Below, piece by piece: positions 1 through 64,000 of a stretch of 64,000 bases of DNA. Numbering within the stretch: position 1 is the first letter of the stretch; each line of letters starts with the position of its first letter. Made by a program: the position numbers and the translations under genes. Source of the stretch: Luteirhabdus pelagi (GTDB lineage: Bacteria > Bacteroidota > Bacteroidia > Flavobacteriales > Flavobacteriaceae); the NCBI RefSeq assembly GCF_016827595.1, contig NZ_JAECMS010000001.1, forward strand, positions 857,655 to 921,654, given 5' to 3'. The notes beneath the pieces are model-generated. The model was not told where the DNA came from and did not search any database. It was given only the letters and a program-made list of their open reading frames with translations.

Positions 1-238
1 CGGCCAATATTTTCTTTAAGAACTCTCTACCAACACCTGATTTCAAAAATCTCTCGCGTTGGATCGCTTCTTCTTTTAAAGCGTAAGCTTCTTGATACAC
101 CAATTTCCAGGGAACATAGCCCTTTGTCGATCTAACCTTACAACTATTATGTTGTCGAACTCTTAGCTCGATATCTCGAGTAAACCCTTTATAGAGCCTC
201 CCATCCACCTCACTTTTAAGAACGTAAACATAATACAT
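1..238 (-). CDS. GIY-YIG nuclease family protein, copy 1 (3' end cut by window edge)
   Basis: This is the first of two identical GIY-YIG genes. The ATG is at 236-238 and the reading frame runs off the window start with about 79 codons visible, identical at every base to the copy at 309-551. The protein starts MYYVYVLKS, then YKGFT, which are the GIY and YIG strands, followed by a conserved Arg (LRVRQH) and a Glu (EEAIQRERF) expected of this endonuclease fold. Stand-alone proteins of about 80 residues like this occur in several copies in many Bacteroidota genomes; their biological substrate is not established. The stop codon is probably only a few bases outside the window, as in copy 2. Confidence 0.85.
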   Translation of the reverse strand, partial: MYYVYVLKSEVDGRLYKGFTRDIELRVRQHNSCKVRSTKGYVPWKLVYQEAYALKEEAIQRERFLKSGVGREFLKKILA

Positions 239-263
239 TCCAATTTATTTCAATTACCGCTGC

Positions 264-313
264 AAATCTGATATTCCCTGCCTGCCGGCAGGCAGGTATC
301 CAGTTGAACTACG
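264..313 (-). pseudogene. tRNA-like 5' fragment interrupted by a 20-bp palindrome (copy A)
   Basis: On the minus strand the order is GTAGTTCAACTGGATA (297-312), the perfect palindrome CCTGCCTGCCGGCAGGCAGG (277-296), then GAATATCAGATTT (264-276). Without the palindrome this reads like a tRNA: TA, D-stem GTTC, D-loop AACTGGATA, D-stem GAAT, A, anticodon-stem TCAGA, TT. From memory it resembles a Bacteroidota tRNA-Arg; that identity is not checked. The sequence then diverges and no 3' half follows, so this is a fragment. The palindrome sits exactly between D-loop and D-stem 3' arm. The TAG stop of the GIY-YIG gene at 309-551 lies inside the fragment. Confidence 0.6.
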
Positions 314-551
314 CGGCCAATATTTTCTTTAAGAACTCTCTACCAACACCTGATTTCAAAAATCTCTCGCGTTGGATCGCTTCTTCTTTTAAAGCGTAAG
401 CTTCTTGATACACCAATTTCCAGGGAACATAGCCCTTTGTCGATCTAACCTTACAACTATTATGTTGTCGAACTCTTAGCTCGATATCTCGAGTAAACCC
501 TTTATAGAGCCTCCCATCCACCTCACTTTTAAGAACGTAAACATAATACAT
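309..551 (-). CDS. GIY-YIG nuclease family protein, copy 2 (complete)
   Basis: Complete 80-residue protein consisting of a single GIY-YIG fold with no accessory DNA-binding domain. Visible elements are YVYVLKS (GIY strand), LYKGFT (YIG strand), the catalytic-type Arg in LRVRQH, and a Glu-rich helix EEAIQRERF. Similar short proteins are often labelled 'excinuclease ABC C subunit-like' but lack all other UvrC domains. The TAG stop is formed by the CGTAGTTC of the adjoining tRNA-like fragment, so the gene end and the tRNA-derived sequence overlap. About 25 bp upstream of the ATG begins GAATATCAGATTT (577-589), followed by a CCTGCC palindrome at 590-609. Whether the nuclease acts on that palindrome is inference only. 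Confidence 0.88.
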   Translation of the reverse strand: MYYVYVLKSEVDGRLYKGFTRDIELRVRQHNSCKVRSTKGYVPWKLVYQEAYALKEEAIQRERFLKSGVGREFLKKILAA

Positions 552-576
552 TCCAATTTATTTCAATTACCGCTGC

Positions 577-622
577 AAATCTGATATTCCCTGCCTGCCG
601 GCAGGCAGGTATCCAGTTGAAC
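577..622 (-). pseudogene. tRNA-like 5' fragment interrupted by a 20-bp palindrome (copy B)
   Basis: This is the second copy of the D-arm fragment: TTCAACTGGATA (610-621), palindrome at 590-609, then GAATATCAGATTT (577-589). Unlike copy A it is not preceded by CGTA; the sequence upstream on the minus strand is GGGCGGGG, so the tRNA resemblance breaks earlier here. It lies directly upstream of GIY-YIG copy 2. Confidence 0.55.
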
Positions 623-669
623 CCCGCCCATTTCTAAAGAAATGTTCGGGATAGTATACGGCCAATAGC

Positions 670-1122
670 TTAGTTTGAAAGACGTTGCTTCACAATGGCA
701 GCGATGGTTTTTCCATCAGCTTGCCCTGCCAATCGTTTGTTTGCTTCTCCCATCACTTTGCCCATGTCGGCCATGGAACTCGCTCCGGTATCGGCGATAA
801 CGTCATCTACAACGGCAGCTACTTCATCAGCACTTAACTGCGCTGGCAAAAAGCGTTCGATAACGGCTGCTTGCTCCAATTCTGGATCGGCCAAATCGGC
901 ACGACCTTGTTCTTGATATATAGCAGCACTATCTTTCCGTTGCTTTACTAATTTCTGCAATAATTTAATCTCTTCGTCTTCAGAAAGCTCTTTTTTACTT
1001 CCGGTTTCCGTTTGGGCCATAAGTAAGGCTGACTTCACCGCACGAAGGGCTTCAAGGTCACTTGCCTTCTTTTCCTTCATGGCTGTTTTCATCGCATCCA
1101 TTACGTCTTTCTGTAAGCTCAT
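670..1122 (-). CDS. yqeY: GatB/YqeY domain protein
   Basis: A 150-residue YqeY-family protein, the usual length for the family. It starts MSLQKDVMDAMKTAMKEKK with the long helical N-terminal part, then ERFLPAQLSADEV and a C-terminal GKVMGEANKRLAGQADGKTI segment typical of the GatB C-terminal/YqeY domain. The domain is shared with the tRNA amidotransferase subunit GatB, where it contacts tRNA; the role of the free-standing protein is not settled. It lies downstream of ftsZ, separated by a strong terminator, so it is probably transcribed on its own from the 1123-1180 gap. Its association with ftsZ is common in Flavobacteriia. Confidence 0.93.
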   Translation of the reverse strand: MSLQKDVMDAMKTAMKEKKASDLEALRAVKSALLMAQTETGSKKELSEDEEIKLLQKLVKQRKDSAAIYQEQGRADLADPELEQAAVIERFLPAQLSADEVAAVVDDVIADTGASSMADMGKVMGEANKRLAGQADGKTIAAIVKQRLSN

Positions 1123-1181
1123 CGAAATAAATTTTTCAGGTTGCGAAGATAATCAATCTACGGTTTCAAAAAAAGCAGAAA

Positions 1182-1217
1182 ATAAAAAACCCGACCATCA
1201 ATGTGGGATGGCCGGGT
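1182..1217 (-). terminator. Rho-independent terminator after ftsZ
   Basis: On the minus strand, arms ACCCGGCCATC (1207-1217) and GATGGTCGGGT (1189-1199) pair along 11 bp with one G-T wobble and a 7-nt loop, and a T-rich tail follows. It lies 27 bases past the ftsZ stop and ends the dcw operon. Confidence 0.9.
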
Positions 1218-1243
1218 CTGAGGAGCTAGCATAAAGTAGGTAA

Positions 1244-3304
1244 TCAGTCCACATTATCGTGTAAGAACGAATTGTTGCTCCGCAATTCGATATCATCGTC
1301 ATCATCGTTAACCGATGTGCGCGACATCTCGGAACCTTCGTCTACAGAATCATCTAGATCGATACCCATTCGTTTGTAAGCAGGTTGTTTTTCTATTTCC
1401 TCGATTTTTGAAGAACTATTTCTGAATTTATAGTTGAACTCCTTCATCTTCTTTTTGCGGTCTTCAGCACGGTCCCGAAGCAATTTTGAGATCGGTGAAT
1501 TCATCGGATCTTCATCTTCACCATCATTCTCTTTCGGTTCTACAGGTTCAACCGTCTTCTTTTCAAATACGATTTCCTCTTCTTCCTCGGCTGCTGCATT
1601 TCCTTTTGAAGGCTTGGCGGAAAGCAATTCTTCTTCTTTCTGCTCATAATCGTCTAAGCTATATCGCTTCACCCCACCATCCTTATGTTCGGTTACGGGA
1701 ATGATTTCCACGGCATCCTTCACTTCAATATCCTCTAGACGGGAAACGATGGTCTCCACCTCGTCTTCCTCCTCTTTTTCACTTTCCGCAGTTCGTGCTT
1801 CCTTTTTAGGAGTATTCACGGGCAAGTCGAACATCAACATCTGATCGTCTTCTGCTGAAATTTCCTCTCGTTTTTCTTCCTCCTGAGGCGCTGCTTCGTC
1901 TTTCTTCGGTTCCAAAATGACGAAATCGTTCACCTCCATTTCATTAATCAACAATTGCTCGAATTCGGCAACATGGTGAATATCGACTTCTTCATAAGAA
2001 ACATCGATATTCTTCAACAACTCCGAGGTTTCGATATAACCTTCAAACGGAAGGTCCTTTTGAACCGGTGCTTCAGGCGCTGGCATTCCTTCAACTTGCT
2101 TCGCCTCTGGCGTCTTTTGAGCCGGCTTCACCTCTTCTTCTTCCTCAAAAAGGGTGTGACGTATAATCGGTTTCTCTTCCTTTTTTGGAGCAGCGCTAGG
2201 TTTTGGCAACTCAACTGGAGTAGCACCTTTCTTCACTGAAAGATCCTGTTCTGCTTTTTGTTCGTCTTCAAGTGTGTGAATAATTTTTTTGGTTTCGGTA
2301 TTCACGATATCATCCTGTTGTTCTGCATTGAAACCTGTTGCAATTACCGTAATGGCAATCGCTCCATCCAACGTTTCATCTTCACCCACACCCATAATGA
2401 TGTTCGCGCTGTGACCAGCTTCATCTTGAATATGGTCACTAATCTCACCGATTTCATCGATTGTGATTTCCTCGGAACCAGAAACGATAAGAAGCAATAC
2501 GTTTTTGGCACCTTTAATTTTATTATCGTTAAGCAACGGTGAATCGAGCGCTTTGCTAATGGCATCCTTGGCACGATTGCTTCCGCTGGCACTGGAGCTT
2601 CCCATAATAGCTGTTCCACTATTTGAAAGTACTGTTTTCGCATCGCGAAGGTCAATATTCTGCGTGTAGTGATGCGTAATTACTTCGGCGATACCACGAG
2701 CAGCCGTTGCCAAGACTTCATCTGCCTTTGAGAAGCCAGCTTTAAAGCCCAAATTACCATATACCTCACGTAATTTGTTGTTGTTGATAACAATGAGCGA
2801 ATCGACATTCTGACGCAGCTTTTCAACTCCCAATTGTGCTTGGTCGTTCCGCGTTTTTCCTTCAAACTGAAACGGACTGGTTACAATACCTACCGTTAGG
2901 ATATCCATCTCCTGCGCCATCTTTGCGATAACGGGAGCTGCTCCCGTCCCTGTTCCACCACCCATTCCAGCAGTAATAAACACCATTTTGGTATTGGTAG
3001 TCAGCATCGATTTTATTTCCTCCATGCTTTCCATGGCGGCCTTTTCTCCGATTTCAGGATTTGCTCCAGCGCCCAGACCTTCGGTAAGGGAAACACCTAA
3101 TTGTATTCTAATGGGCACAGGGCTATTTTCCAATGCCTGTGAATCGGTATTGCAAATCACGAAGTCGACACCCTTAATGCCTTGACTAAACATGTGATTT
3201 ATTGCGTTGCTTCCACCGCCGCCGACACCGATGACCTTAATGACGTTGCTTTGGTTCTTCGGCAGGTCGAATGAAATGTTATCAAATTCAGTGTTGCTGC
3301 TCAT
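1244..3304 (-). CDS. ftsZ: Cell division protein FtsZ (long C-terminal linker)
   Basis: Tubulin-like GTPase that forms the Z ring. The globular part covers about residues 15-330: GVGGGGSNAI near 26-35, the tubulin signature GGGTGTG at 115-121, and the T7 loop NIDLRD at 216-221, so GTPase residues are intact. Residues from about 335 to 640 form a very acidic Glu/Lys/Pro-rich linker, making the protein 686 residues against 380-400 in most bacteria; long tails are usual in Flavobacteriia. Near the C-terminus is QPAYKRMGIDLDD, then the extreme end NSFLHDNVD, which I take as the conserved interaction peptides of this lineage. Last gene of the dcw cluster, 60 bp after ftsA, followed by a terminator. 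Confidence 0.98.
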   Translation of the reverse strand: MSSNTEFDNISFDLPKNQSNVIKVIGVGGGGSNAINHMFSQGIKGVDFVICNTDSQALENSPVPIRIQLGVSLTEGLGAGANPEIGEKAAMESMEEIKSMLTTNTKMVFITAGMGGGTGTGAAPVIAKMAQEMDILTVGIVTSPFQFEGKTRNDQAQLGVEKLRQNVDSLIVINNNKLREVYGNLGFKAGFSKADEVLATAARGIAEVITHHYTQNIDLRDAKTVLSNSGTAIMGSSSASGSNRAKDAISKALDSPLLNDNKIKGAKNVLLLIVSGSEEITIDEIGEISDHIQDEAGHSANIIMGVGEDETLDGAIAITVIATGFNAEQQDDIVNTETKKIIHTLEDEQKAEQDLSVKKGATPVELPKPSAAPKKEEKPIIRHTLFEEEEEVKPAQKTPEAKQVEGMPAPEAPVQKDLPFEGYIETSELLKNIDVSYEEVDIHHVAEFEQLLINEMEVNDFVILEPKKDEAAPQEEEKREEISAEDDQMLMFDLPVNTPKKEARTAESEKEEEDEVETIVSRLEDIEVKDAVEIIPVTEHKDGGVKRYSLDDYEQKEEELLSAKPSKGNAAAEEEEEIVFEKKTVEPVEPKENDGEDEDPMNSPISKLLRDRAEDRKKKMKEFNYKFRNSSSKIEEIEKQPAYKRMGIDLDDSVDEGSEMSRTSVNDDDDDIELRSNNSFLHDNVD

Positions 3305-3364
3305 ATTATTTGTATTTGTGAGGTTGTTCCGTTTCCAGAATTCTTATTCTTAGTTAACTTTTAA

Positions 3365-4717
3365 TTATTCCGCATTGTCCAAAAACTCCTTGAACTTTTC
3401 AGCCCAACGATCGAAAAATCCTTTTCGTTTTTCGGTTTTTTCTTCTGTTTGGGTCGCGACATCTTCTTCGGAAGTTTCCATTTCTTCCGTTGCCGTAGCC
3501 TCTTGCGAATTATCGAAAGTGGCCATGGCTCTATTTGCATTTGTCTTTTTCTCCTTACTCTGAAGGCTATTTAGTACCAAACCGACCGCCGTAGCGTACA
3601 TCGGACTCGTAATTTCCTTATTGCTATCGCCGCCTGCCAAATGCTCGTTTGGAAAGCCAATTCGGGTATCCATACCAGTGATGTACTCGACCAATTGTTT
3701 TAAATGTTGCAACTGGGCACCACCACCTGTTAGCACGATACCGGCGATTAATTTTTTCTTTTGTTCCTCGTGACCATAGTTCTTGATTTCGAGATATACC
3801 TGTTCGATTATTTCAACCGCGCGGGCATGGATAATCTTCGAAAGGTTCTTTAGCGTAATTTCCTTCGGTTCTCTCCCACGAAGTCCAGGAATGGAAACAA
3901 TTTCATTATCCTTGTTTTCCCCTGGCCAAGCACTTCCAAACTTAATCTTCAACAATTCTGCTTGCTTCTCGATGATGCTGCAGCCTTCTTTGATATCTTC
4001 AGTAATCACATTTCCACCGAAAGGAATCACGGCCGTATGGCGAATGATACCGTCCTTAAAAATGGCTAAGTCGGTGGTCCCACCCCCAATATCAATCAAG
4101 GCAACTCCTGCTTCTTTTTCTTCTTGACTCAACACGGCATTTGCGGAAGCCAACGGCTCCAAGGTTATGCCCGAAAGCTCAAGACCGGCGCTTTTCACAC
4201 AACGGCCAATGTTTCGAATGGAAGAAACCTGTCCGACCACCACGTGAAAATTGGCTTCCAATCGGCCGCCATACATTCCGATGGGTTCGGTGATTTCCGC
4301 CTGACCGTCCACTTTGTAATCCTGTGGAAGCACATGGATGATCTCTTCACCGGGAAGCATCACCAATTTGTGAACCTGATTGCAAAGCCGCTCGATATCA
4401 TCGTCATCGATTACCTCATCGCTATCGCTTCGCGTGATGTAGTCGCTATGCTGAAGGCTTCTAATGTGTTGGCCCGCAATACCGACGACCACTTCATCTA
4501 TTTGCATTCCAGAGGAAGTTTCAGCATCTTGTACCGCCTGCTGAATCGATTGAATGGTCTGTGTAATATTATTAACCACACCTCGGTGAACCCCTAAGCT
4601 TTTGGCTTTGCCAATGCCCAGGATTTCCATCTTGCCGTATTCGTTCTTCTTACCGATCATGGCCACAATTTTTGTGGTTCCAATATCCAGTCCGACCGCG
4701 ATGTTTTCTTTTTCCAT
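3365..4717 (-). CDS. ftsA: Cell division protein FtsA
   Basis: Actin-like ATPase that tethers FtsZ to the membrane. It opens with the phosphate-1 motif GLDIGTTKIVAMIG at about residues 9-22; the phosphate-2 region is IDIGGGTTDLAIF, and a late GIVLTGGGAQLQ gives the adenosine motif. At 450 residues it is slightly longer than E. coli FtsA because of a charged linker from about 385 to 430. The last 20 residues (GFFDRWAEKFKEFL) form an amphipathic helix, the membrane-targeting sequence. It starts 3 bp after the ftsQ stop, so it is co-translated with ftsQ, and sits directly upstream of its partner ftsZ. Confidence 0.98.
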   Translation of the reverse strand: MEKENIAVGLDIGTTKIVAMIGKKNEYGKMEILGIGKAKSLGVHRGVVNNITQTIQSIQQAVQDAETSSGMQIDEVVVGIAGQHIRSLQHSDYITRSDSDEVIDDDDIERLCNQVHKLVMLPGEEIIHVLPQDYKVDGQAEITEPIGMYGGRLEANFHVVVGQVSSIRNIGRCVKSAGLELSGITLEPLASANAVLSQEEKEAGVALIDIGGGTTDLAIFKDGIIRHTAVIPFGGNVITEDIKEGCSIIEKQAELLKIKFGSAWPGENKDNEIVSIPGLRGREPKEITLKNLSKIIHARAVEIIEQVYLEIKNYGHEEQKKKLIAGIVLTGGGAQLQHLKQLVEYITGMDTRIGFPNEHLAGGDSNKEITSPMYATAVGLVLNSLQSKEKKTNANRAMATFDNSQEATATEEMETSEEDVATQTEEKTEKRKGFFDRWAEKFKEFLDNAE

Positions 4718-4720
4718 AGC

Positions 4721-5437
4721 TTATTTTTTTGTTGCTACTACTTGGTTTCCGAATGTTAGGTTTACCGTTTTGTAGCTTTTAAGCATCTTATCTTCTTTTG
4801 TTTTTTTATAGAACGCCTTAAAGTTCTGTATCTTCTTTTCAATATCGATTGGTTGCCCAAATACCACTTTTAAATCATGTTTTCTCAGCCGTAAGACTAC
4901 TTTTCCATTCTTCTGCACGTGCAGACCAATAACGCTACTATTCATGAACGCGTCTTTTTCCAGTTCCAAAAGCAGGGGCGTAATTTTGGAGAAATCGTCC
5001 GTCACCGCTCCCGTTACTAAGGGAACTCGTGCGGTGTAAACCGTGGAAAGCGGCATCCTTTTTCCGTCTTCATCAATATAATAATCGGGTGCAGCGGTAA
5101 CTCGGGCAATTGGCCGTCGTTGTTCGATTTTCGCACCCAAGGCGCCATCCACGCTCATAAACACCTGTGCCTCACGAATCATATCGTTTTGGTTCAGGCG
5201 TTCTTCCATCTCTTTCAAAACTACCCTTTCTTTAGGCATGCCCGTAACACTGTCCTGATTTTGTATCAACAATTTATTAACGGTTTCAAGGGTGATAAAA
5301 GGACTATTTTCATCTACGAATGTCACTTCTACATTGGTCAGATTTCGGGTTTTGTTTCTCTTTTTGGCAAAGCCGAACAAAAACACGATCAAACCAATAA
5401 TCAAAATGAACCGTATGTAGACCCAACTATGCTTCAT
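4721..5437 (-). CDS. ftsQ: Cell division protein FtsQ
   Basis: Bitopic divisome protein of 238 residues: a short cytoplasmic N-terminus, one membrane helix at about residues 7-24 (YIRFILIIGLIVFLFGFA), then a periplasmic part with a POTRA-like segment (VTFVDENSPFITLETVNKLL) and a beta domain ending in KTVNLTFGNQVVATKK. Sequence is weakly conserved in the family, so the call rests largely on position between murC and ftsA, topology and length. The start overlaps the 3' end of murC by 11 bp. Start ATG 5435-5437 gives the expected short cytoplasmic tail. Confidence 0.93.
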   Translation of the reverse strand: MKHSWVYIRFILIIGLIVFLFGFAKKRNKTRNLTNVEVTFVDENSPFITLETVNKLLIQNQDSVTGMPKERVVLKEMEERLNQNDMIREAQVFMSVDGALGAKIEQRRPIARVTAAPDYYIDEDGKRMPLSTVYTARVPLVTGAVTDDFSKITPLLLELEKDAFMNSSVIGLHVQKNGKVVLRLRKHDLKVVFGQPIDIEKKIQNFKAFYKKTKEDKMLKSYKTVNLTFGNQVVATKK

Positions 5438-6782
5438 GGCTCAGTTTTTTAGTGATTTTACTTACCTTAGCACCAATATCGCCTGCGCCAACCAATAATT
5501 GTATTCGGCAGGTAGATTGCTTCATCTTTTGAAATAAATCGTCCTTCGTGATGCATTGCTTGTTCTTATTTTCAATCTTTGATAGCAACCATTCTGAAGT
5601 AATGCCTTCCATAGGTTCTTCTCGTGCCGGATAGATATCCAATAGTAATACTTCATCAAATTTGGATAGACTGTTTGCGAAGCCATCAGCGAAATCCTTG
5701 GTTCGACTAAACAAATGCGGTTGAAATACAATCAGTTTCCGATCGTTCGGATACATTTCGTGAACCGCTTGATACAAGGCATTTATTTCGGTTGGATGAT
5801 GAGCGTAATCGTCGATTAGCACCAAATCGTCCCTTTTAATTTTATAAGAGAAACGTCGCTGCACTCCTTTGAAGGTCGCCAGCGCTTCTGGTAATTTATC
5901 CAAAGGTGCCTTTGCCTTGATTGCCATTCCCATGGCAGTGGCTGCGTTGAAGAGATTGTGGTGACCAGGCAAAAAGAATTTTAGATCCTTTAAAATCCTG
6001 TTAGGTGTTTTTAGATCGAAGACATATCCGCCGTCTTCAATTCGAACGTTCTGGGCTTCAAAATCGGCATCTTCTTCAATCGCAACTGACTGTCCCTTCA
6101 ATGGCAATCCTTTTTTCACCAATACATTATCGGAGTCTTCAACCAATCGGGAAAATTCATTAAAGGCACTCGTAATCGTCGATTCGTCGCCATAAATATC
6201 AAGATGATCAGCATCCATACTCGTAACGCAAGCAATATTCGGCTTCAACGTAAGAAAAGAGCGATCGAATTCATCTGCTTCCACCACTGTAATATCGGTT
6301 CCTTTTGAAATAAAATTACTGTCATAGTTTTCAGCAATGCCGCCTAAAAAAGCGGTAACCGGCATCCCGCAGTGGACCAACAAATGACCTAGAATAGCCG
6401 AAGTGGTGGTTTTCCCGTGGGTGCCGGCGACTGCCAAACATAAAGTGTGCTTTGTTACCTCGGCGAGCAAATGGGCACGCTTGGTAATGGTAAAATCGTT
6501 TTGCTGAAACCAGTTTAATAGCTTGTTGTTCTTCGGAATAGCAGGTGTATACACAACCAAGGTAGTTTCCGTATTCTTGATGTCGTCTGGAATCACTGAA
6601 ATATCATCCTGAAAGGTGACGGGGATATCTTCTGAAATAAGCTTATCAGTAAGCTCGCTAGGCGTTTTATCGTATCCAAACACCTGCTTGCCCTGAAGCT
6701 TGCAATACCTAGCCAGGCCACTCATTCCGATACCGCCGATACCGATGAAGTAATAGGTTTGTATGTTTGAATACTGTGTCAC
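5427..6782 (-). CDS. murC: UDP-N-acetylmuramate--L-alanine ligase MurC
   Basis: Cytoplasmic ATP-dependent ligase that adds L-Ala to UDP-MurNAc. The N-terminal Rossmann part has [15 protein letters not shown] (about 12-26); the central P-loop is [14 protein letters not shown] near residue 117; HHNLF and the [10 protein letters not shown] motif mark the Mur ligase central and C-terminal domains. The length of 451 residues is normal. It overlaps the murG stop side by 4 bp and ftsQ by 11 bp, showing tight coupling inside the dcw operon. Confidence 0.98.
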
Positions 6783-7882
6783 TGCCTCAACAATAGTTCT
6801 ATTTCATCTACGATTTCTTTCGTAGCATTTGGTTTTGCCATTTTCTTGATGTTTGTTGAAAGCGACTGTTGCATTTCTTCACTTTTCAACAATTCTGAAA
6901 ACAGCTTCTTAAATTTTTCTTCTGCCTTGTTTTCACGTAGCACGATGGCCGCATCTTTATCGGCTAATGCCAAGGCATTTTTGGTCTGATGGTCTTCTGC
7001 CACATTCGGTGAAGGAATGAAAATGACCGGCTTTCCGACCAAGCATAATTCCGAAACCGAAAGTGCCCCTGCACGAGAAACGATAAAATCGGCTGCCGCA
7101 TAGGCTAAGTCCATTCTATTGAGATAGGGATGTACTTGTACCGTTCGTCCCGTTTGCCGTATATATTTTTCTTCGTACAGCTTACCACATTGCCAGATTA
7201 CCTGAACCCCTTCCGAGGAAAAGTAATCGATATGCGATGCCACCAATTCATTAATCTTTTTAGCACCAAGACTTCCACCCAGGACCAACAATGTTTTCTT
7301 TTCTTTATCTAAGCTGAAGAAGTTTTGTGCTTCTTCCCGCTTCTGATCGATACTGAATAAATCCTGACGAACCGGATTTCCCGTAAAGCGAATTTTATCC
7401 GCAGGAAAAAATGAGTCCATACCCTCATACGCCACACAGATTTTTCGAACCTTTGATGCCAACCACTTGTTGGTGATTCCAGCATGACTGTTCTGCTCTT
7501 GAATAAGACAGGGAACGCCTTTTGCTGAAGCGGCACGCAATAGTGGCGCGCTGGCATAACCGCCCGTTCCAATGGCTACATTTGGCTGAAACTGTTTCAC
7601 AATTTTTCGTGATTTCCAAAGACTTGACAACAGCTTAAACGGAAACATCAAATTCTTCAACGTCAACTTTCGCTGTAAACCTGAAATCCAAAGTCCTTTA
7701 ATTTCATACCCCGCCTGTGGAACTTTTTCCATTTCCATGCGGTCTTCAGCACCGACAAACAGAAACTCCGAGCCCGGGAACCTATGTTTCAATTCATCAG
7801 CAATGGCAATAGCGGGATAGATATGACCGCCCGTTCCGCCACCGGAGATAATGAATTTGTATGTTGATCGACTTTTTGTCAT
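6779..7882 (-). CDS. murG: Lipid II synthase glycosyltransferase MurG
   Basis: GT28-family enzyme that transfers GlcNAc from UDP-GlcNAc to lipid I at the inner face of the plasma membrane. The N-terminal glycine loop [17 protein letters not shown] (about 12-28) binds the lipid diphosphate; a second loop [16 protein letters not shown] and the nucleotide-sugar region [25 protein letters not shown] are intact. At 367 residues it has family length. The 41-bp gap to ftsW holds a degenerate copy of the CTGCCGG/CAGCAGG inverted repeat also found upstream of ftsW. Confidence 0.98.
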
Positions 7883-7890
7883 TTTTTATT

Positions 7891-7925
7891 TTAGATCTGC
7901 CGGCTTCACTAGCCCCAGCAGGTTT
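7891..7925. repeat. Degenerate CTGCCGG...CCAGCAGG inverted repeat
   Basis: TCTGCCGG (7896-7903) and CCCAGCAGG (7914-7922) can pair around a loop and resemble the repeat array at 9140-9216. The repeat runs into the ftsW stop codon. Confidence 0.5.
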
Positions 7926-9129
7926 ATATCGTTTCACTTAAGACATCCAACGGATTATCTTCTACTTCTTCGCCATCTTCGGCTTCATTTCTTACAACTT
8001 CACGTTTCGCGCTTACACTTAATACCATCCCCAAAGCGAGACAGGTCATCCAAATACTGGTCCCACCGCTACTGATTAGTGGTAACGTCTGACCGGTTAC
8101 TGGAAACAACTCCACCGCAACCGCCATATTGATAAACGCTTGAAAAACGATGGGCAATCCAACGCCTATGACCAATAATTTTCCAAACGGACTTTCACTT
8201 TTATGTGCCACAACAACCAACCGGAATAGTAGGAACATATAGGCAAACATGAGTCCGAGTGCTCCCGCGAGGCCGAATTCTTCAACAATAATCGCGTAGA
8301 TAAAATCGGATGAAGACTGTGGTAAAAAATTCTTCTGTATACTTTTTCCTGGGCCGAGTCCCGTTACACCACCAGAAGCGATAGCAATCTTTGCTTTCTC
8401 AATCTGATAATCGGCTTCGGTGTCTTCATCATCGATAAAGCTATCGATCCGGCTCATCCAGGTATCGACCCTGTTCGGAAAGACACCAGGAAATGTTTTT
8501 GCTGATAGGATAAACATGGTCAATGCCAATAATCCAGCTCCCAACACAATTCCTAAATATTTCAACGGATAGCCACCCACAAATACCAATACGGTAACCA
8601 TTGCAAAAATGATGGCCGTTGTACTGAAGTTGGCAGGAAGAATCAATGCCAATACTACAAATACCGGTAACCATAGCGGCAATAGCGTTTCTTTAAACGT
8701 CACTGTTTTATCCTTTATTTTGGATAAATACCGCGCCACATAGACCAATAACACCACCGCTGCCAAGGTGGACGTTTGAAAGGTTACGCCCACAAATGGA
8801 ACACGAATCCATCGACTGGCATTAGCACCACCGATGGTTGTGCCTTGTGCCAATGTGACCAACAACAATACGATTACTACGGGTAGGGCAATAATGGAAA
8901 GTCCACGGAAATAGTGGTACGGAATTTTGTGAACGCCATATAGAATAGCGAAACCTAACAATAGATGTGCGAAATGCTTCAACAAATACGGCAAGGTGCT
9001 TCCATCGCCGTACAGATAGGCCAGATTACTACTGGCGCTATACACTGGCAAAAACGAAAACACGGCAAGTACTCCGGCTATCGCCCAGATTGCTTTATCG
9101 CCTTGTATGTTTTTGAAGATGTTTCGCAT
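7924..9129 (-). CDS. ftsW: Septal peptidoglycan polymerase FtsW (SEDS family)
   Basis: Polytopic SEDS glycosyltransferase that polymerises lipid II together with FtsI. The 401-residue sequence alternates hydrophobic helices and starts with a cytoplasmic segment before AIWAIAGVLAVFSFLPVYS. The family signature region is GGVTGLGPGKSIQKNFLPQSSSDFIYAIIVEEFGLAG at about residues 256-292, and TGQTLPLISSGGTSIW lies near 345-360. The C-terminal tail is acidic. It is flanked on both sides by inverted-repeat sequences between murD and murG, but the reading frames are intact and the operon order is the ordinary one. Confidence 0.97.
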   Translation of the reverse strand: MRNIFKNIQGDKAIWAIAGVLAVFSFLPVYSASSNLAYLYGDGSTLPYLLKHFAHLLLGFAILYGVHKIPYHYFRGLSIIALPVVIVLLLVTLAQGTTIGGANASRWIRVPFVGVTFQTSTLAAVVLLVYVARYLSKIKDKTVTFKETLLPLWLPVFVVLALILPANFSTTAIIFAMVTVLVFVGGYPLKYLGIVLGAGLLALTMFILSAKTFPGVFPNRVDTWMSRIDSFIDDEDTEADYQIEKAKIAIASGGVTGLGPGKSIQKNFLPQSSSDFIYAIIVEEFGLAGALGLMFAYMFLLFRLVVVAHKSESPFGKLLVIGVGLPIVFQAFINMAVAVELFPVTGQTLPLISSGGTSIWMTCLALGMVLSVSAKREVVRNEAEDGEEVEDNPLDVLSETI

Positions 9130-9139
9130 TTTTTACTTG

Positions 9140-9216
9140 TTTAGACCTGCCGGGTTTGTTTTTTTAGACCTGCCGGGTACTTTAGACCTGCCGGGTGCTA
9201 AAGACCCAGCAGGTCT
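9140..9216. repeat. Three direct TTTAGACCTGCCGGGT repeats plus inverted copy
   Basis: TTTAGACCTGCCGGGT occurs at 9140-9155, 9163-9178 and 9181-9196; ACCCAGCAGGTCT (9204-9216) is the inverse of the last copy with one mismatch, so the last pair can form a hairpin with a 7-nt loop. It fills the ftsW-murD gap. In the middle of an essential operon the hairpin could affect mRNA processing or attenuation, but it could also be a neutral chromosomal repeat. Confidence 0.85.
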
Positions 9217-9224
9217 GGTCATTA

Positions 9225-10559
9225 TTATAATTTTCGAACGGCTTCTTTAAATTGACGCCCACGGTCTTCGTAATTTTCAAATAGATCGAAGCTAGCGCAA
9301 GCTGGACTAAGCAATACACTATCACCTCGTTCTGCTAATCGGTAGGCAATCTGAACTGCCTCATGCATAGCGTCGGTTTCCACCATCATATCGACCACAT
9401 TTCCGAATTGAGCGATAATCTTATCGTTATCCAATCCGAGGCAAATGATGGCCTTCACCTTTTCGTTTACCAAAGGCAGTAATTCGCTATAATCGTTTCC
9501 TTTATCAACGCCGCCTACAATCCAAACCGTTGGACTTTCCATACTATCCAAGGCATAGAACGTTGCGTTCACGTTGGTGGCTTTACTGTCGTTAATGTAT
9601 TGCACATTGTTAATTTTAAGGACTTTCTCCAATCGATGTTCCACTCCTTGGAAATGTGACAACGACTCGCGAATGGTCGCTTTCCTGATCTTTAACAGCG
9701 TTGCAACCGTCGATGCCGCCATGGCGTTCTTTTGGTTGTGCTGTCCTTGTAGTCCTAATGTTGCTATTGGCATGGTAAATTGTGTGTTATCTATTGTTAT
9801 TGTTATTTCTTCATTTTTTAAATACGCTCCTTGCTTCACTTCTTTTTTTGCTGAAAAGGGCAATAATTTTGATTTGATTGGGTGCTGTTGAAGCCGTTTG
9901 GTAATCACTTCATCATCGGCATCATAGATGAAGTAATCGTCTTCCGTTTGGTTCATGGCAATTCGGAATTTGGCCGCGATATACTTGTTGAAATCATGCT
10001 CATACCGATCTAAATGGTCTGGCGTAATGTTCGTCAGAATCGCGATGTGGGGTCGAAAGGTTTCAATACCGTCGAGCTGAAAACTGCTCAACTCCAACAC
10101 ATAATGCTGACGCTCCTTTTCAGAAACACGTTGCGCAAAGCTCTTCCCAATATTCCCAGCCAATGCTACATCCAATCCGCCGTCTTCTAATAACTTGTGC
10201 GTTAAGGTTGTCGTGGTGGTTTTTCCATTGCTACCCGTAATACCCACAATAGTTGCATTGGTAAACTGCGCTGCAAATTCGATTTCGGAGATCACGGGAA
10301 TTCCCTTTGATACCAATTTTTTCACAATAGGAACGGTATCGGGAATACCGGGGCTTTTCATCACCACATCGGCCGAAAATATCTTATCTTCCGTATGGCC
10401 TTCTTCTTCCCAATCAATTTCAAAATGTTCAAGAACGTCTTTATACCGTTTCTTAATTTTTCCGAAGTCAGAAACAAAGACTTCGTATTTTTTTTTCTTT
10501 CCGAGTAAAGCAGTCCCAACGCCGCTTTCTCCCGCTCCAAGTATGACCAATCGCTTCAC
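9225..10559 (-). CDS. murD: UDP-N-acetylmuramoyl-L-alanine--D-glutamate ligase MurD
   Basis: Adds D-Glu to UDP-MurNAc-L-Ala in the cytoplasm. The P-loop is GITGSNGKTTTTTL; HLDRYEH and the late NDSKATNVNA and LSPACASFD motifs are the usual MurD signatures. I chose the GTG at 10557-10559 (VKRLVILGAGESGVGTA) as start: it lies 2 bp after the mraY stop, is preceded by TAAGGGTG, and yields 444 residues, the family length. The longer frame to 10619 would add 20 residues that do not look like MurD and overlap mraY. Confidence 0.96.
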   Translation of the reverse strand: MKRLVILGAGESGVGTALLGKKKKYEVFVSDFGKIKKRYKDVLEHFEIDWEEEGHTEDKIFSADVVMKSPGIPDTVPIVKKLVSKGIPVISEIEFAAQFTNATIVGITGSNGKTTTTTLTHKLLEDGGLDVALAGNIGKSFAQRVSEKERQHYVLELSSFQLDGIETFRPHIAILTNITPDHLDRYEHDFNKYIAAKFRIAMNQTEDDYFIYDADDEVITKRLQQHPIKSKLLPFSAKKEVKQGAYLKNEEITITIDNTQFTMPIATLGLQGQHNQKNAMAASTVATLLKIRKATIRESLSHFQGVEHRLEKVLKINNVQYINDSKATNVNATFYALDSMESPTVWIVGGVDKGNDYSELLPLVNEKVKAIICLGLDNDKIIAQFGNVVDMMVETDAMHEAVQIAYRLAERGDSVLLSPACASFDLFENYEDRGRQFKEAVRKL

Positions 10560-10561
10560 CC

Positions 10562-11794
10562 TTATCGTATTTTGAGTGTTACGATTGTCAGTATGGCCAA
10601 AAAGATTCCCACAATCCAAAATCGGGTTACGATCTTGCTTTCATGAAACCCTTTCACTTGATAATGATGGTGAAGCGGGGACATCCTAAATATGCGTCGC
10701 CCTTCCCCAAACTTTTTCTTGGTATACTTAAACCAACCTACTTGAAGCACTACGGATAGATTTTCCATCAGGAAAATTCCGCAGAGAATTGGAATTAACA
10801 GCTCTTTCCGTACCGCAATCGCGATAACGGCAATTATCCCCCCTATTGTCAAACTTCCCGTATCACCCATAAAAACCTGTGCTGGATAAGCGTTGTACCA
10901 AAGGAACCCGATGAGCGCTCCCACAAAGGCAGTAATGAAAATGGTCATTTCACCCGTATTCGGGATGTACATGATATTCAAGTAATCACTAAATATTACG
11001 TTGCCCGAAACCCAGGCAAAGAGTGCCAACGTGAGCCCGATAATGGCCGATGAACCTGCTGCCAGGCCGTCGATACCATCGGTGAGATTGGCTCCGTTCG
11101 ATACCGCTGTAATAATGAATATCACGATTGGAATGAAAATCAGCCAGATATACTCCTTGGCAGTTTCGCCTGCCCAATTGATTAAACTTTCATAGTTGAA
11201 TTCGTTTTTCTTAACAAAAGGAATGGTTGTCAGTAATGTTTTTTCTTCTGGGTAGAATTCCCGTGGTGAATTTTGAGTGACCAACTCCGTTTCATTAACC
11301 GGATTGATTTTTTCACGCTTGACCGTCACTCCAGGATGGAAATACATGGTGGCACCCACGAAAATTCCCAAACCAACCTGACCGATGATCTTGAACTTTC
11401 CAGGTAATCCTTCCTTGTCGTTTTTGAACTTCTTCAAGTAATCATCGATAAACCCTATCGTTCCCATCCATAGCGTGGTAACGATAAGCATGATGACATA
11501 AATATTTTCCAGTTTGGCGAAAAGCAAGACTGGGACTAAGGTTGCTAGAATGATAATAAGTCCTCCCATAGTTGGGGTTCCGGCCTTTTCATTTTGACCT
11601 TCGAGGCCTAAATCGCGAATTTGCTCGCCCATTTGCTTTCGCTGAAGGATCCGAATAATCTTTTTACCGTATACCGTCGCGATAAACAATGAAAAAATAA
11701 CCGCCAAGGCTGCCCGGAAGGTGATAAACCCAAAAAGGCTGGCTCCGGGGAACTGGTAATTCTGCTCCAAATATTCAAAAAGGTAATACAGCAT
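10562..11794 (-). CDS. mraY: Phospho-MurNAc-pentapeptide-transferase MraY
   Basis: Integral membrane enzyme that makes lipid I from UDP-MurNAc-pentapeptide and undecaprenyl phosphate. Visible motifs are GTPTMGG (about 72-78), the Asp-rich [12 protein letters not shown] and [12 protein letters not shown], and the C-terminal [11 protein letters not shown]. At 410 residues it is some 50 longer than in E. coli because of an insertion around residues 155-205, a loop seen in Bacteroidota MraY. Its ATG overlaps the murE stop by one base. Confidence 0.98.
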
Positions 11795-13260
11795 TATTTT
11801 TTCAGTTGGGTTAGTGTTTCGGTTACAATTTTGAAATCATCGAAATCGCTTCGCTTGCCATTTACTTCCTGATAAGTTTCATGTCCTTTTCCAGCAATTA
11901 AAATGATATCATTTGGTTGCGCCATTTGGCAGGCCGTTTTAATAGCTTGCTTGCGGTCGGTAATGCTCAATGTCTTCTTATAATGTTCGGCCGGCACACC
12001 CTTTTCGATGTCTTCAATAATAGCATCAGGATCTTCGGTACGTGGATTATCGCTGGTGAAAATTACCTTCGTACTGAGCGTAGCGGCAATATTTCCCATT
12101 TTGGGTCGCTTAGTAGCATCGCGATCGCCACCACAGCCTACCACGGTGATCAATTTTTCATTTTTGGTGCGAATGCTATTGATGGTTTCCAACACATTCT
12201 TCAAAGCATCAGGCGTATGCGCATAATCGACGATGGCGGTAATCTTTTCTTCTTCGGAAACCGAATACTGAAACCGTCCCGCCACACTTTCCAAGGCACT
12301 GATATGCTGTAACAGCTCCATCGTTTCCAATCCGAGCAAATCGGCAGCACCATAAATAGCAAGGAGATTGTACGCGTTGAAAGAGCCAATAAGTTTCGAC
12401 CAGACTTCCTGTCCGTTTAGCTTCAGCAACAGACCGTTGAATTGATTCTCTAGAATCTGCGCTTTGTAATCGGCAAACGACTTCAAGGCGTAGGTTACTT
12501 TTTTGGCCGACGTATTCTGAAGCATATAGGAACCATTCTTATCATCTACATTCACTAGAGCGAACGCATCTTTCGGTAATTGATCGAAGAAGCGCTTTTT
12601 CACATCTCGATATTCCTTAAAATCTTTATGATAATCCAAATGATCATGCGAAAGGTTGGTGAAAATACCTCCCCTAAAACGAAGGCCTTCCGTCCGTTTT
12701 TGATGAATACCGTGACTGCTTACCTCCATAAAGCAATACTCCACCCCAGCATCGGCCATTTCACGCAGATAGCGATTGATGGTGATAGAATCTGGTGTGG
12801 TATGGGTCGTTGGATATTCTTTCTTTCCGATTTTCACATTTACCGTGGAGAGCAATCCGCATTCGTATCCTGCCCTAGTGAATAGCTGGTATAGTAAGGT
12901 TGAAATGGTCGTTTTACCGTTTGTACCAGTCGTTCCTATGAGTTTAATTGCTTCAGAAGGCGTATCGTAATAATTTGAAGCCATCAAGGCCAAGGCTTTT
13001 TGGCTATCCGCAACCTGAACATATGTTATTCCATTGATGGTTTGCTCTGGAAGTTCCTCGCAGATAATAGCAATAGCCCCATTTTCACAGGCTTTGATGA
13101 TGTATTCATGACCGTCGGAAACCGTTCCGCGAATGGCAATAAAGACATCGTCCAATCCCACCTTCCGTGAATCGAACTGAAGCTCACGCACCGAAACATT
13201 GGTATTTCCAATGGTTTTTTCTAGGGGTACTTTATAGAGTATGTCTTTTAATACGATCAC
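11794..13260 (-). CDS. murE: UDP-MurNAc-L-Ala-D-Glu--meso-diaminopimelate ligase MurE
   Basis: Adds the third stem-peptide residue. P-loop [14 protein letters not shown] at about residues 109-122. The substrate motif is DNPRTEDP, the form found in meso-DAP-adding enzymes rather than the L-Lys type, so the peptidoglycan of this organism should carry meso-DAP; mpl at 18206 agrees. 488 residues is normal. It overlaps ftsI by 4 bp and mraY by 1 bp. Confidence 0.97.
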
Positions 13261-15257
13261 GATAGTTTTAAAATAATTTGTTGGCCTTCCTTGAGCGGTT
13301 CACCAGATTCAATGGACTGTTCTGTCACGGTTCCATTTCCTCTTGCCACGACTCGAAGCCCTAAGTTTTCCAATAGTGAAATGGCATCCATTCCAGCCAT
13401 TCCGGTTACGTTTGGCATTTTGCTATAGTGCGCCTGTACTTTTTTATAATAGGTTTCAAAATCAGAAGTCAGTTTAGGGTCGAGATTATCCGCCAATTGC
13501 ACTTCTTCAATCAGGGGTGAATCGGTAAAGATTTTTTGGGCAATTCGTTTAAACACCGGACCCGTAACATCGGCACCGTAATATCCTTTTTTGGTACTCG
13601 GTTTATGGATGACGACAATGCAGGAATATTTCGGGTTTTCTGCAGGGAAGTATCCCGCAAAAGAGGAAATATAGCGACGGTTGTCGGCCCAATCTGCTTC
13701 CCAATATTCGGTACGAGCCGTTCCGGTTTTTCCTGCCATGGAGAAATATTCAGAGTAAAGCGACTGACCCGTTCCGCGTTTTACGATGTTCTTTAGTATA
13801 TCCCGAATTTGGGTTAAGGTTTCTTCGGAAGCGATTTTGTCATGACGAATTTCCGTATCGAACTGTTCCACCGGAAGGTTCCACTCTCGAATTTCCTTGA
13901 TGAACTTCGGTTTCACCATAACCCCATCGTTCGCAATGGCATTATAGAAAGTCAATACCTGAAGCGGGGTTAACCGAAGGTTATAGCCATACGCCATAGA
14001 AGGCAAGGCGTTCTTACTCCATAATTCATGACCAGGCTCTGGGATTACAGGCGTACCCTCTCCCTTAATTTGAATCCCAACCTTTTGATCGAGTTTCCAT
14101 TCTTTTAGTCTGTCGGTAAATTTTGTTGGATTCTCCGCATAATGCGCATCGATAATACTCGCCAATCCAATATTGGAAGAGACTTCCAGGGCTCGTGCGG
14201 CAGAAATCTTTCCGTAACCGCCTCTTCGGCTATCGTGAATGTAGCGACCATAAAAACGTTTACGTCCTTCCTTGGTATCGACGACCGTTGCAGTATCGAT
14301 GACCTTGTCTTCCAACGCTGCCATCATAGCCATGACCTTAAAGGTGGAGCCCGGTTCGTGACTTTCACCCACAGCATAATTCAATTTTTCGTAATACGTC
14401 CCTTGATTAGTGCGGCCCAAATTTGAAACCGCTTTTATTTCACCTGTCTCAACCTCCATAACGATGACGCTACCGTGCTCGGCTTCATAATATTCCATCT
14501 GCTTTAACAGCGCGTGGTGCGCGATATCCTGAATGTTCACATCGATGGTTGAAATAACGTCGTAGCCATCTTGCGGCTCAATTTCATTTTCATCGAAAAC
14601 AGGCTTCCACTGTCCTTTGGCAATTTTTTGTTTTAGACGTTTTCCTTCCTTACCACGCAAGTAATCATCGAAGGCACCTTCAAAGCCAACTTCATATTTT
14701 CCTGGGGCATCCCATTCTTCATTCCCTACCAAACGCTCGGCGATTTTCCCCAAGGGATGCTCGCGAACGGTATACTGCTCTACGATAATACCGCCTCGGT
14801 ACGGCCCTTTTTTAAACAGCGGAAAACTCTTCACTCTGATATAATCGGAATAGCCCAAATTTTTAGCCACCAAGAGATAGCGGTTTTTGTTAGCCCGTGC
14901 TTTTCTAAATACATTTTGGTAATAAGAAGCCGGGCGACCAAACATCTTGCTCAGTTCCTTTGAAAGCGGTACCAAAAATTCCTTAAAGTCATCATTGGAA
15001 ACCGTTACCGCATCGAAACGAATGTCATATTTTGGAACTGAAGTTGCCAAAAGACTACCATCATCGGCATAAACATTCCCACGATTCGCAGGAATCGTGA
15101 AATTTTTCACCGTATTGCGTTCGGCCAATTCGCGGTACTTTTCACCCTCCACAAATTGAATGTTGAGCAATTGAATGGTCACCGCTATCGCAAAGATGAA
15201 CATACATCCGGCGATAAAGTAGAGGCGGTTTAGTATGTTTTTCTCTTCGAAGGCCAC
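13257..15257 (-). CDS. ftsI: Septal transpeptidase FtsI/PBP3 with C-terminal PASTA domain
   Basis: Class B penicillin-binding protein for septal cross-linking. One N-terminal membrane helix (about 13-33) is followed by the non-catalytic domain and the transpeptidase: STFK with active Ser304, SSN at 360-362 and KTGT at 510-513. The last ~60 residues (MPNVTGMAGMDAISLLENLGL to the end) form one PASTA domain, absent from proteobacterial FtsI but usual in Bacteroidota. It begins 5 bp after the ftsL-like gene and overlaps murE by 4 bp. Confidence 0.97.
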   Translation of the reverse strand: MAFEEKNILNRLYFIAGCMFIFAIAVTIQLLNIQFVEGEKYRELAERNTVKNFTIPANRGNVYADDGSLLATSVPKYDIRFDAVTVSNDDFKEFLVPLSKELSKMFGRPASYYQNVFRKARANKNRYLLVAKNLGYSDYIRVKSFPLFKKGPYRGGIIVEQYTVREHPLGKIAERLVGNEEWDAPGKYEVGFEGAFDDYLRGKEGKRLKQKIAKGQWKPVFDENEIEPQDGYDVISTIDVNIQDIAHHALLKQMEYYEAEHGSVIVMEVETGEIKAVSNLGRTNQGTYYEKLNYAVGESHEPGSTFKVMAMMAALEDKVIDTATVVDTKEGRKRFYGRYIHDSRRGGYGKISAARALEVSSNIGLASIIDAHYAENPTKFTDRLKEWKLDQKVGIQIKGEGTPVIPEPGHELWSKNALPSMAYGYNLRLTPLQVLTFYNAIANDGVMVKPKFIKEIREWNLPVEQFDTEIRHDKIASEETLTQIRDILKNIVKRGTGQSLYSEYFSMAGKTGTARTEYWEADWADNRRYISSFAGYFPAENPKYSCIVVIHKPSTKKGYYGADVTGPVFKRIAQKIFTDSPLIEEVQLADNLDPKLTSDFETYYKKVQAHYSKMPNVTGMAGMDAISLLENLGLRVVARGNGTVTEQSIESGEPLKEGQQIILKLS

Positions 15258-15262
15258 CGCGA

Positions 15263-15598
15263 TTACTTTTTAGGGTTTGTGATTTTTATTATCTGGGGCG
15301 GCGTAATCGAAGGCACCAACCCTCGTTTTGCCATGGCAGCCGTTATCCGGCTTTCCATTTTCGCTTGCATCAATTGCTTTCGCACATCCAAGTACTCGCT
15401 TTTTAACTCCTTTACGTTGTTGTTCAACTGGGCGATACGATGTACTTTTTGATCGGCACTATGGGAACTTGCAATCATGATTAAGGCTAGGATCGACAGA
15501 AACAATATGAAGCGCCAATTCTTTAGCGCATCGTCGCTGACGAGAAACTTTCCCTTGATGATATTGTACAAGCCTTTTTTCATTTCTGTTGAAGACAA
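15263..15598 (-). CDS. ftsL: FtsL-like divisome protein
   Basis: Small bitopic protein of 111 residues: cytoplasmic N-terminus of about 25 residues, one helix (FILFLSILALIMIASS, about 30-45), then a heptad-like periplasmic segment (HRIAQLNNNVKELKSEYLDVRKQLMQAKMES). Sequence identity within FtsL is always low; the call rests on topology, coiled coil, size and position between rsmH and ftsI. It is 10 bp from rsmH and 5 bp from ftsI. Confidence 0.85.
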   Translation of the reverse strand: MSSTEMKKGLYNIIKGKFLVSDDALKNWRFILFLSILALIMIASSHSADQKVHRIAQLNNNVKELKSEYLDVRKQLMQAKMESRITAAMAKRGLVPSITPPQIIKITNPKK

Positions 15599-15608
15599 TT
15601 GTCTTCTG

Positions 15609-16505
15609 TTATAGTTTTTCCGCTATGCGAAGCTTTGCACTTCGCGCACGGCTGTTTTCTTCAATTTCTTCATCCGAAGGAACCTTAAACTTTCCTACCG
15701 GCTTGAAGGGCACTTCTACCCTTCCAAAGACATCCTTTTCCGGCTGCCCTTCAAACTGACCGTCCCGCATATAGCGTTTTACCAGTCGATCTTCCAAGGA
15801 ATGATAACTTATCAAGCTTAGGCGTCCGCCCTTTTTCACCACCTCTTGCGTTTGCAGTAAAAATTCCTTTAAGGCTTCCAGCTCTTGATTCACTTCTATG
15901 CGAATGGCTTGATAGACCTGCGCCAGAATTTTGTTTTCTTTATGCTTTGGAAGAAAGCGACCGAGGGCCGACTTCAAATCTTCACTCGTTTTTATGTCTC
16001 CGTCGTGACGTGCCTCTACAATCACTCTTGCCATTCCGGCTGCGGCTCGAAGCTCTCCATATTGAGAAAGAACATCACGAAGTTGTTTTTCGTCATAGGT
16101 GTTTACCACATCCAATGCTGAAAAGCTGCTATCCTGATTCATCCGCATATCCAATTCGGCTTCGAAACGGGTGCTGAAACCACGATCAGCCACATCAAAC
16201 TGATGTGAGCTTACACCGAAATCGCCTAAAATTCCATCTACCTCGGTATGTCCGTAATAGCGGAGGTATCGCTTCAGAAAGCGGAAGTTTTCACTTACCA
16301 TCTGAAAGCGTGAATCATCGATTTCGTTTTCCAAGGCGTCGCGATCTTGATCGAAGGCGAGGAGTTTTCCCTCTTTCCCTAAACGACTCAGAATCTCACG
16401 GGAATGTCCCCCACCACCGAAGGTGACATCCACATACACACCGTCGGGACGGATGTTTAGGCCGTCCACCGTTTCGGTAAGCAATACGGGTTTATGATAT
16501 TCCAT
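15609..16505 (-). CDS. rsmH: 16S rRNA (cytosine-1402-N4)-methyltransferase RsmH
   Basis: SAM-dependent methyltransferase (MraW). The SAM loop DVTFGGGGHSREIL lies near residues 28-41, ILGDFGVSSHQFD follows, and SYHSLEDRLVKR marks the C-terminal signature. I chose the ATG at 16503-16505 (MEYHKPVLL), giving 298 residues and matching family N-termini; the frame continues 4 codons upstream through further ATGs. The start lies inside the mraZ 3' end, which extends to 16492, so the two genes overlap by 14 bp. Confidence 0.96.
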   Translation of the reverse strand: MEYHKPVLLTETVDGLNIRPDGVYVDVTFGGGGHSREILSRLGKEGKLLAFDQDRDALENEIDDSRFQMVSENFRFLKRYLRYYGHTEVDGILGDFGVSSHQFDVADRGFSTRFEAELDMRMNQDSSFSALDVVNTYDEKQLRDVLSQYGELRAAAGMARVIVEARHDGDIKTSEDLKSALGRFLPKHKENKILAQVYQAIRIEVNQELEALKEFLLQTQEVVKKGGRLSLISYHSLEDRLVKRYMRDGQFEGQPEKDVFGRVEVPFKPVGKFKVPSDEEIEENSRARSAKLRIAEKL

Positions 16506-16965
16506 GGTCATCATCATTGCTGTCGCCCATTACGTCCTCGGCCAGATCGGCAAAGTCGTTTGCCGCATCATTGATTGCCTGTTCATATCGATTCTTATCC
16601 CAGATTTCAACGATGTTGATAGCTGTTGAAATGGTAATTTCCTTTTCAACACCTGCGAAAGCCGCCAAATCCTTCGGAATGTTAAGTCGACCGGTACCGT
16701 CCAATTCGACTGTCTTCACGCCGGCGGTAAAGCGACGGATGAAGTCGTTGTTCTTTCGGTTGAAGCGGTTCAGCTTGCCCATTTTTTCCATGAGCGCATT
16801 CCATTCTTCCATAGGGTATAGTTCGAGGCAGGGCTGAAAGACCGCCCGTTTAATGACAAAGCCATTAGGAGCGACTGGAGCCAACTGCTTTTTCAAGGCA
16901 GCGGGCATCATGACACGACCTTTTACGTCGGCTTTGCACTCGTATGTACCTATCAAATTGAGCAT
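16492..16965 (-). CDS. mraZ: Transcriptional regulator MraZ
   Basis: First gene of the dcw cluster. Two SpoVT/AbrB-like halves are visible: LIGTYECKADVKGRVMMPAALK and VKTVELDGTGRLNIPKDLAAF, each with the D-x-[KT]-GR core used to bind DNA. I chose the ATG at 16963-16965 (MLNLIGTYECK, 157 residues) because the family begins there; the 18 extra codons of the longer frame cover the promoter. MraZ rings bind repeated boxes upstream of their own gene, and such boxes are present at 17013-17060, so autoregulation is expected. Confidence 0.95.
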   Translation of the reverse strand: MLNLIGTYECKADVKGRVMMPAALKKQLAPVAPNGFVIKRAVFQPCLELYPMEEWNALMEKMGKLNRFNRKNNDFIRRFTAGVKTVELDGTGRLNIPKDLAAFAGVEKEITISTAINIVEIWDKNRYEQAINDAANDFADLAEDVMGDSNDDDHGIS

Positions 16966-16996
16966 GAAGGGATTGGTTTTCTGCGGTTGAATGTTC

Positions 16997-17004
16997 CAAA
17001 TATA
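16997..17004 (-). promoter_or_regulatory. -7 promoter box of the dcw operon
   Basis: TATATTTG on the minus strand matches the Bacteroidota -7 consensus TAnnTTTG. It is 32 bp upstream of the chosen mraZ ATG and just downstream of the MraZ boxes, which overlap where a -33 element would lie. Confidence 0.7.
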
Positions 17005-17012
17005 AAGAACTC

Positions 17013-17060
17013 TTACCACTTTTTACCACATTTTACCACTTTGTTGATAAGTTTTACCAC
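17013..17060 (-). promoter_or_regulatory. MraZ operator: four GTGGTAA boxes in 10/10/21-bp phasing
   Basis: GTGGTAA occurs on the minus strand at 17013-17019, 17023-17029, 17033-17039 and 17054-17060, i.e. with spacings of 10, 10 and 21 bp, all on one helical face. Three of the four are followed by A-runs. Published MraZ sites are direct repeats (TGGGN in E. coli, AAAGTG-type boxes with 10-bp periodicity in mollicutes), which these resemble closely. The boxes sit at the dcw promoter. Confidence 0.85.
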
Positions 17061-17179
17061 TACGGTTTCAGGAAATGCTAATGATGTCACTGACAGTCTG
17101 ATATGAAAAAGATTTGAACAGGCTGAAACGCCCTATTTTTACAAGTCATTCAAAGCGATAGGGTTTCCCTAAAAAAGTG

Positions 17180-17187
17180 TATTTTTG
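17180..17187 (+). promoter_or_regulatory. -7 promoter box upstream of the hydrolase gene
   Basis: TATTTTTG, matching TAnnTTTG, 21 bp before the ATG at 17208. It makes the 16966-17207 region a divergent promoter shared with the dcw operon. Confidence 0.6.
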
Positions 17188-17207
17188 TTTTGCAAACTGA
17201 CAACTGC

Positions 17208-17972
17208 ATGACCAACCATCTACACGAAGAAGGGAAATTCAAATACTTGAAATTGGGGGAAGGAACCCCGATAGTTGTGCTACACGGTCTGATGGGTGGA
17301 CTGAGCAATTTCGACGGTGTATCGAATTATTTTCCCAATAAAGGCTATCAGATTCTTATTCCTGAACTTCCTATCTACACCATGCCTTTGCTGAAGACTA
17401 ATGTGAAACGCTTTGCAGATTACGTTTCGGAATTTATCGATCATATGGATTTTGACAAGGCGATTTTACTGGGTAATTCGCTTGGTGGTCATATCGGCTT
17501 ATTATGTACAAAATTATATCCTGAAAAGGTAAAAGGCTTGGTCATTACCGGTAGTTCTGGTCTGTATGAAAGTGCTATGGGCGAAAGCTATCCAAAACGT
17601 GGCGATCGGGAATATATTCGGAAGAAAGCAGAAAATGTTTTTTACGACCCGAAAGTGGCGACCAAGGAAATTGTAGATGATGTATATGAAACGGTAAATG
17701 ACCGTAACAAACTGATACGAACGTTGGCCATTGCGAAAAGCGCTATTCGTCATAATATGGCGAAGGATTTACCCAACATGACGAAACCTACCTGCATTAT
17801 TTGGGGAAAACAGGACAATGTAACGCCTCCTAATGTAGCAGAGGAATTCCACGAATTACTTCCTGATTCTAATCTTTATTGGATCGATAAATGCGGGCAT
17901 GCCGCGATGATGGAACATCCCGATACCTTTAATGAAATTCTTCATAAGTGGCTACAGGAGCGAGAGCTTTAA
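17208..17972 (+). CDS. Alpha/beta-fold hydrolase
   Basis: A 254-residue single-domain alpha/beta hydrolase. VLHGLMGGLSNF holds the oxyanion-hole HG, the nucleophile elbow is GNSLGG, the acid is probably the Asp of KQDNVTPP, and the catalytic His is in KCGHAAMMEHP near the end. I use the ATG at 17208 (MTNHLHEEGKFKYL); an upstream TTG would add 6 residues lying within the expected transcription start. No signal peptide is seen, so it is probably cytoplasmic. Substrate unknown; it is transcribed divergently from mraZ, a placement also seen in other Flavobacteriia. Confidence 0.9.
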   Translation: MTNHLHEEGKFKYLKLGEGTPIVVLHGLMGGLSNFDGVSNYFPNKGYQILIPELPIYTMPLLKTNVKRFADYVSEFIDHMDFDKAILLGNSLGGHIGLLCTKLYPEKVKGLVITGSSGLYESAMGESYPKRGDREYIRKKAENVFYDPKVATKEIVDDVYETVNDRNKLIRTLAIAKSAIRHNMAKDLPNMTKPTCIIWGKQDNVTPPNVAEEFHELLPDSNLYWIDKCGHAAMMEHPDTFNEILHKWLQEREL

Positions 17973-18021
17973 GCCGCAACACAAAGTTTTCTAGTTTTTT
18001 TATAGAATATTTTTTAGCGAT

Positions 18022-18182
18022 GGCGGAACTAGTCCGCCATGGCATACGGACAAAACGGTGGCGGAATTGATGCCGAATCAAGCCTGCCTGCCCTGTCTGC
18101 CGACAGGCAGGCGTCAGGCAGGTTCGGCATGGAAAGGTTTGGCATGGAAAGGGAACAAAACGGTTGGCGGAACGGGTCCGCC
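18022..18182. repeat. Repeat cluster downstream of mpl, with inserted CCTGCC element
   Basis: Contains the hairpin GGCGGAACTAGTCCGCC (18022-18038), its variant GGCGGAACGGGTCCGCC (18166-18182), and between them the unit TGCCGAATCAAG...TTCGGCATGGAAAGG. That unit is split at 18082/18123 by a 40-bp element. The 27-bp stretch 18018-18044 is repeated exactly at 19801-19827 on the other side of mpl. Confidence 0.9.
18083..18122. mobile_element. 40-bp CCTGCCTG...CAGGCAGG palindromic element (filled site)
   Basis: The element begins CCTGCCTG and ends CAGGCAGG, with an inner hairpin CCTGTCTGCCGACAGG. It splits the repeat TGCCGAATCAAG/TTCGGCATGG, which exists uninterrupted at 19637-19658, so its borders are defined to the base and no target duplication is seen. 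The same terminal bases bound the 20-bp palindromes at 277-296 and 590-609. Confidence 0.75.
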
Positions 18183-18205
18183 AAGGCTTGGATTAGTAGA
18201 TGTTT

Positions 18206-19558
18206 TTATAAGTATTTCTTCACCTCGTCGAAATCGAGTCCGCCGTAGTTACCACTGCTCATCAATAGCAAGGCGGTATCGCGAAAATCGTGATTGTAGA
18301 GGAAGGTCTTGAAATCGCTTGGATTGGTAAACACCTCGAGATCTTCCCGTTGGAAAGCGTCAAGAATTTGATGGCGCTTGATTTCCTCTAACCCTTTAAT
18401 CATAACCGCATGTGGCGAATAGAACACGATGGCCTGATCGGCTGCATCCAATGCGCCTTGATATTGCTCGAGAAATTCTGGGTTTAGGCTACTATAGGTA
18501 TGCAATTCCAAACAGGCCAATATCTTTTTTTGTGGATATTGGTTTTTCATCGCTTGTGTGGTGGCTTTTACTTTGCTTGGAGAGTGCGCGTAGTCCTTAT
18601 AGGCAACGGCCGTATCGGTTTCGGCAATTTTTTCCAATCGTTTGCTTGCTCCCTTAAAGGTCGCGATCGCCTCGTAGAAATCGTCGGCATCGACACCCAT
18701 CAGTTGACAGATCCATCGAGCGCCTTCGAGATTGTTTAGGTTATGTTTTCCAAAAATTTCGATCGGCATAGGGCCTTCTGGAGTCTGGAGTAAGGTTTCG
18801 CCATCCTCTACGCGATATTTGGGTGTTCGGTAGGGATATTTTTTGATAGTATTAGTGGTTTCAGACACTACTTTTTGAACGGTTTCGTCTTCTTCGTTAT
18901 ATACGATAACACCACCTTCGGTGATTTCATTTAGAAAGATCTCGAATTGCTCGACATATCCCTCAAAGGTTGGAAATACATTGATATGGTCCCAAGCAAT
19001 TCCGCTTAACAAGGCGATGTTGGGCTTATAAAGATGGAATTTTGGTCTACGGTCGATGGGCGAAGAAAGATACTCATCGCCTTCCAATACAATAAAATCG
19101 TTTTCTTCGGTGAGGTGCACCATGGTTTCGAAGCCTTCGAGTTGGGCGCCGACCATATAATCGACTTCCTTTTCATGATAGTTCATAACGTGAAGGATCA
19201 TGGAGGTGATGGTGGTCTTGCCGTGGCTGCCACCAATAACGACTCGGGTTTTATTCTTGGATTGTTGATAAAGAAATTCTGGATAACTATAGATCGTTAC
19301 TCCCAATTCTTTTGCCCTCGCGAGTTCTGGATTATCGGGTTTCGCGTGCATACCCAAGATTACCGCATCGAGGTCGGAGGTGATTTTTTCAGGGAACCAG
19401 CCGTACTCGTTAGGCAACAAGCCCTTTTTTCTAAGGCGTGATTTGGAGGGATCGAAGATTTCATCGTCGCTACCCGTAACGTTATATCCTTTTTCATGTA
19501 GTGCGAGGGCGAGGTTGTGCATGGCAGAGCCGCCGATGGCGATAAAATGGACGCGCAT
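18206..19558 (-). CDS. mpl: UDP-MurNAc:L-Ala-gamma-D-Glu-meso-DAP ligase Mpl
   Basis: Murein-recycling ligase that joins a recovered tripeptide to UDP-MurNAc. MRVHFIAIGGSAMHNLALAL begins a MurC-like Rossmann domain, the P-loop is VIGGSHGKTTITSMIL near residue 110, and DYAHSPSKVKAT and LELHTYSSLNPEFL are Mpl-type signatures that separate it from MurC (HHPTEI). 450 residues is normal. It stands apart from the dcw operon, bounded on both sides by clusters of the same short repeats, with its own promoter presumably in 19559-19600. Confidence 0.95.
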   Translation of the reverse strand: MRVHFIAIGGSAMHNLALALHEKGYNVTGSDDEIFDPSKSRLRKKGLLPNEYGWFPEKITSDLDAVILGMHAKPDNPELARAKELGVTIYSYPEFLYQQSKNKTRVVIGGSHGKTTITSMILHVMNYHEKEVDYMVGAQLEGFETMVHLTEENDFIVLEGDEYLSSPIDRRPKFHLYKPNIALLSGIAWDHINVFPTFEGYVEQFEIFLNEITEGGVIVYNEEDETVQKVVSETTNTIKKYPYRTPKYRVEDGETLLQTPEGPMPIEIFGKHNLNNLEGARWICQLMGVDADDFYEAIATFKGASKRLEKIAETDTAVAYKDYAHSPSKVKATTQAMKNQYPQKKILACLELHTYSSLNPEFLEQYQGALDAADQAIVFYSPHAVMIKGLEEIKRHQILDAFQREDLEVFTNPSDFKTFLYNHDFRDTALLLMSSGNYGGLDFDEVKKYL

Positions 19559-19901
19559 AAGTAGTGTTTTAGTGTAAAGGTATTAAACATCCCCCTAAAT
19601 CCACCTTCAAAGGGGGACTTTTGGGTGGTGAATGGATGCCGAATCAAGTTCGGCATGGAAAGGTTCGGCATGGAAAGGTTCGGCATGACATTCCCGCAAT
19701 AGCGATAGAGGTAAGCTAGCTAGCGCGATGCGCTACTACAGCCGATAGCGCGGCCCGACGGAGGAGGGATTGCTATTATAATATAGATAAAGGGTGAACA
19801 CGATGGCGGAACTAGTCCGCCATGGCAAACGGACAATACAGTGGTGGAACAGGTCCGCTATGGCCTGGCATTGAAACGACAGCGGAACAAGTCCGCTGTG
19901 A
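19559..19901. repeat. 343-bp non-coding region: several short palindromic repeats
   Basis: No gene seen. It holds an inverted repeat CCCCCT...AGGGGG (19591-19616); the TGCCGAATCAAGTTCGGCA hairpin (19637-19655), the uninterrupted form of the site at 18071, with GGAAAGGTTCGGCAT units following to 19688; and three GGCGGAAC...GTCCGCC hairpins (19805-19821, 19843-19859, 19881-19897). It separates mpl from the TPR gene. Confidence 0.85.
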
Positions 19902-20855
19902 CTATAAGGAGAGGATTTCCTCTTTTTCGTCTTGGGCCTCGTCGAAATCGGGTCTAGATGCAAGGGCTTTATCGATCCATTGCAGGGCTTTTTGTTTGTT
20001 GCCGATATTTTTGTAGATCTGCGCAAGGCGGTAGTAGGCCCAGTCCTTTGGCACGCCGTCGCGGATGGTATAGTTTTCAATGTAGGCAAGCAAGGCAGCA
20101 ATACCTTTTTCGGCATTGAGCTTGTATTGGGCTACAATTTTTCCGATTTGATAGTTTAGTCGGTTGCGTTTGTGCTTCTGCAAGGATTCGGAGGTTGTTG
20201 CTAAGGCATCTTCCCCTCGGTTTTGTTTTTCATATAGATCGGAAAGTTTTTCGTAGGTGTGGGGCGAGCCACCAACTTTAATCGCTTGTTTGTAATAGCG
20301 TTCTGCATCTTCTTCACGGTCGTTATATTCTGCGATATAGCCTTTGGCCAAGTAGCCATCGACGGCAGATATTTTTTGGAGTTGGGCAGCATATTTTTCG
20401 GCTTTGCGTTCACTTCCGCCGAAGATACCCGGGAGTTGCATATAGAATTCGACAAGTGCCCAGCGCGCATCGATGTGGTTAGGGTCTAATTCGGCTGCTT
20501 TTTCGAAGTGGAATTTAATATCGTCGATAATGGTAATGGCTGCCAACTTATTTTCTAGGGCTTTCATTCCCAGCACCCCTCCTACCTTAAAATGATAGTT
20601 TGCATTATTGGGACGTTGCTCGACCAATGGCTCGTAATACTCCAACGCTTCGTCCCAATTTTTTGCGTAGCCTTCAATATCGCCGAGATATTCACGGGTT
20701 TTATCGCTGGTAGGATTTTCAGATAGATATTCTTGGAACAAGAGTTTCGCTTTGGAAAATTGTTCTTTTTTAAAGAAAGCTTCCCCCTTGTCGAAAGCGG
20801 TTTGCGCATTCACTAAAAAAGGTAAGACCAATAATATGGAAAAAAGTTTATTCAT
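19902..20855 (-). CDS. Secreted/periplasmic TPR-repeat protein
   Basis: I start at the internal ATG MNKLFSILLVLPFLVNAQ because this is a clear signal peptide; the frame has another ATG 6 codons upstream. The mature protein of about 300 residues is built of TPR-like helical pairs: AFDKGEAFFKKEQFSKAKLLFQEYL, WDEALEYYEPLVEQRPNN, DAERYYKQAIKVGGSPHTYEKLSDLY and a final QKALQWIDKALASRPDFDEAQ. Function unknown; such repeats mediate protein contacts. It overlaps the end of the upstream DUF4136 gene by 8 bp, so the three genes 19902-21886 form one operon. Confidence 0.8.
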   Translation of the reverse strand: MNKLFSILLVLPFLVNAQTAFDKGEAFFKKEQFSKAKLLFQEYLSENPTSDKTREYLGDIEGYAKNWDEALEYYEPLVEQRPNNANYHFKVGGVLGMKALENKLAAITIIDDIKFHFEKAAELDPNHIDARWALVEFYMQLPGIFGGSERKAEKYAAQLQKISAVDGYLAKGYIAEYNDREEDAERYYKQAIKVGGSPHTYEKLSDLYEKQNRGEDALATTSESLQKHKRNRLNYQIGKIVAQYKLNAEKGIAALLAYIENYTIRDGVPKDWAYYRLAQIYKNIGNKQKALQWIDKALASRPDFDEAQDEKEEILSL

Positions 20856-21366
20856 TGTTTTCAAGTTCTTCATTTTTCACTTCGAGGACAAAATTCTGAA
20901 GCGCTTCTGTTATTTTTCCCACATAGTATTGGTGGACTTCTCCTTCCGATAGTGTATCCTGTAGTGTGCCTTCAATAGTAGCGGTCCATGCCAGTTCATC
21001 ATTTTCAACATCTACAACATCAAGATATAAGAGTTGGTCGACAGCAACGGTTTTTAACGTAATAGAATCGCTTTGACGTGGAATACTATCGTTGTAGATC
21101 GGCACATACATCGTATTTTCCTCAGCGAAGAAATTTACGTAGAAATCTGGGGATTCGGATTTCTGAAAATCGGCCTTATATAATTCAAGGTCGATGATTT
21201 GCATGATACGCTTCGTTTCATCCTCGGGTAAATTGGTATCGAGCACTGGGTAAAAGTTATAGGTTGAAAATCCGCTAACGTCGCTATTCACTTCGTAGTA
21301 AATAGAAGTAGGAGCAAAGCATGAGGAGGCAGTAACCAATAAAAACAGTCCGATGAAATATTTCAT
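20848..21366 (-). CDS. DUF4136 family lipoprotein
   Basis: A 172-residue lipoprotein: signal sequence MKYFIGLFLLVTASSCFAP with the lipobox Cys at residue 16. The pattern YEVNSDVSGFSTYNFYP, followed by KRIMQIIDLELYKADFQKSESPDFYVNFFA, matches DUF4136. Function unknown. It is a paralogue of the next gene upstream (21371-21886), 4 bp away, sharing the order of these motifs but lacking its Gly-rich segment. Confidence 0.85.
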   Translation of the reverse strand: MKYFIGLFLLVTASSCFAPTSIYYEVNSDVSGFSTYNFYPVLDTNLPEDETKRIMQIIDLELYKADFQKSESPDFYVNFFAEENTMYVPIYNDSIPRQSDSITLKTVAVDQLLYLDVVDVENDELAWTATIEGTLQDTLSEGEVHQYYVGKITEALQNFVLEVKNEELENNE

Positions 21367-21370
21367 TTCC

Positions 21371-21886
21371 TTATTGTTTGGGAGGGTACTTTTTGAAGAT
21401 TTTAGCTAGCATTTTATTGTAAAACGTTTGTTTTCGCTCTGGAGTACTTTTCTCTGGATAGTCGTCTTCACCAATCGCTTGCCAGATTAGCGCATCGTTT
21501 GAAACATCTATAAAATCGATAGTAAGTTGTTGTTCAATTTTTCGTCCGCCAATAGGAATTCCTCCGCCGACTCCAACCCCTACGTTACCACTGCCGCTTC
21601 CGACGCCTATACCAATGGTATTGCGGCTACCAAGTTGCTCGGAAGCATAGAAATTAACATAAAGATCGGGCGTTTCAGATTTTTGCAACCCTTTTACTTG
21701 CAACACACTATCGGTTGCTCGCATGATTCGTTTTTCATCTAAAGCGTTTAGGCCCGAGTCCACGGTGGGATAAAAATTATAGGTGGTGTATGACGAAAAA
21801 TCGGCTTCTGGCTCATAATCCAAGGTTACCGCCGGACCACAAGATGTTAGCATTAATATAAATAAGACGAGTATTGATACTCTCAT
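21371..21886 (-). CDS. DUF4136 family lipoprotein (paralogue with Gly-rich loop)
   Basis: A 171-residue lipoprotein: signal MRVSILVLFILMLTSCGP with lipobox Cys at residue 16. It contains DFSSYTTYNFYPTVDSGLN, KRIMRATDSVLQVKGLQKSETPDLYVNFYA and a Gly/Val-rich GVGSGSGNVGVGVGGGIPIGG stretch typical of this family, then ALIWQAIGEDDYPEKSTPER. Role unknown. Likely first gene of the operon with the second DUF4136 protein and the TPR protein. Confidence 0.87.
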   Translation of the reverse strand: MRVSILVLFILMLTSCGPAVTLDYEPEADFSSYTTYNFYPTVDSGLNALDEKRIMRATDSVLQVKGLQKSETPDLYVNFYASEQLGSRNTIGIGVGSGSGNVGVGVGGGIPIGGRKIEQQLTIDFIDVSNDALIWQAIGEDDYPEKSTPERKQTFYNKMLAKIFKKYPPKQ

Positions 21887-21944
21887 AGCGCAAGTTTTGC
21901 TTCTAATCTAAGCAAAAAGTAGACCATGAATTCGTAAGCATTCG

Positions 21945-22961
21945 TTAAATTTCTTCTTGCTGCTTATTCAACATCTCCCAAAGCTTATCCTTTAGCTCGA
22001 CCAAGCCTTGCTGGGCGACAGACGAAATAAACATATAGGGAATCTCCTTAAAATCCTCATCCAATTGCTGCTTCATTTCAGCTTTAAGCTCTTCGTCCAA
22101 CATATCACTTTTACTGATGGCGACCAATCGCTCCTTATCCAAAAGTTCAGGGTTATAGCGACGTAGTTCATCCAATAAAATGTCATACTGCTTTCGGATA
22201 TCATCGGCATCGGCTGGAATAAGGAAAAGCAAGGTAGAGTTTCGCTCGATATGCCGTAAGAAGTAATGCCCAAGCCCTTTTCCTTCCGCAGCACCTTCTA
22301 TAATTCCTGGAATGTCAGCCATTACAAAGGTATTGACTTCTCGATGGGTGACGATTCCCAAATTAGGCTTTAAAGTTGTGAATTCATAATTGGCAATTTT
22401 GGGCTTGGCAGCAGTAACTACAGAAAGCAAGGTGCTTTTTCCTGCGTTTGGGAAACCGACGAGGCCAACATCGGCCAAGACTTTTAGTTCGATCGTTAAA
22501 TTGGCCTCCTCACCTTCCAGTCCAGGTTGTGCATAGCGTGGTGTCTGACGTGTAGCACTTTTAAAATGCGCATTTCCCTTTCCACCTTTTCCACCTTCGG
22601 CAACGATGCGCTCCTCACCGTCTTCGGTCATTTCAAAGAGTTTTTTATCGGTATCGGTGTTTTTCACCACTGTTCCCAAAGGAACTTCAATAATAATATC
22701 CTCACCATCGGCTCCCGTACTGGTCTGCTTACCGCCGCTACCTCCGTGTCCGGCACGAAAGTGACGCTTAAACTTTAGGTGGTAGAGGGTCCACATATTC
22801 TTGTTCGCCTTGATAATTATATGGCCTCCACGTCCGCCATCACCTCCATCGGGACCGCCTTTAGGAACGAATTTCTCTCGCCGAAGGTGCGTACTCCCCT
22901 TCCCTCCTTTTCCGGAAGTTACATGGATTTTTACGTAGTCAACAAAATTGCCTTCGGTCAT
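21945..22961 (-). CDS. obgE: Obg family GTPase ObgE/CgtA
   Basis: Ribosome-associated GTPase involved in 50S maturation. Residues 1-157 form the Gly-rich Obg fold ([28 protein letters not shown]). The G domain follows: G1 [12 protein letters not shown]2-G3 with [17 protein letters not shown], and G4 as ISKSD. At 338 residues it lacks the C-terminal extension of some Obg proteins. It lies 52 bp from adk in the same direction and is probably co-transcribed with it. Confidence 0.97.
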
Positions 22962-23013
22962 AAAAATTTAAAATGTAAAAATTAAAATAAAAAAAGTCTA
23001 AACTCTGGATACC

Positions 23014-23589
23014 TTATTTTAGGTTGTCGATAACAGAACTAAGGCGTTCGGTGATTTCTTCAATACTTCCTACACCATCCACGCCATAATAGCGATCTTC
23101 TTTTTGATAGTATTCTTTTAGAATATCGGTTTTGCGATAATATTCTGCGATGCGTTCGCGGATAACATCCTCATTCGCATCATCGGCACGACCACTTGTC
23201 TTTCCACGCTCCAACAAACGCTTCACCAAGACTTCGTCCGGCACTTCCAGCGCGATCATACCATTGATTTCACTTTCTGTTTCGTCCATCAACTTTGCCA
23301 AGGCCTCGGCCTGTGCTGCTGTTCTTGGGAATCCGTCGAAAATAAAACCGTTTACATCTGGATTTTTCTCCACCTCAGCTTTCAACATGTCGATGGTTAC
23401 ATTATCGGGTACCAAATGGCCTTTATCCATATAGCTTTTCGCCAGGGTTCCCAATTCAGTTTCATTTTTAATATTATATCGAAATACGTCACCAGTCGAG
23501 ATATGTACCAGATTATATTTTTCCTTTAAAATATCGGCTTGTGTCCCTTTCCCGGCTCCGGGAGGACCAAATAGTACGATGTTTGTCAT
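23014..23589 (-). CDS. adk: Adenylate kinase
   Basis: Cytoplasmic phosphotransferase (2 ADP to ATP + AMP). MTNIVLFGPPGAGKGTQA is the classical N-terminus and P-loop. IFDGFPRTAAQAEAL is the NMP-binding signature, and RGKTSGRADDANEDVIRERI is a short LID, so this is the short-type enzyme of 191 residues. I chose the ATG at 23587-23589; the frame continues 29 codons upstream through the promoter. Confidence 0.97.
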   Translation of the reverse strand: MTNIVLFGPPGAGKGTQADILKEKYNLVHISTGDVFRYNIKNETELGTLAKSYMDKGHLVPDNVTIDMLKAEVEKNPDVNGFIFDGFPRTAAQAEALAKLMDETESEINGMIALEVPDEVLVKRLLERGKTSGRADDANEDVIRERIAEYYRKTDILKEYYQKEDRYYGVDGVGSIEEITERLSSVIDNLK

Positions 23590-23643
23590 CTTTCTATGTT
23601 TTGTTGAAAATAGCTGTGTTAGAAATCGCCACATGGCAAAACG

Positions 23644-23651
23644 CAAAGATA
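23644..23651 (-). promoter_or_regulatory. -7 promoter box for adk
   Basis: TATCTTTG on the minus strand (TAnnTTTG), 54 bp upstream of the chosen adk start. It lies back to back with the purK promoter at 23741. Confidence 0.6.
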
Positions 23652-23740
23652 AAGATAATGCAGTGGAATTTACCATAGTTAGGTTGTGAAGTTTACAGTC
23701 GATTTTTAGCCCTTCGGAAGCAATCCTTTTCCCCTTTTCT

Positions 23741-23748
23741 TATCTTTG
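23741..23748 (+). promoter_or_regulatory. -7 promoter box for purK, unusually close to the ATG
   Basis: TATCTTTG ends 5 bp before the purK ATG at 23754. With a start site 4-7 bases after the box, the mRNA would be leaderless or nearly so. Confidence 0.55.
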
Positions 23749-23753
23749 CTGCC

Positions 23754-24908
23754 ATGAACTATTTCTCTTCTTCCTTTACGCTCGGCATCCTTGGCGGTGG
23801 TCAACTCGGCAAGATGATGCTCTACGAAACAAGAAAGTACGATATTACCACCCATGTGCTCGATCCCAGTGCCGAAGCGCCCTGCCGAATTGCCTGCGAT
23901 AGGTTTCAGCAAGGCGACTTGATGGATTATGATACCGTTTATAAATTTGGTCAAAAGGTAGACGTGCTAACGTTTGAAATTGAAGGCGTAAACGTCGATG
24001 CGCTCGAACAATTGGAAAAGGAAGGGAAAACCGTGTATCCGTCTTCAAATACCTTACGGAATATTCAGGATAAGGGGGTTCAGAAACAATTTTATAAGGA
24101 ACACAAACTTCCGACGGCACCTTTTAAGCGCTATAAGGATAAATATGAGTTGAATGAAGCCGTCGTTCGCAAAGAATTAAACTATCCCTTTGTATGGAAA
24201 AGCTGTACGGGTGGTTACGATGGAAAAGGTGTCAGCATTATTCGCGATGCAGAGGATTTGATTCCGCTTTCGGAAGGTTCCTGTATTGCAGAAAAATTGA
24301 TTCCATTCAAAAATGAATTGGCAGTTATTGTGGCGCGAAACCCTTCCGGGGAAGTAACGACCTATCCTGTTGTTGAAATGGAGTTCCATCCGGAAGCCAA
24401 TCAAGTTGAATATGTTATCTGTCCCGCACGGATTGAAGAGCATGTTGCATCGAAAGCGCGTGAAGTAGCCAAAAACGTTTCTGAAGCATTTGAGCACGTT
24501 GGATTGTTGGCGGTAGAATTGTTTCAAACCGAAGATGACGATATTTTGATTAATGAAGTCGCTCCGCGTCCACATAATAGTGGTCATTATAGTATTGAAG
24601 CCAGCTACACTAATCAATTTGAACAGCATATTCGGGCCATTTTAAATCTTCCTTTGGGCAAAACCGACAGCAAGGTAGGAGGTATTATGGTAAATTTGGT
24701 CGGTGCAGAAGGTCATACTGGAGAGGTAGTGTACGAAAACATCGCAGAAATTATGCGTATGGAAGGTGTTACGCCTCATATCTACGGAAAAAAGCAAACG
24801 CGTCCCTTTCGAAAAATGGGCCATGTAACGATTGTCGACCCAGATATTTCAAAGGCACGGAAAGTAGCTGAAGAGGTGAAGAAATCCATTCGCGTTATCA
24901 GCAAATAG
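23754..24908 (+). CDS. purK: 5-(carboxyamino)imidazole ribonucleotide synthase PurK
   Basis: ATP-grasp enzyme of purine synthesis that carboxylates AIR to N5-CAIR. The N-terminus FTLGILGGGQLGKMMLYE is the nucleotide-binding start of the family. KSCTGGYDGKGVSII is the ATP-grasp loop (about residues 150-164), NEVAPRPHNSGHYSIEA the metal-binding signature (about 264-280). 384 residues is normal. It works directly with purE, 44 bp downstream. Confidence 0.97.
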   Translation: MNYFSSSFTLGILGGGQLGKMMLYETRKYDITTHVLDPSAEAPCRIACDRFQQGDLMDYDTVYKFGQKVDVLTFEIEGVNVDALEQLEKEGKTVYPSSNTLRNIQDKGVQKQFYKEHKLPTAPFKRYKDKYELNEAVVRKELNYPFVWKSCTGGYDGKGVSIIRDAEDLIPLSEGSCIAEKLIPFKNELAVIVARNPSGEVTTYPVVEMEFHPEANQVEYVICPARIEEHVASKAREVAKNVSEAFEHVGLLAVELFQTEDDDILINEVAPRPHNSGHYSIEASYTNQFEQHIRAILNLPLGKTDSKVGGIMVNLVGAEGHTGEVVYENIAEIMRMEGVTPHIYGKKQTRPFRKMGHVTIVDPDISKARKVAEEVKKSIRVISK

Positions 24909-24924
24909 TTCGCGACAAAAGCCC

Positions 24925-24932
24925 TATTTTTG
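24925..24932 (+). promoter_or_regulatory. -7 promoter box for purE
   Basis: TATTTTTG (TAnnTTTG) in the purK-purE gap, 20 bp before the purE ATG; purE may be transcribed separately as well as with purK. Confidence 0.5.
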
Positions 24933-24952
24933 TGTAATAAGTTAGAAAAACT

Positions 24953-25444
24953 ATGAGCAAAGTAGGAATTATCATGGGAAGCACGAGCGACCTTCCCGTC
25001 ATGCAAGAGGCCATCGACATGCTGAAAGGCTTCGACATTGAAGTTGAAGTCGATATTGTATCGGCCCACCGTACTCCTGATAAACTTTTCGACTATGGAA
25101 AAAACGCGCACGAACGTGGTATCAGCGTTATCATTGCTGGTGCTGGTGGCGCTGCCCATCTTCCAGGGATGATCGCTTCGCTTTCACCCCTACCGGTTAT
25201 TGGAGTTCCCGTGAAATCGCGGAACAGCATTGATGGTTGGGATAGTGTATTATCCATTCTTCAAATGCCGGGAGGTGTTCCGGTTGCCACCGTAGCCTTG
25301 GATGGCGCTAAAAATGCGGGTATTCTCGCCGCACAGATCATTGGAGTTGCCGATAACTGTGTTTTGGATAAGATTTTAGCCTATAAAGAAGGGTTGAAGC
25401 AGAAGGTGACTGATGGCGCCGAGGAGGTGCGGAAGAAGTTTTAA
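24953..25444 (+). CDS. purE: N5-CAIR mutase PurE
   Basis: Converts N5-CAIR made by PurK to CAIR. MSKVGIIMGSTSDLPVMQEA is the N-terminal substrate loop with the SDLP motif; SAHRTPDK holds the catalytic-site His, followed by IAGAGGAAHLPGM and GVPVKSR. 163 residues is normal for class I PurE. Ends about 40 bp before a GC-rich palindrome. Confidence 0.97.
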   Translation: MSKVGIIMGSTSDLPVMQEAIDMLKGFDIEVEVDIVSAHRTPDKLFDYGKNAHERGISVIIAGAGGAAHLPGMIASLSPLPVIGVPVKSRNSIDGWDSVLSILQMPGGVPVATVALDGAKNAGILAAQIIGVADNCVLDKILAYKEGLKQKVTDGAEEVRKKF

Positions 25445-25485
25445 ACACTCCAATTAACCAAACAGACTTAAAAATTTAAACTCTT

Positions 25486-25514
25486 CGACTGCCTGCCCGC
25501 CGGCAGGCGGGCGC
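25486..25514. repeat. GC-rich palindrome of the CCTGCC family
   Basis: GCCTGCC (25490-25496) and GGCAGGC (25501-25507) pair, with an overlapping CCCGCC/GGCGGG pairing. It lies between purE and the M3 peptidase and could act as a weak terminator; no T-run follows. Related in sequence to 277-296, 590-609, 18083-18122 and 55467-55486. Confidence 0.7.
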
Positions 25515-25541
25515 TCGACCAGACATAAAAATTTACTAAAC

Positions 25542-27578
25542 ATGACAAACACCACAAATCCATTATTATCCCCTTTTAACACGGCACCTTTCAGCAACAT
25601 CAAGGACGAACATTTCCTGCCAGCCATAAAACAGCTGATTGCCGATACTAAAGAAGAGATCAATGCTATAACGGAGAATGAAGAAGCTCCAAGCTTCGAA
25701 AATACGATAGAGGCGTTGGAACAAACGGGTGAGCAGCTTAATCGGGTAACAGCTATTTTCTTCAACCTAAATAGTGCCGAAACGAATGAGACCATTCAAA
25801 AAATTGCGCAGGAGGTTTCACCGTTGTTATCCGACTTCAATAATGATTTGTTGTTGAATGAAGAACTCTTCAAAAGGGTAAAAAAAGTTTACGACAATCG
25901 AAAATCGCTTTCCCTTTCACCTGAACAAAAAACACTGCTCGACAAACAATATAAAGGCTTCGCCCGTAATGGTGCGAATCTTTCAGAAGAGAAAAAGGAA
26001 ACACTTCGAAAAATCGATCAAGAACTGTCGAAATTAAAGTTAACCTTTGGTGAAAACGTATTGGCAGAAACCAACAGATACGAACTTCACTTAACCGATG
26101 AAAAGGATCTCTCCGGATTACCAGATGGTGCTATCGAGGAAGCCGCTACTACTGCAAAAGAAAAAGGAAAGGATGGCTGGGTGTTTACGTTAGCGTATCC
26201 GAGCTATATTCCGTTTATGACGTATGCCGACAATCGCGAATTGCGAAAAACGTTGGCCTTAGCGTTCGGATCAAAAGGCTTTCACGGCGATGAGCTAGAC
26301 AATCAGGAAAACGTATTACGAATTGCGAACCTTCGTCACCAACGTGCTAACCTATTAGGATACGATAGTCACGCCCACTTTGTTTTGGAAGAACGAATGG
26401 CAGAAACGCCAGAGAAAGTGCATGATTTCCTAAATGAATTGCTCGAAAAAGCGAAACCTGCCGCCCAAAAGGAATTTGACGAGCTTGAAGCGTTCGCGAA
26501 GGAAACCGATGGAATCGATCAACTTCAGAAATGGGATGGTGCCTATTATTCTGAAAAGTTGAAGCAAAAGTTATTCGATTTGGACGATGAAAAACTGAAG
26601 CCTTATTTCGAATTGAAGAATGTAATCGATGGCGTTTTTACGGTAGCGAATAAGTTATACGGACTTTCCTTTGAGGAAGTGCAAGATATCGACAAATACC
26701 ACCCAGATGTGAAGACGTATCGCGTTACGGATACTAAAGGTGAACTCGTTGCCATTTTTTATGCAGATTTCCACCCAAGAGCTGGCAAACGCAACGGTGC
26801 GTGGATGACGGTGTATCGCCAGCAGCAGATTAAAAACGGCGAAAACGAACGTCCACATATCTCTATCGTTTGCAATTTTACCAAACCAACGGCTAGCAAA
26901 CCTTCTCTCTTAACATTTAACGAAGTAACGACCTTATTTCATGAATTCGGACACGCACTTCACGGAATGTTGGCCAATACAACCTATTCAGGATTATCTG
27001 GCACAAATGTATACTGGGATTTTGTAGAGTTGCCCAGTCAGGTATTGGAAAACTGGTGCTATGAGAAAGAAACCTTAGAGCTTTTCGCAAAGCATTATAA
27101 AACAGGTGAAACCATTCCGATGGAATACATCACCAAAATTAAGGAATCGGCTACCTTTTTGGAGGGCATGAAAACATTACGCCAGTTGAGTTTTGGCTTG
27201 CTGGATATGGCTTGGCATGGTAGCGACCCGAGTGGAATTGAAAACGTAAAGGGATTTGAAGTCAAGGCTTTTGGATCGACCAAATTATATCCCGATGTAC
27301 CAACAAATTGCATGAGCACTTCTTTCAGCCATATTTTTCAAGGTGGCTATTCCGCAGGCTATTATAGTTATAAATGGGCCGAGGTATTGGATGCCGATGC
27401 TTTTTCATATTTTCAGGAGGAAGGATTATTCAACAAGGAAGTCGCCCAAAAATTCTATACCCATATTCTATCACAAGGCGGTACTGAAGACCCCATGGAA
27501 CTATATGTTCGCTTTAGAGGAAGGAAGCCAGATCCTGAGGCACTTCTTAAACGTGCGGGATTACTTCAGAATAGCTAA
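25542..27578 (+). CDS. M3 family metallopeptidase (oligopeptidase / dipeptidyl carboxypeptidase type)
   Basis: A 678-residue thimet-type zinc peptidase. The zinc motif HEFGH lies at residues 467-471, in LFHEFGHALHGML, and the third ligand is the Glu of FVELPSQVLENW some 25 residues later. LSGTNVYWDFVELPSQ and HIFQGGYSAGYYSYKWAEVLDADAF are typical of the Dcp/OpdA branch. No signal peptide is evident, so it is probably cytoplasmic and degrades oligopeptides; some family members are exported, and this cannot be excluded. Confidence 0.93.
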   Translation: MTNTTNPLLSPFNTAPFSNIKDEHFLPAIKQLIADTKEEINAITENEEAPSFENTIEALEQTGEQLNRVTAIFFNLNSAETNETIQKIAQEVSPLLSDFNNDLLLNEELFKRVKKVYDNRKSLSLSPEQKTLLDKQYKGFARNGANLSEEKKETLRKIDQELSKLKLTFGENVLAETNRYELHLTDEKDLSGLPDGAIEEAATTAKEKGKDGWVFTLAYPSYIPFMTYADNRELRKTLALAFGSKGFHGDELDNQENVLRIANLRHQRANLLGYDSHAHFVLEERMAETPEKVHDFLNELLEKAKPAAQKEFDELEAFAKETDGIDQLQKWDGAYYSEKLKQKLFDLDDEKLKPYFELKNVIDGVFTVANKLYGLSFEEVQDIDKYHPDVKTYRVTDTKGELVAIFYADFHPRAGKRNGAWMTVYRQQQIKNGENERPHISIVCNFTKPTASKPSLLTFNEVTTLFHEFGHALHGMLANTTYSGLSGTNVYWDFVELPSQVLENWCYEKETLELFAKHYKTGETIPMEYITKIKESATFLEGMKTLRQLSFGLLDMAWHGSDPSGIENVKGFEVKAFGSTKLYPDVPTNCMSTSFSHIFQGGYSAGYYSYKWAEVLDADAFSYFQEEGLFNKEVAQKFYTHILSQGGTEDPMELYVRFRGRKPDPEALLKRAGLLQNS

Positions 27579-27637
27579 GAATCTAAATCACACCCATGTA
27601 GGAATGATTTTGTGATAAAGTTGTGAGATAACTTTGG

Positions 27638-27645
27638 TATTTTTG
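27638..27645 (+). promoter_or_regulatory. -7 promoter box for the sigma factor gene
   Basis: TATTTTTG (TAnnTTTG), 24 bp before the ATG at 27669. Confidence 0.5.
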
Positions 27646-27668
27646 AGTAGTTTAAGACCAAAAATGCT

Positions 27669-28223
27669 ATGGGTGAGGTAACCTTACATCCTGAAAAGTG
27701 GGTCGATCGCTATGCCGACTATCTTTTCAACTATACCATTGTGCGCGTTAATGATCGGATTGTCGCGGAGGACTTAATTTCGGAAACATTTCTTGCCGGT
27801 TTAAAATCGAAGGACAATTTTAAGGGCAACGCAAGTGAGCGCACTTGGCTTATTTCTATTCTAAAGCGAAAAATAATCGATTATTATCGAAAGAAAAACA
27901 CACAAAAGGCGCAAGCGGAAGTGCATATTACCTATTCCGATGACGAAATGGAAGGCGATTGGCTAGAGGAACGAGTTGAGGATTTTTCCGATCAAACTGC
28001 CGAAGACACGCTAGAAAACAAGGAATTACGTTTGGCAATATTTGAATGCTTGGATACCTTAGATGAACGACATGCCGATATCTTCAAATTAAAGACCATC
28101 CAAAATTATGATACGGAAGCTATCTGTAATGAATATAATATTACTCCGTCTAACCTTTGGGTTATCATTCACCGTGCTAGAAAAGCCTTGATGACCTGCC
28201 TGAAAAAACACTGGTTAGAATGA
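27669..28223 (+). CDS. ECF-type RNA polymerase sigma-70 factor
   Basis: A 184-residue extracytoplasmic-function sigma factor. Region 2: WVDRYADYLFNYTIVRVNDRIVAEDLISETFLAGL, then ERTWLISILKRKIIDYYRKKN, the -10 recognition helix. After an acidic linker of about 30 residues, region 4 covers AIFECLDTLDERHADIFKLKTIQNYDTEAICNEYNITPSNLWVIIHRARKAL. The linker is longer than usual. Its stop overlaps the start of the zinc-finger gene by 4 bp (ATGA), the usual arrangement of a sigma/anti-sigma pair. Confidence 0.93.
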   Translation: MGEVTLHPEKWVDRYADYLFNYTIVRVNDRIVAEDLISETFLAGLKSKDNFKGNASERTWLISILKRKIIDYYRKKNTQKAQAEVHITYSDDEMEGDWLEERVEDFSDQTAEDTLENKELRLAIFECLDTLDERHADIFKLKTIQNYDTEAICNEYNITPSNLWVIIHRARKALMTCLKKHWLE

Positions 28224-28462
28224 AGATACAAATTGCCTTTAGTTGCAAAGAGGCGGCGCACGCCTGTGACAAACATCAATACAAGGAATGTTCCAAGAGC
28301 GATAGAATGTTATTGCAGTTTCATTTAGTTATCTGCAAATTATGCCGCGAATATTCCACTCAAAACAAACGCCTTACCGATTTTATGCATAGCTCCGCTA
28401 TCGCAACCTTATCCCGCGAAAAAAAGGAAGCTATGAAGCAGCAACTACGAAGTTATTTGTAG
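28220..28462 (+). CDS. Mini anti-sigma-like zinc-finger protein
   Basis: An 80-residue soluble protein translationally coupled to the sigma factor. It holds H-x3-C-x2-C (HLVICKLC, about residues 34-41), the zinc core of anti-sigma ZAS domains; an upstream Cys/His (CKEAAHACDKH) could complete the site. There is no membrane helix, unlike most Bacteroidota FecR-type anti-sigmas, so any sensing would be cytoplasmic. The role as anti-sigma is inference from motif and coupling. Its 3' end overlaps the convergent membrane-protein gene by 18 bp. Confidence 0.75.
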   Translation: MKIQIAFSCKEAAHACDKHQYKECSKSDRMLLQFHLVICKLCREYSTQNKRLTDFMHSSAIATLSREKKEAMKQQLRSYL

Positions 28463-29269
28463 CAAACCGTAGTATAGCAGCCAGCCTAAAATAGGAATCC
28501 CCTCCACCCAAAAAGAAGCGAAATAACTTGATTGTTTAGGTGATGCTTTCCAAAGTGCAATGGTAGTGATAGCGCAAATGCCAATCAGATAATAGAAGTG
28601 CACATCTGCAGCGGACTCCTTCATCCATTCTACTAAAAGTATAAGCACAATACTTATAGTACCAAGCCATTTTGTGGTCCGAACGCCCATCCGTTGAGGA
28701 ATGGTTCCCAATGTTCTTTTGTCATACGGTAAATCCCGAATCTCGAATGGTAGGGTTAACACCATCACTAATAGTAATCGTTGTATAAAGCTGATCCAAA
28801 CATCCAAATGATTTAAAATCCCACCAAAAACAGCTGGTAAAAAGACTGTGCTGCCAGCCCAAACCAGTGCTACTATAAAAATCTTCAATCCCGCAATGGT
28901 GCGCAGGCTTCTATTCTTTAATAAAGGGATAGCATAAAGCAACGTGAGAAGCCCCAAAACAAATGTTCCAACCAATACCGGAATGGGCTGTAACCATGAC
29001 ACACATAACAAGCCTAGAAAAGCGATAAATGAAAAGACTTGGATAACACGAAGTGATTGTGCCAAACTTCGGTGATGCAACCCTGCTACTGGAGCGTATT
29101 TAACGAAATTATAGCCCGTAATCGTTGCTAAAAAGATATACCACGGGAATGAATTTGAAACGGAAATATCATATTCGAAAAGTGTAATTCCAACAAATGC
29201 AAGCACCGCTAAAGCTACATGAATGCTGCTATTGATATAAAACTGAAAAAGGTTGGAAATGAATCGCAT
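28445..29269 (-). CDS. Polytopic membrane protein, UbiA-prenyltransferase-like
   Basis: A 274-residue protein with about 7-8 hydrophobic helices (for example VALAVLAFVGITLF, VFSFIAFLGLLCV, VLVGTFVLGLLTLLYAIPLL). A second-motif-like stretch FEIRDLPYDKRTLGTIPQRMG resembles the D-x3-D-x3-G region of UbiA enzymes, but the first Asp-rich motif is replaced by TGYNFVKY without aspartates. It may be a degenerate or specialised family member; a prenyltransferase reaction should not be assumed. Divergent from gcvP. Confidence 0.65.
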   Translation of the reverse strand: MRFISNLFQFYINSSIHVALAVLAFVGITLFEYDISVSNSFPWYIFLATITGYNFVKYAPVAGLHHRSLAQSLRVIQVFSFIAFLGLLCVSWLQPIPVLVGTFVLGLLTLLYAIPLLKNRSLRTIAGLKIFIVALVWAGSTVFLPAVFGGILNHLDVWISFIQRLLLVMVLTLPFEIRDLPYDKRTLGTIPQRMGVRTTKWLGTISIVLILLVEWMKESAADVHFYYLIGICAITTIALWKASPKQSSYFASFWVEGIPILGWLLYYGLLQITS

Positions 29270-29367
29270 GCCTCCAAAAGTAGCGAAACTGTTAACAACC
29301 TATCGCATCGGTTGAAAAGTTCTTTTAGGAAGCGTATTAATTTGAAGCATTTGGATAGTAAATATCG

Positions 29368-29375
29368 TATTTTTG
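29368..29375 (+). promoter_or_regulatory. -7 promoter box for gcvP
   Basis: TATTTTTG (TAnnTTTG), 33 bp before the gcvP ATG; a TTTG at 29341-29344 could be the -33 element with slightly long spacing. Confidence 0.6.
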
Positions 29376-29408
29376 CACCACATTTTTTTCACCTAATAAA
29401 CGTAGAGA

Positions 29409-32258
29409 ATGAATACAGACTCCTTTGCCTTACGACACATCGGCCCAAGACGAAGCGACCTTCCGGAAATGCTTAAAAAAGTTGGGGTTGAAAGTTTGGA
29501 ACAACTTGTTTTTGAAACCATTCCTGATGATATCCGCCTCAAGAAAGATCTGAAATTGGATACCGCCTTGAGCGAACAGGAATATCTTGAACATATTAAC
29601 GAGTTAGCGGCAAAGAATAAACTGTTTAAAACCTATATTGGACTGGGATACCACGCCACGCACTTGCCACCGGTGATTCAGCGAAATATTCTTGAAAATC
29701 CAGGATGGTACACGGCCTACACACCCTATCAGGCTGAAATCGCCCAAGGTCGTTTGGAAGCGCTTTTAAACTTTCAAACGATGGTAGCTGACCTAACCGG
29801 AATGGAGTTGGCAAATGCTTCCCTCTTAGATGAAGCTACTGCAGCTGCAGAAGCCATGACACTTTTGTTTTCACTTCGTGACCGTAACCAAAAGAAAAAC
29901 GACGTAAACAAATTCTTCATTTCTGAAGAAGTCTTGCCGCAAACGCTTTCAGTCTTAAAAACCAGAGCGATTCCAATCGGAATCGAATTGGTAATCGGAA
30001 AGCATGAAGATTTCGACTTTTCTGAAGAGTACTTCGGCGTGTTGCTACAATATCCTGGTCGAACCGGAAGAGTACACGATTTCAAAGGATTTATTGAGAA
30101 TGCAAACAGTCGAAATATTAAAGTAGCTGTTGCGGCCGATATTTTGAGCCTGGTAATGCTTGAATCGCCTGGTCATTTTGGTGCCGACGTTGTGGTAGGT
30201 TCTACACAGCGCTTTGGAATTCCGTTAGGGTATGGTGGACCCCATGCAGCCTTTTTCGCAACAAAAGATGAATATAAACGAAACATTCCGGGTCGAATAA
30301 TTGGCGTAAGCAAGGACATGGATGGAAATCCAGCTCTCCGAATGGCCCTACAAACCCGCGAACAACACATCAAACGTGACCGTGCCACTTCCAATATTTG
30401 TACGGCTCAAGTACTGTTGGCCGTCATGGCTGGTATGTATGCCGTATATCACGGACCTGAAGGTTTGAAACATATCGCAAACAAGGTGCATAACGCTACC
30501 GCCACCTTGGCAAATGCCTTGGAGGAAATTGGTTTATACCAAGTGAATGAAACGTATTTCGACACTATTGCCGTAAAAACGGATGCCACTAAAATTAAAT
30601 ACCTTGCGGAAGGGAAGCAGCTGAATTTCTACTATCCCGATACCGAAACGGTTTCCATTTCACTGAACGAAACCACTACACTTAAGGAATTAAATAAAAT
30701 TGTTTCTGTTTTTGCAGAAGCTACCAATACTGAAGCGAAAAAAATTAACGAAATCATTACAGGAAAGGCTATTCCCGAAGCAGCTGCCCGGAAAACCGAG
30801 TTTCTTACCAATGATGTCTTCAACCGTTATCATAGTGAAACGGAATTGATGCGTTACATCAAAAAATTGGAGCGCAAGGATTTAGCACTAAATCACTCTA
30901 TGATTTCTTTAGGGTCTTGTACAATGAAGCTGAACGCTGCTGCCGAAATGCTCCCACTAAGCGATCCGCAATGGGGCAATATGCACCCCTTTGTTCCTGT
31001 AGAACAGGCGGAAGGCTATCAACAGGTGTTGAAGAAACTCGAAAAACAACTTACGGAAATTACCGGTTTTGCCGCTACTTCCCTTCAACCCAACTCCGGA
31101 GCACAAGGTGAGTTTGCTGGCTTGATGGTCATCAGAAAGTATCACGAAAGTCGTGGCGATCATCATCGAAATATTTGTCTTATTCCTTCCTCAGCGCACG
31201 GCACCAATCCAGCGAGTGCTGTTATGGCAGGCATGAAAGTAGTCGTTACAAAATCTAATGAGGATGGAAATATCGATGTGGATGATTTAAGAGAAAAGGC
31301 AGAAAAGTACAAAGACAACCTCTCTGCGTTGATGGTTACCTATCCTTCCACACACGGTGTGTACGAATCGGCTATTCGTGAAATTACTCAGATCATTCAC
31401 GACAACGACGGGCAAGTCTATATGGATGGCGCCAACATGAATGCCCAGGTAGCACTAACCAATCCTGGAGCGATTGGCGCGGATGTTTGTCACTTAAACC
31501 TTCACAAAACCTTCGCTATTCCACATGGTGGCGGTGGACCTGGGGTTGGACCAATTTGTGTAGCCAAGCAATTGGTGCCCTTTCTTCCGAAGAATCCTTT
31601 GATTGAAACCGGCGGAAAAAATGGTATCAATGCTATTTCTGCGGCACCTTGGGGAAGTTCTCTTGTATGTCTTATTTCGTATGCCTATATCACCATGCTA
31701 GGTGAAAATGGATTGAAAAAATCTACCCAGTATGCCATTTTAAATGCAAACTATATTAAAGAACGCTTAAAGGGCTATTATGAAACACTATACACAGGTG
31801 AAAGAGGTCGCGCAGCACACGAAATGATCTTGGATTGTCGCCCGTTTAAAGAACACGGCATTGAGGTAGTGGACATCGCAAAACGCTTGATGGACTATGG
31901 GTTCCATGCTCCAACGGTGTCGTTTCCGGTGGCTGGAACGGTGATGGTTGAACCAACAGAGAGCGAAAGCAAAGAAGAATTGGATCGTTTCTGCGATGCT
32001 ATGATTTCAATACGAAAAGAGATTGATGAAGCGAGCAAGGATGAACCCAACAACCCACTAAAAAATGCACCCCACACCCAAGCTATGCTAACGAGTGACA
32101 CTTGGGAGCTTCCGTATACGCGACAGCAGGCTGCATTTCCGCTTCCCTTTATTCAAGAGAATAAATTTTGGCCGACCGTTCGTCGCGTCGACGATGCCTA
32201 CGGTGATCGAAACCTGATTTGTACTTGCGATCCAATTGAGGCGTATATGGAAGCGTAA
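29409..32258 (+). CDS. gcvP: Glycine dehydrogenase (decarboxylating), P protein
   Basis: PLP enzyme of the glycine cleavage system; it decarboxylates glycine and loads the aminomethyl group on the H protein. The 949-residue chain is the fused form: an N-terminal half beginning FALRHIGPRRSDLPEML and a C-terminal catalytic half. The PLP lysine is K700 in NLHKTFAIPHGGGGPGVGP; GSCTMKLNAAAEM lies in the linker-proximal part. gcvT and gcvH are not in this window, so the system is dispersed. A clear terminator follows. Confidence 0.98.
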   Translation: MNTDSFALRHIGPRRSDLPEMLKKVGVESLEQLVFETIPDDIRLKKDLKLDTALSEQEYLEHINELAAKNKLFKTYIGLGYHATHLPPVIQRNILENPGWYTAYTPYQAEIAQGRLEALLNFQTMVADLTGMELANASLLDEATAAAEAMTLLFSLRDRNQKKNDVNKFFISEEVLPQTLSVLKTRAIPIGIELVIGKHEDFDFSEEYFGVLLQYPGRTGRVHDFKGFIENANSRNIKVAVAADILSLVMLESPGHFGADVVVGSTQRFGIPLGYGGPHAAFFATKDEYKRNIPGRIIGVSKDMDGNPALRMALQTREQHIKRDRATSNICTAQVLLAVMAGMYAVYHGPEGLKHIANKVHNATATLANALEEIGLYQVNETYFDTIAVKTDATKIKYLAEGKQLNFYYPDTETVSISLNETTTLKELNKIVSVFAEATNTEAKKINEIITGKAIPEAAARKTEFLTNDVFNRYHSETELMRYIKKLERKDLALNHSMISLGSCTMKLNAAAEMLPLSDPQWGNMHPFVPVEQAEGYQQVLKKLEKQLTEITGFAATSLQPNSGAQGEFAGLMVIRKYHESRGDHHRNICLIPSSAHGTNPASAVMAGMKVVVTKSNEDGNIDVDDLREKAEKYKDNLSALMVTYPSTHGVYESAIREITQIIHDNDGQVYMDGANMNAQVALTNPGAIGADVCHLNLHKTFAIPHGGGGPGVGPICVAKQLVPFLPKNPLIETGGKNGINAISAAPWGSSLVCLISYAYITMLGENGLKKSTQYAILNANYIKERLKGYYETLYTGERGRAAHEMILDCRPFKEHGIEVVDIAKRLMDYGFHAPTVSFPVAGTVMVEPTESESKEELDRFCDAMISIRKEIDEASKDEPNNPLKNAPHTQAMLTSDTWELPYTRQQAAFPLPFIQENKFWPTVRRVDDAYGDRNLICTCDPIEAYMEA

Positions 32259-32278
32259 GACAAAACATATATTTTTTC

Positions 32279-32318
32279 AAAAATCCTCATTTTCAGAGAT
32301 TTGAAATGAGGATTTTTT
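32279..32318 (+). terminator. Rho-independent terminator after gcvP
   Basis: AAATCCTCATTT and AAATGAGGATTT form a 12-bp stem with a short loop, flanked by A- and T-runs. Confidence 0.9.
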
Positions 32319-32423
32319 ATTTCTAGTACTTAAAATTGCAATTCTGGCAAATCATGTGAAATTCATTTTAAATGCAAGGCTCAACCGGCATCTTTTCCGT
32401 ATTTTTAGCCCAAAATATAGGTC

Positions 32424-33482
32424 ATGGGTACAAAAATTACTGGTGTCGGTAGTTACATTCCTGAAGGCGTAGCTCCGAACGAACAATTTCAAGAGCACAG
32501 CTTTTATAACGAGGACGGTTCTCGGTTCGGACATGAAAATGATGTCATTATAGAAAAGTTCAAGGCAATTACCGGCATTTCAGAACGCCGCTATATAAAA
32601 GACCATTACAATACCTCTGATATTGCTTATTTCGCTGCGAAAAAAGCCATCGACAATGCCGGTATCGATAAAGAAACGCTTGATTATATTATTGTAGCCC
32701 ATAATTATGGCGATGTAAAGCACGGGAACCAACAAAGCGACACGGTCCCTAGCATAGCTTCACGTGTAAAGCATCAACTTCGTATAAAATCGCCACAGTG
32801 TGTCGCCTATGATGTGCTTTTTGGTTGCCCTGGATGGGTTGAAGGCATGATTCAGGCACACGCATATATTAAGAGTGGTATGGCCAAAAAGTGCTTGGTT
32901 ATTGGTGCTGAGGCGTTGAGTAGAGTCGTTGACCAGCACGACCGCGATTCAATGATCTATAGCGATGGTGCCGGCGCAACAGTAGTAGAATCCGATGATA
33001 CTGAAAGCGGCATTTTAGCTCATAACACCGCAACTTTTGCATACGACGAAGCTAATTTTATTTATTTTGGTGAAAGTTATAATCAAGAATTGAACGATGC
33101 GCGACGGTATATCAAAATGTACGGCCGAAAAATTTACGAATTTGCCATCAGCAATGTTCCGCAGGCTATGAAAAATTGTTTGGATAAGAGCGGACGTTCT
33201 ATTTCTGAAGTATCCAAAATCTTTATTCACCAAGCGAATGAAAAAATGGATGAAGCCATTATTAAACGATTTTATGGCTTGTATGGTGAAGAGGTTCCGG
33301 AGAATGTGCTTCCTATGAGCATCAATAAGCTTGGAAATAGCAGTGTTGCGACTATTCCTACGCTATACGATTTGGTGATGAATGGAAAATTGGAGGGACA
33401 CTCGGTTTCAAAAGGCGACGTACTCATCTTTGCCAGTGTCGGTGCGGGAATGAACATAAATGCAATCGTATATCAAGCCTAA
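32424..33482 (+). CDS. 3-oxoacyl-ACP synthase III (KASIII/FabH-like)
   Basis: A 352-residue thiolase-fold condensing enzyme with an intact KASIII triad: Cys135 (VLFGCPGW), His269 (FIHQAN) and Asn305 (NKLGNSS). It starts with KITGVGSYIPE, and SDGAGATVVE is the conserved mid-segment. It is 20-30 residues longer than housekeeping FabH, with an insertion near residues 25-40, and contains the unusual GCPGW around the nucleophile. It lies 8 bp before a methyltransferase and a glycosyltransferase gene, suggesting a role in a specialised lipid or glycolipid rather than bulk fatty-acid initiation; that is inference. Confidence 0.9.
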   Translation: MGTKITGVGSYIPEGVAPNEQFQEHSFYNEDGSRFGHENDVIIEKFKAITGISERRYIKDHYNTSDIAYFAAKKAIDNAGIDKETLDYIIVAHNYGDVKHGNQQSDTVPSIASRVKHQLRIKSPQCVAYDVLFGCPGWVEGMIQAHAYIKSGMAKKCLVIGAEALSRVVDQHDRDSMIYSDGAGATVVESDDTESGILAHNTATFAYDEANFIYFGESYNQELNDARRYIKMYGRKIYEFAISNVPQAMKNCLDKSGRSISEVSKIFIHQANEKMDEAIIKRFYGLYGEEVPENVLPMSINKLGNSSVATIPTLYDLVMNGKLEGHSVSKGDVLIFASVGAGMNINAIVYQA

Positions 33483-33490
33483 TACTTCAC

Positions 33491-34015
33491 ATGTACGAAG
33501 GAAATTTTCCCAACAAACGATATGCCCATACCCTTCGCTTTCTAGAAAAGCATATTCCTTCTAGTTCCAATATTTTAGACCTTGGCGTTCGAAATCCATT
33601 TTCCGAAATCATGGAAGAAGCAGGCTATATCGTGTCAAATACGAATGGCGAGGATTTAGACATCGATTATTCCGCAGTACAACAAACGGATTATGATGCG
33701 GTAACGGCTTTTGAGATTTTCGAGCATTTGGTAGCTCCTTTCAATATCTTGAGTAACATTAAGGCCAATAAGCTAGTGGCATCAGTTCCGCTAAAGCTTT
33801 GGTTTGCTTCTGCCTACAAAAATCCAAATGATGAACGCGACCGTCATTATCACGAATTTGAGGATTGGCAATTCAATTGGTTGTTGGAAAAGGCTGGTTG
33901 GAAAATAAAAGCTTCGGAAAAATTCACCAATCCCGTTAAAAAAATCGGAATTCGTCCCATTCTTAGACGTTTCACGCCTCGCTATTATTTGGTGTATGCA
34001 GAACGGATTTCATGA
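33491..34015 (+). CDS. Class I SAM-dependent methyltransferase-like protein
   Basis: A 174-residue protein with a compact methyltransferase core: ILDLGVRNPFSEIMEEAG as motif I (with Arg-Asn in place of the usual Gly pair), YDAVTAFEIFEHLVAPFNIL as motif IV, and LVASVPLKLW. The weak glycine loop means SAM binding is likely but not certain. HYHEFEDWQFNWLLEKAGW fits the C-terminal helix-strand end of sugar or lipid methyltransferases. Its stop overlaps the glycosyltransferase ATG by 4 bp (ATGA). Confidence 0.78.
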   Translation: MYEGNFPNKRYAHTLRFLEKHIPSSSNILDLGVRNPFSEIMEEAGYIVSNTNGEDLDIDYSAVQQTDYDAVTAFEIFEHLVAPFNILSNIKANKLVASVPLKLWFASAYKNPNDERDRHYHEFEDWQFNWLLEKAGWKIKASEKFTNPVKKIGIRPILRRFTPRYYLVYAERIS

Positions 34016-34860
34016 AATGCTATATCGTCATACCCGCCCATAACGAAGAAGCCTTCTTAGCAAGCACACTTCAATCCTTGGTCGATCAGACCCATCAACC
34101 TTCTAAAATAGTAGTGGTAAACGACAACTCCACCGATAGCACCCAAGCGATTATAGACCGTTTTGCTTCTAAATATGCCTTCCTTTCTGGTATTGAAAGC
34201 ATTTCTTCTACAGATCATGCACCAGGAAGCAAGGTGATTAATGCTTTTCAGAAAGGATTATCAGCGCTGGACAGTGAATACGACATCATTTGCAAATTTG
34301 ATGCAGACTTAATCTTCCCGCCCAATTATCTCGAGCAGATTGTTCAGTGTTTCACCGAAAAACCGAAATGTGGTATGGCTGGTGGATTTTGTTATGTTGA
34401 AAAGAATGGGCAATGGATATTGGAAAGTCTTACCAATAAAGACCATATAAGAGGAGCCTTAAAAGCCTACCGAAAAAAATGCTTTGAGCAAATAGAAGGC
34501 CTTAAAAACGCAATGGGTTGGGACACCGTCGATGAATTATTAGCTCGTTACCATGGCTGGGAAATCTGTACGGATGAAAGCCTTCAGGTAAAACATCTGA
34601 AGCCTACTGGAACCACCTATTCGCCCGCTGCTAGATGGAAGCAAGGCGAAGCCTTTTATAAAATGCGATATGGCTTTTGGCTCACATTTATCGCTAGTGC
34701 CAAATTAGCGGCGGCCAAAAAATCCTTCTCGTATTTCATGAATTGTATGAAAGGATATCGAAAAGCAAAGAACTCAAAGAACGCTTTTCTTGTTTCGGTA
34801 GAAGAGGGAAAATTTATCCGAAAACTTCGTTGGAACGGTATCCGTCGTAAACTTTTTTGA
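34012..34860 (+). CDS. Family 2 glycosyltransferase
   Basis: A 282-residue GT-A enzyme. CYIVIPAHNEEAFLASTLQSLVDQTHQP is the GT2 N-terminus, VVVNDNSTDSTQ the first Asp motif, and KFDADLIFPPNYL the DxD-type metal motif near residues 96-106. The acceptor-side W-D motif is GWDTVDELLARYHGW. There is no membrane helix, so it works at the cytoplasmic face. Acceptor unknown; it is coupled to the methyltransferase and follows the KASIII gene. Confidence 0.88.
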   Translation: MKCYIVIPAHNEEAFLASTLQSLVDQTHQPSKIVVVNDNSTDSTQAIIDRFASKYAFLSGIESISSTDHAPGSKVINAFQKGLSALDSEYDIICKFDADLIFPPNYLEQIVQCFTEKPKCGMAGGFCYVEKNGQWILESLTNKDHIRGALKAYRKKCFEQIEGLKNAMGWDTVDELLARYHGWEICTDESLQVKHLKPTGTTYSPAARWKQGEAFYKMRYGFWLTFIASAKLAAAKKSFSYFMNCMKGYRKAKNSKNAFLVSVEEGKFIRKLRWNGIRRKLF

Positions 34861-34902
34861 AATTTTTAAATGCAGTGGTCTGCAAAAGCTTTCAATTCTC
34901 AG

Positions 34903-34910
34903 TATTTTTG
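34903..34910 (+). promoter_or_regulatory. -7 promoter box for the alkaline phosphatase gene
   Basis: TATTTTTG (TAnnTTTG), 25 bp before the ATG at 34936. Confidence 0.55.
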
Positions 34911-34935
34911 ATACTACATTCAATCAGCATTCACC

Positions 34936-36039
34936 ATGAAGAATTTTTCACAATACACCGCCTTACTTTTACTACTACTGCTTGTTACATCCTGTGTTTC
35001 GGTTCAGGTAAAGGACAATACCCTTTCTTCCGAAACGGTTTCTTCACAAAAACCAAAGAATGTTATCTTGCTAATTGGCGATGGCATGGGATTGAGTCAG
35101 GTATCTGCAGGAATGTTCTATTCCGATAAAAAATCAAATTTCGAGCGGTTACCAACCATCGGACTCATAAAAACCTCTTCTTCCAGCGATTTAATAACCG
35201 ATTCGGCTGCGGGCGCCACGGCATTTTCAGCGGGCGTTAAAACGTATAACGGAGCTATAGGTGTCGATAAAAACAAAAACAGTGTTCCGACGCTTTCCGA
35301 ACAGGCAGCGAATAAAGGTCTTGCTACGGGATTGATATCAACCTCCTCGGTTGTACATGCAACCCCTGCTAGTTTTTATGCCCATGTAGAAAACCGTCGG
35401 ATGTACGAGGAGATTGCTGATTTTGTTTCAAAAAGCGACCTAGATTTTATCGCTGGTGGTGGTACACAATTCTTTCAAGAGCGAAAGGATCAGCGCGACC
35501 TTTATGAGGATCTACGCAACAATGGTTTTGAGGTCTACACCGAAAGCCTTCCTGCAAACGCTTCAACCAAAAGACAAGCCATTTTGTTGGCGAAGGATGG
35601 TATGCCAAAAGCTATTGAAAATCGTGGTGACTTCCTTCCGGATGCCACCCAACTAGCCATTACAAAATTGGCAAAAAACACCGATGGTTTCTTTTTGGTT
35701 GTGGAGGGATCACAAATAGATTGGGGAGGTCACGCCAATGATGCCGACTACTTAATCGGTGAACAATTGGATTTTGACAAAACTATTGGAGTAGCGCTCG
35801 ACTATGCCGATATTCACGATAATACGTTGGTTATCGTAACAGCCGACCACGAAACCGGTGGGTTTACGTTGGCTTCAGATGAAGGCGACTACAACAAAAT
35901 AAAGCCATCGTTTTCTACCGGCGGTCATTCATCGACCTTGATTCCCGTTTTTGCTGCGGGACCGGGTTCTGAAAATTTCAATGGGATTTATGAAAACACT
36001 GAAATTTATCATAAAATCAAACAATTGCTGTTGGAATAA
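34936..36039 (+). CDS. Alkaline phosphatase lipoprotein
   Basis: A 367-residue alkaline phosphatase-fold enzyme. The lipobox LVTSC puts the acylated Cys at residue 20, so it is membrane-anchored outside the cytoplasm. Metal site Asp49 lies in IGDGMG, the nucleophile Ser90 in TDSAAGATAF, and later metal ligands appear in IDWGGHANDAD and TADHETGG, plus GGHSS. It is smaller than E. coli PhoA and lacks crown insertions. Probably a phosphomonoesterase for phosphorus scavenging; no Pho-type regulator is visible nearby. Confidence 0.93.
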   Translation: MKNFSQYTALLLLLLLVTSCVSVQVKDNTLSSETVSSQKPKNVILLIGDGMGLSQVSAGMFYSDKKSNFERLPTIGLIKTSSSSDLITDSAAGATAFSAGVKTYNGAIGVDKNKNSVPTLSEQAANKGLATGLISTSSVVHATPASFYAHVENRRMYEEIADFVSKSDLDFIAGGGTQFFQERKDQRDLYEDLRNNGFEVYTESLPANASTKRQAILLAKDGMPKAIENRGDFLPDATQLAITKLAKNTDGFFLVVEGSQIDWGGHANDADYLIGEQLDFDKTIGVALDYADIHDNTLVIVTADHETGGFTLASDEGDYNKIKPSFSTGGHSSTLIPVFAAGPGSENFNGIYENTEIYHKIKQLLLE

Positions 36040-36091
36040 GCCTGAGATTGGCTACCTTGAAAATTCTACTAATTACCCGTAGCTTTAAAGC

Positions 36092-36829
36092 ATGAAATAC
36101 CTCAAGGATATCGGTTCCTACTTCCTGATGATTAAACGCGTGTTCGGTAGTTATACCAAACGCTCGGTATTGCGGGAACTTATTTTTAAGGAACTTGACG
36201 ATCTTATTATCGATTCGATGCCAATCGTGGCGTTCATTTCCTTCTTTGTAGGAGGCGTTGTTGCCATTCAAACCGCATTGAATATGGACAACCCACTAAT
36301 TCCAGAATCCTTAATTGGATATGCCTCTCGGCAATCCGTTATTTTGGAATTCTCCCCTACTTTTATTTCCATCATCATGGCGGGAAAAGTGGGCTCGTTT
36401 ATTACGTCCAGCATAGGATCTATGCGAGTAACGGAACAGATTGATGCCCTTGAAGTGATGGGTATCAATTCACTAAATTACCTAGTGTTCCCAAAGATTG
36501 TAGCCTTGATGTTCTACCCATTTGTAATCGCTATTTCGATGTTTTTAGGCATTATGGGCGGATGGGTAGCCGGTGTATATGGAGGCTTCACCTCTTCCTC
36601 TGCTTTTGTGGAAGGACTTCAGGAATCCTTTATTCCGTACCATCTTACGTATGCCTTTATAAAGACGGTCGTATTTGCTTTTATCCTAGCCACTGTTCCT
36701 TCTTGGCAGGGATATTATATGAAAGGCGGCGCCTTGGAGGTAGGAAAGGCAAGTACCAATTCCTTTGTGTGGACAAGCGTGCTTATTATTCTCTCGAATT
36801 ATATACTAACCCAATTATTGCTTAGCTAA
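36092..36829 (+). CDS. mlaE: MlaE-type ABC transporter permease
   Basis: A 245-residue permease of the Mla/MCE lipid-transport family with about 5-6 helices. SMPIVAFISFFVGGVVAIQTALNM and the conserved FSPTFISIIMAGKVGSFITSSIGSMRVTEQIDALEVMGIN region are typical. It moves phospholipids between the membranes together with MCE-domain proteins. Its stop overlaps the start of the ATPase by one base. An MCE (MlaD) gene is not adjacent; in Flavobacteriia it is often elsewhere. Confidence 0.93.
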   Translation: MKYLKDIGSYFLMIKRVFGSYTKRSVLRELIFKELDDLIIDSMPIVAFISFFVGGVVAIQTALNMDNPLIPESLIGYASRQSVILEFSPTFISIIMAGKVGSFITSSIGSMRVTEQIDALEVMGINSLNYLVFPKIVALMFYPFVIAISMFLGIMGGWVAGVYGGFTSSSAFVEGLQESFIPYHLTYAFIKTVVFAFILATVPSWQGYYMKGGALEVGKASTNSFVWTSVLIILSNYILTQLLLS

Positions 36830-37593
36830 TGATTAAGGTAGATGACATTCATAAGAGTTTTGGGGATGAAGAAATTCTGAAGGGAATCAGTACGGTTTTC
36901 GATAAGGGAAAAACAAATCTTATTATCGGACAATCCGGTAGTGGTAAAACGGTGATGCTTAAATGTTTGCTAGGCCTATTCAAACCAGAAAAAGGTCGGA
37001 TATATTATGAAGATACCGCCATTCAGGATATGAATGATGAACAACAACGACAGCTTCGCGAGCAAATCGGCATGCTATTTCAAGGGGGTGCCCTTTTCGA
37101 CAGTATGAATATCGAGGAAAATGTGATGTTTCCACTGCGTATGTTCACCAAGCAGAAGAAAAGTGAAATGTTGGATCGCGTAAACGAGGTCCTTTCCCGC
37201 GTAAACCTCGAGAATGTCAATAAAAAATATCCCGCTGAAATTTCTGGGGGAATGCAAAAGAGGGTGTCCATTGCACGTGCTATCGTGAATCGCCCGAAAT
37301 ATTTGTTCTGTGACGAACCCAATAGTGGCTTAGATCCTAAAACAGCTACACTTATCGATAACCTGATTCAAGAAATCACACACGAATTTGATATGACAAC
37401 GGTGGTGGTCACCCACGATATGAACTCGGTGATGGAGATTGGTGAAAAAGTCGTACTGTTAAAGCATGGTAAATTAGTGTGGCAAGGTACGAATAAGGAG
37501 ATCTTCAAAACCGATAACGAAGATGTGGTAAACTTTGTGTATTCGTCCGATCTTTTCAAAAAAATTAAGGAAGCACAGCTAAAAGAAGGGTAA
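36829..37593 (+). CDS. mlaF: MlaF-type ABC transporter ATP-binding protein
   Basis: A 254-residue ATPase partner of the preceding permease. Walker A GQSGSGKT (34-41), signature SGGMQKR, Walker B LFCDEPNSGLDPKT, and switch His in VVVTHDMNSV. The sequence ISGGMQKRVSIARAI is characteristic of the Mla/MCE class. The two genes overlap by 1 bp and are certainly co-translated. Confidence 0.95.
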   Translation: MIKVDDIHKSFGDEEILKGISTVFDKGKTNLIIGQSGSGKTVMLKCLLGLFKPEKGRIYYEDTAIQDMNDEQQRQLREQIGMLFQGGALFDSMNIEENVMFPLRMFTKQKKSEMLDRVNEVLSRVNLENVNKKYPAEISGGMQKRVSIARAIVNRPKYLFCDEPNSGLDPKTATLIDNLIQEITHEFDMTTVVVTHDMNSVMEIGEKVVLLKHGKLVWQGTNKEIFKTDNEDVVNFVYSSDLFKKIKEAQLKEG

Positions 37594-37661
37594 AATTTGA
37601 TTTGTAACAATCTGCCTTTCAAAAAAATGGTTACTTTTAAGGCCCTAAAATAAATGTAACC

Positions 37662-39278
37662 ATGAAAAAAATTCTACTTCTAAGTCTCTCCTTCGCTATT
37701 TCAATAGGAGCGATGGCCCAAGTTTCATTTACTCCTTCCTCTGGAGGAATCGGTAATTATGACGATACTTCAGAATGTGCTGTCGATATGAATGGAGACT
37801 ACTTAGACGACTATGTTCGTGTAGCACCGAGTGGTATCGGTATCGATTATCAAAATGCTGATGGATCCTTCACCTCTGTATTTCAAAATACACCCATTCA
37901 AAATGATCCTAATTGGAGTATCGCCGCAGGTGAATTAAACGGAGACGGCTATAACGATTTGGTATTAGGAAACGGACAACGCGTTTCTTTTGTCTTCTCA
38001 AGTTCCGACGGAAGCACTCATACAGAAGACACTTCCTTTACAGACTTTATTTTCTCACAGCGTTCAACCATGGCCGATATCGATAATGATGGCGACCTAG
38101 ATTCGTTTGTATGTCATGACATAGACCTAAGCCACCCCTATCGAAACGACGGTAATGGAAATATGACTGAAGACCAAACCCTTATTGAAACCATAAACTT
38201 ACCGGGCAACTATGCCGCTGTTTGGGTAGATTATGATAATGATGGTGATACCGACATGTACCTAACAAAATGTAGAGGCGGATCCAGCCCTGGCGACCCA
38301 GAACGCGATAACGCTATGTATACGAATAATGGAGATGGTACTTTTACTGAAAACGGTGCGGATATTGGAATGCGCGACAATGCACAGTCCTGGTCGACTG
38401 TATTTGAAGATTTTGATAATGATGGCGACTTCGATGCCTTTATCGTGAACCACGATTTCCAAAACCGTTTTATGGAAAATGACGGTACTGGCAATTTTAC
38501 GGATATCATTGCAACCACTGGAATCAATCCGAATGACCTAGGCGCTTGGGAGAATCAAGCAGCCGACTTCAACAATGATGGCTTTGTGGATATTTTCTCT
38601 GAGCTTTCAAAGGAACTTTACATCAACAATGGCGATATGACCTTTACCGGTATCGATTTACCTTTTGATGAAGGGGCCATTGCCGACCTAAACAATGACG
38701 GCTTCTTAGATGTAGCCAATGATGGGACTATTTGGTTTAACGATGGAAATGGTAACAACTATGTGAAGGTTGCATTGGAGGGCGTTGATAGTAATTTTAA
38801 CGGAATTGGCGCAAGAGTTGTAATTGCAGGTGAATGGGGCGAACAAATGCGTGAAATACGTTCTGGCCAAGGCTTTAGCCATATGAATAGCTTGGTCGCA
38901 CACTTCGGAATTGGAACTAGTAGTGAAATCGAAACCGTAACAGTTTATTGGCCATCGGGAACGATTGATCAGATTGATGGACCTGATATCAATACGCAGC
39001 ATCTTATTGTTGAAGGAAGTGCTCCGCTTTCAACAGAAACCAATACAATTACAGGAATCAATTTGTATCCGAATCCTTCAACAGAATACATTAGCTTCAG
39101 TCTTCAAGGACAAAATGATCTTCCACTTACTATTACCGATGTAAATGGTAAGATAGTGATAACAACTACTATTTCTTCGGGTGAAACAGTTTCTACTCAG
39201 CAATTGAAAAGCGGTATCTATTTCGCTACGATTGAAGTAGGTGGCAAAAAAGGAAACTATAAGTTTATCAAGAAATAA
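37662..39278 (+). CDS. Secreted FG-GAP/VCBS and UnbV-domain protein with T9SS sorting domain
   Basis: A 538-residue secreted protein. Signal peptide MKKILLLSLSFAISIGAMA; then about six calcium-binding FG-GAP/VCBS-type repeats with cores such as DMNGDYLDDYV, DIDNDGDLDSF, DYDNDGDTDMY, DFDNDGDFDAF and DLNNDGFLDVA, predicting a beta-propeller. An ASPIC/UnbV-like domain (GIGARVVIAGEWGEQMREI ... VYWPSG) lies near 380-440. The C-terminal ~80 residues (LYPNPSTEYISF to YKFIKK) are a type A T9SS sorting domain. It is cargo for the secretion system encoded in part at 46701-51848. Function unknown. Confidence 0.92.
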   Translation: MKKILLLSLSFAISIGAMAQVSFTPSSGGIGNYDDTSECAVDMNGDYLDDYVRVAPSGIGIDYQNADGSFTSVFQNTPIQNDPNWSIAAGELNGDGYNDLVLGNGQRVSFVFSSSDGSTHTEDTSFTDFIFSQRSTMADIDNDGDLDSFVCHDIDLSHPYRNDGNGNMTEDQTLIETINLPGNYAAVWVDYDNDGDTDMYLTKCRGGSSPGDPERDNAMYTNNGDGTFTENGADIGMRDNAQSWSTVFEDFDNDGDFDAFIVNHDFQNRFMENDGTGNFTDIIATTGINPNDLGAWENQAADFNNDGFVDIFSELSKELYINNGDMTFTGIDLPFDEGAIADLNNDGFLDVANDGTIWFNDGNGNNYVKVALEGVDSNFNGIGARVVIAGEWGEQMREIRSGQGFSHMNSLVAHFGIGTSSEIETVTVYWPSGTIDQIDGPDINTQHLIVEGSAPLSTETNTITGINLYPNPSTEYISFSLQGQNDLPLTITDVNGKIVITTTISSGETVSTQQLKSGIYFATIEVGGKKGNYKFIKK

Positions 39279-39296
39279 ACCGTTTGATTTGGCAAC

Positions 39297-39328
39297 AAAA
39301 AAAGCGTCGATTTACGGCGCTTTTTTGT
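39297..39328. terminator. Bidirectional Rho-independent terminator
   Basis: AAAAAGCGTCG and CGGCGCTTTTT form an 11-bp stem with one wobble and a 5-nt loop, flanked by A- and T-runs. It serves the secreted protein gene (plus) and the DUF389 operon (minus). Confidence 0.88.
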
Positions 39329-39329
39329 T

Positions 39330-40763
39330 TTATGGAGTCATCGTTTCAACCCGAAGCGTATCGACCTTCATCTTTAGCTTAAGCCAATTGTAGAGCGTTG
39401 TATTCTTCTCTTGTTGTTGCTGTGGCTTCACCGATTCATTCCAGGTTACGAAGAATACGGGCAAGGTATCTGTTTTACTGAAATTCGTCAAAATTCGCTT
39501 GGAATAGGCAAACTGATCCAACTCGGTGTAAACGGTCTTCACTTCTTTACTAAGTTCCTGGAAATTCAATTCTTTCACCTGAAGACGCGCTATCTCATTC
39601 TCAAGAAACTCGATTCTAGAGTTTTTATCCTGAATAAGCTGGTCGTTCTTCACATATAAATCCTCCAAGATTCCTGCTTTTACTTCACTTGATAAGCGCT
39701 CGGCCATCTGCCCGCTTTGATCGGCACCCTGGTGAATCCGAAGATTCGCTTCTTCTAAACGTTCAGTTGTACTAGCGGTCTCTAACCATTCGTTTATCTT
39801 TGATGTTGGAACCGGTTGTCCGATCAAGTAGACATCAATATTCTTGGTTTTATAATCTTGTGTAAATTTCACAACCTCTGCTCCGTCATACTGCACGATA
39901 TCTTTTACAAACTCTTTCGTCTTCTGCTCGAACAATTGCTGGTCCAAAAGATTAATAAAAAGAATCACGCTAGGAACCATTACAATTATAGCAATCAGGG
40001 AAGCGATTTGCGCGATACGCTTTCTCCGTTTCGAGTTTGCATACCGCACCAATGGAAAACGCAACAGCTTTGAAACAATAAAGGTAGCAAGCGCAATAAA
40101 TACTGCATTTATAGAGAATAAATACAAGGCACCTCCGGCATACGACCAATTTCCAATCGCTATTCCATATCCAACCGTACATAATGGCGGCATAAGTGCC
40201 GTAGCAATTGCAACCCCAAAGATTACGCTAGCAATGGTGCCGCTTTTGGTTTTTGCCACAATAAGGCCCAATCCTCCGAAAATAGCCACCAACACATCCA
40301 AAATAGTGGGATAGGTTCGTGCCAACAACTCTGGAGTTTCTTCAGTTAAGGGAGAAATTTTGAAATATAAAGTTGCCGTTAGCACACTTAATATGACCAT
40401 AATACCCAAGTTGATAAGCGATCGCTTCAGGGTCTCCACATCATTAATCGCTACCGATAATCCGATACCCACGATTGGCCCCATCAATGGCGATATAAGC
40501 ATGGCACCAATAACCACTGCCGTACTACTTACATTTAGACCAATCGAAGCCACGAAAATGGAAAAAATCAAAATCCAAGCGGTATGCCCTTTAAAGGGAA
40601 TATCTTTTTTCACGGCAGCGATCGTAGCATCACGGTCGCTATCGCTACGTATATCGAACAGCTCTTTAAAAAACTGCTTCAGGTTTTCCCAGGTGGTTAA
40701 TTTCACCTGCTCAAATTCCTCCTCGTTCGGAGTAATTTTTATATCGTTCTTGTCGTCTGCCAT
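39330..40763 (-). CDS. DUF389 (TIGR00341-type) membrane protein
   Basis: A 477-residue protein. The membrane part (about residues 55-270) has at least six helices, starting GHTAWILIFSIFVASIGLNVSSTAVVIGAMLISPLMGPIVGIGL, the hallmark GAMLISPLMGP of DUF389. The C-terminal ~200 residues are soluble with a coiled-coil stretch (QDKNSRIEFLENEIARLQVKELNFQELSKEV). Function unknown. Its start directly abuts the stop of the mannose-1-phosphate guanylyltransferase gene, so it is last in that operon. Confidence 0.9.
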   Translation of the reverse strand: MADDKNDIKITPNEEEFEQVKLTTWENLKQFFKELFDIRSDSDRDATIAAVKKDIPFKGHTAWILIFSIFVASIGLNVSSTAVVIGAMLISPLMGPIVGIGLSVAINDVETLKRSLINLGIMVILSVLTATLYFKISPLTEETPELLARTYPTILDVLVAIFGGLGLIVAKTKSGTIASVIFGVAIATALMPPLCTVGYGIAIGNWSYAGGALYLFSINAVFIALATFIVSKLLRFPLVRYANSKRRKRIAQIASLIAIIVMVPSVILFINLLDQQLFEQKTKEFVKDIVQYDGAEVVKFTQDYKTKNIDVYLIGQPVPTSKINEWLETASTTERLEEANLRIHQGADQSGQMAERLSSEVKAGILEDLYVKNDQLIQDKNSRIEFLENEIARLQVKELNFQELSKEVKTVYTELDQFAYSKRILTNFSKTDTLPVFFVTWNESVKPQQQQEKNTTLYNWLKLKMKVDTLRVETMTP

Positions 40764-41846
40764 TTAGGTATATTTTTCGCCAAACTTACTTTTTATTTCG
40801 TTAAGTAAGTTCTTAATATTTTGCTCTTTTTTCTTTGGAAAGATAAGTAAAACATCTTCCTTATCGACTACGATATAATCGCTAAGTCCGTCGACAACTA
40901 TCAACTTTTTCGTTGCTGAATAAATCATATTCCCTTCAGCATCCTCTAAATGTGAGTAGGCCCGCACTACGGCATTTTCGGCATCATCCTTTTTAAGTTC
41001 TTCGTGAAGTGCCCCCCAAGTACCCAAATCGTTCCAATCGAAACTTGCTTGTTTCACATATACATTATTGGCCTTTTCCATAATGGCATAGTCAATTGAA
41101 ATATTCTCTGCCTTTCCATAGTTATCTTGTATAAACAGCTCTTCCTCTTCTGTATTATAGGCAGGCTTCCCTTCCGAAAACAGGGCATGCATTACCGGAT
41201 TATGCTTTTCAAACGCGTCGGTAATGCTTTTTACGCTCCATAAAAAGATTCCGGCATTCCAAAGGAAGTTACCAGCATCTACAAATTGTTTAGCTGTCTC
41301 ATAATCCGGTTTTTCACGGAATTGTTTCACCTTCTGAACAGGCGAACGCGATCCTTCCTCAGCTTCAATATAGCCGTATCCTGTATTTGGGAAAGTGGGG
41401 GGAATGCCTAACGTCATAAGATAGTCATTTCGCTGGCACGCATCGAAACAGGTCTGCACATCGTTGGCGAAGGCCTCTTCATCCTCAATCCAATGATCGC
41501 TTGGCGCGACCAGCATCAATGCATTCGGGTTTTCTTTCTGGATTTTCATCGCTGCCAATAATATACAAGGAGCCGTATTACGCATAGCCGGTTCCATAAC
41601 CACCTGTTGTTCTTTAATTTCAGGTAGTTGCTCCATTGTTAACGATAGGTACCGTTCATTAGTAAGAATCAAAATGTTCTCCGATGGCATCAATTTATTG
41701 AGACGCGAAAAAGTACGTTGCAATAACGTTTGTCCCGTTCCCAACATATCATGAAACTGTTTCGGAAATTCAGTAGTACTCACCGGCCAAAACCGCGAGC
41801 CAATTCCTCCCGCCATGATTACGGCGTAATAATCTTTATTCAGCAT
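40764..41846 (-). CDS. manC: Mannose-1-phosphate guanylyltransferase
   Basis: Makes GDP-mannose for polysaccharide synthesis. The nucleotidyltransferase signature is MAGGIGSRFWPVSTTEFPKQF (about 12-32), where FPKQF is typical of GDP-mannose enzymes; APSDHWIEDE and FLWNAGIFLW follow. With 360 residues it is the single-domain form without the C-terminal isomerase domain found in bifunctional ManC/AlgA. The first gene of the preceding group (SDR, SprT-like) lies 31 bp upstream. Confidence 0.92.
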   Translation of the reverse strand: MLNKDYYAVIMAGGIGSRFWPVSTTEFPKQFHDMLGTGQTLLQRTFSRLNKLMPSENILILTNERYLSLTMEQLPEIKEQQVVMEPAMRNTAPCILLAAMKIQKENPNALMLVAPSDHWIEDEEAFANDVQTCFDACQRNDYLMTLGIPPTFPNTGYGYIEAEEGSRSPVQKVKQFREKPDYETAKQFVDAGNFLWNAGIFLWSVKSITDAFEKHNPVMHALFSEGKPAYNTEEEELFIQDNYGKAENISIDYAIMEKANNVYVKQASFDWNDLGTWGALHEELKKDDAENAVVRAYSHLEDAEGNMIYSATKKLIVVDGLSDYIVVDKEDVLLIFPKKKEQNIKNLLNEIKSKFGEKYT

Positions 41847-41877
41847 AATTCTTTTCTAGTTGATTAGTAATCGCCTC

Positions 41878-42474
41878 CTAAGATAGATATTCTACTTCAG
41901 CATTTGGGTTGAAAAGATACAATCGCCCAGTGGCAACTTCTACACATTCAAACCGTTTTACCCGTTTATTCCCCCGTTTGAAGACCTTCCCATTATACAA
42001 CCGAAAATGGCCTCCAAAAGGGATTTCAAAGATAAAGGTTTTATCGTTGGGAGGATCGAACTGTTTGAGGGCCAATGAAAGCTTTTCATCAGTATCGCTA
42101 CTCGCCTTAGGGTTCTTAAAATGCAGCGCCAGCAGTGGCAACAATTGTTGCGGAAAGATTTCCGGGCGAATAAAAGGAAGCATCAAACGTTGAAATGTAT
42201 GTTTCCACTCCTTTCCATGTGGCTTGATAGAGCGCCCATATTTCTGAAACGCCACCAAATGGGCTATTTCATGTACCAACGTAATTAAAAAACGATAGGT
42301 GTTCAGATTTGCATTGACGGTTATTTGATGCTGCCCATCTGGAAGTTTACGATAGTCACCATGACGCGTTTTGCGCTCATCAACGATTTTAAGGTAGACA
42401 TGATTCGTCTTGATAAGTTCAAAAACAGGTGCAACAGCTGCCTTTGGAATATATCGTTCCAGAATTTCAATCAT
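41878..42474 (-). CDS. SprT-like zinc metalloprotease-domain protein
   Basis: A 198-residue protein with the SprT-like core: LVHEIAHLVAFQKYGRSIKPHGKEWKHTFQ, where HEIAH is the HExxH zinc motif and the later His in PHGKEW the third ligand. The C-terminal part is basic with KRFECVEVATGRLYLFNPNAEV. Homologous domains occur in the DNA-protein crosslink protease Spartan, but the bacterial function is unclear. Its ATG overlaps the SDR stop by 4 bp. Confidence 0.85.
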   Translation of the reverse strand: MIEILERYIPKAAVAPVFELIKTNHVYLKIVDERKTRHGDYRKLPDGQHQITVNANLNTYRFLITLVHEIAHLVAFQKYGRSIKPHGKEWKHTFQRLMLPFIRPEIFPQQLLPLLALHFKNPKASSDTDEKLSLALKQFDPPNDKTFIFEIPFGGHFRLYNGKVFKRGNKRVKRFECVEVATGRLYLFNPNAEVEYLS

Positions 42475-43157
42475 GGCGTACTGCTAGATACTTGAAGCAC
42501 CTTGCCATTGTAGTAGCGGTTTCCATTTAAGGCAAAATCGAAAATATAGGCTGCCATCTCTTCAGCAGAAAGTGGAGCTTCGTATCCAGGGAATGCTTCT
42601 TCCAACATTTCGGTCTGAACAGCACCCAGCGCTAAGGCATTAAACGAAGGGCCAGATTCCTTAAACTCTTCCGCCAATACTTCGGTTAACGTTATGATGG
42701 CACCTTTACTACTGCTATAGGCTGCTAAGCCAGGAAACTTCATGCTCCCTTGAATACCACCCATACTACTAATGTTTACAACATGGCCTTGCTTCGACAT
42801 CATGGGAAGCACCAATTGTGTTAAAGCCGCAGCACCAAAAACATTCACTTCATAGCTATCCAAGAAATCTTCCTTTTTCAATTTTGAAAAGGGTTTATTC
42901 ACCAAATAACCAGAATTATTGATAAGAATATCGACCGTTTCCCATTTCTCCTCTAAAAAGTCTTTCACCTTCTTCAGGTCCTGATCATCGGTTATATCGC
43001 AAGGGAAGCAGGTACAGTTTGAAATTTCCAATCCGGAGATCGGAACATCATTTCGGGAAAGCGCCAATACATTATGGCCGGCATCTGTAAAGAGGGAAAC
43101 CAATTCGTAGCCAATACCACGACTGGTTCCGGTAATGATTACATTTTTCTTCTTCAT
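42471..43157 (-). CDS. Short-chain dehydrogenase/reductase
   Basis: A 228-residue SDR. The cofactor loop is IITGTSRGIGYELV at the N-terminus, NNSGYL is the NNAG-type motif, and the catalytic triad is Ser of NISSMGG plus YSSSKG (Tyr-x3-Lys). I use the ATG at 43155-43157 (MKKKNVII), since the frame's first 8 codons upstream precede the Rossmann strand and are not needed. Substrate unknown. First gene of the group reading SDR, SprT-like, manC, DUF389. Confidence 0.88.
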   Translation of the reverse strand: MKKKNVIITGTSRGIGYELVSLFTDAGHNVLALSRNDVPISGLEISNCTCFPCDITDDQDLKKVKDFLEEKWETVDILINNSGYLVNKPFSKLKKEDFLDSYEVNVFGAAALTQLVLPMMSKQGHVVNISSMGGIQGSMKFPGLAAYSSSKGAIITLTEVLAEEFKESGPSFNALALGAVQTEMLEEAFPGYEAPLSAEEMAAYIFDFALNGNRYYNGKVLQVSSSTP

Positions 43158-43168
43158 GCCTTTAAATA

Positions 43169-43204
43169 TAACAAACCTCACAGGTTCTGAAAACCTGTGA
43201 GGTT
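43169..43204. repeat. Long perfect inverted repeat between SDR and pdhC
   Basis: AAACCTCACAGGTT (43172-43185) and AACCTGTGAGGTTT (43191-43204) form a 14-bp perfect stem around a 5-nt loop (CTGAA). It lies 7 bp from the pdhC stop and could end its transcription, although no long T-run follows; it may also be a dispersed chromosomal repeat. Confidence 0.75.
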
Positions 43205-43211
43205 TACATTT

Positions 43212-44933
43212 CTATACGAACATCGTTACCGGATTCTCGATATATTTTCGAACGGTTTCGAGGAACTTCGCTCCCGTCGCACCATCGACCGTTCTATGGT
43301 CGCAAGCCAGGGTAACCGTCATCGTATTTCCAACGGCTATCGCTCCATTTTTTACGACGGGCTTTTGAACAATCGCCCCTACGGAAAGAATCGCTGAATT
43401 TGGTTGGTTGATGATAGACGTGAACTCTTTAATACCAAACATTCCAAGGTTGGAAACCGTAAAGGTGCTTCCCTGCATTTCCTCGGGTTTAATCTTTTTG
43501 TTTCGCGCCTTACCTGCCAAATCTTTCACGTTCGCACCGATTTGCGAGAAGGTCATCTGATCGGCAAACTTTAAAACCGGCACCAATAATCCTTCATCCA
43601 CAGCAACCGCAACTCCAATATGGATATGCTTAGCAATCTTGGTGGTATCGCCATTCCATTGGGTGTTTACCTGAGGATGTTTGCGCAGTGCCATGGCGCA
43701 TGCCTTCACGATCATGTCATTGAAGGAAATTTTCACCTCTGGATCGCTATTGATGGCCGTTCTAGCCGAAATAGCGTTATCCATATCCAATTCGATGGTG
43801 AGGTAGTAGTGCGGTGCCGTAAACTTCGATTCGCCCAAACGCTTTGCGATGGTTTTACGCATTTGAGAGTTGGTCACTTCCTCGAAGGACTCCGTTCCAA
43901 CAGGTGTATACGCTTGACCAGCAGCGGCCGGTTGATAATTTTCGATATCGCGTTTTACGATACGGCCATTGTCGCCACTACCTTGAACATGCGATAAGTT
44001 GATGTTTTTTTCCTCTGCCAATTTCTTGGCCAAAGGTGAAACAAAAATGCGACCACCATCCTTTTGGACAGGTTGTGAAGTCGATTTACTTTCTTGCTTT
44101 GTTTCCTTTTTAACTTCTTTCTTTTCTTCTGAAGAATCCTTAGACTTTTTAGAATCTCCTTTTTTATCTGAAGCGTCAGAAGCTTTCTTTTTCTTTTTAG
44201 CACCCGAACCGCTTTTGAAGTTTTCGATTACGCCTGAAACGTCGGTACCTTCTGGTCCGATAATCGCTAATAGTGCATCTACTTTTGCGGTTTCACCTTC
44301 TTCAATTCCGATTTTCAACAACGTTCCGTTATAGAAGGATTCAAACTCCATCGTCGCCTTATCGGTTTCGATTTCGGCCAAAATATCCCCTTCTTCAACC
44401 GTGTCGCCTTCCTGCTTCAACCAACTAGCGACCGTACCTTCTTCCATAGTATCGCTTAGGCGCGGCATGGTAACCACTTCAACGCCTTCAGGGATGTCGC
44501 TATCGCTATCCTCTTCACCTTCACCTCCATTTTCATTATCGCTATGGCTATCAGTCTCTTCTTCCTTGGTATCAGCTTCAGTCTTTTCGTCATCTTCCTC
44601 TTCCTTCTCATCGGAAGAATCTTTCTCCTTTTTCTTTTCTTTGGAATCGTCTTCGCTTTCACCTTTACCATTCAGCAAATCGGAAATATCCTCATCTTCC
44701 TCTCCGATAATAGCTAAAAGCTTGTCAACTTTGGCTGTTTCACCTTCTTCGATACCGATGTGAAGCAAGGTTCCTTCATAAAACGATTCGAATTCCATCG
44801 TCGCCTTATCGGTTTCGATTTCGGCCAAAATATCGCCTTCTTCCACTTTATCGCCAACGCTTACGAGCCATTTCGCCACGGTTCCTTCTTCCATGGTATC
44901 GCTCAGTCGGGGCATGTTAATCACTTCTGCCAT
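43212..44933 (-). CDS. pdhC: Pyruvate dehydrogenase E2 (dihydrolipoamide acetyltransferase), two lipoyl domains
   Basis: Core subunit of the pyruvate dehydrogenase complex. Two near-identical lipoyl domains (about 1-78 and 155-230) each carry ETDKATMEFESFY with the lipoylated Lys. They are joined by a highly acidic linker and followed by a Lys/Ser/Glu-rich linker, the E1/E3-binding domain (VSPLAKKLAEEKNINLSHVQGSG, about 298-333), and the acyltransferase domain with DHRTVDGATGAKF near the end. 573 residues. It lies 3 bp after pdhA; the E1 beta and E3 genes are not in the window. Confidence 0.95.
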   Translation of the reverse strand: MAEVINMPRLSDTMEEGTVAKWLVSVGDKVEEGDILAEIETDKATMEFESFYEGTLLHIGIEEGETAKVDKLLAIIGEEDEDISDLLNGKGESEDDSKEKKKEKDSSDEKEEEDDEKTEADTKEEETDSHSDNENGGEGEEDSDSDIPEGVEVVTMPRLSDTMEEGTVASWLKQEGDTVEEGDILAEIETDKATMEFESFYNGTLLKIGIEEGETAKVDALLAIIGPEGTDVSGVIENFKSGSGAKKKKKASDASDKKGDSKKSKDSSEEKKEVKKETKQESKSTSQPVQKDGGRIFVSPLAKKLAEEKNINLSHVQGSGDNGRIVKRDIENYQPAAAGQAYTPVGTESFEEVTNSQMRKTIAKRLGESKFTAPHYYLTIELDMDNAISARTAINSDPEVKISFNDMIVKACAMALRKHPQVNTQWNGDTTKIAKHIHIGVAVAVDEGLLVPVLKFADQMTFSQIGANVKDLAGKARNKKIKPEEMQGSTFTVSNLGMFGIKEFTSIINQPNSAILSVGAIVQKPVVKNGAIAVGNTMTVTLACDHRTVDGATGAKFLETVRKYIENPVTMFV

Positions 44934-44936
44934 TGC

Positions 44937-45935
44937 TTATAGTTTATGGGGTAAAAATGGATAGTCTTCTTGTTCGTATACCGAATCGTACATCACGTTT
45001 AATTCTGGATAGTCGGATTCTTCGGCAAATTGCTCGCATTCTTTCACGCGCTCCTTAACTTTCTTATCCACTTTCTTGATTTCCTCTTCGGTAGCCCATT
45101 TCTCTTGATAAATCTTATGAAGCACATAGGAAATAGGATCTTCTTCTTGCTTCTTTTTCACTTCTTCCTTGGTTCGGTAGTGTTGCGCATCACTCATGGA
45201 ATGTCCACGGTAACGGTACGTTCTGATTTCAAGGAAGGTTGGTCCGTCGCCACGTCGCGCGCGATCGATGGCTTCGTCTAATTCCTTTGCCACTACTTCA
45301 GGCTTCATACCGTCTACAGGTTTACACGGCATCTCATAGCCCATTCCGAGTTTATAGATATCGGTATGATTGGAAGTTCGTTTTACGGAAGTACCCATAG
45401 CGTAGCCATTATTTTCAACACAGAAAACCACCGGTAAATTCCATAACATTGCCAAATTGAAGGTTTCGTGCAATGACCCTTGACGTGTGGCTCCATCTCC
45501 CATAAAAGTGAGGGTTACGGCATCGCGTTCGAAATACCTATCGGCAAAAGCCAATCCTGCACCAAGTGGGATTTGCCCTCCCACAATACCATGACCGCCG
45601 TAGAAACGATGCTCTTTCGCAAAAATGTGCATAGAACCGCCCAGTCCTTTAGACGTTCCGGTCCCTTTCCCATAAAGTTCAGCCATCACTTTTTTAGGAT
45701 CGACGCCCATACCAATAGGTTGCACGTGGTTTCGATATGCGGTAATCATACGATCTTTCTCAAGATCCATGGCGTGTAATGCTCCCGCCAATACGGCTTC
45801 CTGACCATTGTAAAGGTGAAGGAACCCACGCACTTTCTGTTTGATATACACCTGCGCTAGCTTGTCCTCGAACTTACGCCAGAACAGCATGTTTTCGTAC
45901 CAATCGAGATACGTTTTTTTCGTGATTTTTTTCAT
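44937..45935 (-). CDS. pdhA: Pyruvate dehydrogenase E1 component, alpha subunit
   Basis: TPP-dependent subunit of 332 residues. The TPP-binding motif is GDGATRQGSLHETFNLAMLWNLPVVFCVENN, and the phosphorylation-loop-like TYRYRGHSMSDAQHYR is conserved. It acts with a separate E1 beta subunit. It is the first gene of pdhA-pdhC, with a -7 box at 45988-45995 and a variable heptanucleotide array further upstream. Confidence 0.96.
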   Translation of the reverse strand: MKKITKKTYLDWYENMLFWRKFEDKLAQVYIKQKVRGFLHLYNGQEAVLAGALHAMDLEKDRMITAYRNHVQPIGMGVDPKKVMAELYGKGTGTSKGLGGSMHIFAKEHRFYGGHGIVGGQIPLGAGLAFADRYFERDAVTLTFMGDGATRQGSLHETFNLAMLWNLPVVFCVENNGYAMGTSVKRTSNHTDIYKLGMGYEMPCKPVDGMKPEVVAKELDEAIDRARRGDGPTFLEIRTYRYRGHSMSDAQHYRTKEEVKKKQEEDPISYVLHKIYQEKWATEEEIKKVDKKVKERVKECEQFAEESDYPELNVMYDSVYEQEDYPFLPHKL

Positions 45936-45987
45936 CTATGGAAATATCTAAGCCGAAGCCTTGTTTCGGTTACGGTTTTGCGAACAA

Positions 45988-45995
45988 CAAAAATA
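45988..45995 (-). promoter_or_regulatory. -7 promoter box for pdhA-pdhC
   Basis: TATTTTTG on the minus strand, 52 bp upstream of the pdhA ATG. The heptanucleotide array begins 70 bp further upstream. Confidence 0.6.
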
Positions 45996-46064
45996 ATGTT
46001 TTCTAAAGTTATAGGAAAAAAGCTTTGTTGAAATATTACGGATGTTTGGTGAAAGTGTAACAGT

Positions 46065-46134
46065 GAGAATTGAGAATTGAGAATTGAGAATTGAGAATTG
46101 AGAATTGAGAATTGAGAATTGAGAATTGAGAATA
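46065..46134. repeat. Heptanucleotide tandem repeat, 9 x GAGAATT
   Basis: Nine exact copies of GAGAATT (46065-46127) and a tenth ending in A instead of T. Because 7 is not a multiple of 3 the array would shift any reading frame; it lies in the cdd-pdhA gap upstream of the pdhA promoter, so copy-number changes could alter spacing rather than coding. Confidence 0.95.
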
Positions 46135-46213
46135 AAAGTTAAAAAATTTTTATTACAAAGCGTATAGCTTATTGCATACAGCATAAAACTAACAACGCGA
46201 AGTAAAGTGAAGC

Positions 46214-46726
46214 CTACAGAAATGAACTATCAAACAACAATGGCAATAAATCGCTGATAGAAGAAGCTTTTACCACTTTACCGGTTTCACCCATAAAATA
46301 GATAGCGATGGGTGACTTTTGTTTCTTTTCGTATTCGGCAATAGATTGTCGACAAGCGCCACATGGCGGTGTTGGGGTATTTACCTCTTGGTTTAAGGAT
46401 TTGGCGGTAAGCGCCATAACGTCCATCCTCACATCAGGGTAAGTTGCTCCCGCATGGAAGATCGCCACGCGTTCCGCGCAAAGCCCTGACGGAAAAGCGG
46501 CGTTCTCTTGATTATTACCGGTAACGATGTGTCCATTCTCCATTTGAATAGCCGCCCCAACCTTAAAACGTGAATAAGGCGCATAAGCCTCATCGCGAGA
46601 CTGCTGCGCCTTTTCCATTAATTGTTGAATTTCCTCAGGTAGTTCGGAAACCGAATCGTACACCTCTAAGGCAATTTCAAGAATGTGTTTTTTCAAACTA
46701 TTAATATTCGTCGTACTCGTCGCCAA
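46214..46726 (-). CDS. cdd: Cytidine deaminase
   Basis: Zinc-dependent deaminase of cytidine and deoxycytidine. Core motifs: NAAFPSGLCAERVAIFHAG (Cys-Ala-Glu, zinc ligand and catalytic Glu) and PPCGACRQSI (second and third zinc Cys). The first half has SRDEAYAPYSRFKVGAA. With 170 residues it is longer than the 130-residue tetrameric form through an N-terminal helix. The start overlaps porV by 26 bp; the first ~10 residues (MATSTTNINS) are weakly supported and a slightly later start is possible. Confidence 0.93.
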   Translation of the reverse strand: MATSTTNINSLKKHILEIALEVYDSVSELPEEIQQLMEKAQQSRDEAYAPYSRFKVGAAIQMENGHIVTGNNQENAAFPSGLCAERVAIFHAGATYPDVRMDVMALTAKSLNQEVNTPTPPCGACRQSIAEYEKKQKSPIAIYFMGETGKVVKASSISDLLPLLFDSSFL

Positions 46727-47930
46727 AGTTGAACGTTAGCCCAAAACGAAGTGTTCCTTCCAATGGAGAACGGACTCTGGAGGTAGAGAAAAGATATGAA
46801 ATATCGATGTTGATGGCCGTATAACGGAACCCAGCTCCTAGCGACAAAAACTTACGCGATCCTTTATCTTCACTTTCGTTAAAGTATCCTGCACGGAAGG
46901 CGAATACGTCCTGGTACCAATATTCTGCTCCCAATGCCCACGTAAATTCTTTCAACTCTTCAGAAAAACCTCCCGGTGCATCTCCAAACGATTGGAAGAC
47001 CCCTTTAAAGAAGTTCACATCGGGATCGGATCCTTCAACAATCGCATTTTCATTAATATTTTCATCAATAGTTGGATCATATTCACCATCATTATCGTTA
47101 TCTATAAATTCACGCCCCCTGATAGGTGGTGTTGGCACTAAAAGCTTATTCACTTCAGCATTTACTCCAATCTTGTTATAAGCATCCAAAATAAAGTCGA
47201 AACCACCACCAAGGCCTAAGTTTGTTGGAAGGAAGTTTTCCTGTCCTGCTTCATCATACTTAATCTTCGGCCCGAGGTTCGAAATATTAAAACCTGCTCT
47301 CCAGCGCCCATCGAAATCGTTATAGGCTATTTCTTCGCTTTGATAATACCCTGAAATATCTACTGCAAAGGAACTACCTGCAGAAGCATCATCTGCATTT
47401 GGAACCGATTGAAGTTTCAAATCGGACCGTAGGTAACGCCCAGTAACCGCCATGGAAAAGCGTTCACTCAGTCGGAGTGCATAGGAAACATCGAAAGTTA
47501 ATTCGTTTGGCTCTTCAATAATTCCAATATCGTTAGGACCTTGACGAATGTCTATTTCTCCTAAACTGAAATATCGAAAGCTTGCCGCTACAGCACTTCT
47601 TTCATTCAAACGATTGTAATATGTTAAATTCCCCAAGAAAATATCGTTCACCAACTGGCTTAAATACGGAGTATATGTAATACCTACAGCCTGCTTCGAA
47701 ATAGCGAAGGCATATTTAGCGGGGTTCCACTGTTGTGAGAAGGCATCGGCAGAAGTAGCCACTCCAATATCTCCCATACCAGCAGCCCGCGCATCGGCAG
47801 CTATCAATACAAAGGGCACCCCAGTTGTAATAACTCTAGAGTCTGATGAATTTGGAATGGTAACGGTTTCTTGTGCACTTACTTCAAAAATGAAAATGGA
47901 AAGGAATGATAAAAGAAGTATTTTCTTCAT
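46701..47930 (-). CDS. porV: T9SS outer membrane protein PorV (LptO)
   Basis: A 409-residue outer-membrane beta-barrel of the FadL-like type that shuttles cargo to the PorU sortase. Signal peptide MKKILLLSFLSIFIFEVSAQ, followed by the conserved VPFVLIAADARAAGMGDIGVATSADAFSQQWNPAKYAF, the PorV hallmark. The end GTLRFGLTFNFGDEYDEY is a final beta strand. I use the ATG at 47928-47930 so that the signal peptide begins MKKILL. It is 36 bp from the porU stop and in the same direction. Confidence 0.93.
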   Translation of the reverse strand: MKKILLLSFLSIFIFEVSAQETVTIPNSSDSRVITTGVPFVLIAADARAAGMGDIGVATSADAFSQQWNPAKYAFAISKQAVGITYTPYLSQLVNDIFLGNLTYYNRLNERSAVAASFRYFSLGEIDIRQGPNDIGIIEEPNELTFDVSYALRLSERFSMAVTGRYLRSDLKLQSVPNADDASAGSSFAVDISGYYQSEEIAYNDFDGRWRAGFNISNLGPKIKYDEAGQENFLPTNLGLGGGFDFILDAYNKIGVNAEVNKLLVPTPPIRGREFIDNDNDGEYDPTIDENINENAIVEGSDPDVNFFKGVFQSFGDAPGGFSEELKEFTWALGAEYWYQDVFAFRAGYFNESEDKGSRKFLSLGAGFRYTAINIDISYLFSTSRVRSPLEGTLRFGLTFNFGDEYDEY

Positions 47931-47966
47931 GAGGTTATGTGTTTTGGGCAAATATAAATGTATTTT

Positions 47967-50900
47967 TTAAAGGATTACGAGTTTCTCGTATTTTTCAGTT
48001 TGCTTATTGGTTAACGTACTTTTTACTGTAATCTTGTATACGTAGACACCTTTTCCAATTCTATCGCCAAAATCGTCCCTTCCATCCCACGTAATATCAC
48101 GAGATCTATTTCCGATGGTTGTAACGATCTGATTACGCGTCCATACGAGTTTTCCGGTAACGGTAAACACCTGTACTTGCACTTCAAGAGGCTCGTTCGG
48201 TCTGTTGTGTTCAAACCAAAATTCGGTATAGTTTACAAAAGGATTTGGATAATTAAGAACGTTATCGATCTTCAGCTTATCATCACCTACGACCACGAAC
48301 TGAATTTCAGAAGTATTCGAATTGTTATAGACATCCCAAGCCTTTAAAGTTAAGGTATGCAATCCTGGCTCTAAATCGCGCAACTGATAATTTGCTATAC
48401 CTCTTGTAAAATCGTCGACATCGGCTTGATAGTATTCATTCAACACAAATGGATTGGCTTCATCGCCATCCAATATAGCTACAATGTCATGTCCAACGCC
48501 ACTAGCGGTGTTAATACCATTATCGTCAGATAATTTAGCGATCAGCGCTGGGGAATCATTTGTTATTCCACCAGAAACAAAACCGTCATCGTTCATAAAC
48601 AATTGGATGTTCGGCCCTTGATTGTCTTCTGGCGCATCTTCATTTAAGCCACCAATCCGAACGAGTTGATTTACTCCTGTATGATCTTCTTTTTGATTAT
48701 TGCGCTTAGCATACAGACTTACGCGGCCATTACCAACTGCAATTTGGGTGTCACGCGGCATCACAAATTCAAATTCGAATCGCCCATTCTCAATAGTCGC
48801 TTGACCATTAAATAAATTTTGGCCAAGTGTAATAAAGTCCATTATCGCCAATTCGCCCCCAACAATTACCCCGTCATTCCCTAAGGTCTGTCGTTCTACA
48901 TTCTTATCGAACACCTTCGCCTCGAGCACTCCTTGATAATTACTGAGCAAATTACCATTTAAATCGACAACCTCTCCTTTCATTTTTACGCGACCTAAGG
49001 CAGGTATGGGTGATAAACCTAACCCTATAGGTTGGTCATTTACAGATGTTAACCGTATTTCTTGCTCTGGAAAGGCTAATGGAAGCGCTGGATCGCCGAT
49101 ATAGAAAACCACCCTTCGATTGCTAGAGGACAATCCGTTTTTGGCTCTTCGCAATGCTTCAGCAGGCGGATAAGAACCCTCAACCCCATATCCAAAAAGG
49201 TTTTCTGCCATTGCCTTATTGATATCGCTTCCTAATCGCGCACCTATTTTTCGGGTAGTCGTAATCAATGAAATAGCACCGCCATTTGGGTTCCAAAAGG
49301 TAAGTTCGCCCCCTGTAATACGAGATGGAAGATCAAATTTTGTAAATTCACACGTTATCGTAATGATACATGGTAACCGGTTCTTATTATTTAAGTTATT
49401 TGCCATTTCCTTGGTGAAAATTCGCTCACCACTTAATCCGTCTTCTCCTCCATGTCCAAAATAATTCATGATTAGCACCCCAGCTTCCAAAATTTCCGTG
49501 ATACGCTCATTTACTTCAGGATAGCGATTTCCACCAGCAGAAGCCTCCTGTTGAAAAGCATCTGAATGTACTTTCTTTAAATTTACAAATGGTTTCTCTT
49601 GCACTATTTCGTCACCCAAACTATCCAATCGCTTTTCAAGAGCATCAAATTCCCATGACTCATCTACATCATCTGAAACGATTAAAAGATTGTTTCGCCA
49701 GTTTCCATACGCCTCGTCTGAGGTATAGGAAATAATCTTATCGACCATTTGATTTGCCAACAGTACATTATCGGCTAAAATTCTGCCTACTGCAATATCC
49801 AATTTTTCGACTCCATTCATAACCCCCTCATCAGCATCCATACAACCATAAAAATCATCTGTCATAAAGGAGTCGGAATCCTGAACACTCTCTATTGTTT
49901 GAAAAGTTGGAACTATGTTATTATTGTTGGGAAGTCGGTTCTTGTAATCGACCGAAGCATCACCGAAAAAACCAATATATTGAAGTCGATTGTCTGGGGA
50001 AGAAGCATTATCGTAAATATACTTCACAAAGTTACGGATAGCCCCAATATCTTGTTTGCCGGAACTGAATTCTTCATATATTTTATCGGTAGTTACCACT
50101 TTCACTCGAAGCCCTCTTTGCGTCTGATGAAAATTTGCCAATCGAAGTGCCGGCTGTAATAGGAATGGCGCTGTTACAATTAAATAATCGATGTCCTGAA
50201 AGGCACCTGACGCGTCTTTCATCACGGTTCCTTTTAGATTTTGGTTTGGTACTCGAGGATCGGTGATGGTAACAGGCTGATAATAATCTGAAGGATGTAC
50301 TGCCAAAAATTTACGTGGCTGTCCCATAGTAGACTTAAATGAAATTGCAGAAGCACTTTCCTCATTTAAAACCGCTGTAATACTTTCAATATTTGTTATA
50401 TCCCAGATTTCGGAATAGGCAGATGCATTCGAGAACTGATACTCGGCAATTCCACTCTGACTGGCCACGCTTTCATTTTGAAAAAGTATTTGGGAATCCG
50501 TTCCTGTTAACTGCCGTAGTGCTTCCACCCTCACATAATCCAAATACCCTACACTACTTGGGTTTCCATTATTATTATACGTCAGATTTACGGAAACCGA
50601 TGGACCAGCAGCGGGAATAGAATAGACTCTTTGGTTGTCTTGAAGAACTTCCTCACCAATTGCAGCGATTGTTAAGGGGTCGAGCGAGGTGCTATTAACG
50701 GTTACCGAAAAACTGGTTTGACTTTCAGAGACGCCTGCAACTTTTACCTCGACGCGCATATCCGATCCGGACACGATATTTGGAAAATCGAATTCATAGG
50801 TTTGGTCGTTTTCAATGTCGAAGCGATTTCCAAACCAACGTCTTCCTATCTTTCCAGGTGAATATTCATCCTCTTCCTGAAAACCAGCATCGTTGAAAGT

Positions 50901-51848
50901 TGTAATAGTAGTGGTTGCCGCTCCTGATGGCTGCAACATGGGCTGGATACGCATGCCAGGTCCTCCGCTAACAGTAACATAATAATAGGAATCGTCGCTA
51001 TACGGATTGAGGTGTGTTTCACTCTCTTCATCGTACCCCTGGGTACTAATGCCGTAAAATAAAATATAATCGTTGTTACCAAACGAACCATCCTCTTCAC
51101 CAACAACACGAATAGGTGTTTGGGGAAGGTCGAACTGCGTATTGTCTGCCAGCAGCAATGGAAGCGGTTTTCCGCCATGTCCGTATATTTTGATATTCCT
51201 AGGATCAATAGTATTGGTATTCATCCCCAAATTATCGAGAAAGGATTTATTTATGCGGTGAACACCCGTTTCCTCTACCTTAAATTTAAACCATTCGCCC
51301 GTCGCCAATACCGAATTTTGAATCGGCATACGCATTTGGCTACCGCTACGCTGTTTTGAATAGCTAATCGTAAAGGAGGTAATTTTTTCCAATCGACCAT
51401 TTCTGCGAATAACAGGTGTTGCTGAAACTGTAGTATAAAGTTCTGTTCGTGCCTGAGAACTGCTAATTGAAAAAGAGGGAGTGCTAGGAATAGTACTTGC
51501 CTGAATTAGCGATTGTTCGCGTTGGGTTAAGGGCGCGTACTGAATGTTTGAAACCTGCAGCGAGTTCTTCATCGCATACCCATCGTCTAACCATTGATCT
51601 CGAAACGCAATAGTTCCTTCCAATTTAAGCTTTAGTCGGTCTTTTGCTCTATTCCGTTCGGATGTTGCCCGTTTGGCATTATTATTTTTGGCAAAATCCG
51701 TTTGTTGCATTCCACGTGAAGCAGATTTATTTTTAGGCAATGGCTCGTATGCATCCCATGGCACAACTATTGTCTTCGTCTGCCCGAAGGATAGGACGCT
51801 TATAAAACCGCAAAGGATAAAAAATAAATAGTTTCTCATCATTGTCAT
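47967..51848 (-). CDS. porU: T9SS C-terminal signal peptidase (sortase) PorU
   Basis: A 1293-residue surface protease that cleaves the sorting domain of T9SS cargo and attaches it to the cell surface. Signal peptide about 1-22 (YLFFILCGFISVLSFGQ). The gingipain-like C25 domain spans roughly 545-900, with His799 in NYFGHGGEDG and Cys833 in ITITCEF as the likely catalytic pair. The last ~90 residues (VLNYPNPFVNYTEFWF to the end) look like a sorting-type beta domain retained on the mature protein, as in other PorU. Directly upstream of porV, forming a core T9SS pair. Confidence 0.93.
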   Translation of the reverse strand: MTMMRNYLFFILCGFISVLSFGQTKTIVVPWDAYEPLPKNKSASRGMQQTDFAKNNNAKRATSERNRAKDRLKLKLEGTIAFRDQWLDDGYAMKNSLQVSNIQYAPLTQREQSLIQASTIPSTPSFSISSSQARTELYTTVSATPVIRRNGRLEKITSFTISYSKQRSGSQMRMPIQNSVLATGEWFKFKVEETGVHRINKSFLDNLGMNTNTIDPRNIKIYGHGGKPLPLLLADNTQFDLPQTPIRVVGEEDGSFGNNDYILFYGISTQGYDEESETHLNPYSDDSYYYVTVSGGPGMRIQPMLQPSGAATTTITTFNDAGFQEEDEYSPGKIGRRWFGNRFDIENDQTYEFDFPNIVSGSDMRVEVKVAGVSESQTSFSVTVNSTSLDPLTIAAIGEEVLQDNQRVYSIPAAGPSVSVNLTYNNNGNPSSVGYLDYVRVEALRQLTGTDSQILFQNESVASQSGIAEYQFSNASAYSEIWDITNIESITAVLNEESASAISFKSTMGQPRKFLAVHPSDYYQPVTITDPRVPNQNLKGTVMKDASGAFQDIDYLIVTAPFLLQPALRLANFHQTQRGLRVKVVTTDKIYEEFSSGKQDIGAIRNFVKYIYDNASSPDNRLQYIGFFGDASVDYKNRLPNNNNIVPTFQTIESVQDSDSFMTDDFYGCMDADEGVMNGVEKLDIAVGRILADNVLLANQMVDKIISYTSDEAYGNWRNNLLIVSDDVDESWEFDALEKRLDSLGDEIVQEKPFVNLKKVHSDAFQQEASAGGNRYPEVNERITEILEAGVLIMNYFGHGGEDGLSGERIFTKEMANNLNNKNRLPCIITITCEFTKFDLPSRITGGELTFWNPNGGAISLITTTRKIGARLGSDINKAMAENLFGYGVEGSYPPAEALRRAKNGLSSSNRRVVFYIGDPALPLAFPEQEIRLTSVNDQPIGLGLSPIPALGRVKMKGEVVDLNGNLLSNYQGVLEAKVFDKNVERQTLGNDGVIVGGELAIMDFITLGQNLFNGQATIENGRFEFEFVMPRDTQIAVGNGRVSLYAKRNNQKEDHTGVNQLVRIGGLNEDAPEDNQGPNIQLFMNDDGFVSGGITNDSPALIAKLSDDNGINTASGVGHDIVAILDGDEANPFVLNEYYQADVDDFTRGIANYQLRDLEPGLHTLTLKAWDVYNNSNTSEIQFVVVGDDKLKIDNVLNYPNPFVNYTEFWFEHNRPNEPLEVQVQVFTVTGKLVWTRNQIVTTIGNRSRDITWDGRDDFGDRIGKGVYVYKITVKSTLTNKQTEKYEKLVIL

Positions 51849-52057
51849 TAACGCATCAAATATACAGTTAGTATAATGGGCTCTTTGGAAAAAGTCGGAA
51901 AATTATTTCCCGATGAAATAAAATCGATTTACTATCGTTTCACTAAGGAGTTAGTGGGGAGAACCCCTAAAACCTAACGAATTATAAAAAGTAAAATATT
52001 ATTGCATTTTTACCGTTAATTACTATATTGCGAACCCAATTTATCAGAATTGATACT

Positions 52058-53737
52058 ATGAACGAAAAGAAAACCTTAGCATTGCGACTCCTTATCCTAC
52101 TGGTCGCAACAGGAATATTCGTAAGCTGCAACAAATCTAGAGATTACAAGAATACGTCGAGAGCTACAGGTTGGAAACTCAACGACAAAGAAGGTGGTTT
52201 CCAGTACAACCCTGAAGCAAAGGAACAGGAAACTGGTCCTGGACTTGTATTTATTGAAGGTGGTACGTTTACCATGGGGCGTGTTCAAGACGATCCTATG
52301 CACGATTGGAATAACACTCCAACCCAACAACACGTTCAGTCTTTCTACATGGACGAAACGGAGGTAACGAACTTGATGTACCTTCAATATCTTGATTGGA
52401 TTAAGGATGTTTTCCCACCAGCAGACGAAAATTACCGTAATATTTATGCAGGAGCACTACCCGATACCTTGGTTTGGAGAAACCGTCTTGGGTATAACGA
52501 GGTAATGACAAACAACTACCTTCGTCACCCTGCCTACGCTCAATATCCCGTAGTAGGAGTTAGTTGGGTACAAGCTGTTGAATTCAGTAACTGGCGTACC
52601 GACCGTGTAAACGAACTTATCTTGGAAGAAGAAGGATTTACCGCTCGTGGTGCACGTTACGACGTTGAACCAGGTGAAACCTTTAGCACACAAACTTATT
52701 TGAATGCTCCTACCATGACCTATGGTGGTAAAGATTCTATTACTCGTGGCGGAAAAAGCTCAGAGCGCTTATTAAGCCGAAACGAAGACAGTACTAATAT
52801 TTATGTTCAACGTAAGGATGGACTGCTATTGCCTTCTTACCGACTTCCAACGGAAGCCGAGTGGGAATATGCAGCCTTAGGCCTAGTTGGACTTCGAAAT
52901 TATAACGTATACCGCGGTCGTAAGAAATATCCATGGGACGGACAATATACACGTTCTGGAAAGCGCCGTAGCCGTGGTGATCAATTAGCGAACTTTAAGC
53001 AAGGTGATGGTGACTATGGAGGAATTGCTGGTTGGAGTGATGATGGCGCCGATATTACAGCTGAAATCAAGTCGTATGAGCCAAACGATTTCGGTTTGTA
53101 CGATATGGCGGGTAACGTAGCCGAATGGGTTGCCGATGTATACCGTCCTATTGTTGACGATGAATTTAACGATTTCAACTACTATCGTGGTAACGTATAT
53201 ACCAAACATGCAATCGACGAAGATGGTAAGGTAAAAGTTGTTACCGCAGATTCTATTCTTTATGACACCTTGAGCAACGGACGCATCGTAGCACGTAATC
53301 TTCCAGGTGAAATTATGGAAGTACCGGTAGGCGACGAGGAAACATACTTAAGAACAAACTTCTCGACTAGTGATAACCGCGACTTCCGTGATGGAGACAA
53401 ACGTTCTACTCGCTACTATCAATCTTTTAACGATTTTGGCGGTGAAACTGAAAACGATGAGAAAGAACGCATGTACAACTCTCCTAAGCATAAAGTATAT
53501 GCTGATAGCACAGGGAAAATGGATATGCAATATGATGAATCCTCAAACCGTACTACACTTATCGATAATGAAGTTCGGGTGTATAAAGGAGGTTCGTGGA
53601 GAGATCGCGATTACTGGTTAGACCCAGCACAGCGCCGTTTCTTCCCACAGGATATGGCAACCGACTATATCGGATTCCGTTGTGCAATGTCTCGTGTTGG
53701 ATCCAAATCCAAAAAAGGAAAACGACCAAGAGATTAA
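52058..53737 (+). CDS. gldJ: Gliding motility lipoprotein GldJ
   Basis: A 559-residue lipoprotein required for gliding and for stability of T9SS components in Flavobacterium. The signal ends VATGIFVSCNK with the lipobox Cys, and GLVFIEGGTFTMGRVQDD opens the formylglycine-generating-enzyme (SUMF1-like) domain; YRLPTEAEWEYAALG, NDFGLYDMAGNVAEWVADVY and VYKGGSWRDRDYWLDPAQRRF are its signatures. The ATG at 52058 is chosen because it yields the signal peptide; the frame runs 10 codons upstream from a TTG. It is divergent from porU, as expected for a shared T9SS/gliding locus. Confidence 0.94.
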   Translation: MNEKKTLALRLLILLVATGIFVSCNKSRDYKNTSRATGWKLNDKEGGFQYNPEAKEQETGPGLVFIEGGTFTMGRVQDDPMHDWNNTPTQQHVQSFYMDETEVTNLMYLQYLDWIKDVFPPADENYRNIYAGALPDTLVWRNRLGYNEVMTNNYLRHPAYAQYPVVGVSWVQAVEFSNWRTDRVNELILEEEGFTARGARYDVEPGETFSTQTYLNAPTMTYGGKDSITRGGKSSERLLSRNEDSTNIYVQRKDGLLLPSYRLPTEAEWEYAALGLVGLRNYNVYRGRKKYPWDGQYTRSGKRRSRGDQLANFKQGDGDYGGIAGWSDDGADITAEIKSYEPNDFGLYDMAGNVAEWVADVYRPIVDDEFNDFNYYRGNVYTKHAIDEDGKVKVVTADSILYDTLSNGRIVARNLPGEIMEVPVGDEETYLRTNFSTSDNRDFRDGDKRSTRYYQSFNDFGGETENDEKERMYNSPKHKVYADSTGKMDMQYDESSNRTTLIDNEVRVYKGGSWRDRDYWLDPAQRRFFPQDMATDYIGFRCAMSRVGSKSKKGKRPRD

Positions 53738-53759
53738 TTTTTTGATAAAATTTTCAAGC

Positions 53760-53792
53760 AAACCCTTCAATCTTACATTGAAGGGTTTTTTT
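53760..53792 (+). terminator. Rho-independent terminator after gldJ
   Basis: AAACCCTTCAAT pairs perfectly with ATTGAAGGGTTT around a 5-nt loop, followed by T's. It separates gldJ from murF. Confidence 0.93.
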
Positions 53793-53809
53793 CATTGTAT
53801 TTTTAAGCT

Positions 53810-55093
53810 ATGAGAATTGAAACCTTACACCAACACTTTTTAGATAGTAACGGCATTTGTACCGACACCCGAAAGATTACGAAAGGCTGTCTGTTTTTTG
53901 CCCTGAAAGGTGACAACTTTAATGGCAACAAGTTTACCGACGAAGCATTAGAAAAAGGGGCTTATAAGGTGGTAATTGACGATATGCGATTCCACCGAAA
54001 CACTGGCGAAACTATCCTCCATGGCGACAGCCTAAGCTTACTTCAACAATTGGCAACTTACCATAGAAAGTGGTTGGGAATCCCCATTGTATCACTTACT
54101 GGAAGTAATGGCAAAACGACCACGAAGGAGCTGATCAGCGCTGTACTTTCGAAGAAATTCAATACAATTGCAACTAAGGGCAACCTAAATAATCATATTG
54201 GCGTACCGCTTACCTTACTTTCAATGGCAAAAGATACTGAAATGGGTATCGTTGAAATGGGCGCGAATCATCAAAAGGAAATTGAAAACTTGTGCAACAT
54301 CGCTTTTCCAGACTACGGCTATATCACCAACTTTGGCAAAGCACATTTAGAGGGCTTCGGAGGAGTTGAAGGAGTTGTAAAAGGAAAGTCGGAACTATAC
54401 CAACATCTTCAGAAGCATGGGAAAAAAGTTTTTGTAAACGGTAACGATTCAAAACAGCTTTCCTTAACGAAACAAATGGACCGGATTGTCTTTGGTAGAA
54501 CCGAAGACTCAGTTATGCCAGTTTTGATTGAAGAAAACGATCTTGGACTAAAATTGAAAGTCGATGACACGGAAATACAGAGCCGTTTGGTGGGACGTTA
54601 TAACTTTGGGAATATTTCTGCCGCAATCGCTATCGGCAATTATTTTGAAGTGCCACTAAAGGCAATTAAGGATGCTATTGAAGAATATGTTCCTTCGAAC
54701 AACCGTTCACAATTAATGGAAAAATGTGGCCATACTATTTTACTGGACGCCTATAATGCCAATCCAACGAGTATGCTCGCTGCATTAGAGAATGTTTTTA
54801 GCAAACAACGCAATAATTTGGTCCTACTGCTAGGCGATATGTTTGAACTGGGAAGGGATGCTGAAGTGGAGCATCAAGCCATCACCGACTTCCTTAAAAA
54901 CAAAACCGAAGCGAAGATCTTTTTAGTAGGCGAAGACTTTTATAAGACAAGCTCGGATGCTTCACATATAGAAAAATTCAGAAGCTTTGAAGATGTAAAG
55001 CAGGTGTTTCCGAAATCGCTCCCCAACCACTCTTTCATCTTGATAAAAGGCTCCAGAGGAATGGCATTGGAACGTATACTTGAATTTATTTGA
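53810..55093 (+). CDS. murF: UDP-MurNAc-tripeptide--D-Ala-D-Ala ligase MurF
   Basis: Completes the UDP-MurNAc-pentapeptide. The 427-residue chain has the MurF N-terminal domain (GICTDTRKITKGCLFFALKGDNFNGNKF), P-loop SLTGSNGKTTTKELI near residue 103, GEMGAN-type VEMGANHQKEIE, and LLDAYNANPTSMLAALENV in the C-terminal domain. It is separated from the dcw cluster and lies after gldJ, an arrangement typical of Flavobacteriaceae. It starts 18 bp after the gldJ terminator; a weak -7-like TATTTTTA is seen at 53798-53805. Confidence 0.96.
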   Translation: MRIETLHQHFLDSNGICTDTRKITKGCLFFALKGDNFNGNKFTDEALEKGAYKVVIDDMRFHRNTGETILHGDSLSLLQQLATYHRKWLGIPIVSLTGSNGKTTTKELISAVLSKKFNTIATKGNLNNHIGVPLTLLSMAKDTEMGIVEMGANHQKEIENLCNIAFPDYGYITNFGKAHLEGFGGVEGVVKGKSELYQHLQKHGKKVFVNGNDSKQLSLTKQMDRIVFGRTEDSVMPVLIEENDLGLKLKVDDTEIQSRLVGRYNFGNISAAIAIGNYFEVPLKAIKDAIEEYVPSNNRSQLMEKCGHTILLDAYNANPTSMLAALENVFSKQRNNLVLLLGDMFELGRDAEVEHQAITDFLKNKTEAKIFLVGEDFYKTSSDASHIEKFRSFEDVKQVFPKSLPNHSFILIKGSRGMALERILEFI

Positions 55094-55094
55094 T

Positions 55095-55131
55095 AAAAAA
55101 ATCCCGAGTCAATTTACTCGGGATTTTTACT
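55095..55131. terminator. Bidirectional terminator between murF and the tRNA locus
   Basis: AAATCCCGAGT and ACTCGGGATTT form an 11-bp stem with A/T-runs on both sides. It ends murF on the plus strand and the nested tRNA transcript on the minus strand. A near-identical copy is at 55566-55597. Confidence 0.9.
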
Positions 55132-55189
55132 TAAAAGTGGGTCATACTGGATTCGAACCAGTGACTTCTACCCTGTCAAGGTAACACTC

Positions 55190-55222
55190 CCCGCCCGAAC
55201 GTAGCTGTTCGGTACGGGCGGG
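55190..55222. repeat. GC-rich hairpin in the tRNA insertion
   Basis: CCCGCCCGAACG (55190-55201) can pair with the CGGTACGGGCGGG stretch (55210-55222) around AGCTGTT; the stem is imperfect because of an inserted TA. It abuts the D-stem 3' arm of the interrupted tRNA. Confidence 0.7.
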
Positions 55223-55241
55223 TGAACCATGCCTGCCTTTG

Positions 55242-55316
55242 TGAAGTGTATTGGATTCGAACCAATGACCCCCACCCTGTCAAGGTGGTGCTCTGAACCA
55301 ACTGAGCTAACACTCC
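55242..55316 (-). tRNA. tRNA-Val (anticodon GAC), intact, nested inside another tRNA gene
   Basis: A complete 75-nt cloverleaf: acceptor GGAGTGT with ACACTTC (one G-T), D-arm GCTC...GAGC with loop AGTTGGTTCA, anticodon arm CCACC-TTGACAG-GGTGG (anticodon GAC), variable GGGTC, T-arm ATTGG-TTCGAAT-CCAAT, discriminator A; CCA is not encoded. It is flanked by inverted arms GCCTGCC (55231-55237) and GGCAGGC (55328-55334). Confidence 0.93.
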
Positions 55317-55360
55317 AGTTCGTAATAGGCAGGCAACTGAGTTAATGACCCAAGCGCCGA

Positions 55361-55368
55361 CAAAAATA
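55361..55368 (-). promoter_or_regulatory. -7 promoter box of the nested tRNA locus
   Basis: TATTTTTG on the minus strand, 9 bp upstream of the first base of the interrupted tRNA's 5' half. The promoter therefore belongs to the outer tRNA. Confidence 0.65.
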
Positions 55369-55466
55369 CTATTTTTTGGAATGGCAATAAAGTTTTCAAG
55401 GAAGTTATGGAAAAGAAAACTACAGGGATTACTCCCGCCATCCCAGGGCGAGACCGCTCTTGCAAA

Positions 55467-55486
55467 CCTGCCTGCCGCAGGCAAGG
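55467..55486. repeat. CCTGCCTGCC/GCAGGCAAGG palindrome copy
   Basis: A slightly degenerate 20-bp member of the palindrome family seen at 277-296 and 590-609. It lies in the non-coding stretch 55369-55565, which also has GC-rich repeat-like sequence (GGGATTACTCCCGCC, TGCTTCGCAAAC) and no convincing gene. Confidence 0.75.
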
Positions 55487-55565
55487 TACAAATCCCCGCT
55501 TGCTTCGCAAACAGTATTTTTTCATCCCGACTCCTTTCAAAAACGAGTTTTTGACGTTACGGAAT

Positions 55566-55597
55566 AAAAAAATCCCGAGTCAATGACTCGGGATTTG
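55566..55597 (-). terminator. Terminator downstream of the tRNA 3'-end fragment
   Basis: AAATCCCGAGT and ACTCGGGATTT flank a 4-nt loop; a T-run follows on the minus strand. It is nearly the same as 55095-55131, suggesting both tRNA units derive from a duplicated unit. Confidence 0.85.
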
Positions 55598-55606
55598 TGC
55601 TTGAAG

Positions 55607-55628
55607 TGGGCGCGAAGGGATTCGAACC
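55607..55628 (-). pseudogene. tRNA 3'-end fragment, likely att site of the island
   Basis: On the minus strand GG-TTCGAAT-CCCTT-CGCGCCC-A is the T-loop, T-stem 3' arm, acceptor 3' arm and discriminator of a tRNA whose acceptor 5' arm would read GGGCGCG. Upstream the match breaks off inside the T-stem (GTAGG instead of AAGGG) and AT-rich island DNA follows. This is the footprint left when an element integrates into a tRNA 3' end. The tRNA identity cannot be told from this part. Confidence 0.75.
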
Positions 55629-55776
55629 TACACTTTAAGCTATTGTTTTACAGATACTTGCGTTTCTTATTTTTTTCTTGTTGACCGAATTGTAGACCTA
55701 ATAGCCTATTTAACTTTCGTAATATCCAAATATAATTATTTATAGCTAAATAATATTATTGTGCTCTATAAGGCTA

Positions 55777-56142
55777 CTAAACAATGCCCGAAGTATCCAT
55801 TTTCCTATGTATATATTTTGAAAGCATAAGCGTAGCCATTATTAGGTTAATAACTAGAAAGAGAGAGCCAACAAGAAGAAGGTTCCAAAAATTATTTACC
55901 GGCTCGGAAAACTCAGATATTTCAGAAACAAGGGCCAAAGCGAAGAATAGGTTTATCATGATTATTGCAACCGATACAATAATTCCCACCAATACCTTAC
56001 CAGTAAAAATTAGTAAAGCCAAAACGCCTAAAAGACAAAGTGCTACAGGATTAAAAAGGTTGGATGTTAAGGACCAGTAGTAAATTGTTGCACAGAGGAA
56101 ATAAATTTCGGGACCTAGGGAGATTATCTCTTTTCTATTTAT
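55777..56142 (-). CDS. Small polytopic membrane protein, apparent ATA start
   Basis: The reading frame is open from 56172 to the stop at 55777 without any in-frame ATG or GTG. The natural start appears to be ATA at 56140-56142 (INRKEIISLGPE), where M is expected; a TTG at 56022 would give 81 residues but cut through a hydrophobic helix. With the longer start there are about 121 residues and three to four helices (PEIYFLCATIYYW, PVALCLLGVLALLIF, VGIIVSVAIIMINLFFALAL, LLLVGSLFLVINLIMATLML). Function unknown. Either a non-standard start or a gene whose start codon has mutated. Confidence 0.5.
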   Translation of the reverse strand: MNRKEIISLGPEIYFLCATIYYWSLTSNLFNPVALCLLGVLALLIFTGKVLVGIIVSVAIIMINLFFALALVSEISEFSEPVNNFWNLLLVGSLFLVINLIMATLMLSKYIHRKMDTSGIV

Positions 56143-56257
56143 ATTGTTGTTATATAAATAAGTAACCCAAGTTTAATCTAGAAAGTTGTTTATATCATTA
56201 GCTGATAAGCTTATAATCTTTAAAATACCATGTCTCAGAATACTCTCTCAAGAGCCA

Positions 56258-56563
56258 TCAATCTCGCCTAGGGATTTTTCTTAAAAGTTCTGCATTTTGA
56301 TTTTGTTCAGCACCATATGTCATTACTAGTGTCCCTTTTGAACCGTCTTTAGCCTTTATTGCAAAAACCGCTACCTCATCATCTGGATCCGTCGCTCCCT
56401 CAAAACGATAATAGTCTATTATCAAAAGATCTAATGGCTGATATTCTTTCCTAGAAAAGTTTCCAATAATCTTATCATCCTCCGCTTCAAAATCTTCCTC
56501 GTATCCATTTTCAGTAAAGAAATCTACAGCTTCCGATAAGGTTTCGAAATCCATTCGGTTCAT
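56258..56563 (-). CDS. Small acidic hypothetical protein
   Basis: A 101-residue soluble protein beginning MNRMDFETLSEAVDFFTENGYEEDFE, with a central PLDLLIIDYYRFEGATDPDDEVAVFAIKAKDGSKGTLVMTYGAE. I recall similar small Bacteroidota proteins, sometimes mislabelled 'phosphoribosylpyrophosphate synthetase', with this R-F-E-G-x-T-x-P-D-D core; there is no PRPP-binding motif here, so that name should not be used. Function unknown. It stands alone between two non-coding gaps. Confidence 0.7.
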   Translation of the reverse strand: MNRMDFETLSEAVDFFTENGYEEDFEAEDDKIIGNFSRKEYQPLDLLIIDYYRFEGATDPDDEVAVFAIKAKDGSKGTLVMTYGAEQNQNAELLRKIPRRD

Positions 56564-56702
56564 AACACATAATTTTATTTAAATATATGACATATTTTTT
56601 AATCGATTACTCGAGTATATAGATGGTGCCATAAGTTCCCTAAACGGAAATTTCCAATTTTCAGGATAATTGAATACAAAAAAAGAGAGTGGCAGGTCTT
56701 CC

Positions 56703-58184
56703 TTAGTCCGCCTTAATCAACTCGATGTTTAACATTGTGGCATCTCCCAACGCAACTAAGCCGGAACCATTAGCAGCATCGGTGCAAACATAAAGCTGTT
56801 GCCAAGCATTAAAGTGCACGATTTTTGAGATTTGAACCGTTTGTCGGTCTCCATTTCCGATAAAGGCATATCCACTGCTTCCAGGAATAAAGTTGGAATT
56901 ATGACCTCTTGCCAACCGGAACTTGATATTTTCATCACTACCTCCAGATTTAGTTACTGTCACCGTAAAAGTTATCCTATATGTACCCGCCGTCGTAAAC
57001 TGAACATTATTGTTATTTATATTCAGGTTTTCAGACACCTCTATACTTCCAAATGAAATAGGATTCCAGGACACTAAGTTCTGATCGCTACTAGCATAAA
57101 TATCTGCATATGCCAATTGCGAAGTTGCAGACATATCGGCCCAAGAAGTATTTCCATTTGCATCGGAGACCAAAACCTTTCCTTCTCCGTGTGTTCCATC
57201 CGCCAATTGGAGCGAACTGTTTTCCATTTTAAGCTTTCCTTGCTGGATTTTGATATTACCATGCACCTCCAGCTTCTCGGTTGGATTAGTAGTACCGATT
57301 CCCACCTTGGTTGCTGCCCAGTCGGTAGCATCCGTAATATCGTTACCAAGAATAATAGTATTCACCTGAGTTGCTTCAGAACCATATCCCAAGGCCATGG
57401 AATACTGACCGCTGGCGGTTGCAGAAACCCCCAATGCAGTACTGTTCTCACCAGTAGCCGTACTATGCGTTCCTAATGCCATAGCATTATTGTTACCGCT
57501 TGTGGAGGCATTCTTTCCAATCGCAACGGACTGAAAGCTTGTGGCCGAAGCAGAGTCGCCAAGCGCAACAGTGCTATTGGCATTACTTGCATTTGCATTA
57601 TATCCAATTGCCGTGGAGCGGAAGCCAGTAGCAGTTGTAGAAGGTCCTATAGCCACAGCCTCATTACTGACAGATGCATCAGCATTCGTTCCCAAAGCCA
57701 ATGAATTATTTGGGTTTGCCTCAGCATTATTACCAAAAGCCAAACCACCATTAGGGTGTATTAGTCCCATCTCATTATTATTCACCCGAAATTGGAGGGA
57801 TTGATAGTTGGTGCTACCGATAAATTCACTACCTGAAAGGTCATCACCCTCTTTAGACCATTTATCATCCGAGCCACCGGTACTTCCTGACCCCCCAGTA
57901 CCTGTATTAAATACGATCCAATCTGAACCATCCCAAAAATAAAAGCCTGGGGAAATACCAATATCTTCTGTAGTATTATAAACCATTAAGCCTTCCGCAG
58001 GATTCTGGATAGTAACAACATCCGTTGTACTAGTCAACCCTACACGAGGAATCAACATTCCCTTGTTAGTAGCTTGAACATCCAAGATACTAGAAGGATC
58101 AGGCGTTGTTGTATTGATACCAACTTGAGCAGTACCAAGAAATGAAGTCAATAATAGAATTACGAGGAGAGATTTCGATTTCAT
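56703..58184 (-). CDS. Secreted YadA-head-like repeat protein
   Basis: A 493-residue secreted protein. Signal peptide MKSKSLLVILLLTSFLGTAQ, then VGINTTTPDPSSILDVQATNKG, a start common in Bacteroidota surface and phage-tail-like proteins. Residues ~145-280 form YadA-head repeats of 14-16 residues: NSLALGTNADAS, NEAVAIGPSTTAT, STAIGYNANAS, STVALGDSASAT, QSVAIGKNAST, NAMALGTHSTAT, NSTALGVSATAS, YSMALGYGSEAT, predicting a trimeric left-handed beta-roll. KVGIGTTNPTEKLEVHG follows, and the last ~130 residues may be a C1q/TNF-like jelly roll. There is no YadA membrane anchor and no clear T9SS domain. Perhaps an adhesin-like surface fibre. Confidence 0.8.
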   Translation of the reverse strand: MKSKSLLVILLLTSFLGTAQVGINTTTPDPSSILDVQATNKGMLIPRVGLTSTTDVVTIQNPAEGLMVYNTTEDIGISPGFYFWDGSDWIVFNTGTGGSGSTGGSDDKWSKEGDDLSGSEFIGSTNYQSLQFRVNNNEMGLIHPNGGLAFGNNAEANPNNSLALGTNADASVSNEAVAIGPSTTATGFRSTAIGYNANASNANSTVALGDSASATSFQSVAIGKNASTSGNNNAMALGTHSTATGENSTALGVSATASGQYSMALGYGSEATQVNTIILGNDITDATDWAATKVGIGTTNPTEKLEVHGNIKIQQGKLKMENSSLQLADGTHGEGKVLVSDANGNTSWADMSATSQLAYADIYASSDQNLVSWNPISFGSIEVSENLNINNNNVQFTTAGTYRITFTVTVTKSGGSDENIKFRLARGHNSNFIPGSSGYAFIGNGDRQTVQISKIVHFNAWQQLYVCTDAANGSGLVALGDATMLNIELIKAD

Positions 58185-58523
58185 AAGTTAGTCTAATTTG
58201 GGACGACAAAACTAGGGGACGAAATGTCTTCAGCATGAATAGTTGAAAAGTTTTCGACAAGGATATGAAATCATCGATGAAATACACTTTTTTTAACCAT
58301 AAATTCGATTAACGGTATGATTTTAAGTATTTTCCTACTAAAATTATCGTCATTATTACGATCTTATGTGGTCTCTTTAAGTTGTTATGAAAGAAAACTT
58401 GTACTAACAACAAAGTATTGGTCATCTGTAGAATTGGATGCGAAAATGGAGTAGAGGCGAAAGGTTACTTAACCTAAATTATTCAAACTGTATCATTTTC
58501 TTTTAGGCATAACCGAATCTATA
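58185..58523. other. Non-coding gap of 339 bp
   Basis: Upstream region of the YadA-like gene. No reading frame, tRNA, clear terminator or repeat that I can support; it presumably holds that gene's promoter, but I see no good TAnnTTTG box. Confidence 0.5.
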
Positions 58524-59108
58524 TCAATCAACTATTTGAGGAACCGCTTCGTTTGATCTGATTAACCACTTATCGTCATATATGTTTTTGTAAACAATCT
58601 CAATTACCGAGGTTGCCCTTTCGCTTACCTCTCTGCTGCCAACCTCATAAGGAAATTTGAACAACCGACTTAGTGCGACCCTAGAGGTAGTATCCGTTAT
58701 TTTCTCAAATATCTTGACTCTATCATTCTGCGAAATTATAGAGCCGGTATATAGTCTATTGAAATAGGTTGTCTCTTCCTTCTGATAACCAGGAACCCGT
58801 GATATATAGGAATATGGATCTAAGTCATAAGAATTTCCATTTTCAACAATCCTAACTTCATCAATAAATGCAGGCCCTAGCCCTTGATTTATCACAAATA
58901 AATTCTCCTTTACGCCTATACTATCTTGTGAAATACTGTATCCGATTCTTAGGCTCGGCATCACTGACGCCTTCTGTTCCTTTCGAATAAGGTTGGTCTG
59001 GTAGAATATCATGAAAAGCGTACCCAAGCTCACAATAATTGCTGAAATACTAACAACCCTATCAGCGTTCCATTTACTTATCGAAGCGAAATACTTTTTC
59101 TTTTCCAA
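58524..59108 (-). CDS. Hypothetical single-pass membrane protein
   Basis: A 194-residue protein: basic N-terminus MEKKKYFASISKWNADR, one helix VVSISAIIVSLGTLFMIFY (about 18-36), then a soluble domain starting NLIRKEQKASVMPSLRIGYS with ENLFVINQGLGPAFIDEVRIVENG. The helix followed by Q-T-N-L-I-R-K-E-Q is a layout common in Bacteroidota proteins of unknown function. The soluble part is probably beta-rich. No known motif. Confidence 0.7.
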   Translation of the reverse strand: MEKKKYFASISKWNADRVVSISAIIVSLGTLFMIFYQTNLIRKEQKASVMPSLRIGYSISQDSIGVKENLFVINQGLGPAFIDEVRIVENGNSYDLDPYSYISRVPGYQKEETTYFNRLYTGSIISQNDRVKIFEKITDTTSRVALSRLFKFPYEVGSREVSERATSVIEIVYKNIYDDKWLIRSNEAVPQIVD

Positions 59109-59341
59109 ATCCGAAATTTATAAATTATCAAAACCACAACGGATACGTTAAGTGGCTCGACTACCAATTTACACAATTTTGATTTAGCAGTTTTTACCCA
59201 CGTTCTAGAATGGAAAGGATACAACCAAATCTAACGTAAAAGAACGACCTCCAATAATCCATTGTACTCAAGAAAAGTGAATATCGAGGTGTACTATATT
59301 TCAATATTGATGTAAAAAATACTTGAGAAAATAGTAAAATG

Positions 59342-59506
59342 TCACTTTGTGACAGCATGTTCTATATCAACGGATTCCCTATGTCCTAGTTGGAGACTGA
59401 GTGAAGTACCTCCCACCATTCTAAAATTATCAAATTCCTCGGCAACCATTAATTTTGTAAGCGCATCCCACAGGCTTTTGGAAACGGTATTCAAATATAA
59501 TTTCAT
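59342..59506 (-). pseudogene. Truncated AbiEii-type nucleotidyltransferase toxin (54 codons)
   Basis: The frame starts with ATG at 59504-59506, 3 bp after the antitoxin-like gene stop, and ends at TGA 59342-59344. The translation begins MKLYLNTVSKSLWDAL and ends MVGGTSLSLQLGHRESVDIEHAVTK. The GGTSLSLQLGHRESVDI core is the start of the AbiEii/AbiGii nucleotidyltransferase domain (GG-[ST]-x-L plus D-x-D), but it is cut right after the first Asp: the expected second Asp (DID) reads E and the rest of the ~250-residue domain is missing. So the toxin is dead here. I found this frame by reading the sequence; it is too short for usual gene calls. Confidence 0.75.
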
Positions 59507-59509
59507 ACG

Positions 59510-60013
59510 TTACATTAGATTATGGTCCATTGCATTCTTTTCAAAGAAAGGTAGATAGCTTTTTAATGATTTAATTTCTTTAGAAACCACATTTCTAACA
59601 TAAAAGGAAATGATTTCATTTATCTCATCTTTGGTCCCTCTCTCCAATATTCTTTTAATCACAGATCTTTTATTTTTATCCCAATCTATGGTATCAAAGT
59701 TCGTATCCCAAAAGAGAATCCTTCTTATTTTAGTGAAATTAGGAATAGTCCTTACTTTAGCAGCGGCCTCCTTTACATCGTAGCTTGCCTGCAATAGCAT
59801 GAAGTAATCCTTCTCAGTACCAAATACATTTGCCAACTTAATGGAGAGCTTTGGGTTAATATTTCTCCTTTTATTAAGAATGGCACTTATGGTTTGTTTA
59901 TGCTCACCAATGGCAGCTGCCAGCTGACTACTTTTGAGATTACGATTATCAAGCTCCCATCGAATTAACGCACCAGGATGAATACCTTTTATTTTTCCTA
60001 AACTTGGCAACAT
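59510..60013 (-). CDS. HTH antitoxin-like protein (AbiE-type operon, DUF6922-like tail)
   Basis: A 167-residue protein. The N-terminal helix-turn-helix covers IHPGALIRWELDNRNLKSSQLAAAIGEHKQTISAILNKRRNI (about 11-52), HigA/XRE-like. The C-terminal part RRILFWDTNFDTIDWDKNKRSVIKRILERGTKDEINEIISFYV resembles the DUF6922-type tail (LFWD ... DW ... I-x-R-V-x-E-R-G) that precedes AbiEii toxins. I use the ATG at 60011-60013 (MLPSLGKIKG); the frame has an ATG 17 codons upstream covering the operator. It is followed by a broken toxin gene, so it may be an orphan antitoxin. Confidence 0.78.
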   Translation of the reverse strand: MLPSLGKIKGIHPGALIRWELDNRNLKSSQLAAAIGEHKQTISAILNKRRNINPKLSIKLANVFGTEKDYFMLLQASYDVKEAAAKVRTIPNFTKIRRILFWDTNFDTIDWDKNKRSVIKRILERGTKDEINEIISFYVRNVVSKEIKSLKSYLPFFEKNAMDHNLM

Positions 60014-60056
60014 AAAGAAGTTAAATTTACCCGTAAAAACAACATAAATCAAAAAA

Positions 60057-60074
60057 GTAAACAAAATTGTTTAC
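60057..60074. promoter_or_regulatory. Operator-like dyad GTAAACAA-AA-TTGTTTAC
   Basis: Perfect 8-bp inverted arms with a 2-bp spacer, 44 bp upstream of the chosen HTH start. Its position and symmetry fit autoregulation by the HTH protein. Confidence 0.65.
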
Positions 60075-60196
60075 TTCTAAATTGCTTTCAACTGAAATCA
60101 ATAGCTGCCTATCGAAGCTTGAAGGCCTTCACCCACAACCTATTTCTTTTTATAATTTGCCTCTTATACAGCAATTTCTATTCTTATGCATCATTT

Positions 60197-61105
60197 TTAT
60201 TTGACTATCCGAACAACATATATCTGTTTGTCTTTTTTGTCATGAATTCTAACAAAATACACTCCATCTAGCATTGCAATTTTCCCAATTTCAATACCAT
60301 CAGCACCGGCATGGCTGCCCTGATGTATTATTTCTCCCAGCGTATTAACCACCTCCCACTTAAGGTCCGTCCTATCTTTGCCAATCTTTATTACCGAATT
60401 GTCTGTAATTGGGTTTGGATAGACCAAGATATCAGTATTATTTTTGAGACCATCCATACCTAGCACCACCTCATCGAAGCCACATTCCATATATTCGATT
60501 GCATTTTCCAAGCTATCGAGAATTGGATATAAGTCACCAGTAGCAGCGATGGTGACAACTCTAACTAGCACTCCGGATTGTGAAGATGGAAAGGTTTTCT
60601 CCACAGCTGTTATATTGTTCGTTAGCGTAGCTAGATCCTCATTTGATACGGTTTCCACACCTTCGATGAAATCGATGAAATCATTCTTATCAAAATCATT
60701 CGGAACTGTTTCGATATATAGTAGGGGCAGGTATTGAAATTCCCCCTCATCATTGGAACAGTCGTTCTCTACGCAAAAATGAAAATTGATAGCGTTTTCC
60801 AATTCGGATAGGATTGGGTAGATTTCGGATTGCGCCTCGATGGTCACCACCTCACCCGTTGCCATGGGAAATATTTTATAAACAGCGATAACTTCTGTGG
60901 ATAGCGTGTTTAAATCATCAGCAGCAATATCATCAAGAGCCGTTATGTGTGATAAAAAGTCGTTTTTATCAAAATCTACCGGTACTTCGGCAATATTTAA
61001 CTCGGCCCGGTACTCATAGTTGCCGTCGTATTGTAAACAATCATTTTGGCTAAAAGCAAGGGAAATATTTAGTACCAAGGACAGCGTAAATACTATCCTT
61101 TTCAT
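60197..61105 (-). CDS. Secreted T9SS cargo with two ~85-residue internal repeats
   Basis: A 302-residue secreted protein. Signal MKRIVFTLSLVLNISLAFSQ. Two tandem homologous units follow: ...LNIAEVPVDFDKNDFLSHITALDDI... and ...LYIETVPNDFDKNDFIDFIEGVETV..., each ending EIYPILSELENAINF or DLYPILDSLENAIEY and carrying one pair of Cys. The C-terminal ~75 residues (ILVYPNPITDNSVIKIG to YVVRIVK) are a type A T9SS sorting domain. The duplicated unit is not one I recognise. Start chosen at the ATG 61103-61105, before the signal peptide. Confidence 0.85.
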   Translation of the reverse strand: MKRIVFTLSLVLNISLAFSQNDCLQYDGNYEYRAELNIAEVPVDFDKNDFLSHITALDDIAADDLNTLSTEVIAVYKIFPMATGEVVTIEAQSEIYPILSELENAINFHFCVENDCSNDEGEFQYLPLLYIETVPNDFDKNDFIDFIEGVETVSNEDLATLTNNITAVEKTFPSSQSGVLVRVVTIAATGDLYPILDSLENAIEYMECGFDEVVLGMDGLKNNTDILVYPNPITDNSVIKIGKDRTDLKWEVVNTLGEIIHQGSHAGADGIEIGKIAMLDGVYFVRIHDKKDKQIYVVRIVK

Positions 61106-61171
61106 ATTTTCAATTTTAATCATGGTTATATATTGAAGGCATTATTGGTTGATTTTAAAACAACTTTTCGC

Positions 61172-61663
61172 TCATTGCCCTACATACTTCGCAGGTATTT
61201 CTAAACTTTCACGCTCTACAGTCCATAAAAGGCTAACTATCCACCATCGGTTATCATAATAGGTTAACTGATAGCTATTCACACCTCTTTCTTCAACACC
61301 CTCGGAATCCTTGCCATAAAAACTTTGAAACACTTGCGCGATTCCGTTATACTCGTCCACTATTTTATGAATTTCCTTTTCGAGATACCCTTCTTCATAA
61401 TAAGGATCTTTTAAGAGATTAAGAAAGTCATCAAGCGATACCGTTTCAGCTTTTGCATCATCAGCCACTGTAAGTATGGCAGAGGGGTGAAATAAATTCC
61501 TAACTGCTGTGGTATCCATTTTCTCTCCCTTTTCTATAGTTATTTGGTCAAGTAGTTCGTTGATAATGCCATCAATGGATGCAACCGGAACCATATTCCT
61601 TTCCTGAGCTGCCGAATTATTTAAGGTTATAAAGGAAAGTATTGCGCAAAGAAGGTATTTCAT
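61172..61663 (-). CDS. Secreted hypothetical protein, NTF2/SnoaL-like
   Basis: A 163-residue protein with signal MKYLLCAILSFITLNNSAAQ. The segment DTTAVRNLFHPSAILTVADDAKAETVSLDDFLNLLKDP and the end VNSYQLTYYDNRWWIVSLLWTVE fit the helix plus curved-sheet pattern of NTF2-like domains, with the last strands rich in Trp and Tyr. Catalytic residues cannot be assigned. Function unknown. Confidence 0.72.
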   Translation of the reverse strand: MKYLLCAILSFITLNNSAAQERNMVPVASIDGIINELLDQITIEKGEKMDTTAVRNLFHPSAILTVADDAKAETVSLDDFLNLLKDPYYEEGYLEKEIHKIVDEYNGIAQVFQSFYGKDSEGVEERGVNSYQLTYYDNRWWIVSLLWTVERESLEIPAKYVGQ

Positions 61664-61795
61664 AAAATGTCTATTAATTATTGCTAACAGGATTTTTGAC
61701 GTAAAATCAAATTACGAATTTTTCAGATAAGCCTGTTTAAAGTAATTCTTTAATAATCATCAGAGCAATTTACGTTATGCGTTGTTAGCAGTTGT

Positions 61796-62863
61796 TTATT
61801 GATTAATCAGATCAATAGCTTCTATAATAACTTGATCCCTTCCAGTTATTATATCTTCATGAGTATTTTTCACCTCTATATCTGGTTCTACTCCAATTCC
61901 CTCAAAATTTTTCATATTGGCCGAGAAATACTTTTGATGTGATAAGGTCGCCAACCATCCGTTTGGCAATTTAAAATCAAACATGTCTGAGAATATCCCA
62001 TTTGTGTTATCTCCAAGAATACTTACATATGGTAATTCTTTCATCGCTAGGGCAAAGACCTCGGCAGCGCTTGCTGTTAGGTCACTTGTCAAGATCACAA
62101 TGGGTCCTGTATATTGGACTTGCCCAGCGGGTGATATGTGGCTTATAACCATTTTTTTGTATCTCGAAGTACCATTTATTCTTTCTTTTTTTAAGAACCC
62201 AACTCTTTTTTTATCGGTAAACCTGCTTGCTATAATCATTGAATTTTTATCATCGCCGCCACCGTTGAACCTTATGTCAATAATAACCCCCTTCAAACCT
62301 TTAAAATTTTTGACCGCATCATCTATATATCTTTTATATTCTCTTGAGCTCAGTTTCCCCATAGATAGAATTCTCAAGTATCCAAAATCTTCCGACTTAT
62401 AATATTCTAATGTACTGTTCCCTGAGTTGCCAATATGAATGAACCCATTCTCTCTTAATGTACTATCAGTGGTTTTCAATAGTTTATATATTGTGTACTT
62501 ATCATTTTTTGATAGTGGGAATCGTTCCAGAAACTTAGAGGGACTACCGTCATCTCCCCTCTTGAGTACCTTTCCCTTTCTCCCGTATTCAATTAGGTTT
62601 ACGTGGCCATCTTTTAGCTCGAGAAGCATTTTGTTACAGACCTTAAATAAACTATCATTTGTGGTGCGTTCATTGATAAGTGGACGATAGGCCTTATAAA
62701 CAGAGTCCCAGTTTACGTTTTTTAATTCAAAATTTGCATATCTATCATTGAACACACTCCATAATTTATCAAAATTTTTAACTGGATTATCTATTCGATC
62801 AACCTGTGCAAATAAGGAGGCGAAAGATAGTAGTAGATGAAGAACCATAATTTTTCTAGCCAT
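61796..62863 (-). CDS. S41 family C-terminal processing-type peptidase
   Basis: A 355-residue secreted serine protease. Signal MARKIMVLHLLLSFASLFAQ. The N-terminal helical domain (NFDKLWSVFNDRYANFELKNVNWDSVYKAYRPLI) is of the tricorn/IRBP type and leads to LKDGHVNL. The catalytic core has GVIIDIRFNGGGDD and the nucleophile Ser265 in TSDLTASAAEVF. A recognisable PDZ domain is missing between them. The end FEGIGVEPDIEV is the usual S41 tail. Likely acts outside the cytoplasm on unknown peptides. Confidence 0.9.
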   Translation of the reverse strand: MARKIMVLHLLLSFASLFAQVDRIDNPVKNFDKLWSVFNDRYANFELKNVNWDSVYKAYRPLINERTTNDSLFKVCNKMLLELKDGHVNLIEYGRKGKVLKRGDDGSPSKFLERFPLSKNDKYTIYKLLKTTDSTLRENGFIHIGNSGNSTLEYYKSEDFGYLRILSMGKLSSREYKRYIDDAVKNFKGLKGVIIDIRFNGGGDDKNSMIIASRFTDKKRVGFLKKERINGTSRYKKMVISHISPAGQVQYTGPIVILTSDLTASAAEVFALAMKELPYVSILGDNTNGIFSDMFDFKLPNGWLATLSHQKYFSANMKNFEGIGVEPDIEVKNTHEDIITGRDQVIIEAIDLINQ

Positions 62864-63023
62864 AATTTTTAATTAAATAACCGCTAACGATCTTGAAAAG
62901 GAATAGCAGCATATTTTTACACACTAATTTTTCGGTTTTATAATGACTTTTGATTTATTAATTTTCCTAATCTTAAGCACAAATACCGTTATTTTTTATA
63001 TGCGTTGATACACAAAGTAATTA

Positions 63024-63923
63024 TTACATAAACCATAGTTCAATTGTACCTTGTGATGTTTTTGATTGTAGGCTTGGAATATATTTTATTTCAATTTTTT
63101 TATTACGATTTCTTTCAATCTCACTTTTAATTAAATTAACTAAATCAATATCTTCTTCGAAATAGTATCGTATCTCATTTTTATTATTAACCTCTCTGTT
63201 TTCAATTAATTCTATGCCCAATGCATTTAAGCCTAGCAAATTCAAATCATTCATTATTTTATTAATCTCATCTCTTTGATTTTCATTATAGATATGCAAG
63301 TATATCTTATTTCTTTTTTTATAAGTATTATTAATATCTAACATCAATGGCTCGGCTTTAATTCTTTCTATATTCGCATTTTTAATTTCCAATTGTTGTT
63401 TTTCTTCTATTTGCGATTTATTTAGAGTGTCTTCTTTTTTTAGCTTTAAAAGCTCTGCCTTTGTAATTGAATCTTCTTTTTTGAATATTCTGTAATCTTC
63501 CTCAACCACTTTTAAATATTTGACCCATCCAGTTCTAAGTTTTTCAGAAGGAGAAACATTTGAATAAAATTGAGCCAGTAGTAATCTATTCTTTGGGTTC
63601 TCGTGAAACACAACTGTTTTATTAGCATATCTATCATACATTTGTAACTCTATAAGACCTCTCTCTCTGTCTTTGAAACCCCAATTAATAACAAATGTTA
63701 TCAGAGTAAGGCCTACTGTACCAATCAACCATTTTACAATGTCAACCTTTAATTTATACTTTTCGAATTCTTCAGAAAAAGTTGCGTATTTATTTTGTGA
63801 ATTATCTGGGACTCTAAACAAATTTTCGAATTTAATATCCTCGACTTTATTAGTTGATGGATAAGTAGATTTTCTTAAATTCTCTTTTAGTTCATCTTCG
63901 GTTATATCAAAATTCTCAGACAT
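63024..63923 (-). CDS. Hypothetical single-pass membrane protein with coiled coil
   Basis: A 299-residue protein from the ATG at 63921-63923 (MSENFDITEDEL). A cytoplasmic acidic N-terminus precedes one helix (VDIVKWLIGTVGLTLITFVINWGF, about 61-84). A Lys/Glu-rich coiled coil lies near 145-185 (KAELLKLKKEDTLNKSQIEEKQQLEIKNANIERIKAE), followed by an alpha/beta domain with IYLHIYNENQRDEINKIMNDLNLLG. Codon use is strongly AT-biased, unlike the core genes. No family recognised; the last domain faintly suggests a ligand- or peptidoglycan-binding tail but nothing can be claimed. Confidence 0.7.
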   Translation of the reverse strand: MSENFDITEDELKENLRKSTYPSTNKVEDIKFENLFRVPDNSQNKYATFSEEFEKYKLKVDIVKWLIGTVGLTLITFVINWGFKDRERGLIELQMYDRYANKTVVFHENPKNRLLLAQFYSNVSPSEKLRTGWVKYLKVVEEDYRIFKKEDSITKAELLKLKKEDTLNKSQIEEKQQLEIKNANIERIKAEPLMLDINNTYKKRNKIYLHIYNENQRDEINKIMNDLNLLGLNALGIELIENREVNNKNEIRYYFEEDIDLVNLIKSEIERNRNKKIEIKYIPSLQSKTSQGTIELWFM

Positions 63924-64000
63924 AATCATTTTTTTTAGTTATCAGAGGAAGTAAATTTTTTTTGAAATCGTTTACTTTGTTCCCACCAAAAAAATTAGTC

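What the first reader, a model, noticed from the sequence alone, without database searches (positions are those of the whole stretch)
55138..55351. A tRNA-Val gene nested inside the D-loop of another tRNA-Val gene
The outer tRNA-Val(GAC) is split between D-loop (AGTTG, ending 55334) and D-stem 3' arm (GAGT, 55189), and every stem pairs across the gap. The 144-bp insertion carries a second, complete tRNA-Val(GAC) and GC-rich inverted repeats. The -7 box 9 bp before the outer 5' half and a terminator after the outer 3' half make it look like one transcript. RNase P and RNase Z cutting of the inner tRNA would release two outer halves with intact complementary stems. Whether they rejoin, assemble as a split tRNA, or are dead is unknown. 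I do not know of a described bacterial case.
Basis: partly seen in the sequence, partly recalled or inferred. Interest (0 to 1): 0.9.

Follow-up and report, generated by a model that had tools for sequence, protein, structure and literature searches.

The report
tRNA gene nested inside another tRNA
In a marine bacterium a foreign valine tRNA gene, framed by the arms of a short palindrome, sits inside a loop of the resident valine tRNA gene and has most likely taken over its job; worn remains of the same arrangement in other genera suggest a repeated way of swapping an essential gene.

Summary
The nested structure is real. Against the uninterrupted gene of the one same-genus genome held (Luteirhabdus/'Thermobacterium' salinum, G001), the D-loop of the resident tRNA-Val(GAC) holds two clean insertions: 106 nt (arm TGCCTGCC, a complete tRNA-Val(GAC), arm GGCAGGCA) and a 33-nt palindrome of a second repeat family. 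The inner tRNA is the only complete Val(GAC) gene found in this genome. It is of another sequence type (GGAGTGT acceptor) and identical over 76/76 nt to one in another genus (G265), where worn outer halves still flank it. Two more lineages show resident remnants on both sides (G147) or on the 3' side only (a Croceitalea MAG); a further one (G290) has the tRNA between palindrome arms with no resident remnant. Best reading: nested displacement. A foreign tRNA-Val(GAC) sits in the resident's D-loop, uses its promoter and terminator, is freed by ordinary tRNA processing, and the outer halves are debris. A working split tRNA is unlikely but not excluded here, since all 74 outer bases equal those of G001. 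How the 106-nt unit moves is unknown; no enzyme is attached. Nine literature searches listed no described case.

The parts
55334..55351 (-). outer (resident) tRNA-Val(GAC), 5' half: acceptor 5' strand, D-stem 5' strand, start of D-loop
   Evidence: 0 of 18 differences from G001
55228..55333 (-). 106-nt insertion (i) in the D-loop: rest of palindrome arm TGCCTGCC, spacer, inner tRNA, AAA, arm GGCAGGCA, TG (insertion point ambiguous by two bases)
   Evidence: alignment gap against G001; pattern match 912884-912989
55328..55335 (-). class A palindrome, left arm TGCCTGCC (first two bases shared with the outer D-loop)
55241..55316 (-). inner complete tRNA-Val(GAC), GGAGTGT type
   Evidence: ARAGORN, Rfam 65.6 bits; 76/76 identical in G265
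55230..55237 (-). class A palindrome, right arm GGCAGGCA
55223..55227 (-). GTTCA, remaining original D-loop bases of the outer tRNA
   Evidence: aligned to G001 between the two gaps
55190..55222 (-). 33-nt insertion (ii): class B palindrome CCCGCCCGTACCGAAC..GTTCGGGCGGG between the last D-loop base and the D-stem 3' strand
   Evidence: alignment gap; same family at 18 places in G000 and 3 in G001, this one included
55138..55189 (-). outer (resident) tRNA-Val(GAC), 3' half with A73
   Evidence: 0 of 51 differences from G001 over 55139-55189
55361..55368 (-). promoter-like -7 box TATTTTTG of the resident gene (consensus recalled), same in G001
55095..55128 (-). terminator-like hairpin and T-run of the resident gene, like that of G001
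   Evidence: by eye; not listed by the scan

Best explanation
Nested gene displacement. A tRNA-Val(GAC) gene of a foreign sequence type, framed by the two arms of a small palindrome, came to lie in the D-loop of the resident tRNA-Val(GAC) gene; a second palindrome is a separate insertion in the same loop. Only 17 nt of spacer and arm precede the inner gene, so it is probably transcribed from the resident promoter to the resident terminator. RNase P, 3' processing and CCA addition release it, and it serves the GUC/GUU codons in place of the gene it broke. The outer halves are left-over RNA and decay with time. Shown: two insertions, the empty site in a congener, the sole complete Val(GAC) gene, the foreign type, worn outer remnants in other lineages. 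Inferred: transcription, processing, function of the inner tRNA, death of the outer one, and that the palindrome arms took part in the insertion.
For: Two clean gaps against G001 with shared flanks. Only complete Val(GAC) in the genome. Inner type is the Val(GAC) next to murF in other Flavobacteriaceae and is 76/76 identical in G265. In G265 worn outer halves flank the identical inner gene: left half plus arm reached by 0 of 5000 shuffles, right half by 8 of 5000. G147: worn halves of the GGGATAT type of its sister Maribacter rows, 0 of 5000 on each side. L139: GGCAGGCAGG arm and near-complete outer 3' half, 0 of 5000. G290: both arms around the tRNA where its congener G023 has the resident type. 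Arms within 30 nt in 4 of 19 GGAGTGT contexts and 0 of 66 others. The GGAGTGT type needs at least 10 changes for 11 of 47 rows of the MurF tree.
Against: 0 of 74 outer bases changed although MurF fourfold sites differ at 39 of 157, which could mean constraint on the outer gene rather than a recent event. Without the arm the G265 5' half is not above shuffles (34 of 200 reach it); the L139 5' side shows nothing (4665 of 5000); G290 shows no significant outer halves (152, 753 and 4172 of 5000). By 3' similarity alone, 4 of 64 other-type contexts are flagged too: three have T-arm fragments downstream (L057, L120, L234) and one an intact Val(TAC) (L074); I classed these as not nested by reading them. 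In G264 a broken resident gene lies beside, not around, the GGAGTGT gene. No expression data. Whether G265, G147, L139 and G290 have another Val(GAC) elsewhere was not tested.
Confidence: 0.75

Rival explanations
1. Two-piece tRNA: once the inner tRNA is cut out, the outer halves stay paired through acceptor stem, D-stem and the TGCCTGCC/GGCAGGCA helix and work, ligated or not, as a second tRNA-Val.
For: All outer bases intact, 0 of 74. The transcript folds better than shuffles (z -3.85), and the two outer pieces are predicted to pair (-61.5 against -3.4 and -36.0 kcal/mol apart).
Against: Outer halves are worn in G265 and G147 while the inner is kept. The predicted pairing replaces the true D-stem by another pairing, and the full double cloverleaf (-70.6) is not the minimum (-85.1). 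The 33-nt palindrome sits at the D-stem. A complete Val(GAC) is present, so nothing demands it.
Confidence: 0.06
2. Exchange of a whole nested locus: the insertion arose once elsewhere (for example in the G265 lineage) and reached this species by homologous recombination through the conserved outer halves, not by an element that inserts itself.
For: Inner tRNA identical to that of G265, with the left arm TTGCCTGCC at the same D-loop place. The outer halves and flanks are conserved enough to recombine.
Against: Spacers differ between G000 and G265, and the G265 halves are worn. The outer remnants in G147 are of the type of its own sisters, which points to separate events. This concerns the route, not the function, and is compatible with the best explanation.
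Confidence: 0.4
3. Assembly artefact: two separate tRNA-Val loci joined through repeated palindromes.
For: The palindromes recur in the genome, and reads could not be examined.
Against: Repeats of at most 33 nt in a contig of 1.06 Mb; like junctions in other assemblies; no second place for the inner tRNA at matching identity in the genome.
Confidence: 0.03

Closest known systems
Integrative islands that split and restore tRNA genes (Islander, PMC4383910; start of abstract seen in the listing)
   Same: A target tRNA gene is broken and its function is brought along by the incoming DNA
   Different: Those carry an integrase and rebuild the target's own sequence from the island; here the insertion is 106 nt, has no gene for an enzyme and brings a different, complete tRNA of the same anticodon
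REP/REPIN palindromes and RAYT transposases (PMC2817692, PMC3116915, PMC3733652, PMC8266576; starts of abstracts in the listing)
   Same: Short dispersed palindromes with presence/absence differences between close species
   Different: No RAYT gene found beside these palindromes; a tRNA between the arms is not in what I saw of these papers
Split, permuted and intron-bearing tRNA genes of archaea and algae (PMC3978253: start of abstract; PMC4090602: passages)
   Same: tRNA halves separated by other sequence
   Different: Those are rejoined by splicing machinery; here a processed tRNA lies between the halves and relatives suggest that the halves are dead
tRNA-Sec gene nested in selB (PMC8124441, start of abstract in the listing)
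   Same: A bacterial tRNA gene inside another gene
   Different: The surrounding gene codes for a protein, not for a tRNA of the same anticodon

Membership tests
Bacterial tRNA-Val(GAC), inner gene | complete cloverleaf above the family cut-off with GAC anticodon | tested here: met
   ARAGORN; Rfam 65.6 bits against 29
Bacterial tRNA-Val(GAC), inner gene | expressed, processed and charged | not testable with these tools
   no RNA data
Bacterial tRNA-Val(GAC), outer gene | continuous gene above the family cut-off | tested here: not met
   only the 3' part matches, 21.5 bits against 29
Group I or II intron in a tRNA | match to an intron RNA family in the interruption | tested here: not met
   no such family among the 10 matches up to E 5 of 4227 families
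Split or trans-spliced tRNA | halves rejoined to a working tRNA | not testable with these tools
   pairing is predicted but relatives lose the halves
Split or trans-spliced tRNA | bulge-helix-bulge splice motif and its endonuclease | not tested
   no search was made
REP/REPIN element with RAYT | dispersed palindrome in many places of the genome | tested here: met
   class A at 16 places, class B core at 18 in G000; copy numbers are far below typical REPs (recalled)
REP/REPIN element with RAYT | Y1 transposase gene flanked by the same palindromes | tested here: not met
   one Y1_Tnp match per genome; in the 3.3 kb around each, no TGCCTGCC or CCGCCCG palindrome, one lone GGCAGG
tRNA-targeting integrative island | integrase and duplication of the tRNA 3' end | tested here: not met
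   insertions of 106 and 33 nt leave no room

The most novel reading that the evidence does not exclude
A tRNA gene that behaves as a minimal mobile element: a unit of about 106 bp, palindrome arm - tRNA-Val(GAC) - palindrome arm, spreads between genera of Flavobacteriaceae by inserting into the D-loop of the resident tRNA-Val(GAC) gene. It borrows that gene's promoter and terminator and supplies the very function it destroys, so each insertion is survivable and the resident then decays.
Probability: 0.3. Interest if true: 0.88.

Novelty: new variant of a known kind. Interest (0 to 1): 0.72.

Why it matters
It catches a single-copy tRNA gene in the act of being swapped for a foreign version, with the empty site in a congener and older-looking stages in other genera. 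It offers a route by which an essential tRNA gene can be displaced without a lethal intermediate, and a natural test of whether a bacterial tRNA with an interrupted D-arm can still work. ARAGORN reports only the inner gene here, so like cases may be hidden in other genomes.

Tried and rejected
Group I/II intron: no match. Virus or plasmid carrying the framed tRNA: 0 viral contigs with the exact arm-tRNA-arm pattern; 43 plasmid and 56 phage records gave partial matches, none covering 80% of the query (8 rows of each were shown). A strict class B pattern found nothing, 0 of 1 genome, and was loosened. A transposase beside the palindromes: not found. Framed tRNA elsewhere: exact pattern in 1 of 397 family genomes, but G290 shows that it misses variants.

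Do class A palindromes prefer tRNA D-loops? TAGCTCAG followed by CTGCCTGCC gave 5 matches in 4 of 299 genomes; 3 of the 5 (G229 twice, G133 once) are in tRNA copies and 2 (G142, G168) lie where ARAGORN sees no tRNA. Suggestive, no test of preference, and the pattern begins with a tRNA motif.

Age of the insertion: 0 of 74 outer changes is not decisive, because the upstream flank itself differs at only 10 of 277 sites (45 bp of downstream spacer: 6) while MurF fourfold sites differ at 39 of 157.

Limits of the counts. The Val(GAC) contexts come from searches with these tRNAs and with MurF, not from a census. The MurF tree has 47 rows: 38 of 80 fetched MurF loci (the 42 without a Val(GAC) in the stretch were dropped), 8 loci that I added, 7 of them of the GGAGTGT type, and the window; G290 is not in it. 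It is a quick tree with 11 of 44 inner branches open, so '10 changes' is approximate. L246-L248 were fetched and only entered the context count.

Full report
What is there. The minus strand at 55351-55138 reads in order: 18 nt of a tRNA-Val(GAC) 5' half; the arm TGCCTGCC, whose first two bases belong to that half; an 11-nt spacer; a complete tRNA-Val(GAC); AAA; the arm GGCAGGCA; TG; the D-loop piece GTTCA; a 33-nt palindrome; and the outer 3' half. ARAGORN reports the inner gene only. Rfam scores the inner at 65.6 bits and the outer 3' part at 21.5, under the cut-off of 29.

The empty site. G001 is the one same-genus genome held. Its MurF locus fits the Thermobacterium salinum TK19130 contig by position (L076), a name that the taxonomy tool resolves to the genus Luteirhabdus. 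It has the uninterrupted gene at the same place with the same flanks. Alignment of the window with about 68 kb of G001 gives two clean gaps at this gene, 33 nt at 55190 and 106 nt at 55228, so GTTCA is old D-loop sequence. GGGTCATTAACTCAGTTG followed by a base other than G occurs in 1 of 397 family genomes, this one.

The palindromes. TGCCTGCC..GGCAGGCA (class A) is found at 16 places in G000 and 6 in G001. The class B core CCGCCCGTACCGAAC is found at 18 and 3 places with up to one mismatch, in the copies that I printed mostly closed by GTTCGGGCGGG after a loop of variable length. Copies of class A type differ by presence between the species near window 55467 and 19645. Class A copies also sit at the boundary of D-loop and D-stem in tRNA-Arg fragments at the start of the window, in tRNA-Arg fragments of G229 and in broken tRNA-Asn copies of G133. 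I infer small mobile palindromes; no transposase could be tied to them.

The inner gene is of foreign type and the only complete one. G000 has 37 tRNA matches; ARAGORN gives an answer for each of them, and the only Val genes are the inner GAC and one TAC. A looser search added the outer 3' part and three weaker matches; these three do not read as Val(GAC). G001 and the nearest MurF rows with a Val(GAC) have the resident type GGGNNAT..TTAACTCAG. The inner gene begins GGAGTGT..TTAGCTCAG. It is identical over 76 of 76 nt to one in G265 and 99% to one in G258; 19 of 299 family genomes, the window's own included, have a match at E 1e-20 or better. Of 83 distinct Val(GAC) contexts in my loci, 19 are of the GGAGTGT type.

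Older-looking stages elsewhere. In G265 the identical inner tRNA, next to tRNA-Val(TAC) and murF, is preceded by CATTAACCTAATTGCCTGCC and followed by a worn outer 3' half. The left match with its arm is reached by 0 of 5000 shuffles and the right one by 8 of 5000; without the arm the left one is not significant (34 of 200). In G147 a GGAGTGT tRNA lies between worn halves of the GGGATAT type (0 of 5000 on each side), the type of its sister Maribacter rows. In a Croceitalea MAG (L139) the GGAGTGT tRNA is followed by TAA, GGCAGGCAGG and a near-complete outer 3' half (0 of 5000), but its 5' side shows nothing (4665 of 5000). In G290 the tRNA stands between TGCCTGCTGCC and GGCAGGCA after tRNA-Val(TAC); its congener G023 has the resident type there, and G290 has no significant outer halves.

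Counts. I class 4 of 19 GGAGTGT contexts and 0 of 64 others as nested. The class rests partly on reading: by 3' similarity alone 4 of the 64 others were flagged too (L057, L074, L120, L234), three with T-arm fragments and one with an intact neighbouring tRNA. Arms within 30 nt of the tRNA occur in 4 of 19 GGAGTGT contexts and 0 of 66 others. The fetched stretches of G265, G290 and L139 hold one class A half-site each, so the arms there are not a by-product of dense palindromes. On the MurF tree the GGAGTGT type needs at least 10 changes for 11 of 47 rows.

How it most likely works. The promoter-like box and the terminator-like hairpin are shared with G001 and bracket everything. Only 17 nt of spacer and arm precede the inner gene. 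I infer one transcript, from which ordinary tRNA processing frees the inner tRNA. It is the only complete Val(GAC), and its type stands as the Val(GAC) beside murF in other genera, so I take it to be the working gene. The outer gene is most likely dead: where the outer halves are worn, the inner gene is not.

What speaks against this. Outer bases in this genome are unchanged, 0 of 74, while MurF fourfold sites differ at 39 of 157. A recent insertion explains this, but so would constraint. Folding is permissive: the transcript folds better than shuffles (z -3.85) and the two outer pieces are predicted to pair, although through another D-arm pairing, and the double cloverleaf is not the predicted minimum. 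G264 shows a broken resident gene beside, not around, the GGAGTGT gene. There are no expression data.

How the unit moves. Two routes remain: a palindrome-framed tRNA unit that inserts by itself or through an unknown enzyme, or exchange of whole nested loci through the conserved halves. The exact framed pattern is in 1 of 397 family genomes and in no viral contig. I could not decide.

Literature. Nine searches of the held library listed no tRNA gene inside a bacterial tRNA gene. I saw listings and starts of abstracts, and passages of PMC4090602. Most subscription papers are not held, so this is no proof of absence.

Noticed in passing
window 55606-55628 to G000:C11:939617: A 23-nt 3' piece of tRNA-Val(TAC) is left beside the nested locus; the intact gene lies about 26 kb away next to a 405-aa ORF that looks like a tyrosine integrase (by eye). 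This looks like an ordinary island in tRNA-Val(TAC).
   Followed up: partly
window 1-650; L200; L241 (G229): Repeated units of a tRNA-Arg 5' fragment with a class A palindrome at the D-loop/D-stem boundary plus a small ORF that looks like a GIY-YIG nuclease (by eye), ending at an intact tRNA-Arg(TCG); a like array in G229.
   Followed up: partly
L239 (G305), L120, L057: downstream of tRNA-Val(GAC): tRNA 3' fragments (T-arm and acceptor strand) whose T-loop holds a short palindrome; two tandem copies in G305.
   Followed up: no
L238 (G264), upstream of the tRNA at 5181: A broken resident tRNA-Val with palindrome-like inserts in D-loop and T-loop, just upstream of a GGAGTGT-type tRNA-Val(GAC): displacement in tandem instead of nested.
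   Followed up: partly
L242 (G133), minus strand: Two broken tRNA-Asn copies with class A palindromes at the D-loop/D-stem boundary beside intact tRNA-Asn genes.
   Followed up: partly
L043 (G000:C3) 3250-3324 and 3373-3449: Two weak tRNA-like matches (31 and 29 bits) next to tRNA-Ala and tRNA-Ile, one with an odd four-base anticodon call; G001 has one like match.
   Followed up: no
L249 (G000:C22:847352-847412): A tRNA-like remnant of 17.3 bits without a recognisable 5' part, perhaps Leu by its anticodon region.
   Followed up: no
window 55352-55628 against G001: The spacer upstream of the nested gene differs from G001 at only 10 of 277 sites, far less than MurF fourfold sites (39 of 157).
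   Followed up: no
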